DNA of 64,000 nucleotides, taken from contig JABDGU010000001.1 of the NCBI GenBank assembly GCA_013285905.1, positions 1 to 64,000 of the forward strand. Reading direction: 5' to 3'. The translations under genes were made by a program, and so were the position numbers. The notes beneath the pieces were generated by a model. It saw only the letters and a list, made by a program, of their open reading frames with translations, made no database searches and was not told where the DNA came from. Of the stretch, positions 1-64,000 are shown one piece after another. The stretch's first letter is position 1; each line of letters begins with the position of its first letter. Source of the stretch: Bacteroidota bacterium. GTDB taxonomy: Bacteria > Bacteroidota > Bacteroidia > Chitinophagales > Chitinophagaceae.

Positions 1-1020
1 CCCGGTGCGGGAGCAGCAGCGTTTCATAATGACAAAGCCTATACTGATGCCGGGGCTGTGATAAAAGACGCGGCCAGCATAAAGAATGAAGCCAATATTA
101 TTTTAAGTATACAAACGGAAAACATTGCAGGCGCAAAGGCTGAAGCCGTAGTGATGGGTGTTTTTCAGCCGCTATTTAATGCAGCATTAATGCAGCAGTG
201 GGCGGTGAAAGGCTATACAGTTTTCAGCCTGGATACCATACCCCGCACCACGCGTGCACAAAGTATGGACGTACTGAGTTCACAGGCCAATATAGCTGGT
301 TATAAGGCAGTGTTACTGGCAGCGATGCAGTATAGCAGGTATTTCCCAATGTTTATGACCGCTGCAGGCAGTATCCCTCCTGCCAAGGTATTGATATTAG
401 GCGCCGGTGTAGCAGGGCTGCAAGCCATTGCAACTGCTAAACGCCTCGGTGCTGTGGTAGAAGTATTTGACACACGCCCGGCAGTGAAGGAAGAAGTAAT
501 GAGCCTTGGCGCAAAATTTGTAGAGGTGGAAGGGGCTGCAGACGCATCGAAAGCAGGAGGCTATGCAGTAGAGCAATCTGCAGATTTCCAGAACCGCCAG
601 CGCGAAAAAATACATGAGCATGCACGCAAATCAGACATTATAATTACCACGGCCCAGATACCGGGCAAAAAGGCGCCTATACTTATTACCAAAGAGATGA
701 TAGAAGATATGCGGCCGGGATCGGTGATAATAGATATTGCCTCCGTAACGGGTGGAAATACAGATCTTACCAAAAACAATGAAACTGTAATGCACAATGG
801 CGTGGCAATAGTCGGTAATTCCGCCTTGCCTGCTATGCAGCCCGCTGATGCCAGCAAGGTTTACAGCAAAAACGTTCTGAACTTTCTGAAGCTTATTATT
901 GATAAGGAAGGCAAACTGAGCCTGAATTTTGAAGATGATATTGTAAAGGGAACTTGTATTGCGCACAGTGGAAAGATCACTAACGAAAGGGTGAATGGGT
1001 TAATTCCATCACTGGCATAA
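1..1020 (+). CDS. pntAa: NAD(P) transhydrogenase alpha subunit, part 1 (5' partial)
   Basis: NAD(H)-binding domain I of the proton-translocating transhydrogenase, which uses the proton gradient to move hydride between NADH and NADP+. The frame is open from the first base of the window (the residues before the GTG at 58 read PGAGAAAFHNDKAYTDAG, typical of the family N-terminal region), so the start lies upstream. A Rossmann motif GAGVAGLQA is encoded near 400-425, followed by DTRPAVKEEV, and the SDIIITTAQIPGKKAP segment typical of PntA. The protein stops after domain I, so the alpha chain is split; its membrane part is the next gene, 44 bp downstream. This split form is common outside enterobacteria. 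Confidence 0.95.
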   Translation, partial: PGAGAAAFHNDKAYTDAGAVIKDAASIKNEANIILSIQTENIAGAKAEAVVMGVFQPLFNAALMQQWAVKGYTVFSLDTIPRTTRAQSMDVLSSQANIAGYKAVLLAAMQYSRYFPMFMTAAGSIPPAKVLILGAGVAGLQAIATAKRLGAVVEVFDTRPAVKEEVMSLGAKFVEVEGAADASKAGGYAVEQSADFQNRQREKIHEHARKSDIIITTAQIPGKKAPILITKEMIEDMRPGSVIIDIASVTGGNTDLTKNNETVMHNGVAIVGNSALPAMQPADASKVYSKNVLNFLKLIIDKEGKLSLNFEDDIVKGTCIAHSGKITNERVNGLIPSLA

Positions 1021-1064
1021 CAAACTTTAAATCGAAAAAACACGAGTAAATACCAAATATTAAA

Positions 1065-1388
1065 ATGGACCAATTTACAAGCATATTTACAGACGCGGCC
1101 AGCTACAGGCTTATTACAATCGTGATACTATCTATTTTCCTCGGTATTGAGGTTATATCACGTGTGCCATCGGTTTTACATACGCCCCTGATGAGTGGCG
1201 CCAATGCGATACATGGTGTTGTGATAATAGGTGCTATAATAGTAATGGGACAGGCAGGCGCTGATGATTACCTGGCGCTTATGCTGGGTTTCCTGGCAGT
1301 AGTGCTGGGGACGTTGAACGTGGTGGGCGGTTTTGTTGTTACCGACCGCATGCTGGAAATGTTCAGCAAAAAGAAAAAGACTAAGTAA
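1065..1388 (+). CDS. pntAb: NAD(P) transhydrogenase alpha subunit, part 2 (membrane)
   Basis: A 107-residue inner-membrane protein with about three hydrophobic helices and a basic C-terminus (FSKKKKTK). It matches the membrane segment that forms the C-terminal end of PntA in E. coli and contributes to the proton channel of domain II. It sits between pntAa and pntB (31 bp gap to pntB), which fixes its identity. Length and the segment SGANAIHGVVIIGA fit the PntAb family. Confidence 0.95.
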   Translation: MDQFTSIFTDAASYRLITIVILSIFLGIEVISRVPSVLHTPLMSGANAIHGVVIIGAIIVMGQAGADDYLALMLGFLAVVLGTLNVVGGFVVTDRMLEMFSKKKKTK

Positions 1389-1419
1389 AATCCTAAATCG
1401 AAAAATATAAATTCCAAAA

Positions 1420-2814
1420 ATGGAAAGTACCATACTCTTACTAAGCTATCTTATAGGTTCGATCACATTTATTATTGGCTTAAAAATGCTTTCGCATCCC
1501 GAAACTGCACGCAAGGGAAACCTTGTGGCGGCAGCCGGTATGACGCTGGCCATTTTCGCAACTATTTTTCTTTGGGAAAACCCCAATACACATGAGCGCC
1601 TGCACAATTACGGCTGGATTTTCGGCGGTCTTATAATAGGAACCATAGTTGGAACGATGGCCGCCAAAAAAGTGCAGATGACCTCCATGCCGGAAATGGT
1701 GAGTTTATTTAATGGTATGGGTGGTGCCTGTGCCATGCTCATATCATTAATAGAATATCGTAAGCCCGAAGCAAAAAGCATGGGCGAAATGATAGTGGTA
1801 GTATTGGGGATGCTAATAGGTACAGTGTCTTTTGCGGGCAGTATGGTAGCCTGGGGCAAGCTGAACGGACGTATAAAAGACAGGACAATTCCCGGCGCAC
1901 AAGCAATCAATTTTTTGCTTTTTGGCGGCATGATCGTATTGGCAATAATGGTGATAGGTGGCTTCACCAGTAATCCTTATTTATTCTATGGTATCCTTGC
2001 ATTAGCGGCGGCTTACGGGATATTGTTTGTAATGCCTATTGGCGGTGCAGACATGCCGGTAGTAATTTCTTTGCTTAACTCTTTCACGGGTTGTGCTGCT
2101 GCGTTTGGCGGTTTTTTATATGATAACCCGGTGATGCTAACAGGGGGTATTTTAGTAGGTTCTGCCGGTACTATTCTTACTATCTTAATGTGCAAGGCGA
2201 TGAATCGCTCTTTAAAGAATGTACTCATCGGATCTTTCGGTGGACAAAAAGCAGGCACTGCAGCAGGTGACAAAGAACAGGGTGCCTATAAAGAAATATC
2301 GCTTAATGATACTGCGGTGCTAATGGCTTATGCCCAAAAAGTAATGATCATTCCTGGTTATGGCCTTGCTGTTGCCCAGGCACAACATGCCTGCCATGAG
2401 TTGGAAAAAGTTTTGGAGGAAAAAGGGGTGGAAGTGAGTTATGGCATACATCCGGTCGCTGGGCGCATGCCGGGCCATATGAATGTACTTTTGGCAGAAG
2501 CCGATGTACCCTATGAAAAACTACTTGAAATGGAAGATGCCAATGACCAGATGGCGAGTGAGAATGTAGTATTGATACTTGGCGCAAATGATGTTGTGAA
2601 CCCGGCAGCTAAAGATGACCCTGCCAGCCCTATATTTGGAATGCCTATACTGGAAGTGGAAAAGGCCGAACATGTTATCGTAAATAAACGTAGTATGAAA
2701 CCGGGCTATGCAGGTATTGAAAACGAACTTTTCTTCAGGCCTAAGACCTCGATGTTGTTTGGTGATGCTAAAAAAGTATTGCAGAGCCTGGTTGCTGAAT
2801 TGAAGCAGGTATAA
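1420..2814 (+). CDS. pntB: NAD(P) transhydrogenase beta subunit
   Basis: Membrane domain II plus NADP(H)-binding domain III of the transhydrogenase, 464 residues, the usual length. The N-terminal ~270 residues hold repeated hydrophobic helices. The C-terminal ~170 residues carry the domain III signatures GYGLAVAQAQ, GANDVVNPAA and KRSMKPGYAG, which bind NADP(H). It is the last gene of the pntAa-pntAb-pntB operon, and the complex would supply NADPH. No clear hairpin terminator follows the stop. Confidence 0.96.
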   Translation: MESTILLLSYLIGSITFIIGLKMLSHPETARKGNLVAAAGMTLAIFATIFLWENPNTHERLHNYGWIFGGLIIGTIVGTMAAKKVQMTSMPEMVSLFNGMGGACAMLISLIEYRKPEAKSMGEMIVVVLGMLIGTVSFAGSMVAWGKLNGRIKDRTIPGAQAINFLLFGGMIVLAIMVIGGFTSNPYLFYGILALAAAYGILFVMPIGGADMPVVISLLNSFTGCAAAFGGFLYDNPVMLTGGILVGSAGTILTILMCKAMNRSLKNVLIGSFGGQKAGTAAGDKEQGAYKEISLNDTAVLMAYAQKVMIIPGYGLAVAQAQHACHELEKVLEEKGVEVSYGIHPVAGRMPGHMNVLLAEADVPYEKLLEMEDANDQMASENVVLILGANDVVNPAAKDDPASPIFGMPILEVEKAEHVIVNKRSMKPGYAGIENELFFRPKTSMLFGDAKKVLQSLVAELKQV

Positions 2815-2935
2815 TCAAGGGCTTATATCAAAGAATAAAGTGCTGAAACCCATAATATTCGGTGAGTTTGAATTAAAATTCCGAATAATTGCAATTTTTT
2901 TATGAAAATTTAAAAGGTTTCTTAAATTTACATCT

Positions 2936-3577
2936 ATGAAAAGTTTGAAATCCGGTATTTTAATTACTTCAATAGGCGTTTTATTGGCTTTCATGTCGGT
3001 AGTATACACATCCTGTTATAAAGTTGCTGAACTAAATCCTGAAATATGCCAGGACCTGATATGTCAGAATAAGGGATATTGTTTTTCCGATACAGCCAAG
3101 AAGACTCATTATTGCAAATGCCCTTTTGGATATACGGGTGACTCCTGCTCTATATTGGTGAATCAAAAATTTATTGGGTCCTGGACAATAACAGAGACGC
3201 TTATCAGCAGTAATAACCACTCTTATTCATGGGGCGGTACACCATATACCGGTACTATGACCGCAGGCAGCGTGCCTTACGCGTTCTTTATTAATAATTT
3301 CCGCGGAAGCACTATGTTTAATGAAGTGAACTGTGTTATTGACAGCCTGAATGACAACTTAGGGAATAATTTTCTTTTTGAACCTGAATTCACACCTATA
3401 CAAAATTCCAATTTTCATATAACAGGTGGTAACGGCTCAACTCCTGTAAGTTCAGCTAATGAAACGTACCCACTTAGTATGTCAGGTGTCTACTATACAA
3501 ACTGGACAAATCCAGGCTATATGAGTGGCAACTTTCCGCAAAAGGATACGATCAGCTTTACAATGACACGCCAGTAG
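2936..3577 (+). CDS. lipoprotein with an EGF-like module
   Basis: A 213-residue predicted lipoprotein: N-terminal hydrophobic segment and lipobox ending at Cys27 (VVYTSC). Residues 38-71 contain six cysteines at 38, 43, 49, 60, 62 and 71, the spacing of an EGF-like module (C-x4-C-x5-C-x10-C-x-C-x8-C, with GYTGD before the last Cys). The remaining ~140 residues start with a FIGSWTITET segment that resembles the opening of small lipocalin-like beta-barrels. Function unknown; probably on the outer membrane. It stands alone, 121 bp after pntB, and is followed by a hairpin terminator. Confidence 0.75.
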   Translation: MKSLKSGILITSIGVLLAFMSVVYTSCYKVAELNPEICQDLICQNKGYCFSDTAKKTHYCKCPFGYTGDSCSILVNQKFIGSWTITETLISSNNHSYSWGGTPYTGTMTAGSVPYAFFINNFRGSTMFNEVNCVIDSLNDNLGNNFLFEPEFTPIQNSNFHITGGNGSTPVSSANETYPLSMSGVYYTNWTNPGYMSGNFPQKDTISFTMTRQ

Positions 3578-3596
3578 TAGGGGCGACATTTTTTTA

Positions 3597-3635
3597 GAAA
3601 ACGATATGCGGGATGACTGTATGTCGTTTTTTTAT
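3597..3635 (+). terminator. rho-independent terminator after the EGF lipoprotein gene
   Basis: AAAACGATAT (3598-3607) can pair with ATGTCGTTTT (3621-3630) with one G-T wobble, followed by a T run. Confidence 0.7.
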
Positions 3636-3723
3636 TGGAAATAAATATATTTTGCAAAGACATTTTCCAGCAAAGAGATGAATGTAAATGTTTTAGAAGG
3701 GTATTAAATAAGGGGAAAAATAA

Positions 3724-3754
3724 TTTGCAAAAACCATTTTGTTACATACTTTTG
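3724..3754 (+). promoter_or_regulatory. promoter of the tRNA cluster
   Basis: TTTG at 3724-3727, a 19 bp spacer and TACTTTTG at 3747-3754. This is an exact fit to the Bacteroidota -33/-7 promoter (TTTG, ~19 bp, TAnnTTTG), 42 bp before the first tRNA. Confidence 0.85.
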
Positions 3755-3796
3755 CAATCCCATTTACGATGGGTAGCAGTTCTTATACATATTCAA

Positions 3797-3869
3797 GCCA
3801 CTTTAGCTCAGTTGGTAGAGCAACTGATTTGTAATCAGTAGGTCGCTGGTTCGACTCCGGCAAGTGGCT
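3797..3869 (+). tRNA. tRNA-Thr (anticodon TGT)
   Basis: Cloverleaf of 73 nt: acceptor stem GCCACTT pairs with AAGTGGC, anticodon loop TTTGTAA gives anticodon TGT, T-arm contains GGTTCGACTCC. CCA is not encoded. It is the first gene of the conserved Thr-Tyr-Gly-Thr-tuf cluster. Confidence 0.97.
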
Positions 3870-3900
3870 CTTTGCAGATCAAAGACGCAAAAATCAAAAG

Positions 3901-3927
3901 AGGTTCACGCAAGTGACCTTTTTTTTG
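3901..3927 (+). terminator. hairpin and T run between tRNA-Thr and tRNA-Tyr
   Basis: AGGTTCAC (3901-3908), loop GCAA, GTGACCT (3913-3919), then eight T. It has the form of an intrinsic terminator with one bulged T, inside the tRNA cluster. Confidence 0.6.
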
Positions 3928-3953
3928 AACTTTTGTTTTTTGATTTTTTTGAG

Positions 3954-4037
3954 GGGCGCATTCCACAAGTGGCCAACGTGAGCAGACTGTAAATCTGCCG
4001 TCTTACGACTTCGGAGGTTCGAATCCTCCTGCGCCCA
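3954..4037 (+). tRNA. tRNA-Tyr (anticodon GTA)
   Basis: 84 nt with acceptor GGGCGCA/TGCGCCC and anticodon loop CTGTAAA (anticodon GTA). It has a long variable arm (GTCTTACGACTTC), as expected for a class II tRNA-Tyr. Confidence 0.97.
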
Positions 4038-4111
4038 CTGTTGCAATTTGATAGTTTGCTAATTTGAAATTATTTTTAGATTAGTGTATTCTCAAATTTT
4101 CAAGTTGAAAA

Positions 4112-4184
4112 GCGGGAGTAGCTCAGTTGGTAGAGCGACAGCCTTCCAAGCTGTAGGTCGCGGGTTCGAGCCTCGTCTCCCGCT
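4112..4184 (+). tRNA. tRNA-Gly (anticodon TCC)
   Basis: 73 nt with acceptor GCGGGAG/CTCCCGC and anticodon stem-loop ACAGC-CTTCCAA-GCTGT giving TCC. Confidence 0.97.
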
Positions 4185-4248
4185 CTGCTTTTTAAAAGGT
4201 CTTCTCATAATTGCAAGCTCAAGGCTAAGCTTATTAGCACATAAATAA

Positions 4249-4320
<72 letters not shown>

Positions 4321-4429
4321 CATACGTAATCGCTGCTGCCTTTATTTATCTTAATAATTTCCTCTTTTTATTTTTAATGTCCTTTTTGTATCTGCAATTT
4401 TTTAAGTTTGTCGGCAAATAGCAATAATC

Positions 4430-5464
4430 ATGCAGCGGCTAAAGCAAATACTATTGGGCAAGAATGTTCTTGTTTTTCTTTTTTGCCTGGCAGTTGTACA
4501 AGGCCCTGCGTTCTCACTGATGGACAATTACAATACCACCGAGAACCCTGATTGTGTAACCTATATCAACCTGGCTAAGCTAAATTTTAATGAAAACCCC
4601 ATACGCAAATACAGGCTTATTGTTCCATTAGTTGCTGGAGGTTTGAATGCAACGTTTGGCAGGCTGTTTAAAAAAATGGAGCCTTCAACATTCCCGGGCG
4701 ATTTCCCTTTATCACTTAGTTTTTTCATTATCAATACCATTATAATTTGTGTATCCGGTGTATTTCTCTTTCGTTTTTGTGAGGCCTATAATGTGGGTAA
4801 ATTGGCCGCCCTGGCAGGTTTGCTTACCATGCTCACCTGTCGCTGGACAGCCTACTATGCTGGCTTGCCACTCGTTGACTCTCTCTATTTTCTTATCTGT
4901 GTGATAACGCTTGTGGCGATTAAAGAAAAAAATACAAAACTCACATTGGCAGCTATTTTCGTGGGCCCCTTTATCAAAGAGCCATTTATTTTTCTTGTGC
5001 CGCTTATATTTTTCTTCAGCCACTTGCCTAAAGGCAAGCTTATACTCTATTTTGTCTTATCAGGACTGGCAGTTTTTAGCTTCAGGTATGGGTATGATTA
5101 CTATTTAGGCACTTCGGTTATTACCGGCATTATGAAGGACGCAGGCCACGCAAATGATCTACTTGTCAACATGCGGAAAATATTTACATTTCACGGCATC
5201 TATGATATTTTGTCCAACATCGGATTCTGGATATTCGTACCACTGTTTGCAATTTTTTGGGTGCCTGCATACCGTGCTTCCTTCTTCAAAAAAGCAGAGC
5301 CATACTGCATTTGCTACCTTTTGTGTGTTTTTGCACAGATGATAATTTCGGGTGCTTTGGAACGTATGTTTTATTTAGCAATGCCGCTTATTTCACTCTT
5401 TATTGCTGCTTCTTTCACCCAATTGTATAAGCAATATTCAAATGCTGAAAATAAATTTATTTGA
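4430..5464 (+). CDS. multi-pass membrane protein, glycosyltransferase-like (GT-C type?)
   Basis: A 344-residue protein with about eight to ten hydrophobic helices. After the first helix comes a loop with ENPDCVTYINLAK and then RKYRLIVPLVAGGL. This layout (acidic residue in the first external loop, then R-x-L-x-P before the next helix) resembles polyprenyl-phosphate-sugar-dependent GT-C glycosyltransferases, but no catalytic motif is certain. A -7 box TAAGTTTG lies at 4403-4410, 19 bp before the ATG. The gene interrupts the tRNA-Thr/tuf linkage, and its stop codon overlaps the -33 region proposed for tuf. Specific function unknown. Confidence 0.6.
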   Translation: MQRLKQILLGKNVLVFLFCLAVVQGPAFSLMDNYNTTENPDCVTYINLAKLNFNENPIRKYRLIVPLVAGGLNATFGRLFKKMEPSTFPGDFPLSLSFFIINTIIICVSGVFLFRFCEAYNVGKLAALAGLLTMLTCRWTAYYAGLPLVDSLYFLICVITLVAIKEKNTKLTLAAIFVGPFIKEPFIFLVPLIFFFSHLPKGKLILYFVLSGLAVFSFRYGYDYYLGTSVITGIMKDAGHANDLLVNMRKIFTFHGIYDILSNIGFWIFVPLFAIFWVPAYRASFFKKAEPYCICYLLCVFAQMIISGALERMFYLAMPLISLFIAASFTQLYKQYSNAENKFI

Positions 5465-5487
5465 AGTCAGAATTTAGCTTATATTTG
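5460..5487 (+). promoter_or_regulatory. tuf promoter
   Basis: TTTG at 5460-5463 and TATATTTG at 5480-5487, 16 bp apart. The -7 box is an exact TAnnTTTG match; the spacer is slightly short. It leaves a leader of roughly 45 nt before the tuf ATG at 5538. Confidence 0.65.
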
Positions 5488-5537
5488 CACACTTTTTCGA
5501 TACTGAAAATAATAAAACTACTTTAAAAAAGATAACA

Positions 5538-6725
5538 ATGGCAAAAGAGACCTTTAAGCGGGAAAAACCCCACGTAAACATCGGTACCATAGGCCACGTA
5601 GACCATGGTAAAACAACTTTAACAGCAGCTATTACATCCATACTTGCATCAAAAGGATTGGCTACTAAAAAAGGCTATGATGAAATTGATGCGGCTCCTG
5701 AAGAAAAAGAGCGCGGTATCACCATCAATACTGCACACGTTGAGTACCAGACAACAAAACGCCACTACGCGCACGTTGACTGCCCTGGCCACGCTGACTA
5801 TGTGAAGAACATGATCACGGGCGCTGCCCAGATGGATGGCGCTATACTTGTAGTTGCCGCTACGGATGGCCCTATGCCGCAAACTAAAGAACACATCCTC
5901 CTGGCGCGCCAGGTAGGTGTTCCGCGTATTGTGGTGTTCATGAACAAGGTTGACCTTGTTGATGATCCTGAACTGTTGGAACTTGTTGAACTTGAGATCC
6001 GCGAGTTGCTTAGCAAATACGAATATGATGGTGATAATACGCCTGTCATACAAGGTTCTGCTACAGGCGCTCTTGCAGGTGAAGCGAAATGGGTTGAAGC
6101 AGTTGAAAAACTGATGGACGCAGTTGATGATTATATTCCATTACCTCCGCGCCCTATCGATCAGCCATTCCTGATGTCTGTGGAAGATGTGTTCACTATC
6201 ACGGGTCGTGGTACAGTTGCTACAGGCCGTATCGAACGCGGTATCATCAAAGTTGGTGAGAACGTTGAGATTGTTGGTTTTAATACTGCTCCGCAAGTAT
6301 CAACCTGTACTGGTGTGGAAATGTTCAAGAAACTTCTTGATCAGGGCCAGGCTGGTGACAACGCTGGTTTATTGCTTCGTGGTATTGAAAAGAAAGATAT
6401 CCGTCGTGGTATGGTTATCTGCGCACCTAAGAGCATTACTCCGCATACAGACTTCAAAGGTGAAGTTTATGTACTGAGCAAAGAAGAAGGTGGCCGTCAT
6501 ACTCCATTCTTCAACAAATACCGTCCACAGTTCTATTTCCGTACTACAGACGTAACCGGAGAGTGTGAATTGCCAAGCGGCGTTGAAATGGTAATGCCCG
6601 GTGATAATGTGAACCTGACCGTTAAGCTTATCGCTCCGATAGCTATGGAAAAAGGTTTGAAATTCGCGATCCGCGAAGGTGGCCGTACAGTTGGCGCCGG
6701 ACAGGTTACCGAAATTCTGAAATAA
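5538..6725 (+). CDS. tuf: translation elongation factor Tu
   Basis: GTPase that delivers aminoacyl-tRNA to the ribosome; 395 residues, the usual bacterial length. G1 is GHVDHGKT at residues 19-26, G3 is DCPGH, G4 is NKVD; switch I has the RGITIN segment. Domains II (residues ~210-300) and III (to the end, [14 protein letters not shown]) are complete. It is followed by a strong hairpin terminator, then by tRNA-Trp with its own -7 box. It is probably expressed from its own strong promoter. Confidence 0.99.
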
Positions 6726-6765
6726 TCATTGTATGCAGGTTTCACCTGTATAGCTAAATATTACC

Positions 6766-6797
6766 TTACCCCGGCCCTAAAAGCCGGGGTAAATTTT
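6766..6797 (+). terminator. tuf terminator
   Basis: Perfect 10-bp stem TTACCCCGGC (6766-6775) / GCCGGGGTAA (6783-6792) with a 7-nt loop, followed by ATTTTAGT. Confidence 0.8.
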
Positions 6798-6844
6798 AGT
6801 ATTAATTATATATGCAGGGATAGGTTTATTGAAAGAAATTTTCC

Positions 6845-6852
6845 TATCTTTG
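6845..6852 (+). promoter_or_regulatory. -7 promoter box for tRNA-Trp/secE/nusG
   Basis: TATCTTTG, an exact TAnnTTTG match between the tuf terminator and tRNA-Trp. No well-spaced -33 TTG is visible (nearest 13 bp away). It is about 105 bp upstream of the tRNA. Confidence 0.5.
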
Positions 6853-6959
6853 TCATCCGTCAAAAAGGTCAAAAGGCTTTACTCTTTTGACTTTTTAGTT
6901 TTTAGGAAGTCTCGTTTGCTGTTTGCCTGCGACTTATGACTGACTACTTACGACTAAAT

Positions 6960-7030
6960 ACGGGCATAGTTCAATGGTAGAATAGAGGTCTCCAAAACCT
7001 TTGATCGTGGTTCGAATCCGCGTGCCCGTG
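6960..7030 (+). tRNA. tRNA-Trp (anticodon CCA)
   Basis: 71 nt with acceptor ACGGGCA/TGCCCGT and anticodon loop CTCCAAA giving CCA. Its position between tuf and secE is conserved across Bacteroidota and many other bacteria. Confidence 0.97.
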
Positions 7031-7096
7031 CTATTATTTTGAAGAAATTGCTAATTAATTGTTTTTAAAAATCCGGTCAAATCCGGTTCAGACTAT

Positions 7097-7294
7097 ATGA
7101 GTACATTCGGAAATTATATCCAGGAAGCCTACGACGAGTTGCTGCATAAAGTAAGCTGGCCCACATGGGACGAGCTGCAGCAAACCACCATCATAGTGCT
7201 GGTAGCCCTCATGATCGTTACTACAGTTATCTTCGGTATGGACTTTGTTGCAGACCGTGTATTGACATTGATCTATAACATTTTAGGCAAGTAA
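7097..7294 (+). CDS. secE: preprotein translocase subunit SecE
   Basis: A 65-residue single-span form of SecE, part of the SecYEG channel. The amphipathic helix segment with KVSWPTWDEL precedes one transmembrane helix (residues ~32-55). Three bases separate its stop from nusG, so the two are co-transcribed, probably together with tRNA-Trp. Confidence 0.95.
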   Translation: MSTFGNYIQEAYDELLHKVSWPTWDELQQTTIIVLVALMIVTTVIFGMDFVADRVLTLIYNILGK

Positions 7295-7296
7295 TT

Positions 7297-7929
7297 ATGA
7301 CAACGACAAACGAGACTGCCATTAACGAAGAAAGCCAGGTGCCCGAAACTAATGCCCCCGTTGCGAAAACACCGGATGCAAAGGTGCAGGAAACGAAGTG
7401 GTATGTATTGCGCGTGATCAGTGGCAAGGAAAAAAAGGTAAAAGAATATCTTGATAAGGAAATACGCCTAAGCGGTTGGGGCAACGCAATATTGCAGGTT
7501 TTATGCCCTATTGAAAAGGTGTTTAAAGTTGTTGCAGGCAAAAAAGTATTGCGCGAAAAAATACTTTTCCCCGGCTACCTGATGCTGGAAGCCGCTGATG
7601 GCAAGCTGCGCGATAACATGATACAGACCATTAAAGGTGTAACCGGTGTTATACACTTTCTTGGTAAAGACCATCCGACTTCGCTGCGCAAATCGGAAGT
7701 GAACAAGATGTTTGGTAAGATGGACGAGGTGAGTGAAGGTGGTATTGGCTTTGCAGAACCATATATTATTGGCGAAACTGTGAAGATAATAGATGGTCCT
7801 TTCAATGACTTTAACGGAACTGTGGAAGAAGTGAATGAAGAGAAGAAGAAACTGAAAGTGGTGGTAAAAATATTTGGCCGCGCCACACCTGTGGAATTGA
7901 ACTATATGCAGGTGGAGAAAATAGCATAA
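7297..7929 (+). CDS. nusG: transcription termination/antitermination factor NusG
   Basis: Binds RNA polymerase and links it to Rho or the ribosome; 210 residues. An acidic/Ala-rich N-terminal extension of ~30 residues precedes the NGN domain (starts [14 protein letters not shown]). A KOW domain lies near residues 160-205 ([20 protein letters not shown]). The gene ends in a strong terminator and is not followed by rplK, unlike the usual arrangement. Confidence 0.97.
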
Positions 7930-7951
7930 TTACAATTTTAGATAATTTTAG

Positions 7952-7980
7952 AAAGCTGCCCCTATCAGGGCGGCTTTTTT
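7952..7980 (+). terminator. nusG terminator
   Basis: AGCTGCCC (7954-7961) pairs with GGGCGGCT (7968-7975, one G-T pair), then TTTTTT. It separates the translation block from the convergent porT gene. Confidence 0.85.
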
Positions 7981-8035
7981 ATTGTATAGGTCTTCCCGAA
8001 TAAATTATGCGAACGACATAAGTGGCAGTGGGGTA

Positions 8036-8755
8036 TTAACCTTCTAAGTGTATGGATATGACGATCATGCGGGTATGAATGTCCTGGATGGCATTGTTAA
8101 GCTGGATATTGCTTGTTTTGTATAATTGATTAACAAGGCCCTGGCTCAGTTTGATCTCGGGAGAGAAAATGAAATTAGGGTTAAAGAATTCAAAGCCAAC
8201 GCCTAACTCAAAGCCTGCGTCTATGGGCGAAACTTTCAGTATCTCGTCATTACGGCGTGAGCGGGCATTTGCGGCAAGGTCATAATCGAATTTGCCACCA
8301 ACCAAACCGTAAAAACGGAAATTATTAATACGGTCGCTTTTAAATTTTAGCTGCACTGGCAGGTGCATGTATATAGATTCTATGGTACGGTCTACAGCAC
8401 TGTCGTTATTCATGCTGCCGTATTGGTAATAAAGCCTTTTCTCTGCAAACGCAAGTGAAGGTACAAAGCGGAGGTCGAAACGTTTGTTGAGGCGCAGGTT
8501 GCCCATAAGGCCCAGGTTAAAACCCGGAAGCCAATAAGGTTGCACCCTTTTGAAGGTATCTGTATTGGCGAAAGCAGCTGTGTACTGCAACCTGTATTCT
8601 GAAAAGTTGGTGCCGAAGGTGATACCGAAATAATATGCTTTTTCATCGTGCTCGGGCATATTAAGCGCCTCGCGTTGTGCAAAAGCAGGTAATGCCCCCG
8701 AAAGAAGAATAAGTATAATTACAAGTTTGCCCAGGCGCATTCCAGCTGTTGACAT
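8036..8755 (-). CDS. porT: type IX secretion system protein PorT
   Basis: Outer-membrane beta-barrel component needed for T9SS secretion and gliding. About 239 residues with a signal peptide ending ALPAFAQ. Family-typical segments are PGFNLGLMGNLRLNKRFDLRF, then TIESIYMHLPVQLKFKSDR, GVGFEFFNPNFIFSPEIK and the C-terminal IHTRMIVISIHLEG. ATG codons at 8755 and 8740 are both plausible; a GTG at 8761 is less likely. A promoter lies upstream (8777-8806). The gene is convergent with nusG. Confidence 0.88.
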   Translation of the reverse strand: MSTAGMRLGKLVIILILLSGALPAFAQREALNMPEHDEKAYYFGITFGTNFSEYRLQYTAAFANTDTFKRVQPYWLPGFNLGLMGNLRLNKRFDLRFVPSLAFAEKRLYYQYGSMNNDSAVDRTIESIYMHLPVQLKFKSDRINNFRFYGLVGGKFDYDLAANARSRRNDEILKVSPIDAGFELGVGFEFFNPNFIFSPEIKLSQGLVNQLYKTSNIQLNNAIQDIHTRMIVISIHLEG

Positions 8756-8776
8756 AAGCACTTAACGTGTGAGCGC

Positions 8777-8806
8777 GAAGATACAGTATGTAATTTGCTT
8801 GTCAAT
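8777..8806 (-). promoter_or_regulatory. porT promoter
   Basis: On the minus strand: TTG, a 19 bp spacer, then TATCTTCG (one mismatch to TAnnTTTG), ending 22 bp before the ATG at 8755. Confidence 0.6.
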
Positions 8807-8912
8807 CTATCGTCCTAACTTTAAATCCTAAAATATTAATAAATATTTAGCATTTGGGTAAGCAGGGGTGCTTAATTTTATAGACTCATTCCGAATATTA
8901 AAAACAGAATTT

Positions 8913-9551
8913 ATGACTATCCGGCTCGGGGATATTGCGCCCAACTTTACAGCAAAAACCACAGAAGGTGAAATTGACTTCCATCAATATCTTGGCGATA
9001 GCTGGGGCATTCTTTTCTCACACCCTGCAGATTATACACCTGTCTGCACAACAGAGTTAGGAAAAACAGCCCAACTGAAAGACGAATTCGCTAAGCGCAA
9101 TGTGAAGGTATTGGCTGTAAGCGTTGACCCTTTAGATAAACATGAAGGATGGGTGAAAGATATTAATGAAACCCAACACACTACCGTTACCTTCCCCATT
9201 ATTGCAGATGTTGACCGTAATGTGGCTACGTTGTATGACATGATACATCCCAATGCATCGGAAACATTTACTGTGCGCTCTTTGTTTGTTATAGGCCCTG
9301 ATAAAAAAGTAAAACTATCTATTACATACCCGGCTTCGACAGGCAGGAATTTTGTAGAGGTTTTACGTGTTATAGATTCCCTGCAGCTGACCGCGAAATA
9401 TAGTGTGGCCACGCCGGCGGACTGGAAACACGGTGAAGATGTTATTGTTGTGCCGGCAGTATCGACTGCGGATGCTGAAAAGAAATTTCCTAAAGGACTA
9501 AAAATAGTGAAACCATACCTGCGTTACACCCCGCAACCAGACCTGCAATAA
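8913..9551 (+). CDS. 1-Cys peroxiredoxin (Prx6 type)
   Basis: Thiol peroxidase that reduces hydrogen peroxide and organic hydroperoxides; 212 residues, typical of the Prx6 group with its longer C-terminal domain. The peroxidatic cysteine is Cys45 in HPADYTPVCTTELG, and no second cysteine is present, so the resolving thiol must come from a partner. The C-terminal part has DWKHGEDVIV, also typical. The open frame extends 15 codons upstream, but the ATG at 8913 gives the family N-terminus (MTIRLGDIAPNF). Single gene with a strong terminator. Confidence 0.93.
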   Translation: MTIRLGDIAPNFTAKTTEGEIDFHQYLGDSWGILFSHPADYTPVCTTELGKTAQLKDEFAKRNVKVLAVSVDPLDKHEGWVKDINETQHTTVTFPIIADVDRNVATLYDMIHPNASETFTVRSLFVIGPDKKVKLSITYPASTGRNFVEVLRVIDSLQLTAKYSVATPADWKHGEDVIVVPAVSTADAEKKFPKGLKIVKPYLRYTPQPDLQ

Positions 9552-9578
9552 ACCATTGCACCTAACCCCATGGATACC

Positions 9579-9606
9579 AAAGCCCCCCGCAATTGCGGGG
9601 GGCTTT
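9579..9606 (+). terminator. peroxiredoxin terminator
   Basis: Perfect 12-bp stem AAAGCCCCCCGC (9579-9590) / GCGGGGGGCTTT (9595-9606) with loop AATT, followed by CTTTT. Confidence 0.9.
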
Positions 9607-9741
9607 CTTTTATATACTCAATCCCTTTTTTTGTCTTTGTTCTTTTACAAAAATGGTAACCGAAGCTAAGTTTCTTTGCCGCAATTTTTCTTTCCAGCTT
9701 TTAGGTTTGTAAGCCATGACAGCAAATGTCGGATTTTAAAA

Positions 9742-10125
9742 TTACATCCATTCAGCGGCAAAACGATTGAATGTGTGCCTTAAGTCATTCACTGTTTTTT
9801 CTTCTGTAATGAACATTTCCTTCAGCTTGTAGTGCTGCTCTATCAACGTAGAATCTACGTGGCTTGCTTTATTTTGCTGTGCCTCTGCGGCGATATCACC
9901 CAGGTTTTTGTTGATGCTGTGAACGAGACGGGCCAAATTACTTAACTGTATCTCAAACTGGTTTTGATAATGCTCTATTACAGCAGCAGGGCCATTGCCG
10001 GTGTTTTTGCCTGCTATCTCCTGCAGCCTTTCTTTAAGGATATTTATTTCGTCTTTGTAAAAGCCCAAAGCGCGAAGCCAGTCGCTGTGCTCGTTGTTGA
10101 GATGAGTGATACTTGTTTTATGCAT
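9742..10125 (-). CDS. small helical protein, function unknown
   Basis: A 127-residue, highly charged protein without signal peptide or membrane segment. It is predicted to be mostly alpha-helical, with heptad-like stretches (EINILKERLQEIAGKN; STLIEQHYKLKEMF), so probably a coiled-coil bundle. I recognise no functional motif. An exact -7 box TACCTTTG lies on the minus strand at 10143-10150, 18 bp before the ATG. Confidence 0.7.
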   Translation of the reverse strand: MHKTSITHLNNEHSDWLRALGFYKDEINILKERLQEIAGKNTGNGPAAVIEHYQNQFEIQLSNLARLVHSINKNLGDIAAEAQQNKASHVDSTLIEQHYKLKEMFITEEKTVNDLRHTFNRFAAEWM

Positions 10126-10142
10126 ATCAATATGATTTTAAA

Positions 10143-10150
10143 CAAAGGTA
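10143..10150 (-). promoter_or_regulatory. -7 promoter box of the 9742-10125 gene
   Basis: TACCTTTG on the minus strand, exact TAnnTTTG match, ending 18 bp before the start codon. No clear -33 element. Confidence 0.5.
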
Positions 10151-10211
10151 TTCACCGTCTGGTCTGTATAAGATGATATCGGTCATGTAAAAACATGATC
10201 TTTTTCATTTT

Positions 10212-10240
10212 TTAAAAACGGGGGCGCTAATAGCGCCCCG
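10212..10240 (-). terminator. terminator of the VOC gene
   Basis: Minus-strand hairpin with a 9-bp stem GGGGCGCTA/TAGCGCCCC (10221-10229 / 10231-10239), followed on that strand by CGTTTTTAAAAAA. Confidence 0.75.
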
Positions 10241-10269
10241 CGAATACTTGTTGAAATAAGGAGCGCAAA

Positions 10270-10653
10270 TTAATTCTGAGAATGCAAAGCCACTTTATTG
10301 CCTTCTGTGTCTGCAAAGAAAGCCATATGCCCAATATCATCGCTGATCTTTGTTTTGGGCATCAATACTTTTCCCCCTGCGCTTTCTATCCTGTCCAGTA
10401 CGGGTTGCATGTCGGGGTTGGCGTTGAGGTATATTACACTGCCATCCATTGATGGTTTATGCATAGGGCTTTCGCAAAGGCCGCCGGAGGTTTTTCCATT
10501 GCCCATTTCGGAAGGGAACATAGCCATTTTCATTCCCATCATTTCAGATTGTTCCATGGTGATGCCGAATGCATTTTCATAAAATGATTTGGCACGATTA
10601 ATGTCGGAGGCCGGGATCTCGAACCAGTTGAGTGCATTAGTTGTCTTGTCCAT
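10270..10653 (-). CDS. VOC (glyoxalase/bleomycin-resistance) family protein
   Basis: A 127-residue single-module vicinal-oxygen-chelate fold protein. It opens with NWFEIPASDINRAKSFYENAFG, the classic first beta-alpha unit, and ends with GHMAFFADTEGNKVALHSQ. The substrate cannot be told from sequence; the family includes glyoxalase-like enzymes and binding proteins. Single gene with its own terminator. Confidence 0.85.
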   Translation of the reverse strand: MDKTTNALNWFEIPASDINRAKSFYENAFGITMEQSEMMGMKMAMFPSEMGNGKTSGGLCESPMHKPSMDGSVIYLNANPDMQPVLDRIESAGGKVLMPKTKISDDIGHMAFFADTEGNKVALHSQN

Positions 10654-10751
10654 AAAATTTAGTTTTTAGTATCGTAAAAGTATTGCTATTTTTCTATGCG
10701 CTCTGTTATCAGAGTATTAAAAAATATTTAAATCAGGAGATAGGGGGAAAG

Positions 10752-10774
10752 GTTGGTAAGGCGACCAACAACGG
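10752..10774. repeat. short palindromic repeat, copy 1
   Basis: A 23-bp sequence with stem GTTGGT/ACCAAC and tail AACGG, directly after the stop codon of the next gene. A near-identical copy (two differences) is at 29065-29087. A REP-like extragenic palindrome. Confidence 0.7.
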
Positions 10775-10777
10775 CAA

Positions 10778-11308
10778 CTAACGCTGGTTGGGGTCGTCAG
10801 ATAAAAAGGATTCGTTGTCTTTTGCAGGCACAATGAGGTTGGGGCTGATATCGGGATATTGGGTTCTTAGTGTCTCCAGGCTTTTGGAGCCCATATCCAT
10901 AAAATGCCAGGAATGGCCTTTATCGTAGGAGACGGCTATCATGTTAGTATAACTGGTTACCATACCGCCTTTTATATGTGTTTTCATGGTTACGGGTACC
11001 ACACATTGCAACTGCTTTCCTGCTTTAATAATGTGGGTGGGTGTACCGAAATTCATGCCTGTAATGACATTATTTTGCTGCTCGAGGTCGTACATGTGTT
11101 GGGCCACCATGCCGGCCAGTTTATCTTCCTGCTCTTTGCCGGGTGTTTGGTAGTAGGCATATTTGGAGTAGGTGATATAATCTTTTGACAGGAAAGCAGT
11201 TGCCATTTTATTGGCGTCGGACAGGACGGTGGCAACCTGTTTTTTGCTATCTGCGAAACAAGCAATAGAAGCAAGAAATAAAAAGGAGCTAAAAAAGAAA
11301 GTCTTCAT
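10778..11308 (-). CDS. exported protein of unknown function
   Basis: A 176-residue protein with a signal peptide (MKTFFFSSFLFLASIACFA). The mature part starts with DSKKQVATVLSDANKMATAFLSKDY and has the look of a small alpha+beta (NTF2/SnoaL-like) domain, though no motif proves it. The frame is open 20 codons further upstream, but the ATG at 11308 places the signal peptide correctly. A REP-like palindrome abuts the stop codon. Probably periplasmic. Confidence 0.7.
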   Translation of the reverse strand: MKTFFFSSFLFLASIACFADSKKQVATVLSDANKMATAFLSKDYITYSKYAYYQTPGKEQEDKLAGMVAQHMYDLEQQNNVITGMNFGTPTHIIKAGKQLQCVVPVTMKTHIKGGMVTSYTNMIAVSYDKGHSWHFMDMGSKSLETLRTQYPDISPNLIVPAKDNESFLSDDPNQR

Positions 11309-11552
11309 TTTATTGTTTTTTTGAGACCGGGCAATGAGCCCAAGTGCAATTTCGATATAAGACGGCAATTTATTGCATTTAGTTGGAGGTTTTGATTTGG
11401 ATTGATGGATTAGGGGATTGTTGGATGTGCTTGCAGTGATGAAAATAAAATTATAAAATACTTCGCATACATTTAAAATATTTATTATTTTGTGTAAAAG
11501 TATATAAGATTATTCACTGCATTGTTGATTTTCTATTTGCGTTCATGAGAGA
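11309..11552. other. intergenic, AT-rich, no gene seen
   Basis: Upstream region of the minus-strand gene and approach to the AT-rich repeat. The only item noted is TTATTCACT at 11510-11518, one mismatch from a DnaA box. No coding potential or RNA gene recognised. Confidence 0.4.
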
Positions 11553-11976
11553 AGTTTATCCCTTTTTATCCTTTTTTATCCCTGCCACGTTCCTTTTTGT
11601 TGATATAAATAATTGAATTTCAATCGTTTATTTTGTTTTTTTTATCCTTTTGCCAAGAAAAAAACATTGGTCATTTGGGTTATTCGCTGTCGCTCATGAG
11701 ATCGCTTCGCTAAGTTGTGGATAATGTAAATAGTAGAAAAAATAAATTCAGGGTAGAAAAAGTCTAAATTCTTAAGGAAGATTTTTGATCCTCCTTCGCA
11801 AAAAAGCTAGGGCGGACACCGTAAGCCATAGTGCAAAGAACTAAAAAATTAAAACAAAAGATATGTGTCCAAATTCATGCTAAAGATACGAAACGGAGGT
11901 AGGCGAATCCAAATTTTTCTGTGAAAGTGGCTGTGGGAGCGGAAAGCATTTTGTTAATGGGCTGGAAGGATTGTCT
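11553..11976. repeat. AT-rich dispersed repeat, copy 1 (424 bp)
   Basis: Aligns along its length with 46203-46556 in the same orientation. It begins with reiterated TTTTTATCC units, continues through TGATATAAATAATTGAAT and TTGTGGATAATG (11715-11726, containing the DnaA box TTATCCACA on the minus strand) and ends near GGCTGGAAGGATTGTCTG. Copy 1 has two extra blocks absent from copy 2: about 39 bp from 11677 (TTATTCGCTGTCGCTCATGA...) and about 35 bp from 11790 (CCTCCTTCGC...GGGCGGACAC, an imperfect hairpin). No ORF is conserved between copies, so it is probably non-coding. Confidence 0.85.
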
Positions 11977-12019
11977 GAACTGTGATGTAGGTGATTAACG
12001 TGATAAACATGATTTTTTT

Positions 12020-12093
12020 GCCCTGTAAGGGCTACCTGTCTGTAGAAAAAATATATACCTCCACACCAGCCCCAGAGCGGGCTGAATATTAAT
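12020..12093 (+). repeat. hairpin repeat flanking the giant gene, left copy
   Basis: Sequence with hairpin GCCC...GGGC, core TACCTGTCTGTAGAAA (12033-12048), then ATATACCTCCACACC and a second hairpin GCCCCAGAGCGGGC. The reverse complement of 16970-17038 aligns with it; the 16-bp core is identical. The type resembles extragenic palindromic repeats I associate with Bacteroidota genomes. Confidence 0.85.
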
Positions 12094-12201
12094 CAGGCTG
12101 GTTTTATTAATAGTTTCCGTGTATTGAAAATAGTATTGTATTTATTGAGGACATTTGGAAAATAGCGAAATTTGACTATATTTTTTAAAATATTCAAATC
12201 G

Positions 12202-15200
12202 ATGATTGACATAAATTGGAATAATTATAAATCAAAGTTTAATGGAAGAGAAAGGACTGAATTTGAAAGGCTTGCTTATATGTTGTTCTGTTATGAATAC
12301 AATATTAAGATAGGCATTTTTAGGTTTAAGAATCAAACTGGTATAGAGACGGAACCAATTGAAGTTGACGGTGTGAACATTGGTTTTCAAGCTAAATACT
12401 ACGACACCAAGCTTTCCGATAATAAAAATGATATTATTGATTCACTAAAGAAAGCAAAAACGAAAAATTCTGCTTTAAATAAAATCCTGCTTTATACAAA
12501 CCAAGAACTTTCAGAAAGTAGTAGTACAACCAAGAAAGCCCCAACTTACAAAAGCGAAATTGAAAAATATGCAAACGAAATTAATGTTGCGATTGAGTGG
12601 CGTGTACCGAGCCATTTTGAAAAGCAATTATCGGTTCCAGAAAATGATTACCTAGTTCAATACTTCTTTGGGGTTGGTAATGGCGCTGTTGAATTTCTAG
12701 ATAAAATAAAGGCTCATTCTGAACGCATCCTTTTCGCCATTCAAACAAATATTCGTTTTAAAAACCATCAGATAAAAATAGACAGACAAGACATCCTGTC
12801 AAAAATTGTTCAGAATAAAAAAACAGCAATAATTCTATCAGGTGATGGAGGCAGTGGTAAAACAGCTATCATTAAGGAACTATTTAGCAATCAGTCTCGG
12901 CCCTGTTATGTCTTAAAAGCTGCTGAGTTTAGCGATATAAGCCTTGCGGCTATATTCGGCCAATTCGGGACCTACGATGTGAACGATTTTCTTCGCTTTC
13001 ATAAGGATGAAAGCAATAAGACGTTTGTTATCGATTCTGCTGAAAAGTTAGCCGATTTGGAAAACCTCGATGTTTTTAAGGAACTTCTTTCTGCATTGAT
13101 TAATGATGCATGGACAATAATATTCACGACGAGAAGCAGTTATCTGAATGATTTGAGTTTCTATATGATTGAAGTATACCAACTTCTCTTTGATATTATT
13201 AAAGTAGAAAATATAAGCACCGCGGAGTTGGAAATTTTTTCAACCAGATTCCAATTTAAATTACCAGATAATTCAAGATTGCGGACGCTTATATGTAACC
13301 CGTTTTATTTGAACGAATACCTTAGTAATTATGATATTATTAACGAGCAAACTGATGTTGCGAAATTCAGAGACATACTTTGGCAAAAAAAAATACAAGA
13401 TTCAAAATTCCAAAAAGACAATAGCCACCTTGAAAGAGAAAAGTGCTTCTTAAGCCTGACAAAAGAAAGATGTGATACCGGAAATTTCTATATGAGCGGC
13501 GAGAATTGCAACACCCACATTTTATCGTTGCTAGCAAAAGATGAAATTATCAAACATGACTCAACATATAATGGCTATTTTATAACGCACGATATATATG
13601 AAGAATGGGCTCTTGAAAAACTTATTGAAAGGGAATATGCCATATTAACTTCGTTCCTCTCGTTTTTTGTAAAGATCGGCAACTCTTTACCGATTAGAAG
13701 GGCATTTCGAACATGGCTTTCAAACAAAATACCACAAGCTGAATCCAGCATCAAACAATTCATAGAACAATCTTTCAATGACCCAACTGTGCCAGGCTTC
13801 TGGAAAGACGAATTACTCGTCAGTGTTTTGCTCTCGGATTATTGCATAGAATTTTTTAAGCTTTTCGATAATGTTCTACTTGACAATGATAAACTCCTTC
13901 TTAGAAAGATCATATTTCTGCTGAGAACTACGTGTAAAGAAGTTGATACACTAACCGAAAGAATGATAATATCTCAAGAAGACACTTCTATTAATCCTGC
14001 TTATGTATTTACTAAACCCAAGGGTAAAGGATGGGGTGCCACAGTTGCATACATATATTCCAAGATTGATTTTATACAAAAAGAAGAACTATCTTTTATT
14101 TTACCATTACTCGGGGACTACGTTAGTCACCGACCTATAGGCAATACCGCAAGACTAGGCGGGTTGTTTGCCCTGCATTTTTATAAGGACGCAGAGTTAA
14201 ATGAAGATGTTCATTACGGCAGGGAGATTGAAAAATCGCTTTTGGAAGTTGTATTGGCTGCCGCAGCAGAATTAAAGCCTGAGCTTATAGCGATAACAGA
14301 AGGTTTGCTATCAAGGCCTTTTAATAAGCGAGAGGCTTTTGACAGTTTAGGAGAAACGGTACTCGCTTCTGAATACGAAAGCACGGCTTATATTATGAAA
14401 TTGCCAGAGTATGTAATAAAATTGGCTGATTTCTATTGGTACAAACCGAAAACTGAAAACCATACATTTTATTCTTCAAGTACAGGGGTAGAAGATTCTT
14501 ATTCGATCAGACACAATCATGAATATTTCCCTCCGAGTGCATTACAAACCCCGGTTTATCTTTTATTATATGGAGCTTTTCCAGAAACAATTAAGTTCAT
14601 TCTTGATTTTACTAATCGTGCTGTGGAAGCATATTTTGCTTCTGGCCTGGACCCTTCTGCTCATGAAATTGAGGCCATTATTGGTTCTCATAAAACAAAG
14701 CAAATTATTAGCAGTTGTGTTTGGAATATGTACAGAGGTAATGGGGCTCCTGTTACACCCTATCTTTTACAATGCATGCATATGGCTTTGGAAAAGCGGC
14801 TTCTTGAATTTGCAAAGATTCCAGATAAAAGAAATTTAAAAAAATGGCTAATCCATTTGCTTGAAAACACGCGTTCTGCTTCCATAACTGCCATTGTTAC
14901 CAGCATTGTGTTAGCATATCCTGATGAACTATTTGAAATAGCAATTATCCTCTTTGGCAATCCCGAATTTTATACATATGACAACCTTAGAGCAGCTTCC
15001 GAAAGTGAAGCAAAGAGCCTTTATTCAATTGGTGCTAGATCATATAAGAAAGAGCGATACACAAATGAACGTCTTGCCACGTGCAATGAGCCGCATCGCA
15101 GAATCTCACTCGAAATCCTTGCACGAAACTATCAGTATTTTAAAAATGAGCATATTAGCAATGAAGAGGCGGATAATCGTCAAAAACAAATTTGGAAAGT

Positions 15201-16923
15201 TGTTGATTATCTCTATACTACCATTCCGTCCGAAGATTTGGAAGCTGATAAGGGTAAAATCATTCGCTTGCTCTTAGCAAGAATTGATAGAAGAAAAATG
15301 AATCCAGTAGTAAGTAAGACAGAAGATGGGGTTATTATAAATTTTAATCCTAACCTAGATAATGATTTAAAAGAGTATAGCGATGAAGCTCAGCAAATTT
15401 TTGAAGATAAATTTAAGTATAATAGTTTAAAATTTTGGGCGATAAGCAAAGTTGAGAAGCATACACAATATGGTCCCTCTCCCGAGTATGAGGAACATCC
15501 AGAATTAGTATTAAAAGAAACAAAAGAAATTCTGGATGTGCTAAAGCAAGAAGATAACGAGGCGTTTTATATGCTCAATAGCAGCACCCCCTCTTATACA
15601 TGTTCAGCTTTAATCAGGCGCTATAGCGACAAACTTACAGAAGATGAACTTTTGTTTTGCTGTGATATTGTTATGGACTATGCTGCGTCTCCTTTGAGGG
15701 AAAACTATGGATATCAAATTTCAGATGGCGTTGAAGCCGCAATTGGCACACTGCCGTTCCTTTATAAGCTAGTTCCTGAAAAAAAGGTGGACTTTAACAC
15801 AATCTTGCTTTTTATTCTATTCGACGCCTATCCACTTGGGGGATATAAGAGAATTTGTGATTATGCCATTGAAGCAATTGGTAATAGTTTGTTTGAATTG
15901 TCTCCTAATGATGCGAATACGATATTGTTGGGCTATATGTTTTTCAAACCGAAATTTGACGCGGAAAATCCTCCATTAAAACGGCTGAGAGAAAGAAAAT
16001 CAAGAGCTGAAATATTGAATGATTTTTTTACAAAATACGAGCCTGAATTAATGCATTTTGAAAATGGCACTTTACATTATGACAAGATTGATTTTTCAAC
16101 TCAAGGAATCAAAACCGCAGAAACAGCTTTCCAAATAATCCCTGCTGAAACAATTGACCCAACCCATCTAGACTATATAAAAAAGTTACTTGACAACTTC
16201 AGCAGTGAGTTGTTAAAAAAGACCAAGTATTCAGACGATTCAGAAACTGACTACAAGCTTAAACACCGGTTTAATAAAAAGTTCGCCAAATTTCTCTTGA
16301 ACCGTGATGTAAGTTCAATAGCAGAATGGACGAGGCCGTTTACTACTGCATTTACTATCACTGAGGAAATGGCTAATTTTTTGTCAGATATTGTTTCAGA
16401 AGAAGATAGGTTGTACAAATATGACAGCTTCTGGTCGATTTGGAACTGTTTCTATCCGAAGATAAAATCTGCTGTCCAAACAGAAAGCACCAAATGGCAC
16501 TTGGATAAAATTATTAATAATTATCTCCTCGCATGGCCATGGTGGGAAGATACTGCAAAAGAATGGCGCAGTCTTCGTGAAAGGGAAAAGCTGTTCTTTA
16601 GAAAAGCCTGTTTAGAAATTGGAGGACATCCCGCGGTGTTATTTTCTATCGCAAAATTCCTAAACCAAGTAGGTTCAACATTTATTGATGATGGAATAAT
16701 TTGGATAGCTGATATGCTGGCGGATAACACAAATCTTCATATTGAAGACTTACCAACCAATACTATTTATTACCTGGAGATATTAGCAAGACGTTACGTT
16801 TACCTAAACAGAACAAAATTAAAAACAAGCCGCATCATCAAAGACAAAGTACTTGTGCTATTAAATTTTCTTGTTGCCAAAGGTTCTGTGAGTGGATATT
16901 TGTTGAGAGAAGATATTTATTAG
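12202..16923 (+). CDS. Avs4-like antiphage protein: Mrr-type nuclease + STAND ATPase + helical repeats
   Basis: A 1573-residue protein. Residues ~1-110 look like a Mrr-type PD-(D/E)XK nuclease: helix with Glu22 (FERLAYMLF), Glu49 in TGIETEPI, then Gln63-x-Lys65 in GFQAKYY. A STAND-type P-loop ATPase follows: Walker A GDGGSGKT at 214-221, Walker B FVIDSAEKL with Asp278, and TTRSS after the next strand. The remaining ~1100 residues are helical-repeat-like, as expected for a phage-protein sensor. Known Avs4 proteins have this order and are close to 1,590 residues; they detect phage portal protein and degrade DNA. That assignment rests on architecture, not a search. The ATG at 12202 is preferred to a TTG at 12172. 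Visibly more A/T-rich than neighbours and flanked by inverted repeats, suggesting transfer. Confidence 0.7.
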   Translation: MIDINWNNYKSKFNGRERTEFERLAYMLFCYEYNIKIGIFRFKNQTGIETEPIEVDGVNIGFQAKYYDTKLSDNKNDIIDSLKKAKTKNSALNKILLYTNQELSESSSTTKKAPTYKSEIEKYANEINVAIEWRVPSHFEKQLSVPENDYLVQYFFGVGNGAVEFLDKIKAHSERILFAIQTNIRFKNHQIKIDRQDILSKIVQNKKTAIILSGDGGSGKTAIIKELFSNQSRPCYVLKAAEFSDISLAAIFGQFGTYDVNDFLRFHKDESNKTFVIDSAEKLADLENLDVFKELLSALINDAWTIIFTTRSSYLNDLSFYMIEVYQLLFDIIKVENISTAELEIFSTRFQFKLPDNSRLRTLICNPFYLNEYLSNYDIINEQTDVAKFRDILWQKKIQDSKFQKDNSHLEREKCFLSLTKERCDTGNFYMSGENCNTHILSLLAKDEIIKHDSTYNGYFITHDIYEEWALEKLIEREYAILTSFLSFFVKIGNSLPIRRAFRTWLSNKIPQAESSIKQFIEQSFNDPTVPGFWKDELLVSVLLSDYCIEFFKLFDNVLLDNDKLLLRKIIFLLRTTCKEVDTLTERMIISQEDTSINPAYVFTKPKGKGWGATVAYIYSKIDFIQKEELSFILPLLGDYVSHRPIGNTARLGGLFALHFYKDAELNEDVHYGREIEKSLLEVVLAAAAELKPELIAITEGLLSRPFNKREAFDSLGETVLASEYESTAYIMKLPEYVIKLADFYWYKPKTENHTFYSSSTGVEDSYSIRHNHEYFPPSALQTPVYLLLYGAFPETIKFILDFTNRAVEAYFASGLDPSAHEIEAIIGSHKTKQIISSCVWNMYRGNGAPVTPYLLQCMHMALEKRLLEFAKIPDKRNLKKWLIHLLENTRSASITAIVTSIVLAYPDELFEIAIILFGNPEFYTYDNLRAASESEAKSLYSIGARSYKKERYTNERLATCNEPHRRISLEILARNYQYFKNEHISNEEADNRQKQIWKVVDYLYTTIPSEDLEADKGKIIRLLLARIDRRKMNPVVSKTEDGVIINFNPNLDNDLKEYSDEAQQIFEDKFKYNSLKFWAISKVEKHTQYGPSPEYEEHPELVLKETKEILDVLKQEDNEAFYMLNSSTPSYTCSALIRRYSDKLTEDELLFCCDIVMDYAASPLRENYGYQISDGVEAAIGTLPFLYKLVPEKKVDFNTILLFILFDAYPLGGYKRICDYAIEAIGNSLFELSPNDANTILLGYMFFKPKFDAENPPLKRLRERKSRAEILNDFFTKYEPELMHFENGTLHYDKIDFSTQGIKTAETAFQIIPAETIDPTHLDYIKKLLDNFSSELLKKTKYSDDSETDYKLKHRFNKKFAKFLLNRDVSSIAEWTRPFTTAFTITEEMANFLSDIVSEEDRLYKYDSFWSIWNCFYPKIKSAVQTESTKWHLDKIINNYLLAWPWWEDTAKEWRSLREREKLFFRKACLEIGGHPAVLFSIAKFLNQVGSTFIDDGIIWIADMLADNTNLHIEDLPTNTIYYLEILARRYVYLNRTKLKTSRIIKDKVLVLLNFLVAKGSVSGYLLREDIY

Positions 16924-16969
16924 TGAGGTTACTCATAGTGCTTTGTTATGTGCAAAGACGCGAGAACGG

Positions 16970-17038
16970 AATGTATTGCCCGCTACTGGGCAAGTGTGGT
17001 GGTAGATATTGTTTCTACAGACAGGTAATCCCGATGGG
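16970..17038 (-). repeat. hairpin repeat flanking the giant gene, right copy (inverted)
   Basis: Reverse-orientation copy of 12020-12093; core TTTCTACAGACAGGTA at 17012-17027. It starts 47 bp after the stop of the giant gene. Any short reading frame across 16923-17150 is repeat sequence, not a gene. A further hairpin-rich stretch (CCCCGCCGTTGGACGGG) follows to about 17110. Confidence 0.85.
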
Positions 17039-17227
17039 ATATATCGGTGTTATGTGGGTCAAGCCAAATAGAAATCCGAACCATGCAGGGCCCCGCCGTT
17101 GGACGGGATTACGCCAACGCCGAGGAAACTGCCATGAAATAAGAAGCTGATAACATAATTTTTATAATACTGTTTCTTAACAGGATATTTAACAGTATGG
17201 AAGATAGCTAAGGAAGCCCCATTTTAT

Positions 17228-17235
17228 TATATTTG
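17228..17235 (+). promoter_or_regulatory. -7 promoter box of the gldFG operon
   Basis: TATATTTG, exact TAnnTTTG match, ending 30 bp before the gldF ATG. No clear -33 TTG at the expected distance. Confidence 0.5.
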
Positions 17236-17265
17236 CCATCCTCTTGGGAAATAGGGGTGGCATAT

Positions 17266-18012
17266 ATGCGAAGTATTTTTATAAAAGAGATCAGTTCCTT
17301 CTTCAGCTCGGTGGTGGGCTATGTGGCTGTTATCGTTTTTCTTATTGCCTGCGGGCTTTTTTTATGGGTATTGCCGGATGGCATTATGGACAATGGCTAT
17401 GCCACGCTCGACCAGTTTTTTACTATGGCGCCATGGGTGCTGCTGTTCCTGATACCGGCCATCACCATGCGTTCCTTCTCTGACGAGTTCAGAGGTGGCA
17501 CTATAGAATGGCTGCGGACAAAGCCGCTTACTGACCTGGATATTATTATTGGAAAATACCTTGCCTCACTGGCCCTGGTGGTTTTTGCGCTTTTGCCTAC
17601 ACTTATTTACGTCTATACTATCGGTAATTTATCTATGGTGGACCATAATTTAGACAGCGGGGGTATCATAGGCTCTTATGTGGGGCTTTTGCTGCTGGCG
17701 GCTTCTTTTGCCGCGGTAGGCATTTTGTGCTCGTCGCTGAGCAGCAACCAGGTGGTGGGTTTCCTGATATCGGTGCTGGCCTGTATGTTTTTGTACACCG
17801 GTTTTGCTGCCATCAGCAAGCTGCCCGCTTTTGAGCAGGGCATAGACTATTACCTGGGCATGATAGGGATGTCGTTTCATTACAATTCCATAAGCCGTGG
17901 GGTAGTAGATACTCGTGACCTAGTTTATTTTTTATCAATCATCATTTTGTTTATATCCCTTACGCGCCTGTCTATTAACAGCAGGAACTGGGACACAGCC
18001 AGGCAGGACTAA
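17266..18012 (+). CDS. gldF: gliding-associated ABC transporter permease GldF
   Basis: Inner-membrane permease of the Gld ABC transporter required for gliding in Flavobacterium; 248 residues with six hydrophobic helices. The N-terminus MRSIFIKEISSFFSSVVGY and the loop AITMRSFSDEFRGGTIEWL are typical of the family. The ATG at 17266 removes an 11-codon TTG-started extension. It is followed 10 bp later by gldG. The ATPase gene gldA is not in this window. Confidence 0.9.
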   Translation: MRSIFIKEISSFFSSVVGYVAVIVFLIACGLFLWVLPDGIMDNGYATLDQFFTMAPWVLLFLIPAITMRSFSDEFRGGTIEWLRTKPLTDLDIIIGKYLASLALVVFALLPTLIYVYTIGNLSMVDHNLDSGGIIGSYVGLLLLAASFAAVGILCSSLSSNQVVGFLISVLACMFLYTGFAAISKLPAFEQGIDYYLGMIGMSFHYNSISRGVVDTRDLVYFLSIIILFISLTRLSINSRNWDTARQD

Positions 18013-18022
18013 GGACCGGAAT

Positions 18023-19753
18023 ATGACAATGGAGAAGACATCGACAAAAAGAAAAAAACAACAAAGGCAGGCGCTGCTGCGCGTGTTGATATTGCTGGGC
18101 ATATTAGTATGCCTGAATATGCTGGCATCGCGCTTTCACTATGGGTTTGACCTGACACAGGAAAAACGCTTTACTTTATCACCATCTACCAAGACATTGC
18201 TTGGCAATATGAAAGATGTTGCCGTGGTGGACATTTACCTGACAGGGAAAGTGCCCGCGGGTTTTCAGCACCTGAAAGACGCAACGGCAGAATGCCTGCA
18301 ATCGTTCAGAAGTTATGCAGGCAGCCGCATCATCTTTAAGTTTATAGACCCCGTGGAAGGAAAAACGGGGAAAGAAAAACAGGAAGCCTATAAGCAGCTG
18401 ATGGACAAAAACATTTTTCCCATTAACCTGCAGGCGCAGGGCGACGACAACTATTCTGAAAAAATAATTGTTCCCTATGCACTGGTGCAGTTCAACGGGA
18501 GGGAAATACCCGTGAAACTGATAGAGAATGTGCCGGGCATGTCGCCGCTGGAATTGCTGAACTATTCTGAGACCACGCTGGAGTATAAATTTGCAACGGC
18601 CATACATAATGCGAGCATACCCGACAGGCCATCTGTAGCTTATGTGACAGGCAACGGGGAACCCTTAGGCATCAATACCCTTGATGCTTTGACCACCATT
18701 TCTCATTTTTACCATCTTGATACCATCAACATCAAGCATGGCATATACATATCGAGGGCTTATGACGCTATTATCATCGACAAGCCGATAACTGCTTTTG
18801 ATGACACAGAGAAGTTCAGGATAGACCAATATGTAATGAGGGGAGGGCATGTGTTGTGGATGCTGGACATGGTAAATGCATCACTGGACAGTTTCAGGAA
18901 CTCAGAGCAATTTATAGCGCTGGACCAGGGCCTGAACCTTGATGACATATTATTCAAATACGGTGTGCGCGTAAACGCTGACCTGGTGGAAGATATGGTT
19001 TGTAACCAGTTGCCCGCACCAGTTGACGCGTCTGGGCAAACAACAGGGGGCCTTAATAACTGGATATATTTCCCTGTCATCACCCCCACATCCAAACACC
19101 CAATTGTAAATAATATGAATTCGGTGATGTGCCAGTTTGCCAACAGTATTGATACTGCATCGGGCGGGGACATTAAAAAAACAGTTTTACTAGCCTCATC
19201 CAAATACAGCAGGGTAACACCGGCCCCTGCACGCGTGAGCCTGACGATGATGAAATATGTACCGCCTACAGAAATGTTCAATAAACCCTATAAGCCTGTT
19301 GCCGTGTTGCTGGAGGGAAAGTTCAGGTCTGTTTTCCAGAACCGTTTGAGCCCTTCTTTTTTGAAAGTGCTGAGCGATACGGTCATTAATCACCCATTCG
19401 TACCGGTATGTAAGGAAGATAACAGTATGATCATAGTATCAGACGGGGACATGATGCTGAATGACTATACTGCATCTGCAGGGCCAACGCCTTTGGGCTA
19501 CTGGCACTACACTAAGGATATGTTTGCCAACAAGATATTCCTGCTGAATTGCCTTGAATATCTTACCGACCATTCCGGCCTGCTGGAGGCGCGCTCAAAA
19601 GAGTTAAGGCTGAGATTGCTGGATGCCGGCAGGGTGAAGAAAGAAAAAATGCAATGGCAGATCATCAATATGGGCATACCAATTGCATTGGTGCTGATAT
19701 TTGCATCCTGCTATATTTTCTTCAGGAAAAGGCGTTACGAATCAAAAGGGTAA
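18023..19753 (+). CDS. gldG: gliding-associated ABC transporter substrate-binding protein GldG
   Basis: A 576-residue protein with an N-terminal transmembrane helix (residues ~18-38), a large periplasmic domain and a C-terminal helix (IPIALVLIFASCYIFF) followed by a basic tail. The segment RFHYGFDLTQEKRFTLSPSTKTLL is the hallmark of GldG/IntMem-type ABC proteins. Partner of GldF in the same operon. GldF and GldG are conserved in gliding members, but their transported substrate is unknown. Confidence 0.92.
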   Translation: MTMEKTSTKRKKQQRQALLRVLILLGILVCLNMLASRFHYGFDLTQEKRFTLSPSTKTLLGNMKDVAVVDIYLTGKVPAGFQHLKDATAECLQSFRSYAGSRIIFKFIDPVEGKTGKEKQEAYKQLMDKNIFPINLQAQGDDNYSEKIIVPYALVQFNGREIPVKLIENVPGMSPLELLNYSETTLEYKFATAIHNASIPDRPSVAYVTGNGEPLGINTLDALTTISHFYHLDTINIKHGIYISRAYDAIIIDKPITAFDDTEKFRIDQYVMRGGHVLWMLDMVNASLDSFRNSEQFIALDQGLNLDDILFKYGVRVNADLVEDMVCNQLPAPVDASGQTTGGLNNWIYFPVITPTSKHPIVNNMNSVMCQFANSIDTASGGDIKKTVLLASSKYSRVTPAPARVSLTMMKYVPPTEMFNKPYKPVAVLLEGKFRSVFQNRLSPSFLKVLSDTVINHPFVPVCKEDNSMIIVSDGDMMLNDYTASAGPTPLGYWHYTKDMFANKIFLLNCLEYLTDHSGLLEARSKELRLRLLDAGRVKKEKMQWQIINMGIPIALVLIFASCYIFFRKRRYESKG

Positions 19754-19755
19754 TT

Positions 19756-20817
19756 ATGCGCAAGACGATACTATACATTATTCTTTTGGGAGTGCTCGGA
19801 TACGGGGTTTATTATTTTTTATTTGCTAAGCAGGAAGATGGTTTTCCGGCAAGTGAAGCGGGCTTTGCGGTGAAAGACACTGCATCGATAGGCAAAATAT
19901 TCATTGCGGCACACAATGGCCAGTCGGTGCTGATAGAGCGGACAGACAGCGGTTGGGTGGTGGATAAAAGATATAAGGTGATGAAAAACCCCATTGACAA
20001 CCTGATGAAAATATTGTACCTGCAAACTCCCCTATACCCTGTGCCGAAAAGTATGCACAATAATGTGGTATCGGGTATGGTTGGTAATGGAATAAAAGTG
20101 GAACTGGACAACAGGCAGGGAGAAAAAATGCGTGTGTTTTATGTAGGTGGCGAAAATAAAGATTTTACCGGCACTTATATGCTGATGGAAGGAGCGAAGC
20201 GGCCCTACCTGGTGAGCAAACAAGGCTTCCAAGGCTACCTGGCGCCATTTTATTCATTTCAGGTTACAGACTGGAGAGACAGGACCATTTTTAATCTTAA
20301 GCCGGCAGAAATAAAAAGTATTTCTCTCCAGTATCCCGACAAGCCGCAAAATTCTTTTGTATTAAATAATGAACAGGAAGGCCCGAAACTGGAAACCAGT
20401 AAAGTGCTTTCGCGTAGAGACAGCTTGAACAGGCGCCGTGCAAACACCTACCTGAAATTTTTTGAGAATGTGAATTGTGAAGGCTATGTGGTTGGTTACC
20501 ATGATGTGGACAGCATTATGAAAACTATGCCCAAATATTGCAGCATTGAGCTGAAAGGAAAGGGCGGACAGTACCAACACCTGGACATTTACTGGGCACC
20601 TTTAACACGCAGAAGTAAAAACTTAACAGCCCCATCGGCCGATGTGCCGGAGAATAAATATGATGCGGACCATTTTTACGGAGTAATGAATAATTACCGC
20701 GATACGATAATGTTACAGCGTTTTGTTTTTAAAAAGATATTCCGCACCGCTAACGAATTTTATGAGCCTGACGAAATGCAGCCACTTGAAATAATGCCGG
20801 AAAGCCTGAAAAAATAA
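19756..20817 (+). CDS. DUF4340-like membrane-anchored protein, gldFG-linked
   Basis: A 353-residue protein with one N-terminal transmembrane helix (MRKTILYIILLGVLGYGVYY) and a periplasmic beta-rich domain that repeats the pattern 'ERTDSGWVVDKRYKV'. This resembles DUF4340 proteins, which in many bacteria lie beside GldG-like ABC components. It starts two bases after the gldG stop, so the three genes form one operon and probably one complex. The reading frame is open further upstream inside gldG; the ATG at 19756 is the sensible start. Function unknown. Confidence 0.75.
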   Translation: MRKTILYIILLGVLGYGVYYFLFAKQEDGFPASEAGFAVKDTASIGKIFIAAHNGQSVLIERTDSGWVVDKRYKVMKNPIDNLMKILYLQTPLYPVPKSMHNNVVSGMVGNGIKVELDNRQGEKMRVFYVGGENKDFTGTYMLMEGAKRPYLVSKQGFQGYLAPFYSFQVTDWRDRTIFNLKPAEIKSISLQYPDKPQNSFVLNNEQEGPKLETSKVLSRRDSLNRRRANTYLKFFENVNCEGYVVGYHDVDSIMKTMPKYCSIELKGKGGQYQHLDIYWAPLTRRSKNLTAPSADVPENKYDADHFYGVMNNYRDTIMLQRFVFKKIFRTANEFYEPDEMQPLEIMPESLKK

Positions 20818-20841
20818 ATTTTTGCATAGACGCCTTTTTTG

Positions 20842-23367
20842 ATGAAAAACACGGCAGCACATATCGGGATCAAATTATTGCAGGAGTGGTGCCAGGGAGC
20901 TTGGTTGTGTTTTTTTGAAGATACTGTTATAGAAGACCTTTGCATTGATACCCGCAAAATAGACAGGCCCGCAAGCAGTTTATTTATTGCCTTAAAAACC
21001 AATTTGCGTGACGGACACAATTTTATAGAAGATGCGTACAATAAGGGTGTTCGTAATTTTCTTGTTTCGCAAGTTATTGATGTTGCAGCTTACCCCTCAG
21101 CGAATTTTATACAGGTAAAAGATACCCTCAAGGCTTTACAGCAAATCATAACAGCTTACCGGAAACTATTTGATATACCCGTGATAGGGGTGACAGGCAG
21201 TAATGGAAAGACAATAGTAAAAGAATGGTTGTATCAATTACTTAGTGGTACTTATAATGTGCTGCGAAGCCCCAAAAGTTATAATTCGCAGATAGGGGTG
21301 CCGCTATCTGTTTGGCTGCTGAAACCGGAGCATGAGCTAGCCATTTTTGAGGCAGGGATATCGCAACCCGGGGAGATGGAAAAGCTGGAGCGTATGATAC
21401 TGCCCGGCATCGGGATATTTACCAATATCGGGGAGGCCCACAACGAGGGCTTCTTAAACGTGCGGCAGAAAATAAACGAGAAGCTTGTTTTATTCCGCCA
21501 TGCTAAAAAGCTAATCTATTGCAGGGACTACCCGGAATTGAACGAATGCATAGCCCAATATGCACACCAGGTAAACAGCGCCAATAAACAAAACCCGCAA
21601 CTTGAATTGTTTACATGGTCGCAGAAACACGAGGCCGATCTGCGAATAACAGCACAGGATAAGGAGCAGGCGAAAACTACTATCCATGCTTTATACAAGA
21701 AAAAAGAAATAAACATAACAATACCTTTCAGTGATCCGGCATCTGTAGAGGATGCTATTCATTGCTGGGCGCTGATGTTAATGTTGAACATAGACCAGAT
21801 GAGTATCTCGCAAAGGATGAAAACGTTGCAGCCGGTATCTATGCGCCTTGAGTTGAGGCATGGGATAAATGATTGCACTGTTATTAATGATTCCTACAAT
21901 TCGGACCTCAATTCTTTACAGATAGCACTGGACTACCTGGAGCAGCAAAAGCAGCATATACACCATACAGTAATATTGTCTGACATGTTGCAGATAGGCA
22001 AGCCCGATGCGGAACTATATGAAGAAGTGGCGGCTCTTATTCAGCGCAAAAATGTGCAACGATTTATAGGTGTGGGGCCTGCTTTATATAAGCACCGATC
22101 CCTATTCAGGAAGAATAAGAAGGGCAGAAGTATTTTTTTTAAGAGCACAGATGAGCTAATAAAAAAGTTCCACCTGCTTACTTTTGAAAAGGAAGCTGTG
22201 TTGCTGAAAGGTGCAAGAGCATTTACTTTCGAAAAGATAGGTTTGCTGCTGGAGCAGAAGATACACCAAACTGTATTATCAATTAATTTATCGGCCCTGA
22301 CGCATAACCTGAATGTGTTCCGCTCGCATCTTGCGCCCGGTGTAAAAATAATGGCAATGGTAAAGGCCTTTGCTTATGGCAGCGGTAGTTACGAGATAGC
22401 CCATTTGCTGCAATATACCGGTGTGGATTATTTATCGGTTGCTTATACGGATGAAGGTGTGGCACTTAGGAAGGCAGGCATTACAATTCCCATAATGGTG
22501 ATGAGCCCTGATGCCATATCGTTTGACAGGATGATAGCCTGGAAGCTGGAACCGGAGATATTTAATTTTCAATCGCTGGAAGCTTTTATTCATATCGCCG
22601 AGACATTAGAAGTGAAACAATACCCCATCCACATAAAATTAGATACGGGTATGCACCGCCTGGGCTTTATGCCTGAAGAGTTAGAAGAGCTGTCCTACCA
22701 GCTTGCATCGAGCGCCTGCTTAAAAGTTGCCAGTATATTCAGCCACCTGGCAGCAAGTGAAGACGCAAGTATGGATGCATTTACGCTGCAACAGGCCGCT
22801 GTTTTTGAGGAAATGAGCAATAAGCTGTGGACTGGCTTGCCGGAAAAACCTATGCTCCACCTGGCCAATTCTGCTGCCATTGCAAGGCAGCCACAACTGC
22901 ATTATGATATGGTGCGCCTTGGCCTTGGGCTATATGGCATAGAAGGGAGCGGCATTTTACAGAAAAGGCTGCAGCAGATAAGTACGCTGAAGACGAGTAT
23001 CGCGCAGATAAAAACGGTGCCTGCAGGAGATACCATAGGCTATGGACGAAAGGCGCTTGCCGTTGAAAAGACGCGCATTGGCGTGATCTGTATCGGTTAT
23101 GCCGATGGTTACCAACGTGCCTTGGGTAATGGCAAAGCTCATGTACTGATACATGGCAAAGCTGCGAAAGTGCTTGGCGTGATATGCATGGATATGTGCA
23201 TGGTTGACCTGTCTGAGATCCCGCAGGCAAAAGAAGGCGATGAAGTAATAGTTTTTGGCCCGGGACTGCCTGTTACTCAATTAGCTGAATGGGCGGGTAC
23301 AATACCTTATGAAATTATGACGGGCATCTCGCAAAGGGTGAAGCGGGTGTATGCGAACGAGGATTGA
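20842..23367 (+). CDS. bifunctional MurF ligase / alanine racemase
   Basis: A fusion that makes D-alanine and adds D-Ala-D-Ala to UDP-MurNAc-tripeptide, two steps of peptidoglycan precursor synthesis. Residues ~1-465 are MurF (ATP loop GVTGSNGKT at 116-124; NDSYNSDLNS downstream). Residues ~475-841 are the PLP-dependent racemase (PLP lysine Lys508 in AMVKAFAYGSG, catalytic-type Tyr753 in IGYADGY). This fusion is typical of Bacteroidota. The ATG at 20842 follows a TTG in frame. It lies 24 bp after the gldFG operon and may be co-transcribed. The MurF half may be of reduced activity in some fusions, but its ATP loop is intact here. Confidence 0.95.
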   Translation: MKNTAAHIGIKLLQEWCQGAWLCFFEDTVIEDLCIDTRKIDRPASSLFIALKTNLRDGHNFIEDAYNKGVRNFLVSQVIDVAAYPSANFIQVKDTLKALQQIITAYRKLFDIPVIGVTGSNGKTIVKEWLYQLLSGTYNVLRSPKSYNSQIGVPLSVWLLKPEHELAIFEAGISQPGEMEKLERMILPGIGIFTNIGEAHNEGFLNVRQKINEKLVLFRHAKKLIYCRDYPELNECIAQYAHQVNSANKQNPQLELFTWSQKHEADLRITAQDKEQAKTTIHALYKKKEINITIPFSDPASVEDAIHCWALMLMLNIDQMSISQRMKTLQPVSMRLELRHGINDCTVINDSYNSDLNSLQIALDYLEQQKQHIHHTVILSDMLQIGKPDAELYEEVAALIQRKNVQRFIGVGPALYKHRSLFRKNKKGRSIFFKSTDELIKKFHLLTFEKEAVLLKGARAFTFEKIGLLLEQKIHQTVLSINLSALTHNLNVFRSHLAPGVKIMAMVKAFAYGSGSYEIAHLLQYTGVDYLSVAYTDEGVALRKAGITIPIMVMSPDAISFDRMIAWKLEPEIFNFQSLEAFIHIAETLEVKQYPIHIKLDTGMHRLGFMPEELEELSYQLASSACLKVASIFSHLAASEDASMDAFTLQQAAVFEEMSNKLWTGLPEKPMLHLANSAAIARQPQLHYDMVRLGLGLYGIEGSGILQKRLQQISTLKTSIAQIKTVPAGDTIGYGRKALAVEKTRIGVICIGYADGYQRALGNGKAHVLIHGKAAKVLGVICMDMCMVDLSEIPQAKEGDEVIVFGPGLPVTQLAEWAGTIPYEIMTGISQRVKRVYANED

Positions 23368-23412
23368 TAATGAAAATCCCAGGAAGAGCTATTTCTGATA
23401 ATATTTGTAATT

Positions 23413-24060
23413 TTGGGGAAGAATAAGATAAAATATGAATTACAGGATCTCATTCAGGGAAAGAGCAGAGATAGGGAAGCAAATCCTATCCAGAACATTG
23501 CCGCTTACCTTGGAGCAGGCAAAGCTGCAAGTACAAAAAATGAAACAAAGGAGTACACAAAACAACAAGAAGAAGAGGGATTAATAAATTTTATCAACAG
23601 TAACAACCTGTGGTATGCGCAGGATATCAATGAACCTGATAAAATTGGCGAGGGAGCAGAACAAAAAGTGTACTACTACCCTGAAAAACGTGTTGTAATT
23701 AAATTAAATGATTCAATATTTTTCAGCTATTGGATAGATTATTTTCACAACCTTCTTATTCACAATTATCTTTTTCCTGATACTGCATATACGCTTAGAG
23801 GGTTTAAATTGGTGAATAGTGTGTTGTATGCGGTAGTAGAACAACCACATATTGTCAGCACGGAAGATATTGATCTTGACGATGTAAAAGAATTTCTCAG
23901 GCAGAATGGTTTTGAGAATACCAGGAGAAATGATTACTATAATGATGAACTAGGTATTATTTTAGAAGACTTGCATGATGAAAATGTAATAAGTTCTAAC
24001 AAGGTTCCTTTCTTTGTTGACACTGTCTTTTATATCACAAGTAAGTTTTATGAATCTTAG
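23413..24060 (+). CDS. small protein-kinase-like protein (polyvalent-protein STY-kinase type)
   Basis: A 215-residue protein with the minimal kinase pattern: glycine loop IGEGAEQKVY (78-87), ATP-anchoring Lys97 in VVIK, catalytic loop Asp186-Leu-His-Asp-Glu-Asn191 (LEDLHDENV) and metal-binding Asp203 in FFVD. The compact form resembles the Ser/Thr/Tyr kinase domain found in polyvalent proteins of phages and conjugative elements. The lysine/glutamate-rich N-terminal ~75 residues are unassigned. There is no ATG: the start is a TTG at 23413 (an upstream ATG at 23370 is out of frame and stops early). Substrate unknown. Confidence 0.65.
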   Translation: MGKNKIKYELQDLIQGKSRDREANPIQNIAAYLGAGKAASTKNETKEYTKQQEEEGLINFINSNNLWYAQDINEPDKIGEGAEQKVYYYPEKRVVIKLNDSIFFSYWIDYFHNLLIHNYLFPDTAYTLRGFKLVNSVLYAVVEQPHIVSTEDIDLDDVKEFLRQNGFENTRRNDYYNDELGIILEDLHDENVISSNKVPFFVDTVFYITSKFYES

Positions 24061-24065
24061 CGATA

Positions 24066-24992
24066 CTATAACTTCTGTATCCAGATATTGCCGCCGCGGT
24101 CTTTATAGCATAGAGGCATTTCGCTGAAAACTTCGCTGTGGTGGGTATGCAAATAATCTGAGAATATCTTTATTTCAAAATCTTTATTGTACATCAGGAA
24201 GGCTTTGAGGATGTAGTCTTCGTTCCAGTTCTGGCCCTTATATACCCATTCTTTGGGGTATTCGAAAGGATAGAAGATATCATGGAAATGTATGAGTACG
24301 CCTTTGTTGAGCATTGGCAGTATGTCGAATAGTATCAGGTTTATATCGCTGCCGGTTTTTGATACGTGAGAGCTGTCAATAAAAAGTATATCGTTTGCCT
24401 GCAGTTGGCTGAAAAGAGAAAGATCAATATCCTGAATAGCTGAAATGATAAATGTATTTTCCTCTTTGTCATTGTCCTTTAATAAGGAGTAGAGGCGTTC
24501 TGGTTCTGGTTCTATAAAAGTTAAGTCGAGATCTTTATTGAAACGGTCTTTCATGTCGAGCATCAAAGCAGATGAAAAACCGGAGCCCACTTCTATTATT
24601 CTTTTGGGGTTGAAATGGCGTATCATGGAGTATAATATAACTCCATCGGAATAGGGGTACCAGTTGTTGTCGAAGTAATACCTAAGGTTTTCTTTGCTTT
24701 TTTCTCCAAAAGGAATCTCAGCATAATAAGGTTTAAAATTATCCAACAGTTGCAGTTGACTGTCCGTATTCAGGTCTATGCCTTTTATATCGTTTATCTT
24801 TTTAGGCCCCCAGATAAGTTGCTCGCGTTTTTTTACTTCATTGATAGAGACAATTGATGAGTAAGCATCGCCGGCGGGATAGCGTGCGTTTCTGCTAAAC
24901 TCCATGCCTGTCTCATACATCTGAATGTAGTGTTCGGAGCCGGTGGCAGAGATTTTGGACAATAATGCTAGTAAGGACTTTATTTTTCTCAT
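24066..24992 (-). CDS. class I SAM-dependent methyltransferase
   Basis: A 308-residue enzyme. SAM-binding motif I is IIEVGSGFSSALML, and motif FIEPEPERL marks the acidic ribose-binding end of strand 2. FIDSSHVSKTGSDINL with the later HFHDIFYPFEYP is the pattern of the Methyltransf_24 group, often used for sugar or small-molecule O-methylation. A preceding helical part (residues ~1-100) is family-typical. It is convergent with the kinase-like gene (stops 5 bp apart). Substrate unknown. Confidence 0.87.
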   Translation of the reverse strand: MRKIKSLLALLSKISATGSEHYIQMYETGMEFSRNARYPAGDAYSSIVSINEVKKREQLIWGPKKINDIKGIDLNTDSQLQLLDNFKPYYAEIPFGEKSKENLRYYFDNNWYPYSDGVILYSMIRHFNPKRIIEVGSGFSSALMLDMKDRFNKDLDLTFIEPEPERLYSLLKDNDKEENTFIISAIQDIDLSLFSQLQANDILFIDSSHVSKTGSDINLILFDILPMLNKGVLIHFHDIFYPFEYPKEWVYKGQNWNEDYILKAFLMYNKDFEIKIFSDYLHTHHSEVFSEMPLCYKDRGGNIWIQKL

Positions 24993-25177
24993 GTAATTGT
25001 GCAGAAGGTGCGCAAATTTAAAGTTAATTTTAATCTATTGAGATTTTGTTTTTGCAGGAAAAGAGTAAAAGGCAACGCAACACGTCTGACGACCAAGGGT
25101 CGACTGATGGGTACTCAAATAAAATAACAGAGGGAAACCCTGTTCCGGATCTCCCTTGTAGAAAATATTTTATGATG

Positions 25178-26044
25178 CTATTGCATGACTATTGTCTTAG
25201 CAGTGCCGTAGAAATGAGCATTCCCCATCCTGATAAGGTACATTCCATTATGCAGGTTCAGATCATTGATCATATAGGTGGCGGGGCCTGCGTGCGCGAT
25301 TATGGTTTCTTTATGAACTTCGCGACCCATCATATCGTACACAGCAATGTCATAGAGCCCATTTTCTTTGGCGTTATAAGATAAGATTATGGATGAGGGG
25401 CTACTATTGCCAAGGACAGTAAGAGGAAGATATGTTTTTTCCCTGTTTACTTTAGTAACATCCAAAGGGGTGCCTGTTAAAAGTACATTGTCAAGGTACC
25501 AGGTATTAGCGATGGTATTGGACGAAGTGTATCTGAAAGCAAAATAGAAAGGACTACCCTTAAAAGAACTCACATCAACCTGGTGGGTAACCCAACCTGC
25601 CACATCAGCAAGAGCAAGCGGAGGATTTGCAGAGTCTGAGGGAGCAGCACTATTCAGGACAGAATCATAAGGCATGAAACCAAGAGTACTAAGGCTATTA
25701 ATATTTTGGTCAGTCTTAGTGTCAAATTGAATATAAACATTGCCTACATAATTGTGAATATCCAGTTTAGGTGTAATAAAGAAAGCCGTGTCTTTGTGGT
25801 TGAGGCCAACGTAATAGCCTGTGCAGAACATACCGCCAGTACCAAACTCCCCATTTGTTGGTGTACAATGCCATGCAAGGCTATCCGTATTTGCAATAGA
25901 GTTTTGTTCAGTCCATCCGTTAGGGTAATACTGGCCTTGGGTGGGGCAAAAAGTGCCATTGAAGTCCTCATTTAATGAAGTTAACTGTGCATGGGCAGAA
26001 AATGTGATAAACGCCAGTAATATGAATATTTTTATCTCTTTCAT
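25178..26044 (-). CDS. T9SS-secreted protein, jelly-roll domain plus type A sorting domain
   Basis: 288 residues with signal peptide ending SAHAQ. The mature part begins LNEDFNGTFCPTQGQYYPNGWTE, a start shared by 'choice-of-anchor J' jelly-roll domains (DFxG...P.GW), with the matching WYLDNVLL near its end. The last ~80 residues form a T9SS C-terminal sorting domain (YDIAVYDMMGREVHKE, LHNGMYLIRMGN). It is probably exported through the outer membrane by the T9SS and attached to the surface or released. Confidence 0.82.
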   Translation of the reverse strand: MKEIKIFILLAFITFSAHAQLTSLNEDFNGTFCPTQGQYYPNGWTEQNSIANTDSLAWHCTPTNGEFGTGGMFCTGYYVGLNHKDTAFFITPKLDIHNYVGNVYIQFDTKTDQNINSLSTLGFMPYDSVLNSAAPSDSANPPLALADVAGWVTHQVDVSSFKGSPFYFAFRYTSSNTIANTWYLDNVLLTGTPLDVTKVNREKTYLPLTVLGNSSPSSIILSYNAKENGLYDIAVYDMMGREVHKETIIAHAGPATYMINDLNLHNGMYLIRMGNAHFYGTAKTIVMQ

Positions 26045-26343
26045 GAGTGTGTTTTTTGGTCGTAAATATTTTCCTTACTGATTATTCGCTTCATGCAATT
26101 TAAGTAAATAAACGCTGCATGAAAATTTCGCCAAAGGCATTTATTTAATAAGAATATGTATTGTATTGTGCTTAAAAAATAAACCAAACCCAAGTTCGGC
26201 TATACACAAAGACGATATTTATGGGCTAAATGTTAGAACTTTAGAAAAATATTTTCAGAAAGCTAACATTTAATTTCCAAGTTGCGTCTATGGTATTGAG
26301 AAAGTACCTAAGACGAACCGATGAAGCAAATATTTACTGAGCG
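26045..26343. promoter_or_regulatory. divergent control region with a 10-bp inverted repeat
   Basis: Region between the T9SS cargo gene (minus) and the ECF sigma gene (plus). It contains TAAATGTTAG (26227-26236) and its exact inverse CTAACATTTA (26263-26272), 26 bp apart, about 70 bp before the sigma start. A candidate operator or cruciform; no TAnnTTTG box is evident next to the sigma gene. Confidence 0.55.
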
Positions 26344-26928
26344 TTGTCAGAATTAAAAAACATAAGCAGCCAGTTGTCCCATGCGGAAAAGAGTTTGTCA
26401 GGCCATAGTGAATTAAGCGTGCTGATAAATGATTGTATCGCTCAATCCCGTAATGCGCAGAAAAAGCTTTATGACCTTTACTCGCCTGCGGCTTATGGGA
26501 TAATAAAAAGGTATATGTATGGCAATGATACAGCTGCCCAGGAGGTATTGAATGATGCGTTCTTTAAAATATTTACCAAACTGGACCAATATTCGTTCCA
26601 GGGGGCATTTGAAGGCTGGATAAGACGCATAGTAGTGAATACACTGATGGATCATTTAAGACGAAATATTAAAAATGATCAAAATTTTAAGGAAGTGCAG
26701 CCGGAAGATGCGTACGTGAACAGTGAAGGGGTGGAAAAGATGTCGTATAAAGAATTGTTAGTATTAGTGAATAGTTTGCCAGACTTACAGCGTGCCGTGT
26801 TTAACTTGTTTGTTTTTGAAAATTATTCGCATAAAGAAATTGCAACATTCCTGGATATAAACGAGAATAACAGCAGATGGCACCTGAACGATGCCAGAAG
26901 AAGATTGAAGGAGAAGTTAATATTATGA
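26344..26928 (+). CDS. ECF-type RNA polymerase sigma factor
   Basis: 194 residues with region 2 (AAQEVLNDAFFKIFTKL, then FEGWIRRIVVNTLMDHLRR) and region 4 (LPDLQRAVFNLFVFENYSHK, a helix-turn-helix through EIATFL to RRRLKEKL). It would direct RNA polymerase to a specific regulon. The start is TTG at 26344: the codon before it is a stop, and the next Met is inside region 2. The neighbouring 604-residue trans-envelope protein starts 18 bp after its stop and probably controls it. Confidence 0.88.
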   Translation: MSELKNISSQLSHAEKSLSGHSELSVLINDCIAQSRNAQKKLYDLYSPAAYGIIKRYMYGNDTAAQEVLNDAFFKIFTKLDQYSFQGAFEGWIRRIVVNTLMDHLRRNIKNDQNFKEVQPEDAYVNSEGVEKMSYKELLVLVNSLPDLQRAVFNLFVFENYSHKEIATFLDINENNSRWHLNDARRRLKEKLIL

Positions 26929-26946
26929 TTGCTCAACAGAACTGAA

Positions 26947-28761
26947 ATGGAAGACCAGAATAACAATATTGATAATCTTTTCAAAAAAGGCCTCGGGAAT
27001 TATACCGAGACCCCGCCTCCCCAGGTTTGGGATGCGCTTGAGAAAAGATTGGACGGAAAGCAAAAAAAGCGGGGTTTCTTTTATCCCTGGTTTATTTCTT
27101 TGCTTCTTTTGTCGTTCCTTTCACTGCTTGGGGGCACGTTCTGGAAACTTGCCATGCATGAACCCGCTGCTACTAAAAGCGCAACAGCAAACGAAATAGC
27201 CGCCAACACTAATACAAGTTCAGCGCCAAACACCATAACAGATAATAAAACAGCAGATAATACTAACAACACAGCAGATAATACAACAGATAATATTAAC
27301 AAACCAACAGAAAAAACAAACAAGGCAAGCAAACAAACAAACAGCGACAAAGCAAGCAATGGCCAAACAGATAAGGCAAATATGGCTGCCAAGGATGGTA
27401 CTACGATAAAGAATGATACTAAACTGCCAAACGAGCCAAGCACTAAGCCGGAAAATGGTGAAGAGCAAAAAACGGCAGCCAAAGAAGCAAGCAAAGATGG
27501 CTTAAGTGCTAAATCAGTTACAGCGCATGCTGCCGCAGCGAAAATATTGCCGGCGGGAAATGTCAATACACTCAATGCTTTGCCTGATGTAAAAGCTTTG
27601 GCAAAAACAAAAGAAAGCAATACAGTCGCTTCGGCAAAGCAAGGAACCATCGCTGATGAAAAAACGGCTATTGAAACGGCAGCAAAAAGGGAGCATGTAT
27701 CGTTATCTAAAATAGATGCGGGGCACGAATTGATCGCTAAAAATGATAAGGTAATTGCAAAGCCTGTTGCGACAGAAGTAAAAATTGAAAATACGATTGC
27801 GCCTATTGTGCCTGCAGCTTCGATGGAAGCTGTAAGCACCTTTAAAGAAAGTATTGCTGCAGGCGTGGACACCGCTAATAAACAAAAAGACATTGATAAT
27901 AATAAGCCAGAAAATAGTTTGCCCAAAGAAGCTATTTCTAAAATAATAGCTGACAGGCTGGAAGCAGGAGTAAAAGGCGGCTATGAAAGCGGTTTTGGAA
28001 CGAATGCAGCACAAAAGCTGGTTGGCTCGTTTTACCTGCAATATAAACTGAGCCCTAAATTTGCACTTATGGCGCAGCCCACTGCAAAAATTGCCCATTT
28101 GACTAGCCAAACAATAAACGGAAAACAAACTTTTTATAACGAACATAATGATAGCAATTCCACCGTTACACCTATTGCAGCGGTATATATTACAACACAG
28201 GAGGGTAATCAGGATACAATAGGCTATAACCAGAAATATACTTTCTCACAAACACACGATTCAATTGTAAAATCCTATGCTTACGGAGGGACAACCGTTG
28301 AACTTGAATTACCGATTTTATTGAAATACAGTATCAGCGATAAATTATCAGTATACGGTGGTATTAATATTATTTATGACAGGACCTACGGTATTAAGGA
28401 GCAGACTTATACAGCAAAAAATATAGCTGTAACAGCTGATACCACCGTGCAATGGGCACCCCTTCAGCCAAGTCCCGCTGCCCCAAGTGCAAGTTCCGTT
28501 TTAAAATATACAGGTACAACTTCTTCGAATTACGCCGGCCCCTTATACCCTACACAGTCAAATAACCTATTGCGATTTGGCTACATGCTGGGCTTCAGTT
28601 ATGAGTTCAGAAAAAGATGGCTCTTTGATGCACTGATGCAGCAAGGCAGTGCCAAATCTAATGTGCAGGGTGCTTATGATATCAATAAGCCCCTCGCATT
28701 ACCTTATTTCCGGGTAACGCTTGGTTACAAACTGGGAAAGCTCTTCGGCCATTTGAAATAA
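26947..28761 (+). CDS. trans-envelope protein: cytoplasmic anti-sigma-like end, TM helix, long linker, beta-barrel
   Basis: 604 residues in four parts. (1) A short cytoplasmic part, LFKKGLGNYTETPPPQVWDALEKRL, like the start of proteins paired with ECF sigma factors in Bacteroidota. (2) One transmembrane helix at ~43-65. (3) About 270 residues of Asn/Thr/Lys/Ala-rich low-complexity linker. (4) A C-terminal outer-membrane beta-barrel-like domain from about residue 338 (EAGVKGGYESGF to YFRVTLGYKLGKLF). It could run from cytoplasm to outer membrane and pass a surface signal to the sigma factor; this role is inferred from layout and linkage. Followed by a perfect palindromic terminator. Confidence 0.75.
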   Translation: MEDQNNNIDNLFKKGLGNYTETPPPQVWDALEKRLDGKQKKRGFFYPWFISLLLLSFLSLLGGTFWKLAMHEPAATKSATANEIAANTNTSSAPNTITDNKTADNTNNTADNTTDNINKPTEKTNKASKQTNSDKASNGQTDKANMAAKDGTTIKNDTKLPNEPSTKPENGEEQKTAAKEASKDGLSAKSVTAHAAAAKILPAGNVNTLNALPDVKALAKTKESNTVASAKQGTIADEKTAIETAAKREHVSLSKIDAGHELIAKNDKVIAKPVATEVKIENTIAPIVPAASMEAVSTFKESIAAGVDTANKQKDIDNNKPENSLPKEAISKIIADRLEAGVKGGYESGFGTNAAQKLVGSFYLQYKLSPKFALMAQPTAKIAHLTSQTINGKQTFYNEHNDSNSTVTPIAAVYITTQEGNQDTIGYNQKYTFSQTHDSIVKSYAYGGTTVELELPILLKYSISDKLSVYGGINIIYDRTYGIKEQTYTAKNIAVTADTTVQWAPLQPSPAAPSASSVLKYTGTTSSNYAGPLYPTQSNNLLRFGYMLGFSYEFRKRWLFDALMQQGSAKSNVQGAYDINKPLALPYFRVTLGYKLGKLFGHLK

Positions 28762-28782
28762 TGTGCCACAATTGATTGTATA

Positions 28783-28816
28783 AAACAAAGAGGCGCAAAT
28801 TTGCGCCTCTTTGTTT
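28783..28816 (+). terminator. terminator of the sigma/beta-barrel operon
   Basis: Perfect 17-bp inverted repeat without spacer: AAACAAAGAGGCGCAAA (28783-28799) and its complement (28800-28816), with T-rich right arm. It would act in both directions. Confidence 0.85.
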
Positions 28817-29194
28817 ATTTGGAGTTGGTTTCCCTGCTGCCACTATTATATTGTCACTGATTCTTTCGCCAATCAGAGATTGGTTGCCACTACGCCGAGC
28901 AGCGGGGCAAATTTATGCCTCTTTGTTTTACAGGGGAAATACCATTAGTATAGATGTTGCCGCTGATAGTTGTCTGCTCCTTACTGTTCAAGTTTTGGCT
29001 AAAGCCATTCTCCATTTCGTAAGATCCCCGTCCTGAAGGACGGGGCTATTGATACATGTTTGTTGTTGGTCAGGCGACCGACAACGGTTTTGCTAAATAA
29101 AGTTTCCTTGTTACTTCCTCATTTCGTGAGACTGCTTTCCAGAAATGTCGGGACAGGCTGTTCTTCGCAATGACTGGAGTCCGTAGTGTTCCAT
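28817..29194. other. gene-free stretch rich in palindromic repeats
   Basis: No supported gene. It holds hairpin CCCCGTCCTGAAGGACGGGG (29025-29044), the second copy of the 23-bp palindrome (29065-29087), and a degenerate stretch ending TTCTTCGCAATGAC (29160-29173) that resembles the repeat translated at 51738-51764. Confidence 0.6.
29065..29087. repeat. short palindromic repeat, copy 2
   Basis: Near-identical (two differences in 23 bp) to 10752-10774; stem GTTGGTC/GACCGAC, tail AACGG. Confidence 0.7.
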
Positions 29195-29226
29195 AAAAAA
29201 AAGCCCGGCATAGAAGACTGCCGGGC
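29195..29226 (-). terminator. yidC terminator
   Basis: Minus-strand hairpin GCCCGGCA / TGCCGGGC (29203-29210 and 29219-29226) followed on that strand by eight T. Confidence 0.88.
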
Positions 29227-29251
29227 AAGTAAAAGTATGCGTTTGAATGTT

Positions 29252-31081
29252 TTATTTTTTCCCAGCTGGTTTAGCTTTTTCCTGTTGTGCTTTTTGTATC
29301 TGCTCCAGTTTTTGCGCCCATTTGGAGGGGGCAGCAGGTTTGTTCTTATTCTCCTGCAACTGCGCGTGAATAGCTTTTTCGTTGATAAAATATTTCTGTA
29401 TCACGAATTGCATAGCAATACTGATGATGTTGGAGAAAGTATAGTAAAAGGTTAATGCCGCTGCCATTTTATTAAACACGCCCAAAAGCATGAATGGGAA
29501 AATGAAAGGCATATACTTCAGGGCAGGGTTGTTAGGGTCCTGCGTGGTCATGTTGCGGTTATATACGGCCAGCCATAAACTGGTTGCTGTCATTAGCAAT
29601 GTGAACAGGCTGATGTGATCGCCATAGAAAGGAATATTGAAGCCAAAATTATAAATGCTGTCGTAAGTGGACAGGTCGTGCGCCCAGAGGAAAGGTTTTT
29701 GCCGGAACTCCAGGAAATTGGGGAACATATAATACATGGCAAAGAGTATGGGGATCTGGAACAGGGTAGGGAGGCAGCCCCCTAAAGGATTGACCCCTGC
29801 AGTGCGGTAAAGCTTCATTTGCTCCATACCGAATTTCTGCTGGTCATCGCCATATTGCGCGCGCAGGGCATCTATCTCGGGTTTTAATACCCTCATTTTA
29901 GCAGCGGACAAATAGCTCTTATAAGTGAAGAAAGAAAGTATAAGGCGAATGATAAGCGTCATCAGCATGATGATGATGCCGTAATTGGTAATGAAACTGC
30001 TGAGGAAATAGAAGATAGGGATAAGCAAACCTTTGTTAACATATTTTACAAAGGCCATCATACCATAACCAAGGGGCACCATCTCATCAAAGCTCATTTT
30101 ATAAACCTTGAATGTTTTATAATCGTTAGGGCCTATATACCATTTTAAAGAAACAGACTCATCGTTGCCGGGTTTCAGCGCTATATCCATATTGGTAGAT
30201 ACTTTGGCAGCAATACCGCTGTCCTGCAGCTTACTTGTAGCAGAAATATCTGCTTTGCTGAAGCCATCATTGGCAACCAGTATGGAACTAAAGTATTGTT
30301 TCCGGAAACCGATCCAGGAAACTGCCCCGTCTGAAAGGGTTTTTCTTTCGTCTCCCCTTATTGTAAAGTAATCGTCGTTATCATTTTTGTAATGGTAGTA
30401 TACCTGGCAGTTGGCTCGTTCGTTTGTTATGTCTTTCTCAGTGTGCAAGCCCGTCATTTGCCAGTTCATGGTAAGTGCACTCACAGGCATGCCGGTAAGA
30501 TGAATATTGCATTGCATCAGGTAATCGTCGGCAGGTATGGAATAAATGATGTCCACTTTTTTACCATTCCCAAGGTCGGCCATAAAGTCTATGGTTTGGT
30601 CGCCGGTGGGCTCGTTGGTTACTGTAGGTGTAAAATAAAGGTCGGCAGTTGATACCGCGCCATTATTAACAGGCAGTATAGCAGCAAGCTGGTTACCCAT
30701 CCCCTTAAACAGGTAAAGCGGGTCTTGCCCGTAGGTTTTATAAGCTTTTATTTCCGCGCTGCTTGGGAAAGCGCCTTTCGTATTGAACTCCAATACCAGT
30801 TTTTTATTCTCGATCTTCAGTGTTTGGGACTGGCCATTGAAAGCGGGAGGCATGCTCTTCCTTAAAGAGTCGTTGAGGGAATCTGTAGCGGCAGTGTTTG
30901 CAGCTACCTTCTTATTTAAGGCAACGGTATCAACTATCGCTTTTGGGTGTATCCTTGCATCGGCAATGGAATCCGCCCTTTTTTGTTCTAAATATACTTT
31001 TTGTTCGTGCTGGTTATAAAATACGTAGGTGATTACCAGGAGAATGATAAGGGCAAATCCAATGATTGAATTACGATCCAT
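29252..31081 (-). CDS. yidC: membrane protein insertase YidC
   Basis: Inserts proteins into the inner membrane alone or with SecYEG. 609 residues: N-terminal helix, a large periplasmic domain (~60-340), then the conserved five-helix core starting ITNYGIIIMLMTLIIRL. The core includes the cytoplasmic hairpin YKSYLSAAKMRVLKPEIDAL and GGCLPTLFQIPILFAMYYMF. The C-terminal tail is Lys-rich (QQEKAKPAGKK), fitting ribosome contact. An exact -7 box TACCTTTG lies on the minus strand at 31101-31108, 19 bp before the ATG. Own terminator. Confidence 0.96.
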   Translation of the reverse strand: MDRNSIIGFALIILLVITYVFYNQHEQKVYLEQKRADSIADARIHPKAIVDTVALNKKVAANTAATDSLNDSLRKSMPPAFNGQSQTLKIENKKLVLEFNTKGAFPSSAEIKAYKTYGQDPLYLFKGMGNQLAAILPVNNGAVSTADLYFTPTVTNEPTGDQTIDFMADLGNGKKVDIIYSIPADDYLMQCNIHLTGMPVSALTMNWQMTGLHTEKDITNERANCQVYYHYKNDNDDYFTIRGDERKTLSDGAVSWIGFRKQYFSSILVANDGFSKADISATSKLQDSGIAAKVSTNMDIALKPGNDESVSLKWYIGPNDYKTFKVYKMSFDEMVPLGYGMMAFVKYVNKGLLIPIFYFLSSFITNYGIIIMLMTLIIRLILSFFTYKSYLSAAKMRVLKPEIDALRAQYGDDQQKFGMEQMKLYRTAGVNPLGGCLPTLFQIPILFAMYYMFPNFLEFRQKPFLWAHDLSTYDSIYNFGFNIPFYGDHISLFTLLMTATSLWLAVYNRNMTTQDPNNPALKYMPFIFPFMLLGVFNKMAAALTFYYTFSNIISIAMQFVIQKYFINEKAIHAQLQENKNKPAAPSKWAQKLEQIQKAQQEKAKPAGKK

Positions 31082-31384
31082 GAAAGTGAAAAATGAGGTG
31101 CAAAGGTATATTATTTATACTGGCTAAACCCCCGGATTTCTTAAATATCCCGCTTTAACACCTTCGATTTGCGATTTATCGTTTTCCGGCATTATGAGAA
31201 ATAAATTGTCAATTTTGCATATTGATAATCAGCGTATTATTAGTTCTAAAAGTATTACACATTAATTAATTATTTATTTTTAACTTGTTAAAAATTGAGT
31301 TTTTTGCCCTAAAAGCTATGATGGGCGGATTATTTATGCTATTTTGAACTCCCCAAGTTATTGTTCATATAAAATATGTAGTAT
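31082..31384. promoter_or_regulatory. divergent promoter region yidC / bactofilin
   Basis: 303 bp. The yidC -7 box TACCTTTG is on the minus strand at 31101-31108. The rest is very AT-rich (for example TTAATTAATTATTTATTT around 31263-31280), with no gene or hairpin recognised and no clear TAnnTTTG box for bactofilin. Confidence 0.5.
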
Positions 31385-31822
31385 ATGTTTACAAGAAGCA
31401 AACCAAAAAGTGACGCGAAGTATGGGTTTTTCCCGGCTGATTCTATCAGCACTGTGGCAGGCAGCATGCGTATGACCGGCGATATTGAAGCAGAACACGA
31501 TATGCGTATTGACGGAAAGATCTATGGTAATGTGTATTGCAATGCAAAGGTAGTATTAGGCCCTTCGGGAATTATTGAAGGCGACCTCCACGCGCAGAAT
31601 GCAGATATTTTTGGTTCCGTTCACGGCAATATTGTCATTAAAGACATGCTTTGTTTAAAATCAAAATGCAATATAACAGGCAACCTGACCATAGGCAAAC
31701 TGGATATAGAGCCTGAAGCAGAGTTTAACGGTAATTGCACTATGGTGCATGAAACGCCAAGCGCGCAAACAGCGAAAGTTGTTGGTGCCCAAAGAAGCGC
31801 CGAGCTTGTTGAAGAATATTAA
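31385..31822 (+). CDS. bactofilin family polymer-forming protein
   Basis: A 145-residue cytoskeletal protein that self-assembles without nucleotide. The core is a right-handed beta-helix of repeating units: GSMRMTGDIEAEHDMRIDG, then GKIYGNVYCNAKVVLGPSG, IIEGDLHAQNADIFG, NITGNLTIGKLDIEP. Short charged tails at both ends are normal. Bactofilins shape cells or scaffold envelope proteins. Single gene with a perfect terminator. Confidence 0.92.
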   Translation: MFTRSKPKSDAKYGFFPADSISTVAGSMRMTGDIEAEHDMRIDGKIYGNVYCNAKVVLGPSGIIEGDLHAQNADIFGSVHGNIVIKDMLCLKSKCNITGNLTIGKLDIEPEAEFNGNCTMVHETPSAQTAKVVGAQRSAELVEEY

Positions 31823-31844
31823 TATACATCTGTTATTGCAATAA

Positions 31845-31877
31845 AATATTAAGCCGGGTATTGCCCGGCTTAATATT
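31845..31877 (+). terminator. bactofilin terminator
   Basis: Perfect 14-bp stem AATATTAAGCCGGG / CCCGGCTTAATATT with loop TATTG. The symmetric A/T ends could work in both directions. Confidence 0.85.
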
Positions 31878-31948
31878 TGCCTTCCTTTTCCGGCCAATAA
31901 TTATCCAATACCTGTTTATTACAAATCGGTAATCCCGTTTCAGAGTAT

Positions 31949-31956
31949 TACTTTTG
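31949..31956 (+). promoter_or_regulatory. -7 promoter box of the FAH-family gene
   Basis: TACTTTTG, exact TAnnTTTG match ending 22 bp before the ATG at 31979. Confidence 0.5.
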
Positions 31957-31978
31957 CCTCTCAATCTCAAAACATCAG

Positions 31979-32980
31979 ATGAAACTCGTTACCTATTTAA
32001 AACAAGGCAAAGAACAACTGGCATTTTACATAAACAACCAGCTATACGATACCAATGCTGCCAATATAAGTTTGCCGGCCACCATGAAAGAACTCCTGAA
32101 CAACTGGGAAGCTTCTATAAGTGAGATGCACAAAGCAAATGATGCAATAAAAAACGGCGCTGCATCCGAAAGTACCAGTTTTATTAATGCAGATGTGCTG
32201 GCCCCCGTGCCTTACCCTACATCCTGCCGGGATGGCTATGCTTTTCGCCAGCATGTGGCCGCAGCGCGCCGCAACCGCAAAGTGGATATGATAGCTGAGT
32301 TTGACCAATACCCGATATTTTATTTCACCAACCACAATGCTATACAAGGCCCCGGCCCCATACCCTGCATGCCGGACCATTTTCAGAAACTGGATTTTGA
32401 ACTGGAAGCAGCTATTGTAATTTGCAAAAAAGGACGCAATATAAAGGCTGAGGAAGCAGACCAATATATAGGTGGCTACATGATAATGAACGACATGAGC
32501 GCCCGTGCCCTGCAAATGGAAGAAATGCTATTGAACCTTGGCCCTGCAAAAGGTAAAGATTTCAGCACGGTGATAGGGCCTATGCTGGTAACACCTGATG
32601 AACTGGAGCCTTACAAGATACCTGCAAAACCAAACCACACGGGCAATGCTTATAACCTTAAAATGACCTGCAATGTAAATGGTGTGCAAGTAAGCGAAGG
32701 CAATATGGGTGATATGGACTGGACCTTTGCAGAGATAATTGAACGCTGTGCGTATGGCGCAGATATATTGCCCGGCGATGTGATAGGCAGTGGCACGGTA
32801 GGCACAGGCTGTTTCCTGGAACTGAACGGCACAGGCTTGCTGAACGACCCTAATTATAAAGTGCAATGGCTGCAGCCCGGCGATGTGGTAGAAATGGAAA
32901 TTGATGGCCTTGGGCATCTTAAGAATACGATAGTAGCAGAAAATACTGACTGGAGTATTTTAAAACTAAAGAAGATTTAA
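31979..32980 (+). CDS. fumarylacetoacetate hydrolase family protein
   Basis: A 333-residue enzyme of the FAH fold, which hydrolyses or decarboxylates beta-diketo acids; the family includes the last enzyme of tyrosine breakdown. The metal-binding Glu-x-Glu is in KLDFELEAAIVI, with the conserved GYMIMNDMSAR and the late PGDVIGSGTVGTG. The N-terminal ~75 residues form the usual small regulatory domain. The next gene, a 3-hydroxyacyl-CoA dehydrogenase, starts 19 bp later, suggesting shared use in amino- or aromatic-acid catabolism. Exact substrate uncertain. Confidence 0.88.
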   Translation: MKLVTYLKQGKEQLAFYINNQLYDTNAANISLPATMKELLNNWEASISEMHKANDAIKNGAASESTSFINADVLAPVPYPTSCRDGYAFRQHVAAARRNRKVDMIAEFDQYPIFYFTNHNAIQGPGPIPCMPDHFQKLDFELEAAIVICKKGRNIKAEEADQYIGGYMIMNDMSARALQMEEMLLNLGPAKGKDFSTVIGPMLVTPDELEPYKIPAKPNHTGNAYNLKMTCNVNGVQVSEGNMGDMDWTFAEIIERCAYGADILPGDVIGSGTVGTGCFLELNGTGLLNDPNYKVQWLQPGDVVEMEIDGLGHLKNTIVAENTDWSILKLKKI

Positions 32981-32999
32981 CTGCAAAGACACTAAGGCG

Positions 33000-34154
33000 A
33001 TGGATCAGGATACAATTGTTGGAGTAATAGGTTCAGGTGCTATGGGCGCAGGTATAGCACAGGTAGCGGCTGTTGCAGGCCACAAGGTTGTGCTTTATGA
33101 TAATAATAATGCAGCCCTGGATAATGCTAAAACAGGCCTCAGCAATACACTCCAAAAACTGCAGGAGAAAGGAAAATTAAAAAATGCCGAAGAAATTTTA
33201 ACTCGTTTCACCTTTGCAAACGAACTGAATACTCTTGCACATTGTACATTAATAATAGAAGCCATTGTCGAAAAACTGGAAGTAAAGAAGGCTGTCTTTG
33301 CCGAACTTGAAAAAATAGTAAGCGATACCTGTGTGCTTGCCAGCAATACCTCATCATTGTCCATTACTTCAATAGCGGCAGCGTGTAACAAACCGGGCAG
33401 GGTTTTAGGCCTGCACTTTTTCAATCCGGCTCCATTAATGGCGCTTGTAGAAGTTATACCTGCTGTGCAGACAGATGATACTTTAATTCCTGTGGCCAAA
33501 CAATTGATGCAACAATGGGGTAAAACACCCGTAGTAGCAAAAGATACACCGGGCTTTATAGTGAACCGCATTGCCCGCCCTTTCTATGGGGAGGCTATTC
33601 GGATATATGAAGAAGGCATAGCAGACATGGCAACTATAGATTGGGCCATGACAGAGATAGGCGGCTTCCGCATGGGGCCATTTGCCCTTATGGATTTTAT
33701 AGGCCACGATGTAAACTATGTGGTAACAGAAACGGTTTTCCAATCCTTCTTTTACGACCCGCGTTATAAGCCATCCTTTGCACAGAAAAGATTATTGGAG
33801 GCCGGCTGGCTGGGTAAAAAATCAGGACGTGGCTTTTACAATTATGCCGAAGGCTCAAGTATGCCACAAGCTAATAAAGACGAGACCTTAGGCACTAATA
33901 TTTTTGAACGCATACTGGCTATGCTTATTAATGAAGCTGTTGAAGCGCTACATCTCAATATTGCATCCCACGAAGACCTTGAGACTGCCATGACCAAAGG
34001 TGTGAATTATCCTAAAGGTTTGTTGAAATGGTGTGACGAATGGGGAGCAGATAAATGCCTTGAAAAACTTGATGGACTTTATCATGCCTACCATGAAGAT
34101 CGCTACCGGGCAAGCGTGTTACTAAGAATGATAGTTGCGAGCAGAAGGTCTTAG
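33000..34154 (+). CDS. 3-hydroxyacyl-CoA dehydrogenase
   Basis: NAD-dependent oxidation of 3-hydroxyacyl-CoA, 384 residues. The NAD loop is GSGAMG (11-16), with IIEAIVEKLEVK, the catalytic-region NPAPLMALVEVIP and DTPGFIVNRIARP, and a C-terminal dimerisation domain repeated in part at ~290-380. The extra C-terminal repeat resembles PaaH/PaaC-type enzymes of phenylacetate breakdown. Co-transcribed with the FAH-family gene. It could equally serve fatty-acid or butyrate metabolism. Confidence 0.9.
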   Translation: MDQDTIVGVIGSGAMGAGIAQVAAVAGHKVVLYDNNNAALDNAKTGLSNTLQKLQEKGKLKNAEEILTRFTFANELNTLAHCTLIIEAIVEKLEVKKAVFAELEKIVSDTCVLASNTSSLSITSIAAACNKPGRVLGLHFFNPAPLMALVEVIPAVQTDDTLIPVAKQLMQQWGKTPVVAKDTPGFIVNRIARPFYGEAIRIYEEGIADMATIDWAMTEIGGFRMGPFALMDFIGHDVNYVVTETVFQSFFYDPRYKPSFAQKRLLEAGWLGKKSGRGFYNYAEGSSMPQANKDETLGTNIFERILAMLINEAVEALHLNIASHEDLETAMTKGVNYPKGLLKWCDEWGADKCLEKLDGLYHAYHEDRYRASVLLRMIVASRRS

Positions 34155-34202
34155 TCATAGGAATCACATTCACCACATTTTATCACATTTACCACATTAA
34201 TC

Positions 34203-34478
34203 TTATTTTTTAACAGCATCCACTTTGCAGGAATAGATATCGGGGTCGTTAAGTACACTGTCGATATGCTCCAGCGCATCTGTTTCGCTTGGGAATTTTT
34301 TCATCATCTTGTCCATCACGCAATCACAATAAGATTTTGCTTTATCGGGTGAGCCTGCCCAAGTAGTAGCTGTTTCCAGGCAGTCATCATAAAATGCTTT
34401 CTTGTCTTCACCATCCCAACTGCCTTTGCAGGCTGTGAAAGAGAAAATGATGAGTATAAAAATGAGGGTTCTGCCCAT
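34203..34478 (-). CDS. small lipoprotein, function unknown
   Basis: 91 residues with a signal peptide and lipobox ending at Cys17 (FSFTAC). The mature part is charged and contains further cysteines, including YCDCV, so disulfides are likely in the periplasm. No functional motif recognised. Convergent with the dehydrogenase and divergent from the flavin reductase. Confidence 0.7.
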   Translation of the reverse strand: MGRTLIFILIIFSFTACKGSWDGEDKKAFYDDCLETATTWAGSPDKAKSYCDCVMDKMMKKFPSETDALEHIDSVLNDPDIYSCKVDAVKK

Positions 34479-34542
34479 TATTAATATTTTTAGTGGATAA
34501 AGCTGTATTTTGTAATGGATTTAAAATAAAGCTACATAATTT

Positions 34543-35112
34543 ATGTTAAAGATCACCATTCTTTATGGCGCAATCCGCGAGGGACGGCTCAGCATAAGAG
34601 CTGCAAGGGCTATTGAAAAAGCTTTAAAAGAAAGCGGCAAGGCGGAAGTTAGCTTCATAGATATCAAGACCTATCATCTCCCCGTGATGGAGTCCCGCCT
34701 TTTTGAAATGAAAAACCCGCCGGATTCCTTACTGGAAATAAGCAGCCTGCTGAGCGGTGCGGATGGCATAGTGCTTGTTTCTCCGGAGTATAACAATGGC
34801 TACAGCGGCGCCATGAAAAACGCAGTTGACTATTTTACTAAAGAGTGGTCGCATAAACCTATTGGTATTGTAGCGGGTTCCAACGGCAAAATGGGAGGTA
34901 TTAATGCTTCCAATATGATGCAGCTACTTGTGCTTGCCATCAATGCTTTTCCTATGCCATATAAACTTTTGGTGCCTGAGTTGCAAAATGCCCTTGATGA
35001 GGAAGGCAATCCGCAGAATGAGATAATGGCCAAAAATATCAAGCGCTTTGTATCGGAATATTTGTGGTTTGTGGAAGCAATATCTAATCAAGTGAAGAAA
35101 GGTTCTTCATAA
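34543..35112 (+). CDS. NADPH-dependent FMN reductase family protein
   Basis: 189-residue flavodoxin-fold oxidoreductase. The FMN-phosphate loop region is LYGAIREGRLSIRAARAI, and the signature PEYNNGYSGAMKNAVDYF is diagnostic of this family (azoreductase / chromate or quinone reductase type). It reduces flavin or quinone substrates with NAD(P)H in the cytoplasm. Single gene. Confidence 0.9.
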   Translation: MLKITILYGAIREGRLSIRAARAIEKALKESGKAEVSFIDIKTYHLPVMESRLFEMKNPPDSLLEISSLLSGADGIVLVSPEYNNGYSGAMKNAVDYFTKEWSHKPIGIVAGSNGKMGGINASNMMQLLVLAINAFPMPYKLLVPELQNALDEEGNPQNEIMAKNIKRFVSEYLWFVEAISNQVKKGSS

Positions 35113-35164
35113 ATCAGACGGGTGCAAATAGCAGCCTTTTTTATTATCTTTAAAAAAACAGGTT

Positions 35165-35425
35165 ATGGGACGTACAATAATTTGGTGTTTGATTGTCGGG
35201 CTTATAGGGGTATTTGTTTACTATACTTTCATAAAGCCAAAGGAAACATTTGCAGAATTGCGGCAAATGGCGAAAGATAGGCACCAGCGTAAACTTCTTG
35301 CTAAGCAAACCATCAATCATCAAGAATGGGGAATATATGGTTGGAGCAATAATACCTATCTGAGTAAAGTGGAAAGGTTCAGGCAAGAAGAAAAAATAAA
35401 AAACTTTTGGAAAAAGTCAAACTGA
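35165..35425 (+). CDS. small single-span membrane protein
   Basis: 86 residues; one transmembrane helix at ~5-21 (IIWCLIVGLIGVFVYYTF) followed by a basic, charged cytoplasmic-looking tail. No family recognised. A weak box TATCTTTA sits ~15 bp upstream. AT-rich, like the two small genes and the toxin-antitoxin pair that follow; this 1.1-kb stretch looks accessory. Confidence 0.5.
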   Translation: MGRTIIWCLIVGLIGVFVYYTFIKPKETFAELRQMAKDRHQRKLLAKQTINHQEWGIYGWSNNTYLSKVERFRQEEKIKNFWKKSN

Positions 35426-35431
35426 AAGACT

Positions 35432-35638
35432 ATGACAAATGAACAACTTCAATTTAAAGAACTTATAGAAAGGCAAAAATGCAAGACGCATAATCAATCT
35501 GCTGAATTAATTATTTCTCAGCAAGGACATTATGATGGACTTAAAAACGTCTGTTGTGAGGAATTTAGAGATATATTAACAGATATGATAATGAACCAGA
35601 TTGCAGACGAAACATCTACTGAAATAGGAAGTTGGTAA
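35432..35638 (+). CDS. small hypothetical protein
   Basis: 68 residues with starting ATG 6 bp after the previous stop, so it would share its transcript. Mixed helical sequence with paired cysteines (NVCCEEF). No motif recognised; the coding call rests on position and an uninterrupted frame. Confidence 0.4.
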   Translation: MTNEQLQFKELIERQKCKTHNQSAELIISQQGHYDGLKNVCCEEFRDILTDMIMNQIADETSTEIGSW

Positions 35639-35725
35639 AATCAAAGCGTAAAAATTCAAACTGTGACACCACCAAATTTTGCAAACAAGTACAAGTACTG
35701 TAATTTTGTATAAATTGAATCAAGC

Positions 35726-35947
35726 ATGGAACGGCTTATTTTAGATATTAAGAATAAAAGCAAGGTTCCTTTTTTAAAGGAATTATTAAAACACCTTGAA
35801 TTTGTAAAAGTTGTTGAACCTCGCAATTTCACAGCTAAGGAAAAAAAGATATTAACAGATATGGATGATGCTGTGGAACAGGTGAATTTGCATAAAAAAG
35901 GCAAAATAAAATTAAAATCAATTCAACAAGTGCTTGATGAGCTTTAG
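35726..35947 (+). CDS. type II antitoxin (partner of RelE/ParE-like toxin)
   Basis: 73-residue protein of the size and position of an antitoxin. The C-terminal half (AKEKKILTDMDDAVEQVNLH, then KKGKIKLKSIQQVLDEL) matches the antitoxins I associate with Bacteroidota RelE-type pairs. No DNA-binding fold is obvious in the N-terminal part. It overlaps the toxin start by 11 bp, which couples their translation. Confidence 0.7.
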   Translation: MERLILDIKNKSKVPFLKELLKHLEFVKVVEPRNFTAKEKKILTDMDDAVEQVNLHKKGKIKLKSIQQVLDEL

Positions 35948-36263
35948 TATAGTTGCCGTTGATGCTTTTGAAAAAGAGCTTAAACATCTCGCAAAGAAAT
36001 ATCCGTCTATAAAAAAAGACGTTGCTAATTTAGTGGAACAACTATTATATGATCCCAAACTTGGTATTCCCATCGGAAATGATTGCTATAAAATACGGTT
36101 GTCAATAACGTCAAAAGGAAAAGGGAAATCTGGAGGGGCAAGAGTGATAACCCATGTGAAAGTTATGAAACAAAATATTTACCTAATCTCTATTTTCGAT
36201 AAGTCGGAAGCTGAAAATATTACAGACAAGGACATTTTAGCCAGATTGCATCATATAGAGTAA
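35937..36263 (+). CDS. RelE/ParE-superfamily toxin
   Basis: 108-residue small basic protein that would cleave ribosome-bound mRNA or act on gyrase. The pattern EKELKHLAKKYPSIKKDVANL, then GIPIGNDCYKIRLS, and the late IYLISIFDKSEAENIT is the beta-alpha order of the RelE fold, with basic residues on the central strands (KGKGKSGGARVI). The ATG at 35937 lies inside the antitoxin gene; a TTG at 35934 is also in frame. Confidence 0.8.
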   Translation: MSFSIVAVDAFEKELKHLAKKYPSIKKDVANLVEQLLYDPKLGIPIGNDCYKIRLSITSKGKGKSGGARVITHVKVMKQNIYLISIFDKSEAENITDKDILARLHHIE

Positions 36264-36308
36264 TCCATTTTTTTAACCCATTCTTAATCATTAATCCTTC
36301 CTTTTCCC

Positions 36309-36316
36309 TACCTTTG
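36309..36316 (+). promoter_or_regulatory. -7 promoter box of mfd
   Basis: TACCTTTG, exact TAnnTTTG match, ending only 7 bp before the mfd ATG. Transcription would start about 3-5 nt after the box, giving a nearly leaderless mRNA. Confidence 0.55.
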
Positions 36317-36323
36317 CGCCTCG

Positions 36324-39300
36324 ATGAATTTGCAGGTGCTGCTGGGTTTGTATCAGAATGATATCCGCTTAAAACAATTAGCGGCCGCAGCCTCATTGCC
36401 CGACCACAAAATCCGCGTCTATTTAGACAATCTTCGCGGCTCTTCCATCAACTTTATAGCAAGTGCTGTTTGGCAGCAAACCGACCTTAACCATGTCTTT
36501 ATTCTTAATGATAAAGAAGAGGCTGCCTATTTTCATAACGACCTGGAGCATCTTACAGATGCCCTGGATATCTGCCTTTTCCCCGACTCTTTTAAACGTG
36601 CCGGGCATTTCAACGAACTGAACAGCAGCCATATCATGTTGCGAACAGAGGCGCTGAGCAAGTTCAGTGGAAAAACTGCGCATAAAAAAGTATTGGTGAC
36701 CTACCCGGAGGCCTTGTTTGAGAAAGTGGTGAACAAAACCTCCTTAGCTGATAATATGATCAGTATAAAGGTGGGCGAATTGCTGAAGATAGATACCATA
36801 CTTGAACTGTTTATTGATCTTGGCTTTAAGCGTGAAGACTTTGTTTACGAGCCGGGCCAGTTTGCAATGCGCGGCGGCATACTGGATATTTATTCGTTTG
36901 GAAACGAGCACCCTTATCGTATAGAGTTATTCGGCAACGAGGTGGACAGTATCCGCATATTTAATCCGGAAACACAGTTATCAGAACGTAAACTACTGAT
37001 GGTTTCTATTTTCCCGAACATAGAGACGAAATTCAATACGGAGGAGAAGATATCATTGCTGGACTACCTGCCACCCAATACCATCATCTGGGCAAAAGAC
37101 CTTGACTTTACTTTAGGACGTTTGTCTAAAATGCAATTTGAGCTTCCTGAAAAAATAGAACTTAGCCAGGTAGCATTAGACCATGAGGAAGAACTAGTAA
37201 AAGAGCTGTCGAGAAACGATTTTGAGGTTGTTGATGAATTTAAAAGCAAGCTAAAGCACAGGCACCTTGTAGAGTGGTATAACCATTCCCTGCAAAAGAT
37301 AACGGGAGATGATATTACAGCCGTAATACAATTTGCTACGGAAGAGCAACCTGTGTTCAACAGGCAGTTCAATATGCTTATTGCGGACCTGCAGGCTAAA
37401 GGCAATAATAAGTATACACCATATATTTTTGCAGAAAACCCCAAACAACTGGAGCGCCTGCGCAGCATTTTTGAAGACCTGAATGCAGAGATATTATTTG
37501 TGCCTGTACCCACTGCTATCAGCAAAGGCTTTATAGACCATGATAAAAAGATAGTCTGCTACACCGACCACCAGATATTTCAACGTTACCATAAATACAA
37601 TGTAAAGCAGGCATATACAAAGGGCAAAGCGCTCACTCTGCGTGCTTTGCGGGAACTACAGCCCGGCGACTATGTTACCCATATAGACCATGGTGTGGGC
37701 CTTTATAGCGGCTTGCAGAAAATTGAGGTGAATGGCAATATGCAGGAGGCAATACGCATTCTGTATAAGGATAATGATGTGTTATATGTCAATATCAACT
37801 CCCTGCACAAAATCAGTAAATACACGGGTAAGGAGGGTACCAAGCCACGTGTAAACAAGCTGGGCAGTGATGCCTGGCTGAAGTTGAAGAACAAAACCAA
37901 GAAGCAGGTAAAAGATATTGCCACCGACCTTATTAAACTGTATGCCAAACGCAAAGCATCCGAAGGTTTTGCATTTGCACCAGATAGCTATTTGCAAACA
38001 GAACTGGAAGCGTCTTTCTTTTACGAGGACACACCCGACCAAAGCAAGGCTACTGCCGATGTGAAACGGGATATGGAGTCACCGTCACCGATGGACCGCC
38101 TGGTGTGTGGCGATGTGGGTTTTGGCAAAACAGAGATTGGCGTGCGTGCTGCATTCAAAGCTGTATGCGATAGTAAGCAGGCTGCCATATTGGTTCCAAC
38201 AACCATTCTTGCTTACCAACATTTCCAAACCTTTACCGAACGTCTTAAGGATTTTCCATGCAATGTGGACTATATCAACCGTTTTAAATCGGCCAAAGAG
38301 AAAAAGGAAACTTTAAAGAGACTGGAAGAAGGCAAAGTAGACATTATTATAGGCACACATGCCCTATTGGGTAAGGATGTAAAGTTTAAAGACCTGGGCA
38401 TACTTATTATAGATGAAGAGCAGAAATTTGGTGTAACATCTAAAGAAAAACTGCGCGAGATAAAGGCCAATGTGGATACCCTTACATTAACTGCAACTCC
38501 TATCCCCCGCACCCTGCAATTCTCTTTGATGAGTGCGCGTGACCTTAGCATCATCAATACACCGCCGCCTAACCGGCAGCCGGTGCATACCGAGGTGCTT
38601 GCCTTTGATGAATATGCTATTCGCGATGCAATATATTTTGAGACAGAACGTGGAGGCCAGGTTTATTTTGTGCATAACAGGGTACAGAGCCTTCCTGAGA
38701 TGGGCAACATCATCCGCAATCTTTGCCCGGACCTTAGTATAGGCATAGCACATGGACAAATGGAAGGACATCAACTTGAGGCAGCCCTGTTGAATTTTAT
38801 CGAACGCCGTTATGATGTGCTTTGCTGCACCAATATTATTGAAAGCGGGGTGGACATCTCCAATGCCAATACCATCATTATTAATAATGCGCACCAGTTT
38901 GGCCTCAGCGACCTGCACCAGTTGCGCGGGCGCGTGGGCCGCAGCAATAAAAAAGCGTTCTGCTACCTTGTTGCGCCACCTTTAAGTACCCTGCCAAACG
39001 ATAGCCGCAAACGTTTACAAACCCTGGAACAGTTCAATGAGTTGGGCTCCGGTTTCCAGATAGCTATGCGGGACCTGGACATACGCGGCGCGGGTAACCT
39101 GTTGGGCGGCGAACAGAGTGGCTTTATAGCAGAGATCGGTTTTGAGATGTACCAGAAAATACTGAACGAGGCCATGCGGGAGTTAAAGACCAAAGACTTT
39201 AAAGAAGTATTCTCTGAAGAACTGGAACGCAAAAAAGATTTTGTAAGCGACTGTACAATCGATACTGACCTGGAGATACTGATACCCGATACCTATGTAG

Positions 39301-39698
39301 AGAACATCACGGAACGTCTTTCTCTGTATACCCAAATGGACAATATAGAGAACGATGAAGAAATGCAAATCTTTGCCAAAGACCTGCAGGACCGTTTCGG
39401 CCCTATACCACCACAAGTGAACGACCTGTTTACCACGTTAAAATGCCGTCATGTAGCCTGCGAGTTAGGCTTTGAAAGGCTCATTCTAAAAAATGAGCAG
39501 ATGCGCCTGTATTTCGTCAGCAATCCCGAATCCCCTTATTTCGAGTCTGATATTTTTAAGCATATCCTCAAGCACATACAAACCCGCACCAACAATGCCC
39601 AGCTAAAACAAGTTGGCAAAAACTTCCTGCTTATCGTAAACAAAATGCGCAGTATGAGTGATGTGCTGAAGTTTTTGGAAGCGATGCAAACTGTCTGA
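36324..39698 (+). CDS. mfd: transcription-repair coupling factor Mfd
   Basis: Removes RNA polymerase stalled at DNA damage and recruits UvrA; 1124 residues, normal length. UvrB-like N-terminal domain, then the RNA-polymerase-interacting domain (YVTHIDHGVGLYSGL near residue 455) and the RecG-like motor. The motor has Walker A GDVGFGKT at 596-603, DEEQ box in IIDEEQKFGV, TATPIPRTLQFS, and the translocation motif near QLRGRVGRS. The C-terminal TRCF domain follows (TDLEILIPDTYVENITERL). Single gene with a -7 box just before its start. Confidence 0.97.
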   Translation: MNLQVLLGLYQNDIRLKQLAAAASLPDHKIRVYLDNLRGSSINFIASAVWQQTDLNHVFILNDKEEAAYFHNDLEHLTDALDICLFPDSFKRAGHFNELNSSHIMLRTEALSKFSGKTAHKKVLVTYPEALFEKVVNKTSLADNMISIKVGELLKIDTILELFIDLGFKREDFVYEPGQFAMRGGILDIYSFGNEHPYRIELFGNEVDSIRIFNPETQLSERKLLMVSIFPNIETKFNTEEKISLLDYLPPNTIIWAKDLDFTLGRLSKMQFELPEKIELSQVALDHEEELVKELSRNDFEVVDEFKSKLKHRHLVEWYNHSLQKITGDDITAVIQFATEEQPVFNRQFNMLIADLQAKGNNKYTPYIFAENPKQLERLRSIFEDLNAEILFVPVPTAISKGFIDHDKKIVCYTDHQIFQRYHKYNVKQAYTKGKALTLRALRELQPGDYVTHIDHGVGLYSGLQKIEVNGNMQEAIRILYKDNDVLYVNINSLHKISKYTGKEGTKPRVNKLGSDAWLKLKNKTKKQVKDIATDLIKLYAKRKASEGFAFAPDSYLQTELEASFFYEDTPDQSKATADVKRDMESPSPMDRLVCGDVGFGKTEIGVRAAFKAVCDSKQAAILVPTTILAYQHFQTFTERLKDFPCNVDYINRFKSAKEKKETLKRLEEGKVDIIIGTHALLGKDVKFKDLGILIIDEEQKFGVTSKEKLREIKANVDTLTLTATPIPRTLQFSLMSARDLSIINTPPPNRQPVHTEVLAFDEYAIRDAIYFETERGGQVYFVHNRVQSLPEMGNIIRNLCPDLSIGIAHGQMEGHQLEAALLNFIERRYDVLCCTNIIESGVDISNANTIIINNAHQFGLSDLHQLRGRVGRSNKKAFCYLVAPPLSTLPNDSRKRLQTLEQFNELGSGFQIAMRDLDIRGAGNLLGGEQSGFIAEIGFEMYQKILNEAMRELKTKDFKEVFSEELERKKDFVSDCTIDTDLEILIPDTYVENITERLSLYTQMDNIENDEEMQIFAKDLQDRFGPIPPQVNDLFTTLKCRHVACELGFERLILKNEQMRLYFVSNPESPYFESDIFKHILKHIQTRTNNAQLKQVGKNFLLIVNKMRSMSDVLKFLEAMQTV

Positions 39699-39793
39699 AC
39701 TCGAATTTATAGAATTAAAGAATTGGCAGAATCGTGGTGCAAGAATTAAGATATTTCTTTAGCAACTTAGTGGATAGAAAGTAATTCAAACCA

Positions 39794-39801
39794 TATCTTT
39801 G
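39794..39801 (+). promoter_or_regulatory. -7 promoter box of the zinc-ribbon/nuclease-like gene
   Basis: TATCTTTG, exact TAnnTTTG match, ending 20 bp before the ATG at 39822. Confidence 0.45.
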
Positions 39802-39821
39802 TTGATATATTAAAACCCAAT

Positions 39822-40439
39822 ATGGCAGAATGTATAAAATGTGGAGCGTTCACAAAATATAATGGTGGTTTGTGTATCAAATGCTACAATGAAAAAAATA
39901 ATCCTCCAGTTGTTTCGAAACTGGAAACTGATGACGACGAGCATAATGGCCTCTCTGATAAAGAACGGAGTTTTAGAGAAGGGATGATTAAAGGCAGAAT
40001 TGCGGAAACACTTATTCAAGAACTGTTTCTCAGCTTAGGTTATAATGTTTTTCGGTATGGTATGGAGAACACCATTCCTGGCATTATGGAACTTCTCAAG
40101 GGGATCCATGATGAAGTCGCTACTGAAATCAGAAGAATGCCTGACTTTGTAGTTCAAAACCCCAAAACGAACAATGTCCACTTCATAGAGGTAAAATTTA
40201 GAGCAAGTGGCAAATTCACATTCAGAGAACTCAAACCTAACTACCCATACACTAACGCTTTTATCATTTTGGTTTCAAAGAGGCACATTAAGTGTCTTAG
40301 TGTTTCTGAGCTTGCCGAAGGTCAGGAGATTACACCAGAGTCAAAAAATTATTTAGGCAATCGAAAAGAGTTTAGTCTTGACAAAGATGTAATAATTGAA
40401 TTTTGCAATTTTGCTTTGAAGTTCTTTGAGAATGTCTAA
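39822..40439 (+). CDS. zinc-ribbon protein with PD-(D/E)XK nuclease-like domain
   Basis: 205 residues. The N-terminal zinc ribbon has Cys4, Cys7, Cys18 and Cys21 (CxxC-10-CxxC). After an acidic linker, residues ~50-130 follow the PD-(D/E)XK order: helix with Glu62 (GRIAETLIQELFLSLGY), Pro107-Asp108 in MPDFVV, and Glu123-Val-Lys125 in FIEVKF. The rest resembles the closing strands and helices of such folds. It could be a nuclease of restriction, repair or Holliday-junction type. It is a single gene without a methylase or helicase partner. Function unknown. Confidence 0.65.
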   Translation: MAECIKCGAFTKYNGGLCIKCYNEKNNPPVVSKLETDDDEHNGLSDKERSFREGMIKGRIAETLIQELFLSLGYNVFRYGMENTIPGIMELLKGIHDEVATEIRRMPDFVVQNPKTNNVHFIEVKFRASGKFTFRELKPNYPYTNAFIILVSKRHIKCLSVSELAEGQEITPESKNYLGNRKEFSLDKDVIIEFCNFALKFFENV

Positions 40440-40518
40440 CATTTCGTCCCGTGTGTATCTTCTTTTCGGGACTCACGTGCATCAAGGACATTTAGTTTAT
40501 ACCTTTTTTACATCATTT

Positions 40519-40559
40519 TATGTCCAATTTTGTCAAATATGGACATATATGTATCTTTG
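40519..40559 (+). promoter_or_regulatory. promoter and operator of the ribbon-helix-helix gene pair
   Basis: TTTG (40529-40532), 19 bp, TATCTTTG (40552-40559): an exact Bacteroidota promoter 23 bp before the ATG. The inverted repeat TATGTCC (40519-40525) / GGACATA (40541-40547) straddles the -33 box and spacer, the position expected for self-repression. Confidence 0.8.
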
Positions 40560-40582
40560 CAAGAATAGCATAAACAGATTTT

Positions 40583-40813
40583 ATGAACATCAGTTTCACG
40601 GAAAAACAGCAAAACTATATTTCGGCACAGCTATCAAGCGGCGATTTTCAAAATGCATCGGAAGTGGTAAGAGATGCCCTGCGCCTGCATGAGCTATACA
40701 GAACCCGTGTATTGGAAGAACTGCATGGTGAGATAAGCAAAGGTTGGGACGGGCCAACAAGCAAACGTAATATCAAAGATATTATTAAGGCCAAAACAAA
40801 AAGTCATAAATGA
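40583..40813 (+). CDS. ParD-family antitoxin
   Basis: 76 residues. The N-terminal MNISFTEKQQNYISAQLSSG followed by DFQNASEVVRDALRLHE is the ribbon-helix-helix of the ParD family. The C-terminal tail would normally wrap a ParE toxin. The next gene overlaps it by 4 bp (ATGA) but encodes a 55-residue ribbon-helix-helix-like protein, not ParE. The upstream inverted repeat on the promoter suggests autorepression. Confidence 0.82.
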   Translation: MNISFTEKQQNYISAQLSSGDFQNASEVVRDALRLHELYRTRVLEELHGEISKGWDGPTSKRNIKDIIKAKTKSHK

Positions 40814-40977
40814 GCAGGGAATCAAAAGAAGTAAAAGCAAACCGAAGGTTCTACAGGCAGGCCAAGATCGTTTTACCCAAGGACATTATGGACAAACTGG
40901 AGGAACAGGCAAAGTTGATAGGCATGGGCTTGAAATCTTACATTAAAAAATTGCTTACAGAGGCAGCCGATTTGTAA
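40810..40977 (+). CDS. 55-residue second ribbon-helix-helix-like protein
   Basis: A short gene starting with ATG at 40810, overlapping the ParD stop. After a basic N-terminus (MSREsKEVKANRRFYRQ) it reads AKIVLPKDIMDKLEEQAK, then LIGMGLKSYIKKLLTEAA. This is the strand-helix-helix pattern of CopG/Arc-type DNA-binding proteins. It occupies the toxin position in the operon but is too short for, and unlike, a ParE/RelE toxin. It may be a second repressor, or an unrecognised effector. Not proven to be expressed. Confidence 0.6.
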   Translation: MSRESKEVKANRRFYRQAKIVLPKDIMDKLEEQAKLIGMGLKSYIKKLLTEAADL

Positions 40978-41146
40978 CATTTCTTTCCTCCTCCCTGTTT
41001 CCAAACAGGCATCCGTCCTTCATGACAACAAGCCCAATGTGTTCGACTTTGGTCCTCTGTATATCCACACAATGAAAAATTTATCTTATACAATATACTA
41101 TTCCGTTTGTGGAAGCGTTATTTCCGTAACCAAATCACATTCATTT

Positions 41147-41620
41147 ATGAAAAAGATCATCTTCATTATGGCTGTCCTGCCACTAGCGGCATTTGCACAA
41201 AAAGCCCAGGAAACAAAAAAGGAATTAAAAGCTGTTACCGTTCATTATGAGGAAGGTATTGTCTTCAATTATGAACATAGAATGTTGAACAATAAACCGA
41301 GTAAATACAAAACAGAAACCCCTGGCCCCGGTGAAATAGTTTTCGACAAGGACGAAAAAAATACCGCCTACCTGAAATATTATACAGCGCTGGAGCACCC
41401 TGAGTATGACTATGGGAAAATGACTGCACAACGTGTTACAATAAGCGCCGCTAATTATCCTGATCTGAAAGGTGATAAATTCGTTTATGACAATTTAACT
41501 GATAAGGCCGAACTCAGCGGCCATGTTACTCTCGTAGATAATGGCATAGAAACACCGATAGCGGAGACAGCGTATCTTGATTTTACGGATGATAATTACA
41601 AAATAGAGGGACTAAAATAG
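41147..41620 (+). CDS. exported protein of unknown function (OstA-like repeats?)
   Basis: 157 residues with signal peptide MKKIIFIMAVLPLAAFA. The C-terminal half (VTISAANYPDLKGDKFVYDN, then LTDKAELSGHVTLVDNG) resembles beta-jelly-roll units of LptA/OstA-type proteins that carry lipopolysaccharide. This is a weak resemblance only. The frame is open 36 codons upstream, but the signal peptide fixes the ATG at 41147. Probably periplasmic. Confidence 0.6.
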   Translation: MKKIIFIMAVLPLAAFAQKAQETKKELKAVTVHYEEGIVFNYEHRMLNNKPSKYKTETPGPGEIVFDKDEKNTAYLKYYTALEHPEYDYGKMTAQRVTISAANYPDLKGDKFVYDNLTDKAELSGHVTLVDNGIETPIAETAYLDFTDDNYKIEGLK

Positions 41621-41737
41621 TAGCCTTAAATGTGGGGCGGGAGGAGGTGTATGGTCATGCTATTTTGAAAAGCATGATTCCGGCAACTTAACCCTTTAAT
41701 TTTTAACCTTTAGATTTTACCATATCATACAATATCC

Positions 41738-41745
41738 TATCTTTG
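41738..41745 (+). promoter_or_regulatory. -7 promoter box of the 41753 lipoprotein gene
   Basis: TATCTTTG, exact TAnnTTTG match ending 7 bp before the ATG; the transcript would be nearly leaderless, as for mfd. Confidence 0.55.
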
Positions 41746-41752
41746 CAGGGCT

Positions 41753-42550
41753 ATGAGGAACATCGCTTTTATTTTCGGGCTTTTATGTGTTTGTGTTCTT
41801 TTTTCGTGCAAAAAAGAAAGCGACCCGGTCATACCTCCTCCTTATTATCCGCCTAACGATACTACGCTGCATACTGCCCAGCCTTTACAGGTATTGATAG
41901 ATATAAGCAACGGCTCACAGGTATATAATGCCTGGGGTAAACTAATAGCTTTAAAATCAGATAGCAGCACTTTTGTATCTGTAGGAGATACGGTCCATAC
42001 GGGATCTGAATACGGTATTGCATTTTTTGTTGACAGCAATCTTCTCAACAACCTGGATGCTGACAGTGTTTTCTTAAACAGTATTTCCATTCCGCACCCA
42101 AGTGGCTACTATTCTTATAAAGGCGTAGCAGATAATTTGGAGAATGGGGTAAACTGGGTAGTGCAGGGCTCTTCGTATGTTCCGGCAATATCTTATAATT
42201 ACTCCGGTGGCTTTCCGTCCTATTCCGGCACATTACCTTATGCAGTTACAAAAGCGGGTGGCATACAATTCACGTTTAACTCGTCTACCGTAAGCAATGC
42301 AGACTCAGTTTATGTTGTTTTAACCGCTCTAAATGACAGTGGCAATACTGTTTCCTATAGCCAGTCTTTCAGTGCCACAGCAGGTGTAGTAAGTATCACA
42401 GGCTCTGATTTTAATTATTTCCCGGTAACTGCTATATCGAAGGGACATCTTACTGTGATGCCGTATAAATATACAACAGCGGCTTTCGGCGATAAGAAGT
42501 ATGTGTTCGTAAAACAGGCAGAGATATCACATAGTGTGAGTATACAGTAG
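41753..42550 (+). CDS. lipoprotein of unknown function
   Basis: 265 residues with lipobox ending at Cys19 (CVLFSC), then KKESDPVIPPPYYPPNDTT, a Pro-rich tether. The rest is beta-rich with aromatic and Ser/Asn content, as in surface-exposed lipoproteins of this phylum. No enzymatic motif seen. Convergent with the RNase G gene. Confidence 0.72.
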   Translation: MRNIAFIFGLLCVCVLFSCKKESDPVIPPPYYPPNDTTLHTAQPLQVLIDISNGSQVYNAWGKLIALKSDSSTFVSVGDTVHTGSEYGIAFFVDSNLLNNLDADSVFLNSISIPHPSGYYSYKGVADNLENGVNWVVQGSSYVPAISYNYSGGFPSYSGTLPYAVTKAGGIQFTFNSSTVSNADSVYVVLTALNDSGNTVSYSQSFSATAGVVSITGSDFNYFPVTAISKGHLTVMPYKYTTAAFGDKKYVFVKQAEISHSVSIQ

Positions 42551-42660
42551 TAAATCGGAGATCGAAAATTCCAAATTCCAAAGGAAAATCCAAATCACGG
42601 ATTATTGCATCAAAATTTACAACAATTGAGCCATTGAGCATTGGATCATTTGCAAATTCA

Positions 42661-44217
42661 TTACAGTTTTATCAGGTCGTCGGTCTTAAGATCGTAGAAA
42701 TGATATTGGGTGAGGGGAGAGTTATTGTCAGCAATCACTTTTAGCCTCACCTTGTATTTGCGATACCATTTCCAGGCTATTGAATTAAAGAAAACGCCTT
42801 TGGTAAGGTATGCCTCCATAATAGGGTGCACATGAAGCGATAAAGAGCGGTGGCCCTGGTCTATAAGGTATTTGAAATCTTTTTCAATATCATCAACCAA
42901 TAAAATAGATGGGCCTATTTTGCCTGTGCCGTTACAAGTGGGGCAAACTTCAGCTGTAGATATGTTCAATTCAGGGCGCAGACGCTGACGTGTTATCTGC
43001 ATAAGCCCGAACTTGGATATAGGTAGTATGGTATGGCGGGCGCGGTCTGTGGCCATCAGGTTCTCCATAGCTTCCACTATCTGCTTTTTGTGTTCCGGCA
43101 GTTTCATGTCTATAAAGTCTATGATGACAATACCGCCAAGGTCGCGCAGGCGTATTTGTCTTACAATTTCTTCGGCAGCTTCCAAGTTGGTAGCGAGCGC
43201 ATTTTGCTCCTGGCCTGACTCTGCACTGCGGGTGCCGCTGTTTACATCAATTACATGCAGGGCTTCGGTATGTTCTATAATAAGATAAGAGCCACTATTC
43301 AGGTTCACGGTCTTGCCGAACGAAGCCTTTACCTGCTTGTTGATGCCATAAGTATCGAATATGGCCTGGCCACCATTATGATAAGTAACGATCTCTTCCT
43401 GGTCGGGAGCTATGCGGGCAATATATTCTTTGGTCTCCAACATCAGCTTCTTATCATTCACCACTATTTTCTGGAAACTTTCGCTTAGAAGGTCGCGAAG
43501 GATAGATGTAGTCTTGTCCTGTTCGTTTACTATTATTTTAGGGGCTTTAGCACCTTTCAGGTTTTTTTGTACCGTCTTCCACATGTCTTCAAGCGACAAG
43601 ATATCTGCATGAAGCTCTGAGGTTTCTTTGCCTTCTGCTGCCGTGCGAACTATCACACCCAGATTTTTGGGTTTGATGCTTTCTACAATGCGCTGCAGGC
43701 GTTTGCGCTCGTCCGACGAATGTATCTTACGGGAAATAGCCACTACATCGTTAAAGGGAGTAAGCACCACAAAGCGGCCGGGCAGCGATATTTCGCAGCT
43801 AAGCCTGGGGCCTTTTGCAGAAATAGGTTCTTTTAATATCTGCACCAGTATTTCGGGGCGGCTATTCATCACCTCGGTGATCTTGCCCGTTTTTACAATT
43901 TCGCCTTCATTTTTGAATTTGCCGAAATCGTCTCCCCATGTAGTGTTGCCATCTATGCATTGGCGGGTAAATTTCAGCAGTGAACGTATATAAGGGCTAA
44001 GGTCGGTATAATGTAAAAAAGCATCTTTCTCATATCCAACATCCACAAAAGCGGCATTAAGCCCGGGCATGAGCTTTTTAACCTTGCCCAGGTAAAGGTC
44101 ACCCACCGCAAATTCGTTTTGCCCGTTCTCATAGTGAAGTTCTACGAGTTTCTTGTTTTCAAGAAGAGCTATTTCCACCCCCTGTTCAGAGGAATTAATA
44201 ATAAGTTCTTTGTTCAT
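42661..44217 (-). CDS. rng: ribonuclease E/G family protein
   Basis: Single-strand-specific endoribonuclease for rRNA maturation and mRNA decay; 518 residues, the RNase G size. The S1 domain is near residues 35-120 (GDLYLGKVKKLMPGLNAAFV), with catalytic acid segments HVIDVNSG and GIVIIDFIDM. The zinc-link-like CPTCNGTG lies near residue 425. The ATG at 44217 gives the family N-terminus (MNKELIINSSEQG); an upstream extension is not supported. Last gene of the minus-strand run HU, TPR, bS22-like, rng. Confidence 0.94.
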   Translation of the reverse strand: MNKELIINSSEQGVEIALLENKKLVELHYENGQNEFAVGDLYLGKVKKLMPGLNAAFVDVGYEKDAFLHYTDLSPYIRSLLKFTRQCIDGNTTWGDDFGKFKNEGEIVKTGKITEVMNSRPEILVQILKEPISAKGPRLSCEISLPGRFVVLTPFNDVVAISRKIHSSDERKRLQRIVESIKPKNLGVIVRTAAEGKETSELHADILSLEDMWKTVQKNLKGAKAPKIIVNEQDKTTSILRDLLSESFQKIVVNDKKLMLETKEYIARIAPDQEEIVTYHNGGQAIFDTYGINKQVKASFGKTVNLNSGSYLIIEHTEALHVIDVNSGTRSAESGQEQNALATNLEAAEEIVRQIRLRDLGGIVIIDFIDMKLPEHKKQIVEAMENLMATDRARHTILPISKFGLMQITRQRLRPELNISTAEVCPTCNGTGKIGPSILLVDDIEKDFKYLIDQGHRSLSLHVHPIMEAYLTKGVFFNSIAWKWYRKYKVRLKVIADNNSPLTQYHFYDLKTDDLIKL

Positions 44218-44416
44218 TGCTACCCTCGTTTTTCCTATACTGCTGGTAGTCCCGCCAATTGCGGGATGCCGGAAACCCATGTACCATTAGTTCTTATGGG
44301 AAGTAAAAACCTATAGAATAACAAAACCTTACACTTTCAGCATAATATAAAAACTATGACGAAAGCGTAAGGATATATCGTAGAAGCAGGTAAATGGGAG
44401 CAGGATATAACCGGCC

Positions 44417-44509
44417 TTATTTATTCTTCTTATGACGGTTCTTTCTCAAACGCTTTTTACGTTTGTGAGTAGCAATCTTATGTCTTTTTCTTTTTTTACC
44501 ACAAGGCAT
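44417..44509 (-). CDS. 30-residue bS22/mS38-like ribosomal protein (AURKAIP1/COX24 domain)
   Basis: A 30-residue, extremely basic protein beginning MPCGKKRKRHKIATHKRKKR. This is the short AURKAIP1/COX24-type protein of Bacteroidota, homologous to small-subunit ribosomal protein mS38/bS22. It starts 17 bp after the TPR gene stop and precedes rng, a linkage that fits a ribosome-related role. Too short for routine gene finding, but nearly every residue matches the family. Confidence 0.85.
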   Translation of the reverse strand: MPCGKKRKRHKIATHKRKKRLRKNRHKKNK

Positions 44510-44526
44510 GTTAAAGTAATTTAAGT

Positions 44527-45378
44527 TTATTTAAATGAATTTATATACTGGTCAACTTCCTTTGTAAATTCAGGTTTGTTGACTATTTTCTTACATTTTT
44601 CAAAAAGCTCTATCGCCTTTTGTTTGTCCCCTTTTCCTTTATACGCTTCGGCCAGGAAATATAAAGCTTCCGAATTATCAGGATATTTTTTCAGTATCCC
44701 TTCTAAACGTGTTATAGCTTTATCAAACTGCCCTGATTTAACTGCAAGCCGCCCTAATAAGAGATTGGCAGGTAAATAATCGGGTTTTTCCCTGGTGAGG
44801 GCCAGCAACATTTGCACACCCTGCATGGTTTCCCCCGTTCCGTCGATATAAGTTGAAGCTAAAAGCAATTTGGTAGTATCGTTGTCCGGGTTTATTTCCA
44901 GTGAACGCTTAAAACATTCAATCGCTTCATTCGCTTCCCATAGCTGCATGGACGGAGAAACATCATCACGACGCATCAGGTCCAAAAAGAATTGGCCTGC
45001 AAAATTGAGCTTTTTTTCCGAATTCTCCAACTTTGCTGCTTTTGCGCCATAATATGCCGCTACGGGCTGGAATTTATTAACATCCCAGAGGTGGGCCAGC
45101 TTTAAAAAAACAGCAGCCATCCGCGACGAATCGTGGGTGGCTGCCAGTTCTTTTTCGATGTTGTTTAACTCATCAGATGCTTCTTTCGGTAGTGCGGCCT
45201 TTGATGCTGCCAATACAGAATCGAAAGAGGCGGTTTTCATGGGGTTAGAGCCCGGGGGCATCCCGGTTGGACGTTCGCTTAGCACCGGTTTGGATGGCGG
45301 TATGGTGTTACCTCCCCAGTATAAAAAAGCGATTAATGCTATGGCTATTGCAAGCGTGATATAGTGTGCTGGTCGCAA
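44527..45378 (-). CDS. TPR-repeat membrane-anchored protein
   Basis: 283 residues; one N-terminal helix (residues ~5-21), a Pro-rich linker, then tetratricopeptide repeats from ~100 (NEAIECFKRSLEINPDNDTT, later GQFDKAITRLEGILKKYPDN and GDKQKAIELFEKCKK). Probably faces the periplasm and binds proteins. The start is TTG at 45378: the next Met is residue 40, after the membrane helix. An exact -7 box TATCTTTG on the minus strand (45398-45405) gives it its own promoter. Confidence 0.8.
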   Translation of the reverse strand: MRPAHYITLAIAIALIAFLYWGGNTIPPSKPVLSERPTGMPPGSNPMKTASFDSVLAASKAALPKEASDELNNIEKELAATHDSSRMAAVFLKLAHLWDVNKFQPVAAYYGAKAAKLENSEKKLNFAGQFFLDLMRRDDVSPSMQLWEANEAIECFKRSLEINPDNDTTKLLLASTYIDGTGETMQGVQMLLALTREKPDYLPANLLLGRLAVKSGQFDKAITRLEGILKKYPDNSEALYFLAEAYKGKGDKQKAIELFEKCKKIVNKPEFTKEVDQYINSFK

Positions 45379-45397
45379 AGAATTAAAAATTTCCCCG

Positions 45398-45405
45398 CAA
45401 AGATA
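45398..45405 (-). promoter_or_regulatory. -7 promoter box of the TPR gene
   Basis: TATCTTTG on the minus strand, exact TAnnTTTG match, 19 bp before the TTG start and between HU and the TPR gene. Confidence 0.5.
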
Positions 45406-45430
45406 GCAAATTCATGCGTGCAAGAGGGAT

Positions 45431-45757
45431 TTAAGCTTCTACGGCTGTATCGTCAGCGGCATGCTCAACCAATTCGTGGTCAGAATCTTTCACAGCCTGC
45501 ACAAATTCTTTAGCCGGCTTAAAAGCAGGGATAAAATGCTCAGGTATCTCTACCGCGATGTTCTTTTTAATATTACGGCCGATCTTTGCAGCGCGTTTCT
45601 TCAGGATAAAGCTGCCGAAGCCGCGAACGTAAACAGGCTCGCCTTCTACCAATGAAACTTTCACTTCTTTAAAAAACGCTTCCAGCGCTACCAGGATATC
45701 AACTTTAGGGATCCCTGTTTTTTCAGCTATACTGCTTACTATGTCTGCTTTTCTCAT
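45431..45757 (-). CDS. HU/IHF-family DNA-binding protein
   Basis: 108-residue histone-like protein: MRKADIVSSIAEKTGIPKVD opens the HU fold, VRGFGSFILKKRAAKIGRN is the beta-arm signature, and IPAFKPAKEF closes it. An acidic C-terminal tail (DHELVEHAADDTAVEA) extends beyond the usual 90 residues. The ATG at 45757 removes a 26-codon upstream extension. First gene of the minus-strand run that ends with rng. Confidence 0.93.
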   Translation of the reverse strand: MRKADIVSSIAEKTGIPKVDILVALEAFFKEVKVSLVEGEPVYVRGFGSFILKKRAAKIGRNIKKNIAVEIPEHFIPAFKPAKEFVQAVKDSDHELVEHAADDTAVEA

Positions 45758-46202
45758 AATTAATGTTTTTTTACCGTTAAAAAATAGACTTTCTTTTCCT
45801 TTAATAGTTAATAAATAAAAAATAAATAAATTCAAAAAACTGCTTTGTCAATGACCTATATATAACGAAGGCTTAAAAGTATAGTTTCTTTAAGGCAATT
45901 ATCAGACCAAAGCTGCGCCTTCTGTGCCAAATTGTTGATTATTTAAACCATTAAGTATCAAGGCGAAAGGTGCAAAGCCCTGAAAATCAATACTGTACTT
46001 ATATGTGCGGTAATTTATTATATAATGCTTTGGCAAAAATAAATAATCGCAGGCAAGGCATTGGTTTACTTTAGTTTAAATATAGCATATTATTGGGGAA
46101 TTATTGGGGAAATTTTTACCCAATTTTTGAGTGGTAATCGAATTTCCCCCGCCGAAGAGGCGGGGCAGGCAGCAGGGATGTGTGGAAAAATAAAATGTGA
46201 AT
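45758..46202. other. gene-free region upstream of HU
   Basis: No gene found. It contains hairpin CCCCGCC-GAAG-AGGCGGGG near 46148-46166, a doubled ATTGGGGAA around 46095-46115, and TGTGGAAAA (one mismatch to a DnaA box) near 46182. It leads directly into the AT-rich repeat. Confidence 0.45.
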
Positions 46203-46556
46203 AGTTTTATCCCTTTTTATCCTTTTTTTATCCCTGCCACGTTCCTTTTAGTTGATATAAATAATTGAATTTCAATCGTTTATTTTGGTTTTTTTATCCT
46301 TTTACCTAGAAAAAAACTTTGGTCATGTTGTGGATAATGTAAATAGTAGAAAAAATAAATTCATGGTAGAAAAGTCTAAATTTCTAAGGAAGATTTTTGA
46401 TAGAGCCATAGTGTCAAAGAACTAAAAAATTAAAGCAAAATATATATGTCCAATTTCATGCTAAATATACGAAATGTGGATAGGCGAATCCAAATTTTTG
46501 TTTGAAAGTGGCTCTGGTAGCGGGTATTAAGTTGTTAATGGGTTGGAAGGCTTGCC
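46203..46556. repeat. AT-rich dispersed repeat, copy 2 (354 bp)
   Basis: Second copy of 11553-11976, same orientation, without the two extra blocks of copy 1. It carries the TTTTTATCC reiterations (46206-46235), the TTGTGGATAA segment (46328-46337; perfect DnaA box TTATCCACA on the minus strand) and the same end GGTTGGAAGGCTTGCCTGG. It stops ~40 bp short of the response regulator stop codon. Confidence 0.85.
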
Positions 46557-46596
46557 TGGCCTTACCCTTAGCGGTACTCTTACCCTTGGGCGAAAA

Positions 46597-47256
46597 TTAC
46601 GGACTGAGCATTTCGTTTTTTATGGCGAAACTAAGAAAGGCATTGCGGGAGTGCAGCTCGAATTTTTTGTATAAATGCTCCAGGTGTTTTTCGAGAGTAC
46701 GGATGCCTATGTTCAATTTATCGGCTATTTCTTTATGCACCATATCGGTGTTGAGGTAATTTGCTATTTCCATTTCCATACCCGTCATCTCAGGTATTTG
46801 TATTTCCCCTTTCTTTATTTTATCATACAAATCCGGCGTTACGAGTTCTGAATAGTAAATTTCATTATCTGCCAGGCATACCATGGCAGCAGGCAGACCG
46901 GGCATCGCCGCTTTTGATAAGAATCCATTGGCGCGATTGTGCAGCATATAATGCAGGCAATAATCCCTGCAATGCACAGACAGCACAAGTATCTTTACCT
47001 GCGGACATTTTGCTTTTAATATTTTTATTGCTTTAAAGCCGCCCATAGGATACATAGCAATATCGAGGATGATGATAGCAGGCAGCACTGCTGCAGCCTC
47101 CATTTTTTTGATGCATTCGCCGCCATCCGCAGCTTCAAAAACTATTGAAAAGCCCGCTAAACGCGATACATATTTGCGGGCCAATGAACGGAATAAATAA
47201 TCATCGTCAACAATAGCAACTGGTGTTACTTGCCGGTTATTCAGGGAATCTCTCAT
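46597..47256 (-). CDS. LuxR/NarL-type response regulator
   Basis: 219 residues. Receiver domain: acidic pair Asp17/Asp18 in IVDDDYL, phosphoacceptor Asp65 in IIILDIAMYPMGG, switch Ser93 and Lys115 in GFLSKAA. C-terminal LuxR-type helix-turn-helix (~155-215): MTGMEMEIANYLNTDMVHKE, then IADKLNIGIRTLEKHLEHL. No histidine kinase is adjacent, so its sensor is elsewhere. It is divergent from a T9SS cargo gene across a control region with four ACGTAT motifs. ATG at 47256 is preferred to TTG at 47262. Confidence 0.92.
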   Translation of the reverse strand: MRDSLNNRQVTPVAIVDDDYLFRSLARKYVSRLAGFSIVFEAADGGECIKKMEAAAVLPAIIILDIAMYPMGGFKAIKILKAKCPQVKILVLSVHCRDYCLHYMLHNRANGFLSKAAMPGLPAAMVCLADNEIYYSELVTPDLYDKIKKGEIQIPEMTGMEMEIANYLNTDMVHKEIADKLNIGIRTLEKHLEHLYKKFELHSRNAFLSFAIKNEMLSP

Positions 47257-47326
47257 ACTCAATATTTTTAAAGAATAAACCTATTAAAATAAAGCGGTAA
47301 TATATGCAAAGCGCGAAAAAGATGCA

Positions 47327-47396
47327 ATACGTATTTCTACGTATTTATATTGTTTTATCGTTATGAGAGGGGGAGGATATACGTATAAATACGTAT
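47327..47396. promoter_or_regulatory. array of four ACGTAT motifs
   Basis: ACGTAT at 47329, 47339, 47381 and 47391: two pairs, each with 10-bp spacing, 42 bp apart from pair to pair. Three of the four are in the palindrome ATACGTAT. The array lies between the response regulator and the T9SS cargo gene; the last motif overlaps the -33 element of the latter's promoter. Likely a binding array for a dimeric regulator, perhaps the adjacent LuxR-type protein. Confidence 0.7.
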
Positions 47397-47431
47397 TGAC
47401 AGGGGCAGCAGGCACCTGTACTTTTGTACAG
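47396..47431 (+). promoter_or_regulatory. promoter of the T9SS cargo gene, with palindrome over the -7 box
   Basis: TTG (47396-47398), 20 bp, TACTTTTG (47419-47426). The perfect palindrome CTGTAC-TTTT-GTACAG (47416-47431) covers the -7 box. The leader to the ATG at 47618 is about 185 nt, long for this window. Confidence 0.75.
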
Positions 47432-47520
47432 TTAACATGTAAGGACAAGAAAACTTTTAGCTAAAAGGACATAAAGAGAAAAACATTTACTCACATTTTA
47501 AACAAACCCTAAAAACAGCT

Positions 47521-47688
47521 ATGAAGGATAAGGAAACAGAGAATGCCATTGGGCAGGGCCCCGGCAGCCCACAGCAAATGGACCACAATAATTTAAAAAC
47601 ATTTAAAACTAAATTTTATGAAAAAGAACACAAAAAAATGCAGCGCAAGGCCAGGATGGCTCTTGCTGCTATTTGCCATCATTATTAG
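47521..47688 (+). CDS. possible 55-residue leader ORF
   Basis: A short frame starting MKDKETENAIGQGPGSPQQM in the long leader of the T9SS cargo gene and running 71 bp into that gene in another frame. The overlapping end would couple translation. There is no family match and no independent proof of coding; it may be chance. Confidence 0.25.
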   Translation: MKDKETENAIGQGPGSPQQMDHNNLKTFKTKFYEKEHKKMQRKARMALAAICHHY

Positions 47689-49345
47689 CGGCACAAACCT
47701 TAGCCATGCAGGACCAACTATTACATCTGCTATACATGGGGGGGCTAGTACTGGCATACCTCACGGTTATATAAACTGTGCCAATATAGATTATACACAA
47801 AATTGCAATGGATGTTCAGGCCTAGACCAACTGAATGCAATAGCATCGTCAGATGGGGCAGGGACCGTTACCATTTACTTAGACGATGGGGTGAGCCCAA
47901 TCAACTTTCCAATATCAATATCCGCTTATACCGCAGACCTTGTATTAGGAAATTATATAGGTACTACTGATTATTATTTGGCGGTAGTGTATGCGACAAT
48001 TACAATACCCTGCACCGGCCTGTTTGATATTTATATGTCTATATATGATATTAGCGGAGTAGGTTCAGGCATGACGGCTACACTTACATCTACTCCCATT
48101 TTAATTTCTGATGGGCGTGGCTATTCAAACCTGTTTCCGCATATTGATATTGTTGCCGACTATTATAATTTTTCCACAACTAATATTGGCGGCTATCCAT
48201 TATGCGACCAATTTGTGATCTCCTATGTAGAACCTACTCCCAACTACGACCTTGTTTACGCCTACCCATATTGCGTACCTATTATAACTAGCAATCCAAA
48301 CTATGGTGTAAACCTGTATTTAGGTTCTCTTAATGGGATTAATCCAACTGGCTACCAAAATATACTCACTACTCCTTATCCGCCGAATTATTGTGACGTG
48401 GCTGCCGTGCAACGGGCGCCAATTGGTGATGTCATTGCCTATTATACTTATACAGATACTGCCAGTAACTGGTATGAAGGTGAGTATGATCTTACTGCTG
48501 CTGGGATACCACCTGCGCCTACCTATATAACTAATGGTATGGACCTATACCCAAGGATAGACGCCATAGATGATTATCTTTATACGGATGCCCCAAACAG
48601 CTATCCCACTACACCCACTTATTTTGACTGGATAGCGGTGGACAATAATTTGAGCAATGTAGTTGTATTACAGCCCGGCTATCCTAATGTTTGGTCACTG
48701 CCGTCATCCATCACAATGGGTGGCTGGTCTCCGGCAGTTGCAGACCGTTACCCTGTAATAACAAGTGGGAATGCCAGCACCGGGACTGGCCTTTATACCA
48801 CAAGCTATTTTCACCCAAATGGTTTTAACAGCGTCCTTACTGACCCCGGCACGGCATGGACCGCCGCCAGCCTCTCATCACCAAGCAATTATTATAGAGT
48901 AAATGTAGCCCCTATAAGCACTCCTAATCCCCTTGTAGCAATCAGCAGCACCTGCAATAATGATGGCACACTTGGCGCATCCTACCTGCCTGAAATTTAT
49001 GAGTGCTGGAACAATGGTGGGTATGTATATGCCGCTGAAAAATCAGATGTTACTTTGTGGAAACATGGCAGTGCAACCGGGGCGGCCTCTCCACGGTCCG
49101 CCGCGGCAGAAGAGGTGACAATTTATCCGAACCCTGCAAAGGACCATGTAATCATTACTATACCTGGCAACACGGTGCAGGCAAGTTATAAAATAAGTGA
49201 TATTACAGGCAAGGAATTGTTGCGGGCCGATATGCATAGCAACACAGAAACAGTGGACATAAGTTGCTTTTCGGCTGGTATGTACCTGGCACATATTTAT
49301 GAAGCAGGTAATGAAGTGAAGACGATGAAGTTTGTGAAAGAATAA
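47618..49345 (+). CDS. T9SS-secreted protein with type A sorting domain
   Basis: 575 residues with a long signal peptide (MKKNTKKCSARPGWLLLLFA...SHA). The mature ~450 residues are rich in Tyr, Asn, Pro and Thr with little charge, and no known domain is recognised. Residues ~495-575 are the sorting domain (VTIYPNPAKDHVIITIPGN, ITGKELL, GMYLAHIYEAG). It should be exported by the T9SS. It has a regulated-looking promoter and is divergent from the response regulator. Confidence 0.82.
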   Translation: MKKNTKKCSARPGWLLLLFAIIISGTNLSHAGPTITSAIHGGASTGIPHGYINCANIDYTQNCNGCSGLDQLNAIASSDGAGTVTIYLDDGVSPINFPISISAYTADLVLGNYIGTTDYYLAVVYATITIPCTGLFDIYMSIYDISGVGSGMTATLTSTPILISDGRGYSNLFPHIDIVADYYNFSTTNIGGYPLCDQFVISYVEPTPNYDLVYAYPYCVPIITSNPNYGVNLYLGSLNGINPTGYQNILTTPYPPNYCDVAAVQRAPIGDVIAYYTYTDTASNWYEGEYDLTAAGIPPAPTYITNGMDLYPRIDAIDDYLYTDAPNSYPTTPTYFDWIAVDNNLSNVVVLQPGYPNVWSLPSSITMGGWSPAVADRYPVITSGNASTGTGLYTTSYFHPNGFNSVLTDPGTAWTAASLSSPSNYYRVNVAPISTPNPLVAISSTCNNDGTLGASYLPEIYECWNNGGYVYAAEKSDVTLWKHGSATGAASPRSAAAEEVTIYPNPAKDHVIITIPGNTVQASYKISDITGKELLRADMHSNTETVDISCFSAGMYLAHIYEAGNEVKTMKFVKE

Positions 49346-49450
49346 GGACCTGAACCATGATTCGCCTGATTTAAGGATTGAAGGATTTGTGTCGTCTTGA
49401 AAATCCGATTCTGAAAATTCTTTTATTCTGTGAATTCTGATTCTGACCAA

Positions 49451-49486
49451 TTACCCTGTGGCGGGCCAAATCCTGCCACAGGGTAA
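49451..49486 (+). terminator. terminator of the 47618 gene
   Basis: Perfect 12-bp stem TTACCCTGTGGC (49451-49462) / GCCACAGGGTAA (49475-49486), followed by TTATTAAAATAATTT. Confidence 0.75.
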
Positions 49487-49528
49487 TTATTAAAATAATT
49501 TAGTAGCTTTATGATATAAGGGATAGGT

Positions 49529-51865
49529 ATGAAACAGTATTTACGTTGCCTTTTTCTTCTTTTCTTTCTTTATTTTTCATCGTCATGCGGTCTTGGAAAT
49601 GAGGGCTTGTTTGCCCAATTACCTGTGTGTAGCGGTGCTGGCGCAGGATTGATTTATAGTGTGAGTGGAAGTGGTTCAACTATTTATGATTATGACCCAT
49701 CCTTACCTGTTTCTTCGACTAATCCATCCGCTAATACGATTTCGTTTTCCGCTGGTGTGGCGGGGGCTTTAGCTGTATCCGAAAACCTGAATTGGCCAAG
49801 TCCATCTCCTACTTTTTATTCTTATTATGATTCGGCTGCCTTACATTATTACACCTATTACAATGGTACCAGTTGGGTGCATACCGGGCATAATATAGGG
49901 CCTTTCGTTTCTGTATGTATTGCTGGTGGTGGGGCTTATATATATAGTTTTGATGGCACTGATGTTTATCAATACGATGGTACTGGGAATGCTACTCCTC
50001 TTCTAACTATATCACCAACAATTTATAATCATCCAGGTATTGCCGCAGACTGTGCAGGCAATTTTTATATTCTAAAAGCCTATGATGCCGGAGGCTGGCT
50101 TAATGAATATAATTCTAATGGCAGTCTAATAAATTCCTGGACCACAAGCGGCTTCCCCTTGGGAGATCCGCAAGGTGGCTTTACCATTGTTGGCAATCAA
50201 GTCTATTTTACATATGATTCTTCAGGAAGTACTTTGGTTTTGATGATAGGAAACTTAACGGGTACTAATATAAGTTTTAGCTATAATGCTTATCCTTTTA
50301 GTACATTGGGAAATTTCGCCTCTTGTGCCTTTGGCAATAGTATAGCGGTAGCCAATACAGATACGGCCTATTATAATTGCGGCAGCGGCCAGGCAGACAG
50401 CCTGAGCGCCAGCGGCATAGGGCCTTTTACATGGGCCGTGCTTAGCGGGCCTGCTGTGCTAAACGGTGCGGGAGATAGTGTTACTGTAACAAGTACAGGC
50501 ATTTCCACTATTGTTTTAAGTACATCGGCTTTTGCACCCTGCGGCAATACGGATACGGTAACTGTGATACCATATATAAGCCCGCCAATGCTAAACAGCA
50601 ATAGCCCTGCATGCACAAATGGGAATTTGGTATTGGGAATTGGCCCCGCCCTTGGCGGGGTAAGCTACCAATGGACAGGGCCGGGAGGTTTTGCAAGCAT
50701 GAGCCAGAATGCCACAGTTTACAACATACAATTAATTGATTCGGGTTATTATACGGTAAGGGATTCCATAAACGGCTGTGTATCTTACGATAGTATTTTA
50801 GTAAGTGTGGTACAAAGCCCTTTAGCACCGCAGGCCACACATAATACACCCTGCGAGGGCGATAGTTTGGGATTGGCTGTAAATAATCCACAAGCGGGCT
50901 GCACTTTTAGCTGGAGCGGCCCGCAGGGCTTTAATGCCAATGCCGGGGACACTTTTATTATACATGCCCAAAGCAGCAATGCAGGAAATTATATTCTTAC
51001 TGCGCACTTGAATGGTTGCACTACGCCAGACACTACGCTTGTGACCATAACGCCCACTGCAGGGCCACCGATTATACAAATAGCTGGCATACCCACTGAC
51101 ACTATGTGCATAGGCGGCAGCCTGACTTTAGATGCCACGGCCAGTAATGCAGGCAGTGCGCCTACATACCAATGGAAGAAAAACGGAGCAAATATCATAG
51201 GCGCCACCAATGCCATCTATACTACAAGCGCACTGAGCAACGGGGACATTATGAGTTGCGAAGTAAGGGGCAATGCTGTTTGCCAGCCCATAGATACTAC
51301 CATAAGCAACGGGCTGTATATACATGTGGTACAACTATCACCGCCCATCATCAGCGTAACGGTTTATCCACCTGTTTATGTGAGCGGTGACCTTGTAACC
51401 TTTTCGGGCCATGTGCCAGCGGGCAGCACAGACTTATCTTTTCAATGGATGAAGAACGGGGTTGATATTCCCAATGCCACACAAAGCACTTATTCAAGCA
51501 CCAATGTAAGCCTGAACGATACTATCTGCCTTATTGTTTACGACCACCTGCAATGCACGGCGCCGGACTCGGTGATAGCGTGCGTGGAGTTGACGAATGG
51601 GGTGACCACACCCCCGACCCCTCTCCATACATGGAGAGGGGAAGTGTGGCCTAACCCTGTGACATCTGTTTTGCATATTGAGGCTAATGAGGATGTACAC
51701 GTAACCATTCTTAGCGTAGATGGCAAGGTGTTGATTCGAGATTGCTTCGTTCCTCGCAATGACGCGATAGGTGTAAATGTTGAAGTTTTACCGAGTGGGG
51801 TGTATCTTTTAGAAATTACTAATAGTGATGGTGAAAGGGTGATTAAGAAAATAGTAAAGGAATAA
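49529..51865 (+). CDS. T9SS-secreted Ig-like-domain protein with type A sorting domain
   Basis: 778 residues. The N-terminal signal-like segment contains a cysteine (SSSCGLGNEG), so lipidation cannot be excluded. An N-terminal ~270-residue part with WD/kelch-like repeats (YDYDPSLP; GNFYILKAYD) is followed by Ig/PKD-like modules from ~280 (VSYQWTGPGGF; PTYQWKKNGANI; LSFQWMKNGVDI). The sorting domain follows WPNPVTSVLHIEANEDV. Two short palindromic DNA repeats are translated in frame just before and inside the sorting domain (51618-51641 and 51738-51764). Confidence 0.82.
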   Translation: MKQYLRCLFLLFFLYFSSSCGLGNEGLFAQLPVCSGAGAGLIYSVSGSGSTIYDYDPSLPVSSTNPSANTISFSAGVAGALAVSENLNWPSPSPTFYSYYDSAALHYYTYYNGTSWVHTGHNIGPFVSVCIAGGGAYIYSFDGTDVYQYDGTGNATPLLTISPTIYNHPGIAADCAGNFYILKAYDAGGWLNEYNSNGSLINSWTTSGFPLGDPQGGFTIVGNQVYFTYDSSGSTLVLMIGNLTGTNISFSYNAYPFSTLGNFASCAFGNSIAVANTDTAYYNCGSGQADSLSASGIGPFTWAVLSGPAVLNGAGDSVTVTSTGISTIVLSTSAFAPCGNTDTVTVIPYISPPMLNSNSPACTNGNLVLGIGPALGGVSYQWTGPGGFASMSQNATVYNIQLIDSGYYTVRDSINGCVSYDSILVSVVQSPLAPQATHNTPCEGDSLGLAVNNPQAGCTFSWSGPQGFNANAGDTFIIHAQSSNAGNYILTAHLNGCTTPDTTLVTITPTAGPPIIQIAGIPTDTMCIGGSLTLDATASNAGSAPTYQWKKNGANIIGATNAIYTTSALSNGDIMSCEVRGNAVCQPIDTTISNGLYIHVVQLSPPIISVTVYPPVYVSGDLVTFSGHVPAGSTDLSFQWMKNGVDIPNATQSTYSSTNVSLNDTICLIVYDHLQCTAPDSVIACVELTNGVTTPPTPLHTWRGEVWPNPVTSVLHIEANEDVHVTILSVDGKVLIRDCFVPRNDAIGVNVEVLPSGVYLLEITNSDGERVIKKIVKE
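51618..51641. repeat. palindromic repeat inside the coding sequence
   Basis: CCCCTCTCCAT-AC-ATGGAGAGGGG, an 11-bp perfect stem, read as PTPLHTWRGE in the frame of the T9SS gene, at the junction before the sorting domain. Confidence 0.75.
51738..51764. repeat. dispersed repeat inside the coding sequence
   Basis: Element with ATTGC (51741-51745) and GCAAT (51756-51760), translated as RDCFVPRND inside the sorting domain. Sequences of this type (GCTTCGTTCCTCGCAATGAC) are common intergenic repeats in bacterial genomes; a degenerate relative lies at 29160-29173. Confidence 0.65.
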
Positions 51866-51944
51866 CTTAAGAAATTCCAAATCGGAAAATTCCAAATTCC
51901 AAGAAGGCATTTAGCGACAAGTCTATTTCTCGGGGTGGTCATGG

Positions 51945-51979
51945 TTCGCCCTTCGACAAGCTCAGGGTGACAGGCTCGC
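51945..51979. repeat. extragenic repeat between the T9SS gene and hscA
   Basis: The segment CCCTTCGACAAGCTCAGGGT belongs to a repeat type that I recognise as widespread in bacterial intergenic DNA. It lies between two convergent genes. Confidence 0.55.
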
Positions 51980-52041
51980 CATGGCAGGTACTTTGAGGGA
52001 GCTGGCAATAGTTTGGCTGCCTGGGCTTAAAGCGGTATTAG

Positions 52042-53901
52042 CTATATCACCTTTCTGCCTTTCATGGCGTCTTTTAATGCGGCGTCCATCACCCTTTCGG
52101 CATAAGGGCGGGATATATCATTAAGGGATTCGGTGGCATGTTGTACAGAGTCTTTATCCTTTATATCAATTGCATCACGAAGCAATTGCATACTGTTTAA
52201 AGTGGTGCTTATTTCTTCCGGGCTTAAGTCTTGGCGGTGCTTTGCGAGGAATTTTTCGGTGACATCCAGCATTTGTTGCGCCTCGGTAATAGCTTCCATC
52301 AATGCCCGGGTCTGTATATCTTCTTTGGCATGGGTCAGTGAATCGAGCAGCATTTTCTCAACCTCCTCATCCGTTAGGCCGTATTGGGGTTTTACATCGA
52401 TAGTTTGTTGTACACCACTGCGCAGTTCCGTAGCGCTGACTTTTAATATTCCGTCTGCATCCACGAGGAAACTGACCTCTACCTTGGGCATGCCGGCCGG
52501 CATGCCGGGGATGCCTGTTAGATTAAATTCTGCGAGTTTACGATTGTCCTGCACCAGGTCGCGCTCGCCCTGGTAAACAGAGATGCGCATACTTCCCTGT
52601 CCGTCTTTCTGGGTGGTGTATTGGCGGCCTGCTTTGTTGGGTATCTTCGAATTGCGTGGTATCAATACATCCATCAATCCGCCCATTGTTTCTATGCCCA
52701 GTGAAAGAGGTGTAACATCCAGCAGCAACATTTCCGTGTTATTGCCGGCCAATATATCTGCCTGCACTGCAGCACCAAGAGCCACTACTTCATCTGGGTT
52801 GAGCTGGTCGTATAAATCCTTTCCAAAAAAATCGCGGATGCTTTGTTTTACCAATGGCACCCGTGTAGAGCCACCCACCATTACGATAGCATCTATTTGC
52901 TCCGCTTTCAAGCCTGCATCGCGCAGGGCATTTTTGCAGCTTGTGATTGTGCGTTCCACCAGGGGCAGTATCAGCGTGTTGAATTCGGTTTTGCTAACCG
53001 ATACAGCCTTTCCGTTAATAGCACCTTCAAAAGAATCCTTATTGCTGAGATGTTTTTTTGCTTCTTCTGCAGTAACACGCAATTGCTGTGTAAGGGATTT
53101 ATCCCGCTTCATTTCTCCATCACTTATGCCAAGTTGTTTCTGCCAATGTTGCGCCAGCGCCCGGTCCATATCATCACCACCAAGGTAGGTATCTCCATGT
53201 GTTGACAATACTTCGAAAATGCCGTTCGTTATTTTAAGAATGGAGATATCGAAAGTGCCACCACCAAGGTCATACACTGCAATTGTTTTTTCTTCGTGCG
53301 CCTTTACGCCCATGCCATAGGCAAGGCTCGCAGCGGTAGGTTCGTTTACAATGCGTAGTACATCAAGGCCGGCTAAACGACCGGCATCGCGTGTAGCTTG
53401 CCTTTGCGAATCGTTGAAATAGGCAGGCACAGTTATTACAGCTTTGTTTACCGGGGTTTTAAGTATATGCTCTGCTCTTTGTTTCAGCTCTTTTAGTATA
53501 TAGGATGACAGTTCAATAGGAGAATAAAATTTTTCGGCCACCTGTACTTTCACCAGGGCATCCGTGTCATCGTCAATTACTTTATAAGCAAAAAATCCGG
53601 CGTGATCGCTGACATCTTTATAGGATTTGCCCATGAGGCGTTTTGCAGAATAAATGGTACGTTCGGGTTCTGCCACTAACAGTTCTTTAGCTGCATTGCC
53701 GACCGTGATATTGCCCTCTGTTCCAAAATGAACAATAGAAGGGACCAAGGTAAGCCCGTCTATTTCCCTTAAGGCGATAGGCTGGTGGCTATCCTTACGA
53801 ACTATTGCAATAAGACTGTTTGTGGTGCCGAGGTCTATACCTACAATGATCTCCTCTGTTTGTAAGCTGCCCGTGGCTATATTAATGGCTACTTTGCCCA
53901 T
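52042..53901 (-). CDS. hscA: Fe-S assembly Hsp70 chaperone HscA
   Basis: 619 residues of the Hsp70 fold: phosphate loop [10 protein letters not shown] near residue 21, [20 protein letters not shown], ATPase loop [13 protein letters not shown], substrate domain with [11 protein letters not shown], and helical lid. The N-terminal extension before the phosphate loop and the short C-terminus without the DnaK EEVD-like tail favour HscA, the specialised chaperone that transfers Fe-S clusters from IscU. hscB and iscU are not adjacent. An exact -7 box TACCTTTG is on the minus strand at 53922-53929. Confidence 0.85.
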
Positions 53902-53921
53902 GTTTTTTTAATATTGGGTAG

Positions 53922-53929
53922 CAAAGGTA
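53922..53929 (-). promoter_or_regulatory. -7 promoter box of hscA
   Basis: TACCTTTG on the minus strand, exact TAnnTTTG match, 20 bp before the ATG. Confidence 0.5.
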
Positions 53930-53978
53930 AGGGAATGTGGCGATGTGGTAGTTTGCCGTGCAGGACTTGTGAGAAAAT

Positions 53979-54383
53979 TTACTTTGTTATATGTATTTTC
54001 AAGCCCTCAGATTGGTATTTTTTCACGTTGCTATCGGCACTTATTAAAGTATAATTATTCCGGATGGCCTGCCAAATCAACATTCTGTCAAAAGGATCCT
54101 TATGATGAGTTGCTTTCAATGTATGATAGGTACTTGAGTCTTCAGCCGATAAAACTACTATTTCAAAACCCGCCAGCAAGCATGCCCCCGGGAGATCTTC
54201 TGGTGAAAAACCGGAGATATCAAGTTTCCCTATTGAGCTTTTCAGGGAGACTTCCCAAAAGCTTATAGTACTAACGATAATTCTGTTATCAGGGTCGGTG
54301 ATAATATCTTTTATGGGTTTTGACAATTTTTTTGTTTCGGCAATTGCCCAAAGCATATAATGAGTGTCAAGCAGGTATGTCAT
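53979..54383 (-). CDS. PIN-domain toxin (VapC-type)
   Basis: 134-residue putative ribonuclease. The four-acid PIN centre is visible: Asp6 (YLLDTH), Glu44 (SFWEVS), Asp96/Asp99 (HKDPFDRML) and Asp117 (LISADSN). The LLDTH opening and KDPFDR motif mark the subgroup paired with Phd/YefM antitoxins. It overlaps the antitoxin gene by 4 bp. Confidence 0.9.
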   Translation of the reverse strand: MTYLLDTHYMLWAIAETKKLSKPIKDIITDPDNRIIVSTISFWEVSLKSSIGKLDISGFSPEDLPGACLLAGFEIVVLSAEDSSTYHTLKATHHKDPFDRMLIWQAIRNNYTLISADSNVKKYQSEGLKIHITK

Positions 54384-54610
54384 AAGCCTAAAAACTCCTC
54401 TTCAGTCATTTTAAAGTCAGGCGCAAATTTTATTTTTCCTTTCAGCACACCTATTTTTCTCCTGCTCTTTTTAGCATCTGCTTTAGGTACTAGCCTCGCT
54501 ACTATTTCCTTTTTCTTGCCATAAAGAATACCTATTTCTTCACCTGCCAGCACCAGTTTTAATGCCTCTGAGAAATTTGTTTTGAAGTCTCCCACACTCA
54601 TTGTTTTCAT
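54380..54610 (-). CDS. Phd/YefM-type antitoxin
   Basis: 76 residues: MKTMSVGDFKTNFSEALKLV followed by GEEIGILYGKKKEIVARLVP is the Phd/YefM fold (F-K-x-x-x-S-x-x-L pattern). The basic-acidic C-terminal tail (KSRRKIGVLKG to MTEEEFLGL) would block the toxin. It is translated first and overlaps the toxin by 4 bp, and it has its own promoter with a tandem repeat likely bound for autorepression. Confidence 0.88.
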   Translation of the reverse strand: MKTMSVGDFKTNFSEALKLVLAGEEIGILYGKKKEIVARLVPKADAKKSRRKIGVLKGKIKFAPDFKMTEEEFLGL

Positions 54611-54625
54611 CTGTATATTTTTTTA

Positions 54626-54656
54626 TAAAGATAATTGTTTTTGACAAGTTGACAAG
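54626..54656 (-). promoter_or_regulatory. toxin-antitoxin promoter with tandem repeat
   Basis: On the minus strand: TTG, 19 bp, TATCTTTA (one mismatch at the last base). The -33 side carries two head-to-tail 8-mers, TTGACAAG TTGACAAG on the plus strand (54641-54656), a probable operator. Confidence 0.65.
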
Positions 54657-54729
54657 AAAAAATGTATCTACCAGGCTGGAGTACAGCATCGGGCACCGTT
54701 TATTTATGCCGACATATGATAAAGCTGCA

Positions 54730-54737
54730 TAAATTTG
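54730..54737 (+). promoter_or_regulatory. -7 promoter box of the 54753 gene
   Basis: TAAATTTG, exact TAnnTTTG match; ATG codons lie 7 and 16 bp downstream. Confidence 0.5.
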
Positions 54738-54752
54738 CAAAAAATGGGTCTT

Positions 54753-55265
54753 ATGGCAAAGAGTATCCACGTATTCGTTTGTGTTTTGTGTGCTTTTTTT
54801 TCTTCAGATGTTGCTCATGCACAGGCAGATAAGCAAGGTGCTATTGATCTTAATAATAAGGTGTCAAAAATGATAGCCAACCTATACCAGGATGGTGACT
54901 ATTGGGGCAAGGAATTCAGCCATATAGACTCAACGACCCGTAAATATTCTGAGCTGGCGCCCATACGAATAAAAATGGAGCGGCTTTTGGTTGAAAATTT
55001 AATTGCGCTCAAGACCATGCATGATGTAGGCGGCTCCTACAATTTCAGGATGGCGGCGATACAATTTATGGAGGTAGACAAGGGTGTGCTTAACAATGCT
55101 TTTAAGGGTATTGAACAATTAAAGCCTAATGCCAGCCCGCAGGAAATGCAAAAGGCTGTCAGCAATCTTAATAAAGAATCGAAGAAAGAAGAAGCGGAGT
55201 TGAAAAAAATAAGGAAACTGCAAATTGAATATGGCAAGCAAAACGGGTTTAAAGTGACAAATTAA
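54753..55265 (+). CDS. exported helical protein, function unknown
   Basis: 170 residues with signal peptide MAKSIHVFVCVLCAFFSSDVAHAQ. The mature part is mostly helical and charged (IRIKMERLLVENLIALKTMH; NKESKKEEAELKKIRKLQIEY). It resembles a family of LIC11966-type surface-associated helical proteins only loosely; no function assigned. Two ATGs are possible (54744 and 54753); the second gives a better n-region. Probably periplasmic. Confidence 0.65.
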   Translation: MAKSIHVFVCVLCAFFSSDVAHAQADKQGAIDLNNKVSKMIANLYQDGDYWGKEFSHIDSTTRKYSELAPIRIKMERLLVENLIALKTMHDVGGSYNFRMAAIQFMEVDKGVLNNAFKGIEQLKPNASPQEMQKAVSNLNKESKKEEAELKKIRKLQIEYGKQNGFKVTN

Positions 55266-55380
55266 TATGCATAAAATTCTATGGTTTAATGTCTATTATT
55301 TTAAAAAATAGAATTTTTCTATTTGCTGTTATTGTTGCGAATAAATATGTAAATTTCATTTCTAAATAAATCATATTGTT

Positions 55381-57666
55381 ATGGCCAGGTATTTTACACT
55401 GTTTTCAACTTGTCTGTTTTTTCTGTTGTGCACCTTGAACTGCTATGCACAGACAACCGTCTACTGTAGCGCTACGGGTGCTACAGGTTCTTATACCACA
55501 GGCTACGCCTCATATACTACCGGTTTAGCAAATGCATATAGCAGAACTGACGGCAATATACTGGTAAGTACCCCCAGTGCGTTAGCGCTTATCGGCACTA
55601 CAGACAGAGGTTATGCAGTGTTCGATCTGTCTGCGTTAAATATTCCGGCTACTGCAACTATAACTTCAGTAACCCTAACATTAAATTACACATTTGTTGG
55701 CACTAACGGTCTGACCGTAAGTATATATGGTAATACCACTGATCTTTCGACCGTAACTACGGCGAGCACACTTTACGCTGATATTGTAAGCACTACTTCG
55801 CCTAACCAGCTGTTAACGAGCTATGCTTTCGGAACAAGCTCTCCTATCACCATTCCAACAAGCACCAATATGGTTAGTTTTATACAAGCCAATTATAACT
55901 CAACGATTTCGATAGGCCTTGCACCGGGAATTGGCAGTTCAACCGGTGCTAGCACCTATACCTGTACCGGCGAAACAGGGAGCGGCGGCAGCGCCACAGC
56001 AACGGCGCCGACATTAGCCATAACTTATACCGGCTGCACACCAACAATCAGTATCAGCCATAGCGGCTCAGATACGCTTTGTACCCCTGCAAGTGTTACT
56101 TATACGAGTACGATAACAAATGGGGGGACGGCTCCTTCCTATCAGTGGCTGATAAACGGATCGACCATCTCGGGTGCTACCACTTCTTCCTATTCAGCGA
56201 CATTTTTTGCTGGGACAGATGTTATTTCATGTGTCCTGACAAGCAATGCCGCTTGTGCCACCACCCCCTCCGATACCAGCAGCAAAGACACCTTGACCGT
56301 AATTTCATCTGCAAGTCCCACCATACATATCAGCGCTAATACAGGCAATACAATTTGCGCCGGAACTTCTGTGACGTTTTCGAACACTCACACTTATGGA
56401 GGTAATGCTATTTACCAATGGCAGAAAAACGGGTCCAATATACCTGGTGCAACCAATGCTACTTATACTAGTTCCGGCATAAATAACGGTGATTATTTTA
56501 CCTGTGTAATGACAAGCGGCCTGTCCTGTGCAAGCCCTACAAGTGTTAGCAGTAATAATGATACAATATATGTAACACCGTCTGTGACCCCCGCTATAAG
56601 TATCAGCGCCAGCCCCGGCAGTACAATATGCGCGGGTGCTTCAGTGACTTTTTCGAGTACCGTTACAAATGGAGGTACACCTACTTACCAATGGAAGAAG
56701 AATGGGAGCAATATAACAGGCGCCACCGGCAGCAGCTACGTTAGCAGCACATTGGTAAACGGGGATATTATTACCTGTGTTGTAACAAGCAATGCGCCTT
56801 GCGCCAGTCCCGCAACAGCTGGCAGTAACGCTATAACCATGACAGTGAACTCTACTGCGGGGCCAACAATAACGATCAGTGCCAGCCCGGGCAGTTCTAT
56901 TTGTGTAGGAGGTGTTGATACATTCAGCATCACGGGTATAAGTAATGGAGGGACGGCGCCAACTTACCAATGGCAGCTAAATGGTGTTAATGTTGCGGGA
57001 CAGACCGCTATTACTTATGCTACAGGGCCTACTAATGGCGACGTTTTCACCTGTATCATTACGAGCAATGCGCCTTGTGCAAGCCCGACCACTGGCACTA
57101 GCAATGCTATAACTATGGTGGTAAATGTAAACTCAACGCCGACAGTAACTATCAGTGCAAATCCGCCATCACCCATCAGTTCCGGAACAAGTGTAACGTT
57201 TACGGCATTTGTTACAAACGGAGGAACAGCACCGGCTTACCAATGGTTGCTGAATGGTGGGAATATAGCGGGGCAGACCGGCAGCACCTATACGACCAGT
57301 GCATTGAACGACGGAGATATTGTGAATGTATTTGTGCAGAGTAATGCCCCGTGTTCCTTCCCGGATACGTCCTCAAGTAACCGTGATACGATGACAGTTA
57401 CGACAGGAGTGCAACAGATATCTGCATCGCAAAATGAAATGAACATCTATCCCAATCCTACGAATGGTACATTTACTATACATACTCCCGGAAATGGGAT
57501 ATTACACGTGATCTCTGTGGTAGGAAAGGAAGTATGTCAATTCCATATCTCGCAAACCAGCGCCCTGATCAATTTGCCCGGTGCTTTGCCGAAAGGAATA
57601 TATTTCGGTAAATTTGTTACAGATGGCAAAAATGAAAATAGCATTGTCCGTATTGTTTACGAATAA
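55381..57666 (+). CDS. T9SS-secreted multi-Ig-repeat protein A
   Basis: 761 residues: signal peptide ending NCYAQ, then a ~200-residue beta domain resembling the DNRLRE type (ATGSYTTGYASYTTG; GYAVFDLSALNIPATATITS). Five Ig-like repeats of ~90 residues follow, each with G-T-A-P-x-Y-Q-W-x-x-N-G and a paired cysteine motif (VISCVLTSNAACA). The sorting domain begins MNIYPNPTNGTFTIHTPGN. Probably a surface adhesin or cell-wall-exposed repeat protein. The next gene encodes a paralogue. Confidence 0.85.
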   Translation: MARYFTLFSTCLFFLLCTLNCYAQTTVYCSATGATGSYTTGYASYTTGLANAYSRTDGNILVSTPSALALIGTTDRGYAVFDLSALNIPATATITSVTLTLNYTFVGTNGLTVSIYGNTTDLSTVTTASTLYADIVSTTSPNQLLTSYAFGTSSPITIPTSTNMVSFIQANYNSTISIGLAPGIGSSTGASTYTCTGETGSGGSATATAPTLAITYTGCTPTISISHSGSDTLCTPASVTYTSTITNGGTAPSYQWLINGSTISGATTSSYSATFFAGTDVISCVLTSNAACATTPSDTSSKDTLTVISSASPTIHISANTGNTICAGTSVTFSNTHTYGGNAIYQWQKNGSNIPGATNATYTSSGINNGDYFTCVMTSGLSCASPTSVSSNNDTIYVTPSVTPAISISASPGSTICAGASVTFSSTVTNGGTPTYQWKKNGSNITGATGSSYVSSTLVNGDIITCVVTSNAPCASPATAGSNAITMTVNSTAGPTITISASPGSSICVGGVDTFSITGISNGGTAPTYQWQLNGVNVAGQTAITYATGPTNGDVFTCIITSNAPCASPTTGTSNAITMVVNVNSTPTVTISANPPSPISSGTSVTFTAFVTNGGTAPAYQWLLNGGNIAGQTGSTYTTSALNDGDIVNVFVQSNAPCSFPDTSSSNRDTMTVTTGVQQISASQNEMNIYPNPTNGTFTIHTPGNGILHVISVVGKEVCQFHISQTSALINLPGALPKGIYFGKFVTDGKNENSIVRIVYE

Positions 57667-57688
57667 AAAAAGCATAAACTATATCGTT

Positions 57689-59713
57689 ATGAAAAACTGT
57701 TTTGCATACTTGCCGGTATGCCTATTGTTATTAATTGCTGCGTTTAACAGCAATGCTCAAACAACTGTTTATTGCAGTGCAACAGGCAGTGCGGGTTCCT
57801 ATAAAACGGGTTATATAAACCTGGACGTTAATACTTTTACCTACACCCGGCATGACGGATCTATGCTGGTAAGTTCAACTAATGTTGGTACTGTTCCGGC
57901 TGCAAATTGTGGGTATGCTGTGTTTGATCCGAGCGGCCTTGGCATCCCATCAACTGCCACCATTACCTCAGCGTCATTAACAATGAATTATACTTATAGT
58001 GGTGTTGGTACATGGTATTATACAGAGATACATGCTGTAGACAGTGATCTCTCCACTGAAACAGACCCGCATGTGTTATATAATGATATAAATTATTACG
58101 GTGCGACACTCTATAATTTTGTTCAATACACGAGTTCCCCTTACACGTTATCATCAACCGGTCCCGGTTTCGTTGATTATTTACAAAATTACCTTAATCA
58201 AAAAATTACTTTGGGCTTTCTCACCGAGGCAGGTTATCCCACTACAAGTGTGTGTACTTATACCTTTACAGGGGAAACAGGAACAGCAGGCTCGAGTACA
58301 GCGACAGCCCCGACATTGACAATAACCTATACCTGCAACCCGACAATAAAAGTGACTTCCAACGTGGGCGACACGATATGCACTGGCAATTCTGTTACCT
58401 TTTTAAGTACCATTACCAACGGCGGAGCTTCGCAATCTTATCAATGGCAACAAAACGGAGTAAATATTTCGGGAGCAACGAACGCCAGCTATACCGCGTC
58501 TTCAATTAACAGCGGAGATGTTTTTAGCTGCGTGCTGACAGGTAATGCAATGGCCTGCTCAACAGATACAGTTGCCAATAGTAATAATGTTACTATGACA
58601 GTTGTGTCTTCAGCAAGCCCATCTATTCATGTTACAGCAGGTGGGGGAGATACAGTATGCAGCGGCATCCCTATTACTTTTACTTGTGCCACTACTTATG
58701 GAGGTGTGCCATCTTATCAATGGATGAAAAACGGTGCTGCTATAAGCGGTGCTACGGACGCGGCTTATACTACATCAACTATAAGCAGCAACGATATTTT
58801 CAGTTGTTTCTTTACCAGCGGCCTTTCTTGTGCAAGTCCTGATACTGTTACCAGTAACAGCGATACGATGACAGTAATTCCTTCTGTAACAGCGAGCATC
58901 AGTATTGCGGATAGTGAGGGCACGGCCATATGCGTTGGGCAGAATGTAACATTTACCACTTCTATTACAAACGGTGGAACAAGTCCCTCTTATCAATGGG
59001 AACAAAATGCATTGATGTCACTATCAGGCGCTTATCCGACTTATACCGTAAGCACCGTGAATAATAATTTATTTAATAATGATACCATACGCTGTATTTT
59101 AACGAGCAGCCTGGCATGCGCAGCGCCTGTAACTGGTAATTATATTGTCATAACCATTGATTCAAACGTGGCACCCGGTGTTACCATTACTAAGAATACC
59201 GGAGACACCATTACCCAGGGGACCAATGTTACCTTTACTGCAAATGTAACTAATGGAGGCTCTGCGCCTACGTATCAATGGATAACCGATCTTCCTCCCT
59301 ATTCTGTTGCCATACCCGGCGCCACCGGAAGCACTTATACAACTGATTCATTGTATTTCGGACAGTTTATTGGCGTCATAGTTTACAGCAATGCGCACTG
59401 CGCCAGCCCTGATTCTGCGATCAGTAACTATATAAGAATGGTTGTATATCCTTTAGGAGTGGAGCAAGTGGGAAATAATGCAAGTATCCTGTTATATCCA
59501 AACCCTACAAACGGCACATTTACAATTCATGCGCCGGGCGATGGTATATTACATTTGATATCGGTGCTGGGACAGGAGCTGTGTCAATTCAATGTATCGC
59601 AAAACAATTCTGTAATTCATTTACCCGAAACGCTGTCTAAAGGAGTCTATTATGGGAAATTTGAAGGGAGCCAGGGAAATGTATTTGGAATGGTGCGTAT
59701 TATTTACGAATAA
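57689..59713 (+). CDS. T9SS-secreted multi-Ig-repeat protein B (paralogue of A)
   Basis: 674 residues with the same plan as protein A: signal peptide ending FNSNAQ, DNRLRE-like domain (TTVYCSATGSAGSYKTG, PSGLGIPSTATITSASL), four Ig-like repeats (SYQWQQNGVNISGATNAS; PSYQWMKNGAAISGATDA) and a near-identical sorting domain (LYPNPTNGTFTIHAPGDG). It starts 22 bp after A. The frame is open upstream into A, but the signal peptide at 57689 sets the start. A tandem duplication with loss or gain of an Ig unit. Confidence 0.85.
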   Translation: MKNCFAYLPVCLLLLIAAFNSNAQTTVYCSATGSAGSYKTGYINLDVNTFTYTRHDGSMLVSSTNVGTVPAANCGYAVFDPSGLGIPSTATITSASLTMNYTYSGVGTWYYTEIHAVDSDLSTETDPHVLYNDINYYGATLYNFVQYTSSPYTLSSTGPGFVDYLQNYLNQKITLGFLTEAGYPTTSVCTYTFTGETGTAGSSTATAPTLTITYTCNPTIKVTSNVGDTICTGNSVTFLSTITNGGASQSYQWQQNGVNISGATNASYTASSINSGDVFSCVLTGNAMACSTDTVANSNNVTMTVVSSASPSIHVTAGGGDTVCSGIPITFTCATTYGGVPSYQWMKNGAAISGATDAAYTTSTISSNDIFSCFFTSGLSCASPDTVTSNSDTMTVIPSVTASISIADSEGTAICVGQNVTFTTSITNGGTSPSYQWEQNALMSLSGAYPTYTVSTVNNNLFNNDTIRCILTSSLACAAPVTGNYIVITIDSNVAPGVTITKNTGDTITQGTNVTFTANVTNGGSAPTYQWITDLPPYSVAIPGATGSTYTTDSLYFGQFIGVIVYSNAHCASPDSAISNYIRMVVYPLGVEQVGNNASILLYPNPTNGTFTIHAPGDGILHLISVLGQELCQFNVSQNNSVIHLPETLSKGVYYGKFEGSQGNVFGMVRIIYE

Positions 59714-59766
59714 TATATAGTTTCTTTTTATTTCTCCATTTTTCATGATCATGATCTTTTAAAATG

Positions 59767-59790
59767 AAACCCCGCTACTGGCGGGGCTTA
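59767..59790 (+). terminator. terminator after the paired T9SS genes
   Basis: CCCCGC (59770-59775) / GCGGGG (59781-59786) with flanking AA/TT, followed by CTTATTT. It separates the T9SS pair from smc. Confidence 0.65.
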
Positions 59791-59862
59791 TTTACAATTA
59801 AAAAATGCGAATTTGAAGATAGAATTTTGTCTATTTTTACCTCCCCATAAAATTTTTGTGCT

Positions 59863-62800
59863 TTGCGATTAAAGTCGTTGGAAATTAAAGGGTTCAAGTC
59901 GTTTGCAGACAAGACCCATGTGTTGCTCGACAATCCCATAACCGGGATTGTAGGCCCGAATGGTTGCGGTAAATCCAATATTGTGGATGCCATACGTTGG
60001 GTAATAGGAGAACATAAGATAAAAGCTTTACGTTCTGATAACCTGGAAGACCTGATCTTTAATGGTTCGCGTACGCGTGCCGGTTCGGGCATGGCAGAGG
60101 TATCTCTTACTTTTGAGAATACCCGCAATTTGCTGCCTACCGAGTTTACCACGGTTACCATCACCCGTAAGTTTTACAAGAACGGAGAGAGTGAATACCG
60201 CCTGAATGATGTAAGCTGCCGCCTGAAGGACATACATAACCTGTTTCTTGATACCGGGGTTAGTAATGACTCTTATGCTATCATCGAACTTGGGATGGTG
60301 GACGACATTATTAAAGATAAGGATGGCGCACGCCGCCGTATGCTGGAGCAGGCCGCGGGTATATCCATATACAAAACCCGTAAAAAAGAAGCCAAACAAA
60401 AGCTGGAACTTACTGAGCAGGATCTTAACCGCATTGAGGACCTTTTGTTCGAGATAAGTAATAACCTGCGCACATTAGAAAGCCAGGCGAAAAAGGCAGA
60501 AAGATACTTCCAGATAAAAGGTGAGTATAAAGAAGTAAGTGTGGAACTTGCGAAAGCATCGCTGGAGCATTTTAATGAACAATATAAGATACTGCATGAG
60601 CAGCATGATACTGAGACAGACCGTAAAGCACAACTGGAAGCTATAGTAGCTACCGAAGAAGCGGCAGTGGAGCACGATAAAGTGAAGCTTATAGAAAAAG
60701 AGCAGGAACTGAACGGGCTGCAAAAACAATTTAACGAATTGGTGAACCGTGTGCGCCAGTTGGAAAGCGATAAAAAGCTGGCAGCACAGCGATTGGAACA
60801 TCTGAAAGAAAGAGAAAAGAACCTTTCTGAATTTCTTGCAGGTGCAGGCACACAATTAAAAAGCCTGGAAAAATCAATAGCACATGCAGGCAAGCAAATA
60901 GAAGATGAAAGTGTTTCCATACAAAGCCTCCGGGAGTCTTTAGAGACCTTACGGAATTCTGTAGATGAGAAAAGGGAAGCCTTTGACGCCAAGAAATTGG
61001 TTGTGGAACAACTGCGCCAGGAATACCAGGTAGGGCAATTAAAAAAGTTTGACGCGGAAAAGAAAGTAGCCGTCGCAGATACCTCTGTAATAAACCTGCA
61101 ACGCAGTATACAGCATTCGCAGGATGAAAGTGCCCAGAGGGCTGCCCAGATAAAACAATTGGGAGCCGAAAAAATAACCACTGAAGAACAGTTAAAAGAT
61201 AATCAAGGCCAGCTCCAGAACCTGCTTAGCAGGCAGGAGGAAGTAAAGAATAAGATACTGCAAAGCCAGGAGCAGATGGAAAACCTGCGTGCAGAACTGG
61301 TGGAAGAGAATCGTAAACTGGATTCCCGCCGCAATGAGCACGACTTGCTGAAATCACTGGTGGAGAGCCTGGAAGGTTACCCGGACAGTATCAAGTTCCT
61401 GAAGAAGAACAAGGAGTGGAACAGTAATGCTCCATTGTTGTCTGATGTCTTCGTAGTGCAGAATGAATATCGCACTGCATTGGAAAACCTGCTGGACAAT
61501 TACCTGAACTATTATGTAGTTGACAATATTGAAGAAGCTGCCAAGGCAGTACACCTGCTGGATTCTAATAAAAAAGGCAAGGCCAATTTCTTTGTTCTCG
61601 ATAATTTTAAACAATACAAATCATCAGGAGCTGAGGCACCCGCAGGCGCTATACCGGCATTGAGTGTTATCAATGTGGATGAGCAATACCAGGAGCTCGC
61701 ACAGCATTTATTGGGCCATGTATATATAACACAGGGAGAAACTGAACTGAAGCATGCAGCCCTGCAAAATGGCTATGTGCTGGTAGAAAAAAGCGGTAAG
61801 ATGATCCGCGGCAAATATACTTTGGGTGGTGGTTCTATTGGATTATTTGAAGGTAATAAGATAGGACGCGCCAAAAACCTGGAGCGCCTTGCAAAAGAAA
61901 TAGAAACGCTTACCGCAACTACCGCCAAACTGAAACAGCATGTTTCAGATACGCAAACGCTCATCACAGGCTTTAACCAGGAACTGAATGATAAGGCCAT
62001 AGAGCAAACCCGCCAGGCGATCAATAACCTGCAGAACCAGGTGGTGAACCTCGGCCACCGTATTGAGAACTTTGAACAACTGAACCAGAATTCCGCTGCA
62101 CGCATAGAAGAACAGCAGCAACAGTTGGATGATACCCAAAACAGCATAAGCGAAACCCGTGATGCCCTGGCGCAGATAACGGAACAATTGCAGCTATTAC
62201 AGGAGAACATTCAAAAAGCAGACCTGGAATTTAAAGCAGTTGAAGAAGAATTTAATGTAGCAACTCAAAATTATAACCAGCAAAATCTTCAATATACGCG
62301 CCAGCAAAGCAAGCTGGAGGCCCTGAAACAGGAACTGGATTTCCGTACCAACCAGTTGAGCGAGCTTAATATCCAGATCGCAACCAATTCTGAGCAATTG
62401 CAGCAGACAAGCGCACAACTTGCAGAAACCGAGACCCAGCTACATGCCGGAGATAACGAACTGTATGAATTATTGACCCGCAAAGAAACAGAAGAAAAAA
62501 CGCTGAACGAAAAAGACCGCGCTTACTATGAAATGCGGAACACGATCTCTGCGCAGGAAGGGCAACTTAACCAAAAGCGCCGTGAGAAAGAACATGCAGA
62601 GGCTTTGCTGACCAGTATTAAGGACAAGCTGAATGACATGAAGCTGAAACTTGCCGGCATGAACGAGCGCCTGAGCATTGAGTTTAAGGTGAACCTGGAC
62701 GAAATATTAGACCAGCCACGTACAGGGGGGCAGCCTGTTGAAGAACTGACTGCGGAAGCAGAGCGCATGAAAAAACGCCTGGAGAACATGGGCGAAGTGA

Positions 62801-63393
62801 ACCCCACGGCTATAGAGGCTTTTGTGGAAATAAAGGCCCGCCATGATTTTATTGTAGAGCAGCGCGACGACCTTGTGAATGCAAAACAATCCCTGCTTTC
62901 TACTATTGAAGAAGTGGAACTTACAGCAAATGCAAGATTCCAGGAGACTTTTGATAAAGTGAGAGAGAATTTTGTGGAGGTATTCAAGGCCTTATTTACG
63001 GCAGAAGATAAATGCGATCTTTCTCTTACAGATCCAAACAATGTTGCAGAAAGCGGTATAGAAATATATGCACAGCCCAAAGGTAAAAAGCCGAGTACGC
63101 TGAACCAGTTGTCAGGGGGAGAGAAGACGCTCACTTCTACTGCATTCCTTTTCGCTATTTATCTTATCAAGCCTGCGCCGTTCTGCATATTGGATGAGGT
63201 TGACGCGCCATTGGATGATGCCAACGTAGGCAAGTTCACCCAGATGATACGCAAGTTCTCGGATAACTCGCAGTTCATTATTGTTACCCACAACAAGCAG
63301 ACCATGGCCGCTGTGGATGTGATATATGGTGTTACCATGCAGGAACCAGGCGTGAGCAAAATGGTTCCAGTGGATTTCAGGAGTTTGAACTGA
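59863..63393 (+). CDS. smc: chromosome segregation ATPase SMC
   Basis: Structural maintenance of chromosomes protein; 1176 residues, normal length. N-terminal ATPase half with Walker A GPNGCGKS at 31-38, long coiled coil, hinge near 490-650 (LEGYPDSIKFLKK ... GGGSIGLFEGNKIG), return coiled coil. C-terminal half has the signature LNQLSGGEKTLTS and Walker B FCILDEVDAPLDD. It starts with TTG at 59863 (TTGCGATTAAAG); the encoded MRLKSLEIKGFKSF is the family N-terminus and no ATG is in frame nearby. scpA and scpB are not adjacent. Confidence 0.97.
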   Translation: MRLKSLEIKGFKSFADKTHVLLDNPITGIVGPNGCGKSNIVDAIRWVIGEHKIKALRSDNLEDLIFNGSRTRAGSGMAEVSLTFENTRNLLPTEFTTVTITRKFYKNGESEYRLNDVSCRLKDIHNLFLDTGVSNDSYAIIELGMVDDIIKDKDGARRRMLEQAAGISIYKTRKKEAKQKLELTEQDLNRIEDLLFEISNNLRTLESQAKKAERYFQIKGEYKEVSVELAKASLEHFNEQYKILHEQHDTETDRKAQLEAIVATEEAAVEHDKVKLIEKEQELNGLQKQFNELVNRVRQLESDKKLAAQRLEHLKEREKNLSEFLAGAGTQLKSLEKSIAHAGKQIEDESVSIQSLRESLETLRNSVDEKREAFDAKKLVVEQLRQEYQVGQLKKFDAEKKVAVADTSVINLQRSIQHSQDESAQRAAQIKQLGAEKITTEEQLKDNQGQLQNLLSRQEEVKNKILQSQEQMENLRAELVEENRKLDSRRNEHDLLKSLVESLEGYPDSIKFLKKNKEWNSNAPLLSDVFVVQNEYRTALENLLDNYLNYYVVDNIEEAAKAVHLLDSNKKGKANFFVLDNFKQYKSSGAEAPAGAIPALSVINVDEQYQELAQHLLGHVYITQGETELKHAALQNGYVLVEKSGKMIRGKYTLGGGSIGLFEGNKIGRAKNLERLAKEIETLTATTAKLKQHVSDTQTLITGFNQELNDKAIEQTRQAINNLQNQVVNLGHRIENFEQLNQNSAARIEEQQQQLDDTQNSISETRDALAQITEQLQLLQENIQKADLEFKAVEEEFNVATQNYNQQNLQYTRQQSKLEALKQELDFRTNQLSELNIQIATNSEQLQQTSAQLAETETQLHAGDNELYELLTRKETEEKTLNEKDRAYYEMRNTISAQEGQLNQKRREKEHAEALLTSIKDKLNDMKLKLAGMNERLSIEFKVNLDEILDQPRTGGQPVEELTAEAERMKKRLENMGEVNPTAIEAFVEIKARHDFIVEQRDDLVNAKQSLLSTIEEVELTANARFQETFDKVRENFVEVFKALFTAEDKCDLSLTDPNNVAESGIEIYAQPKGKKPSTLNQLSGGEKTLTSTAFLFAIYLIKPAPFCILDEVDAPLDDANVGKFTQMIRKFSDNSQFIIVTHNKQTMAAVDVIYGVTMQEPGVSKMVPVDFRSLN

Positions 63394-63405
63394 TCACCCT
63401 CCCGG

Positions 63406-63475
63406 CCTCCCTAAAGGGAGGAGACGGGTTTAGATATTTTTCAGGAGCGGCTTATGGCCGCTTCTGCTTTTTCCG
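63406..63475 (+). terminator. tandem hairpins after smc
   Basis: Hairpin 1: CCTCCC-TAAA-GGGAGG (63406-63421). Hairpin 2: GAGCGGC (63445-63451) with GCCGCTT (63457-63463), followed by CTGCTTTTT. The second looks like an intrinsic terminator; the first is repeat-like. Confidence 0.6.
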
Positions 63476-63583
63476 GAAACATGTGAAGATTGCAACTAAT
63501 TATCGCTTTTGTGTAACGCATCGGATTTGGGATCTGTGCATCTTTGCATTGTAATAATTCTGTTACAAAATCAATACTCTGAA

Positions 63584-64000
63584 ATGCCAACAATAAAACT
63601 ACTCTCTGCCGGCCTTATTTGTTTGTCTTTATTCGCATCCTGCTCTAACAGCGACAGCGATTGCAATAAAAACGTATTGTTGCTCCAGGACCAGATCCGG
63701 GTGCAGGAACTGCGGATAGCGGGCCTTGAAGACAGTCTGCAAAAACAAATGAACCCATCAGGATTGAGCGCTGCCGCAGCTAATAGCAACAGCAGCGCCA
63801 TCGTCACAGCAGAAACTATTACAACAGAAACGAGTTTTTATAAAGTTGATAAAAATAAGGCACATAAAACAGTTGTCGTTATGGATAAAAGGTTCCCGGG
63901 CGAATTTCCCGAAGGTTCTTCAAAAGTGCTGACCGACAGGAACCTGAAGTTCTTATCTGAATGGGGCCTTAAGGTGATGCTGAATGAGATCTATGCACGT
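63584..64000 (+). CDS. YARHG-domain lipoprotein (3' partial)
   Basis: 139 residues up to the window edge. Lipobox ends at Cys20 (LFASC), then SNSDSDCNKN, a short coiled-coil-like segment (LLLQDQIRVQELRIAGLEDS), a Ser/Ala/Thr linker, and a domain reading FPEGSSKVLTDRNLKFLSEW with GLKVMLNEIYAR at the end. The last part matches the start of the extracellular YARHG domain (named for its Y-A-R-H-G motif), cut by the end of the window. Probably an outer-membrane lipoprotein of unknown function. Confidence 0.75.
   Translation, partial: MPTIKLLSAGLICLSLFASCSNSDSDCNKNVLLLQDQIRVQELRIAGLEDSLQKQMNPSGLSAAAANSNSSAIVTAETITTETSFYKVDKNKAHKTVVVMDKRFPGEFPEGSSKVLTDRNLKFLSEWGLKVMLNEIYAR

Follow-up and report, generated by a model that had tools for sequence, protein, structure and literature searches.

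The window, by which we mean the whole stretch of 64,000 nucleotides that was analyzed, contains a single long plus-strand open reading frame (ORF) that starts in its ORF list at a TTG (12172) or an ATG (12202) and ends with the stop at 16923. The ATG is the likely start, because the relatives in Ferruginibacter (locus L056) and Sphingobacterium (L054) open with the identical MIDINWNN, and from this codon the product has 1573 amino acids (Table 1). The protein scores 1945 bits end to end against the NCBIfam equivalog model for Avs4 (NF041815, cut-off 1500) and 1836 bits over residues 1-1572 against the PADLOC Avs4 profile, the only other PADLOC match being a weak one to PDC-M54A. In a phmmer search of PDB sequences at E-values up to 10, the only sequence matched is 8dgf (1115 bits, full length), an E. 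coli Avs4 sequence from the entry titled 'Avs4 bound to phage PhiV-1 portal'. Since two profile libraries and the sequence of a solved structure agree, the gene is assigned to Avs4, as the first-pass annotation had proposed; no evidence against this membership was found. Judged by its sequence, it is an intact Avs4, a STAND-class receptor predicted to act against phages as a single protein. The identity is missed by Pfam alone, which gives only weak matches below cut-off, with AAA first. The source assembly is partial (2.5 Mb, 129 contigs, 60.8% complete) and contains one match to the Avs4 model, which is over the cut-off and free of internal stops.

Table 1. Features of the avs4 locus; coordinates refer to the window, and the domain boundaries are inferred.
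Feature	Position	Strand	Evidence
Left copy of the dispersed double-hairpin repeat	12021..12082	+	
Putative promoter of Bacteroidota type, TTTG-N19-TATATTTT	12154..12184	+	weak, without shuffle control
avs4 gene, 1573 aa	12202..16923	+	profile and 8dgf matches
Putative N-terminal nuclease domain, residues ~1-160	12202..12681	+	profile of residues 1-170 against 8dgf; low-confidence model
Glu49 codon, putative first catalytic acid	12346..12348	+	invariant 7/7
Gln63-Ala64-Lys65, Q-x-K motif	12388..12396	+	Gln63 and Lys65 invariant 7/7
Predicted STAND NTPase and winged-helix region, residues ~165-500	12694..13701	+	weak AAA below cut-off; full Avs4 profile
Walker A, residues 214-221, GDGGSGKT	12841..12864	+	six residues invariant 7/7
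Asp278, Walker B	13033..13035	+	invariant 7/7
Thr309-Thr310-Arg311, TTR motif, presumably of sensor type	13126..13134	+	invariant 7/7
His463-Asp464, presumed place of the winged-helix HD motif	13588..13593	+	invariant 7/7
Predicted C-terminal helical-repeat sensor, residues ~500-1573	13699..16920	+	8dgf_B matched by the model of residues 560-1573
Right copy of the dispersed double-hairpin repeat, inverted	16978..17039	-	

The intervals 11368-12172 and 16923-17233 contain no ORF of at least 80 amino acids. The gene thus stands alone within ~800 bases before and 300 bases after it, among unrelated neighbors, in agreement with its earlier description as a stand-alone gene, and constitutes a single-gene system. 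On the left it is bordered by a minus-strand ORF without an assigned family, on the right by ABC-transporter genes, which we take to be of the gldF/gldG type, and then by a Mur-ligase/alanine-racemase fusion. In an empty-site comparison of 19 genomes, own genome included, gldF is present in 18 and the left neighbor is matched in only three. The contig of a same-genus genome stops ~106 bases upstream of gldF, and two further genomes (G005 and G001) carry other genes at the site beside gldF, as judged by eye from their ORFs.

Of the 67 ORFs of at least 120 amino acids in the window, 10 besides avs4 were compared with PADLOC, and none is a convincing defense gene; two of the 10 gave matches, of which the one to Cas3 turned out to be the Mfd/TRCF helicase and the one to CARF a response regulator. 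Just after the Mur-ligase/alanine-racemase fusion lies a low-GC gene (23413-24060, GC 0.343) with the polyvalent-protein kinase domain PF18762, a domain usually found in mobile elements.

Flanking repeats, base composition and selection

The avs4 gene is flanked by an inverted pair of 50-nt segments (12033-12082 and 16978-17027) that are 84% identical. The core motif of the repeat has two copies in the window, a number reached in none of 100 shuffles, and the looser hairpin motif CCCGTAGGG, with one mismatch allowed, occurs there at chance level (6 observed vs 5.5 expected). The pattern CCC-N4-GGG-N6-TGTNNGTAGAAA, with up to one mismatch, is found at eight places in the 2.5-Mb assembly, six of them elsewhere than at avs4, and the reversed pattern at none. 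An alignment of the eight places shows a first hairpin, a GTAGAAA core and, in most of them, a second hairpin-like stretch; a longer version of the pattern with up to three mismatches retrieves no copies besides the two that flank avs4. Some of the other copies adjoin ordinary-looking chromosomal genes, such as an ORF resembling peptidyl-tRNA hydrolase (named by eye).

We read the flanking sequences as dispersed REP-like repeats, and their framing of avs4 is possibly due to chance. Of the earlier statement that the gene lies between repeats, the inverted repeats are real, but they belong to a family dispersed over eight places and are not the ends of an Avs4 element. A small avs4 transposon with these repeats as its ends was rejected because the repeat is dispersed and inspection by eye revealed no target duplication beside the repeats at avs4. 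A Y1-transposase family, of the kind associated with REP repeats, exceeds its cut-off at five places in the assembly, two of them partial. Another contig of the same assembly (C9; L050:4182-7584) has three copies of the hairpin repeat, two of which are inverted around ORFs that by eye resemble J-domain and WG-repeat proteins and look like accessory cargo.

The avs4 gene has a GC content of 0.357 and a GC3 of 0.321, against a GC3 of 0.37-0.57 in 17 of 18 other, hand-picked genes of the window; the exception is the polyvalent-kinase gene (0.319). The gene is indeed A/T-rich, as had been claimed from first inspection, when set against these other genes, and its low GC3 fits acquisition from elsewhere, but no empty site emerged from the genomes compared. 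Directly before it lie ~800 AT-rich bases without an ORF of 80 amino acids (11369-12171; GC 0.331 for the 5' stretch from 11369 up to 12201). A search of the window with Rfam at gathering thresholds and for tRNAs returned only five tRNAs, none of them at avs4, and no Rfam match in 11369-12171. The candidate promoter in Table 1 follows what we take to be the Bacteroidota promoter consensus.

Compared over 1570 codons with the 69%-identical Ferruginibacter copy, avs4 differs 340 times at first, 228 times at second and 767 times at third codon positions, the distribution expected of a gene under purifying selection.

Conserved residues and structural models

To assess motif conservation, we aligned seven Avs4 proteins, namely the window protein, those of L056, L002, L054 and L055, and two E. 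coli plasmid copies, which are 69, 49, 49, 46, 38 and 34% identical to the window protein, respectively. Glu49, Gln63 and Lys65, the putative catalytic residues of a nuclease domain that we take to be of the Mrr type, are invariant in all seven. The same holds for six residues of the eight-residue Walker A motif (G214, G216, G217, G219, K220 and T221), for Asp278, so that the P-loop and Walker B of the STAND NTPase are intact, and for Thr309-Thr310-Arg311 and His463-Asp464.

The nuclease and NTPase motifs sit at the positions given by the first-pass annotation, and the Q-x-K motif, whose loss in homologues it had named as counter-evidence, is kept throughout the alignment. Its further suggestion that Glu49 hints at a differing activity is rejected: because this residue is invariant in the seven compared proteins, both E. 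coli copies included, it does not single out the window protein.

A model of the predicted sensor (residues 560-1573, 1014 residues), built from four sequences, is almost entirely helical, in line with the predicted C-terminal helical repeats as far as this region was folded. Its confidence is middling, with a mean pLDDT of 62 and 292 of the 1014 residues below 50. The best match in the PDB is the portal-bound Avs4 of 8dgf (E 1.2e-33, TM 0.62 by query, ~1000 columns), and the next ones, to exportin and other, unrelated HEAT-type proteins, start at an E-value of 1e-5 with a TM of ~0.2. This search thus puts an Avs4 first, and the modeled fold of the C-terminal sensor matches that of the E. coli protein (EcAvs4).

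For residues 1-170 the model is of low quality, with a mean pLDDT of 50.7 and secondary structure elements in the order alpha-beta-beta-beta-alpha-beta. Foldseek ranks 8dgf first for this model too (E 2e-7), and the restriction enzyme EcoT38I appears at rank 18 (E 0.11); with a TM of 0.43, the match to 8dgf is no independent proof of the fold. Because the model is poor, the predicted nuclease fold rests on sequence. A profile of residues 1-170 matches 8dgf (hmmsearch, E 2e-48). A best structural match outside the Avs group, regarded at the outset as a sign against the assignment, did not occur in either fold search.

Distribution and relatives of the gene

Avs4 is rare in the family of the source genome. 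The searches of the family and phylum samples scored two candidates per genome, and their counts are therefore lower bounds. Some match at an E-value of 0.001 is found in 53 of 294 family genomes, with a best match of at most 50.4 bits in 44 of them, mostly to short P-loop stretches; the Avs4 cut-off is exceeded in at least two of the 294, own genome included. The 395 genomes of the phylum sample include 135 with some match and at least one, the own genome, that exceeds the cut-off. Among 14 control genomes one was matched, and none over the cut-off.

A contig scan identified three full-length relatives, in Ferruginibacter (MAG RYN_298, L056), Sphingobacterium multivorum (L054) and Maribacter flavus (L055). 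Like the window gene, each is a single full-length ORF, with 69, 49 and 46% identity, respectively, and their surroundings differ from it: a 917-aa ORF lies 46 bp downstream of avs4 in Ferruginibacter, a transposase and a tyrosine recombinase (named by eye) are the neighbors in Sphingobacterium, and a 469-aa ORF without a family is the neighbor in Maribacter. The 917-aa ORF (L056:10769-13522) has no PADLOC match and only a weak, sub-cut-off TPR match in Pfam. A CHAT-domain ORF (L002:6283-7692, PADLOC BovA) precedes the family's second Avs4 by 72 bp and is possibly a paired defense gene. One further candidate with a nuclease-like match (L008) was dropped, there being no ORF of 900 amino acids in the stretch examined.

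Matches were also found in 39 plasmid records, and in 35 the match spans 80% of the query or more. E. coli or Salmonella account for 35 of the 39, most at ~37% identity, and 27 are annotated as Avs4. The window gene differs from the E. coli plasmid copies in this divergence (~37% identity) and in its location on a chromosome-like contig. Phages contributed one record, a partial STAND match with 23% identity.

These data bear on two alternative readings. A regulatory STAND ATPase without a defense function would agree with the position of the gene, alone among ordinary chromosomal genes, and with the lack of another defense gene among the ORFs tested. We consider it highly improbable in view of the nuclease motif kept in all seven aligned proteins, the equivalog-level match to Avs4, the patchy distribution in the family and the plasmid-borne relatives annotated as Avs4. 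The other reading, that the gene is decaying and no longer works, draws on the fact that decay does occur among E. coli plasmid copies: two records (H51 and H52, equal in length and perhaps one plasmid deposited twice) are broken into 5 pieces, a third (H56) into 11, and a fourth (H57) covers 63% only. The window gene itself has no internal stop, retains all motifs and shows codon differences indicative of purifying selection, which makes decay just as hard to credit.

Parts of Avs4 were also observed in other combinations. Four proteins (L003, L006, L021 and Calothrix P0005) share with Avs4 the profile from about position 150 to the end and differ from it in having no match to the nuclease part. 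In L003/L004, the Avs4 NTPase and sensor follow another N-terminus with a possible restriction-type domain (Q-I-K-H, by eye). L021 has a trypsin-like N-terminus, just below the Pfam cut-off, with PADLOC LmuA and LmuA/Avs2 profiles; a passage of PMC12799240 describes trypsin-Avs fusions whose partner is a nuclease gene located upstream. The Calothrix protein (L083:2432-6787) has a short N-terminus only, and a small upstream ORF, perhaps a detached adaptor, shares with it a NINTxGGNYxERIxGDYxQG stretch. Conversely, in a protein encoded by a Moraxella osloensis plasmid (L084:4498-8244), a nuclease region of the Avs4 type (residues 3-248 by PADLOC Avs4) is joined to a protein of the PD-Lambda-4_A type, which puts the same effector on another sensor.

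Proposed mechanism and trigger

Passages of the Avs literature describe EcAvs4 bound to the gp8 portal of PhiV-1 (PMC12847820), Avs1-3 as targeting the terminase and Avs4 the portal (PMC12724215), and a nuclease activity by which Avs1-Avs4, once they recognize terminase or portal proteins, cleave the genomes of both phage and host (PMC12931631); a review likewise states in part of its text that terminase and portal are sensed (PMC10286901). In Avs2, the effector is described, in a portion of PMC12724215, as activated by ATP-dependent oligomerization of the ATPase domain. According to excerpts of two of these papers (PMC12931631, PMC12724215), Avs1-Avs3 and Avs5 are STAND receptors, as the window protein is predicted to be, and differ in their terminase target (Avs1-3) or in having Sir2 (Avs5). 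EcAvs4 resembles the window protein in full-length collinearity, motifs and sensor fold.

By homology with these systems we infer a portal trigger, oligomerization, DNA cutting and a role in defense. The C-terminal helical sensor would most likely bind newly synthesized portal protein of the phage, after which the central NTPase would bind or exchange nucleotide and the protein would oligomerize; oligomerization would join the nuclease domains of PD-(D/E)XK type at the N-termini, which would then cut phage and host DNA, and the infected cell would die before phage release. We assign a probability of roughly 0.85 to the reading of the window gene as an Avs4 receptor that acts by portal sensing, oligomerization and DNA cutting.

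The trigger may differ from that of EcAvs4, because over residues 1201-1350 five Bacteroidota copies average only ~22% identity to one E. coli copy, which may point to a different ligand surface. A protein that is Avs4 by descent, with a sensor that has moved on to some other phage protein or to a type of portal missed by EcAvs4, would account for this stretch, for the overall identity of ~37% to E. coli Avs4 and for the 31% identity among the Bacteroidota copies themselves over residues 1276-1350. The sensor model, however, still matches portal-bound Avs4 over ~1000 columns, and the variable stretches may fall outside the contact surface, so that we regard such a shift as rather unlikely. Slightly less likely still is the broader idea that the Bacteroidota branch of Avs4, in which residues 1201-1350 of the sensor are strongly diverged, was retuned away from the portal surface gripped by EcAvs4 toward another phage structure, with Avs4 serving as a scaffold for several triggers.

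Avs4 is already known, and the window gene is a well-identified, ordinary further example and no new kind of system. It adds a clear Avs4 with an intact nuclease region from the Bacteroidota and shows that Glu49 is fixed in the Avs4 copies compared. The five aligned Bacteroidota copies are divergent enough for testing portal sensing across phyla, and the possible difference in the ligand surface is one question of some interest.
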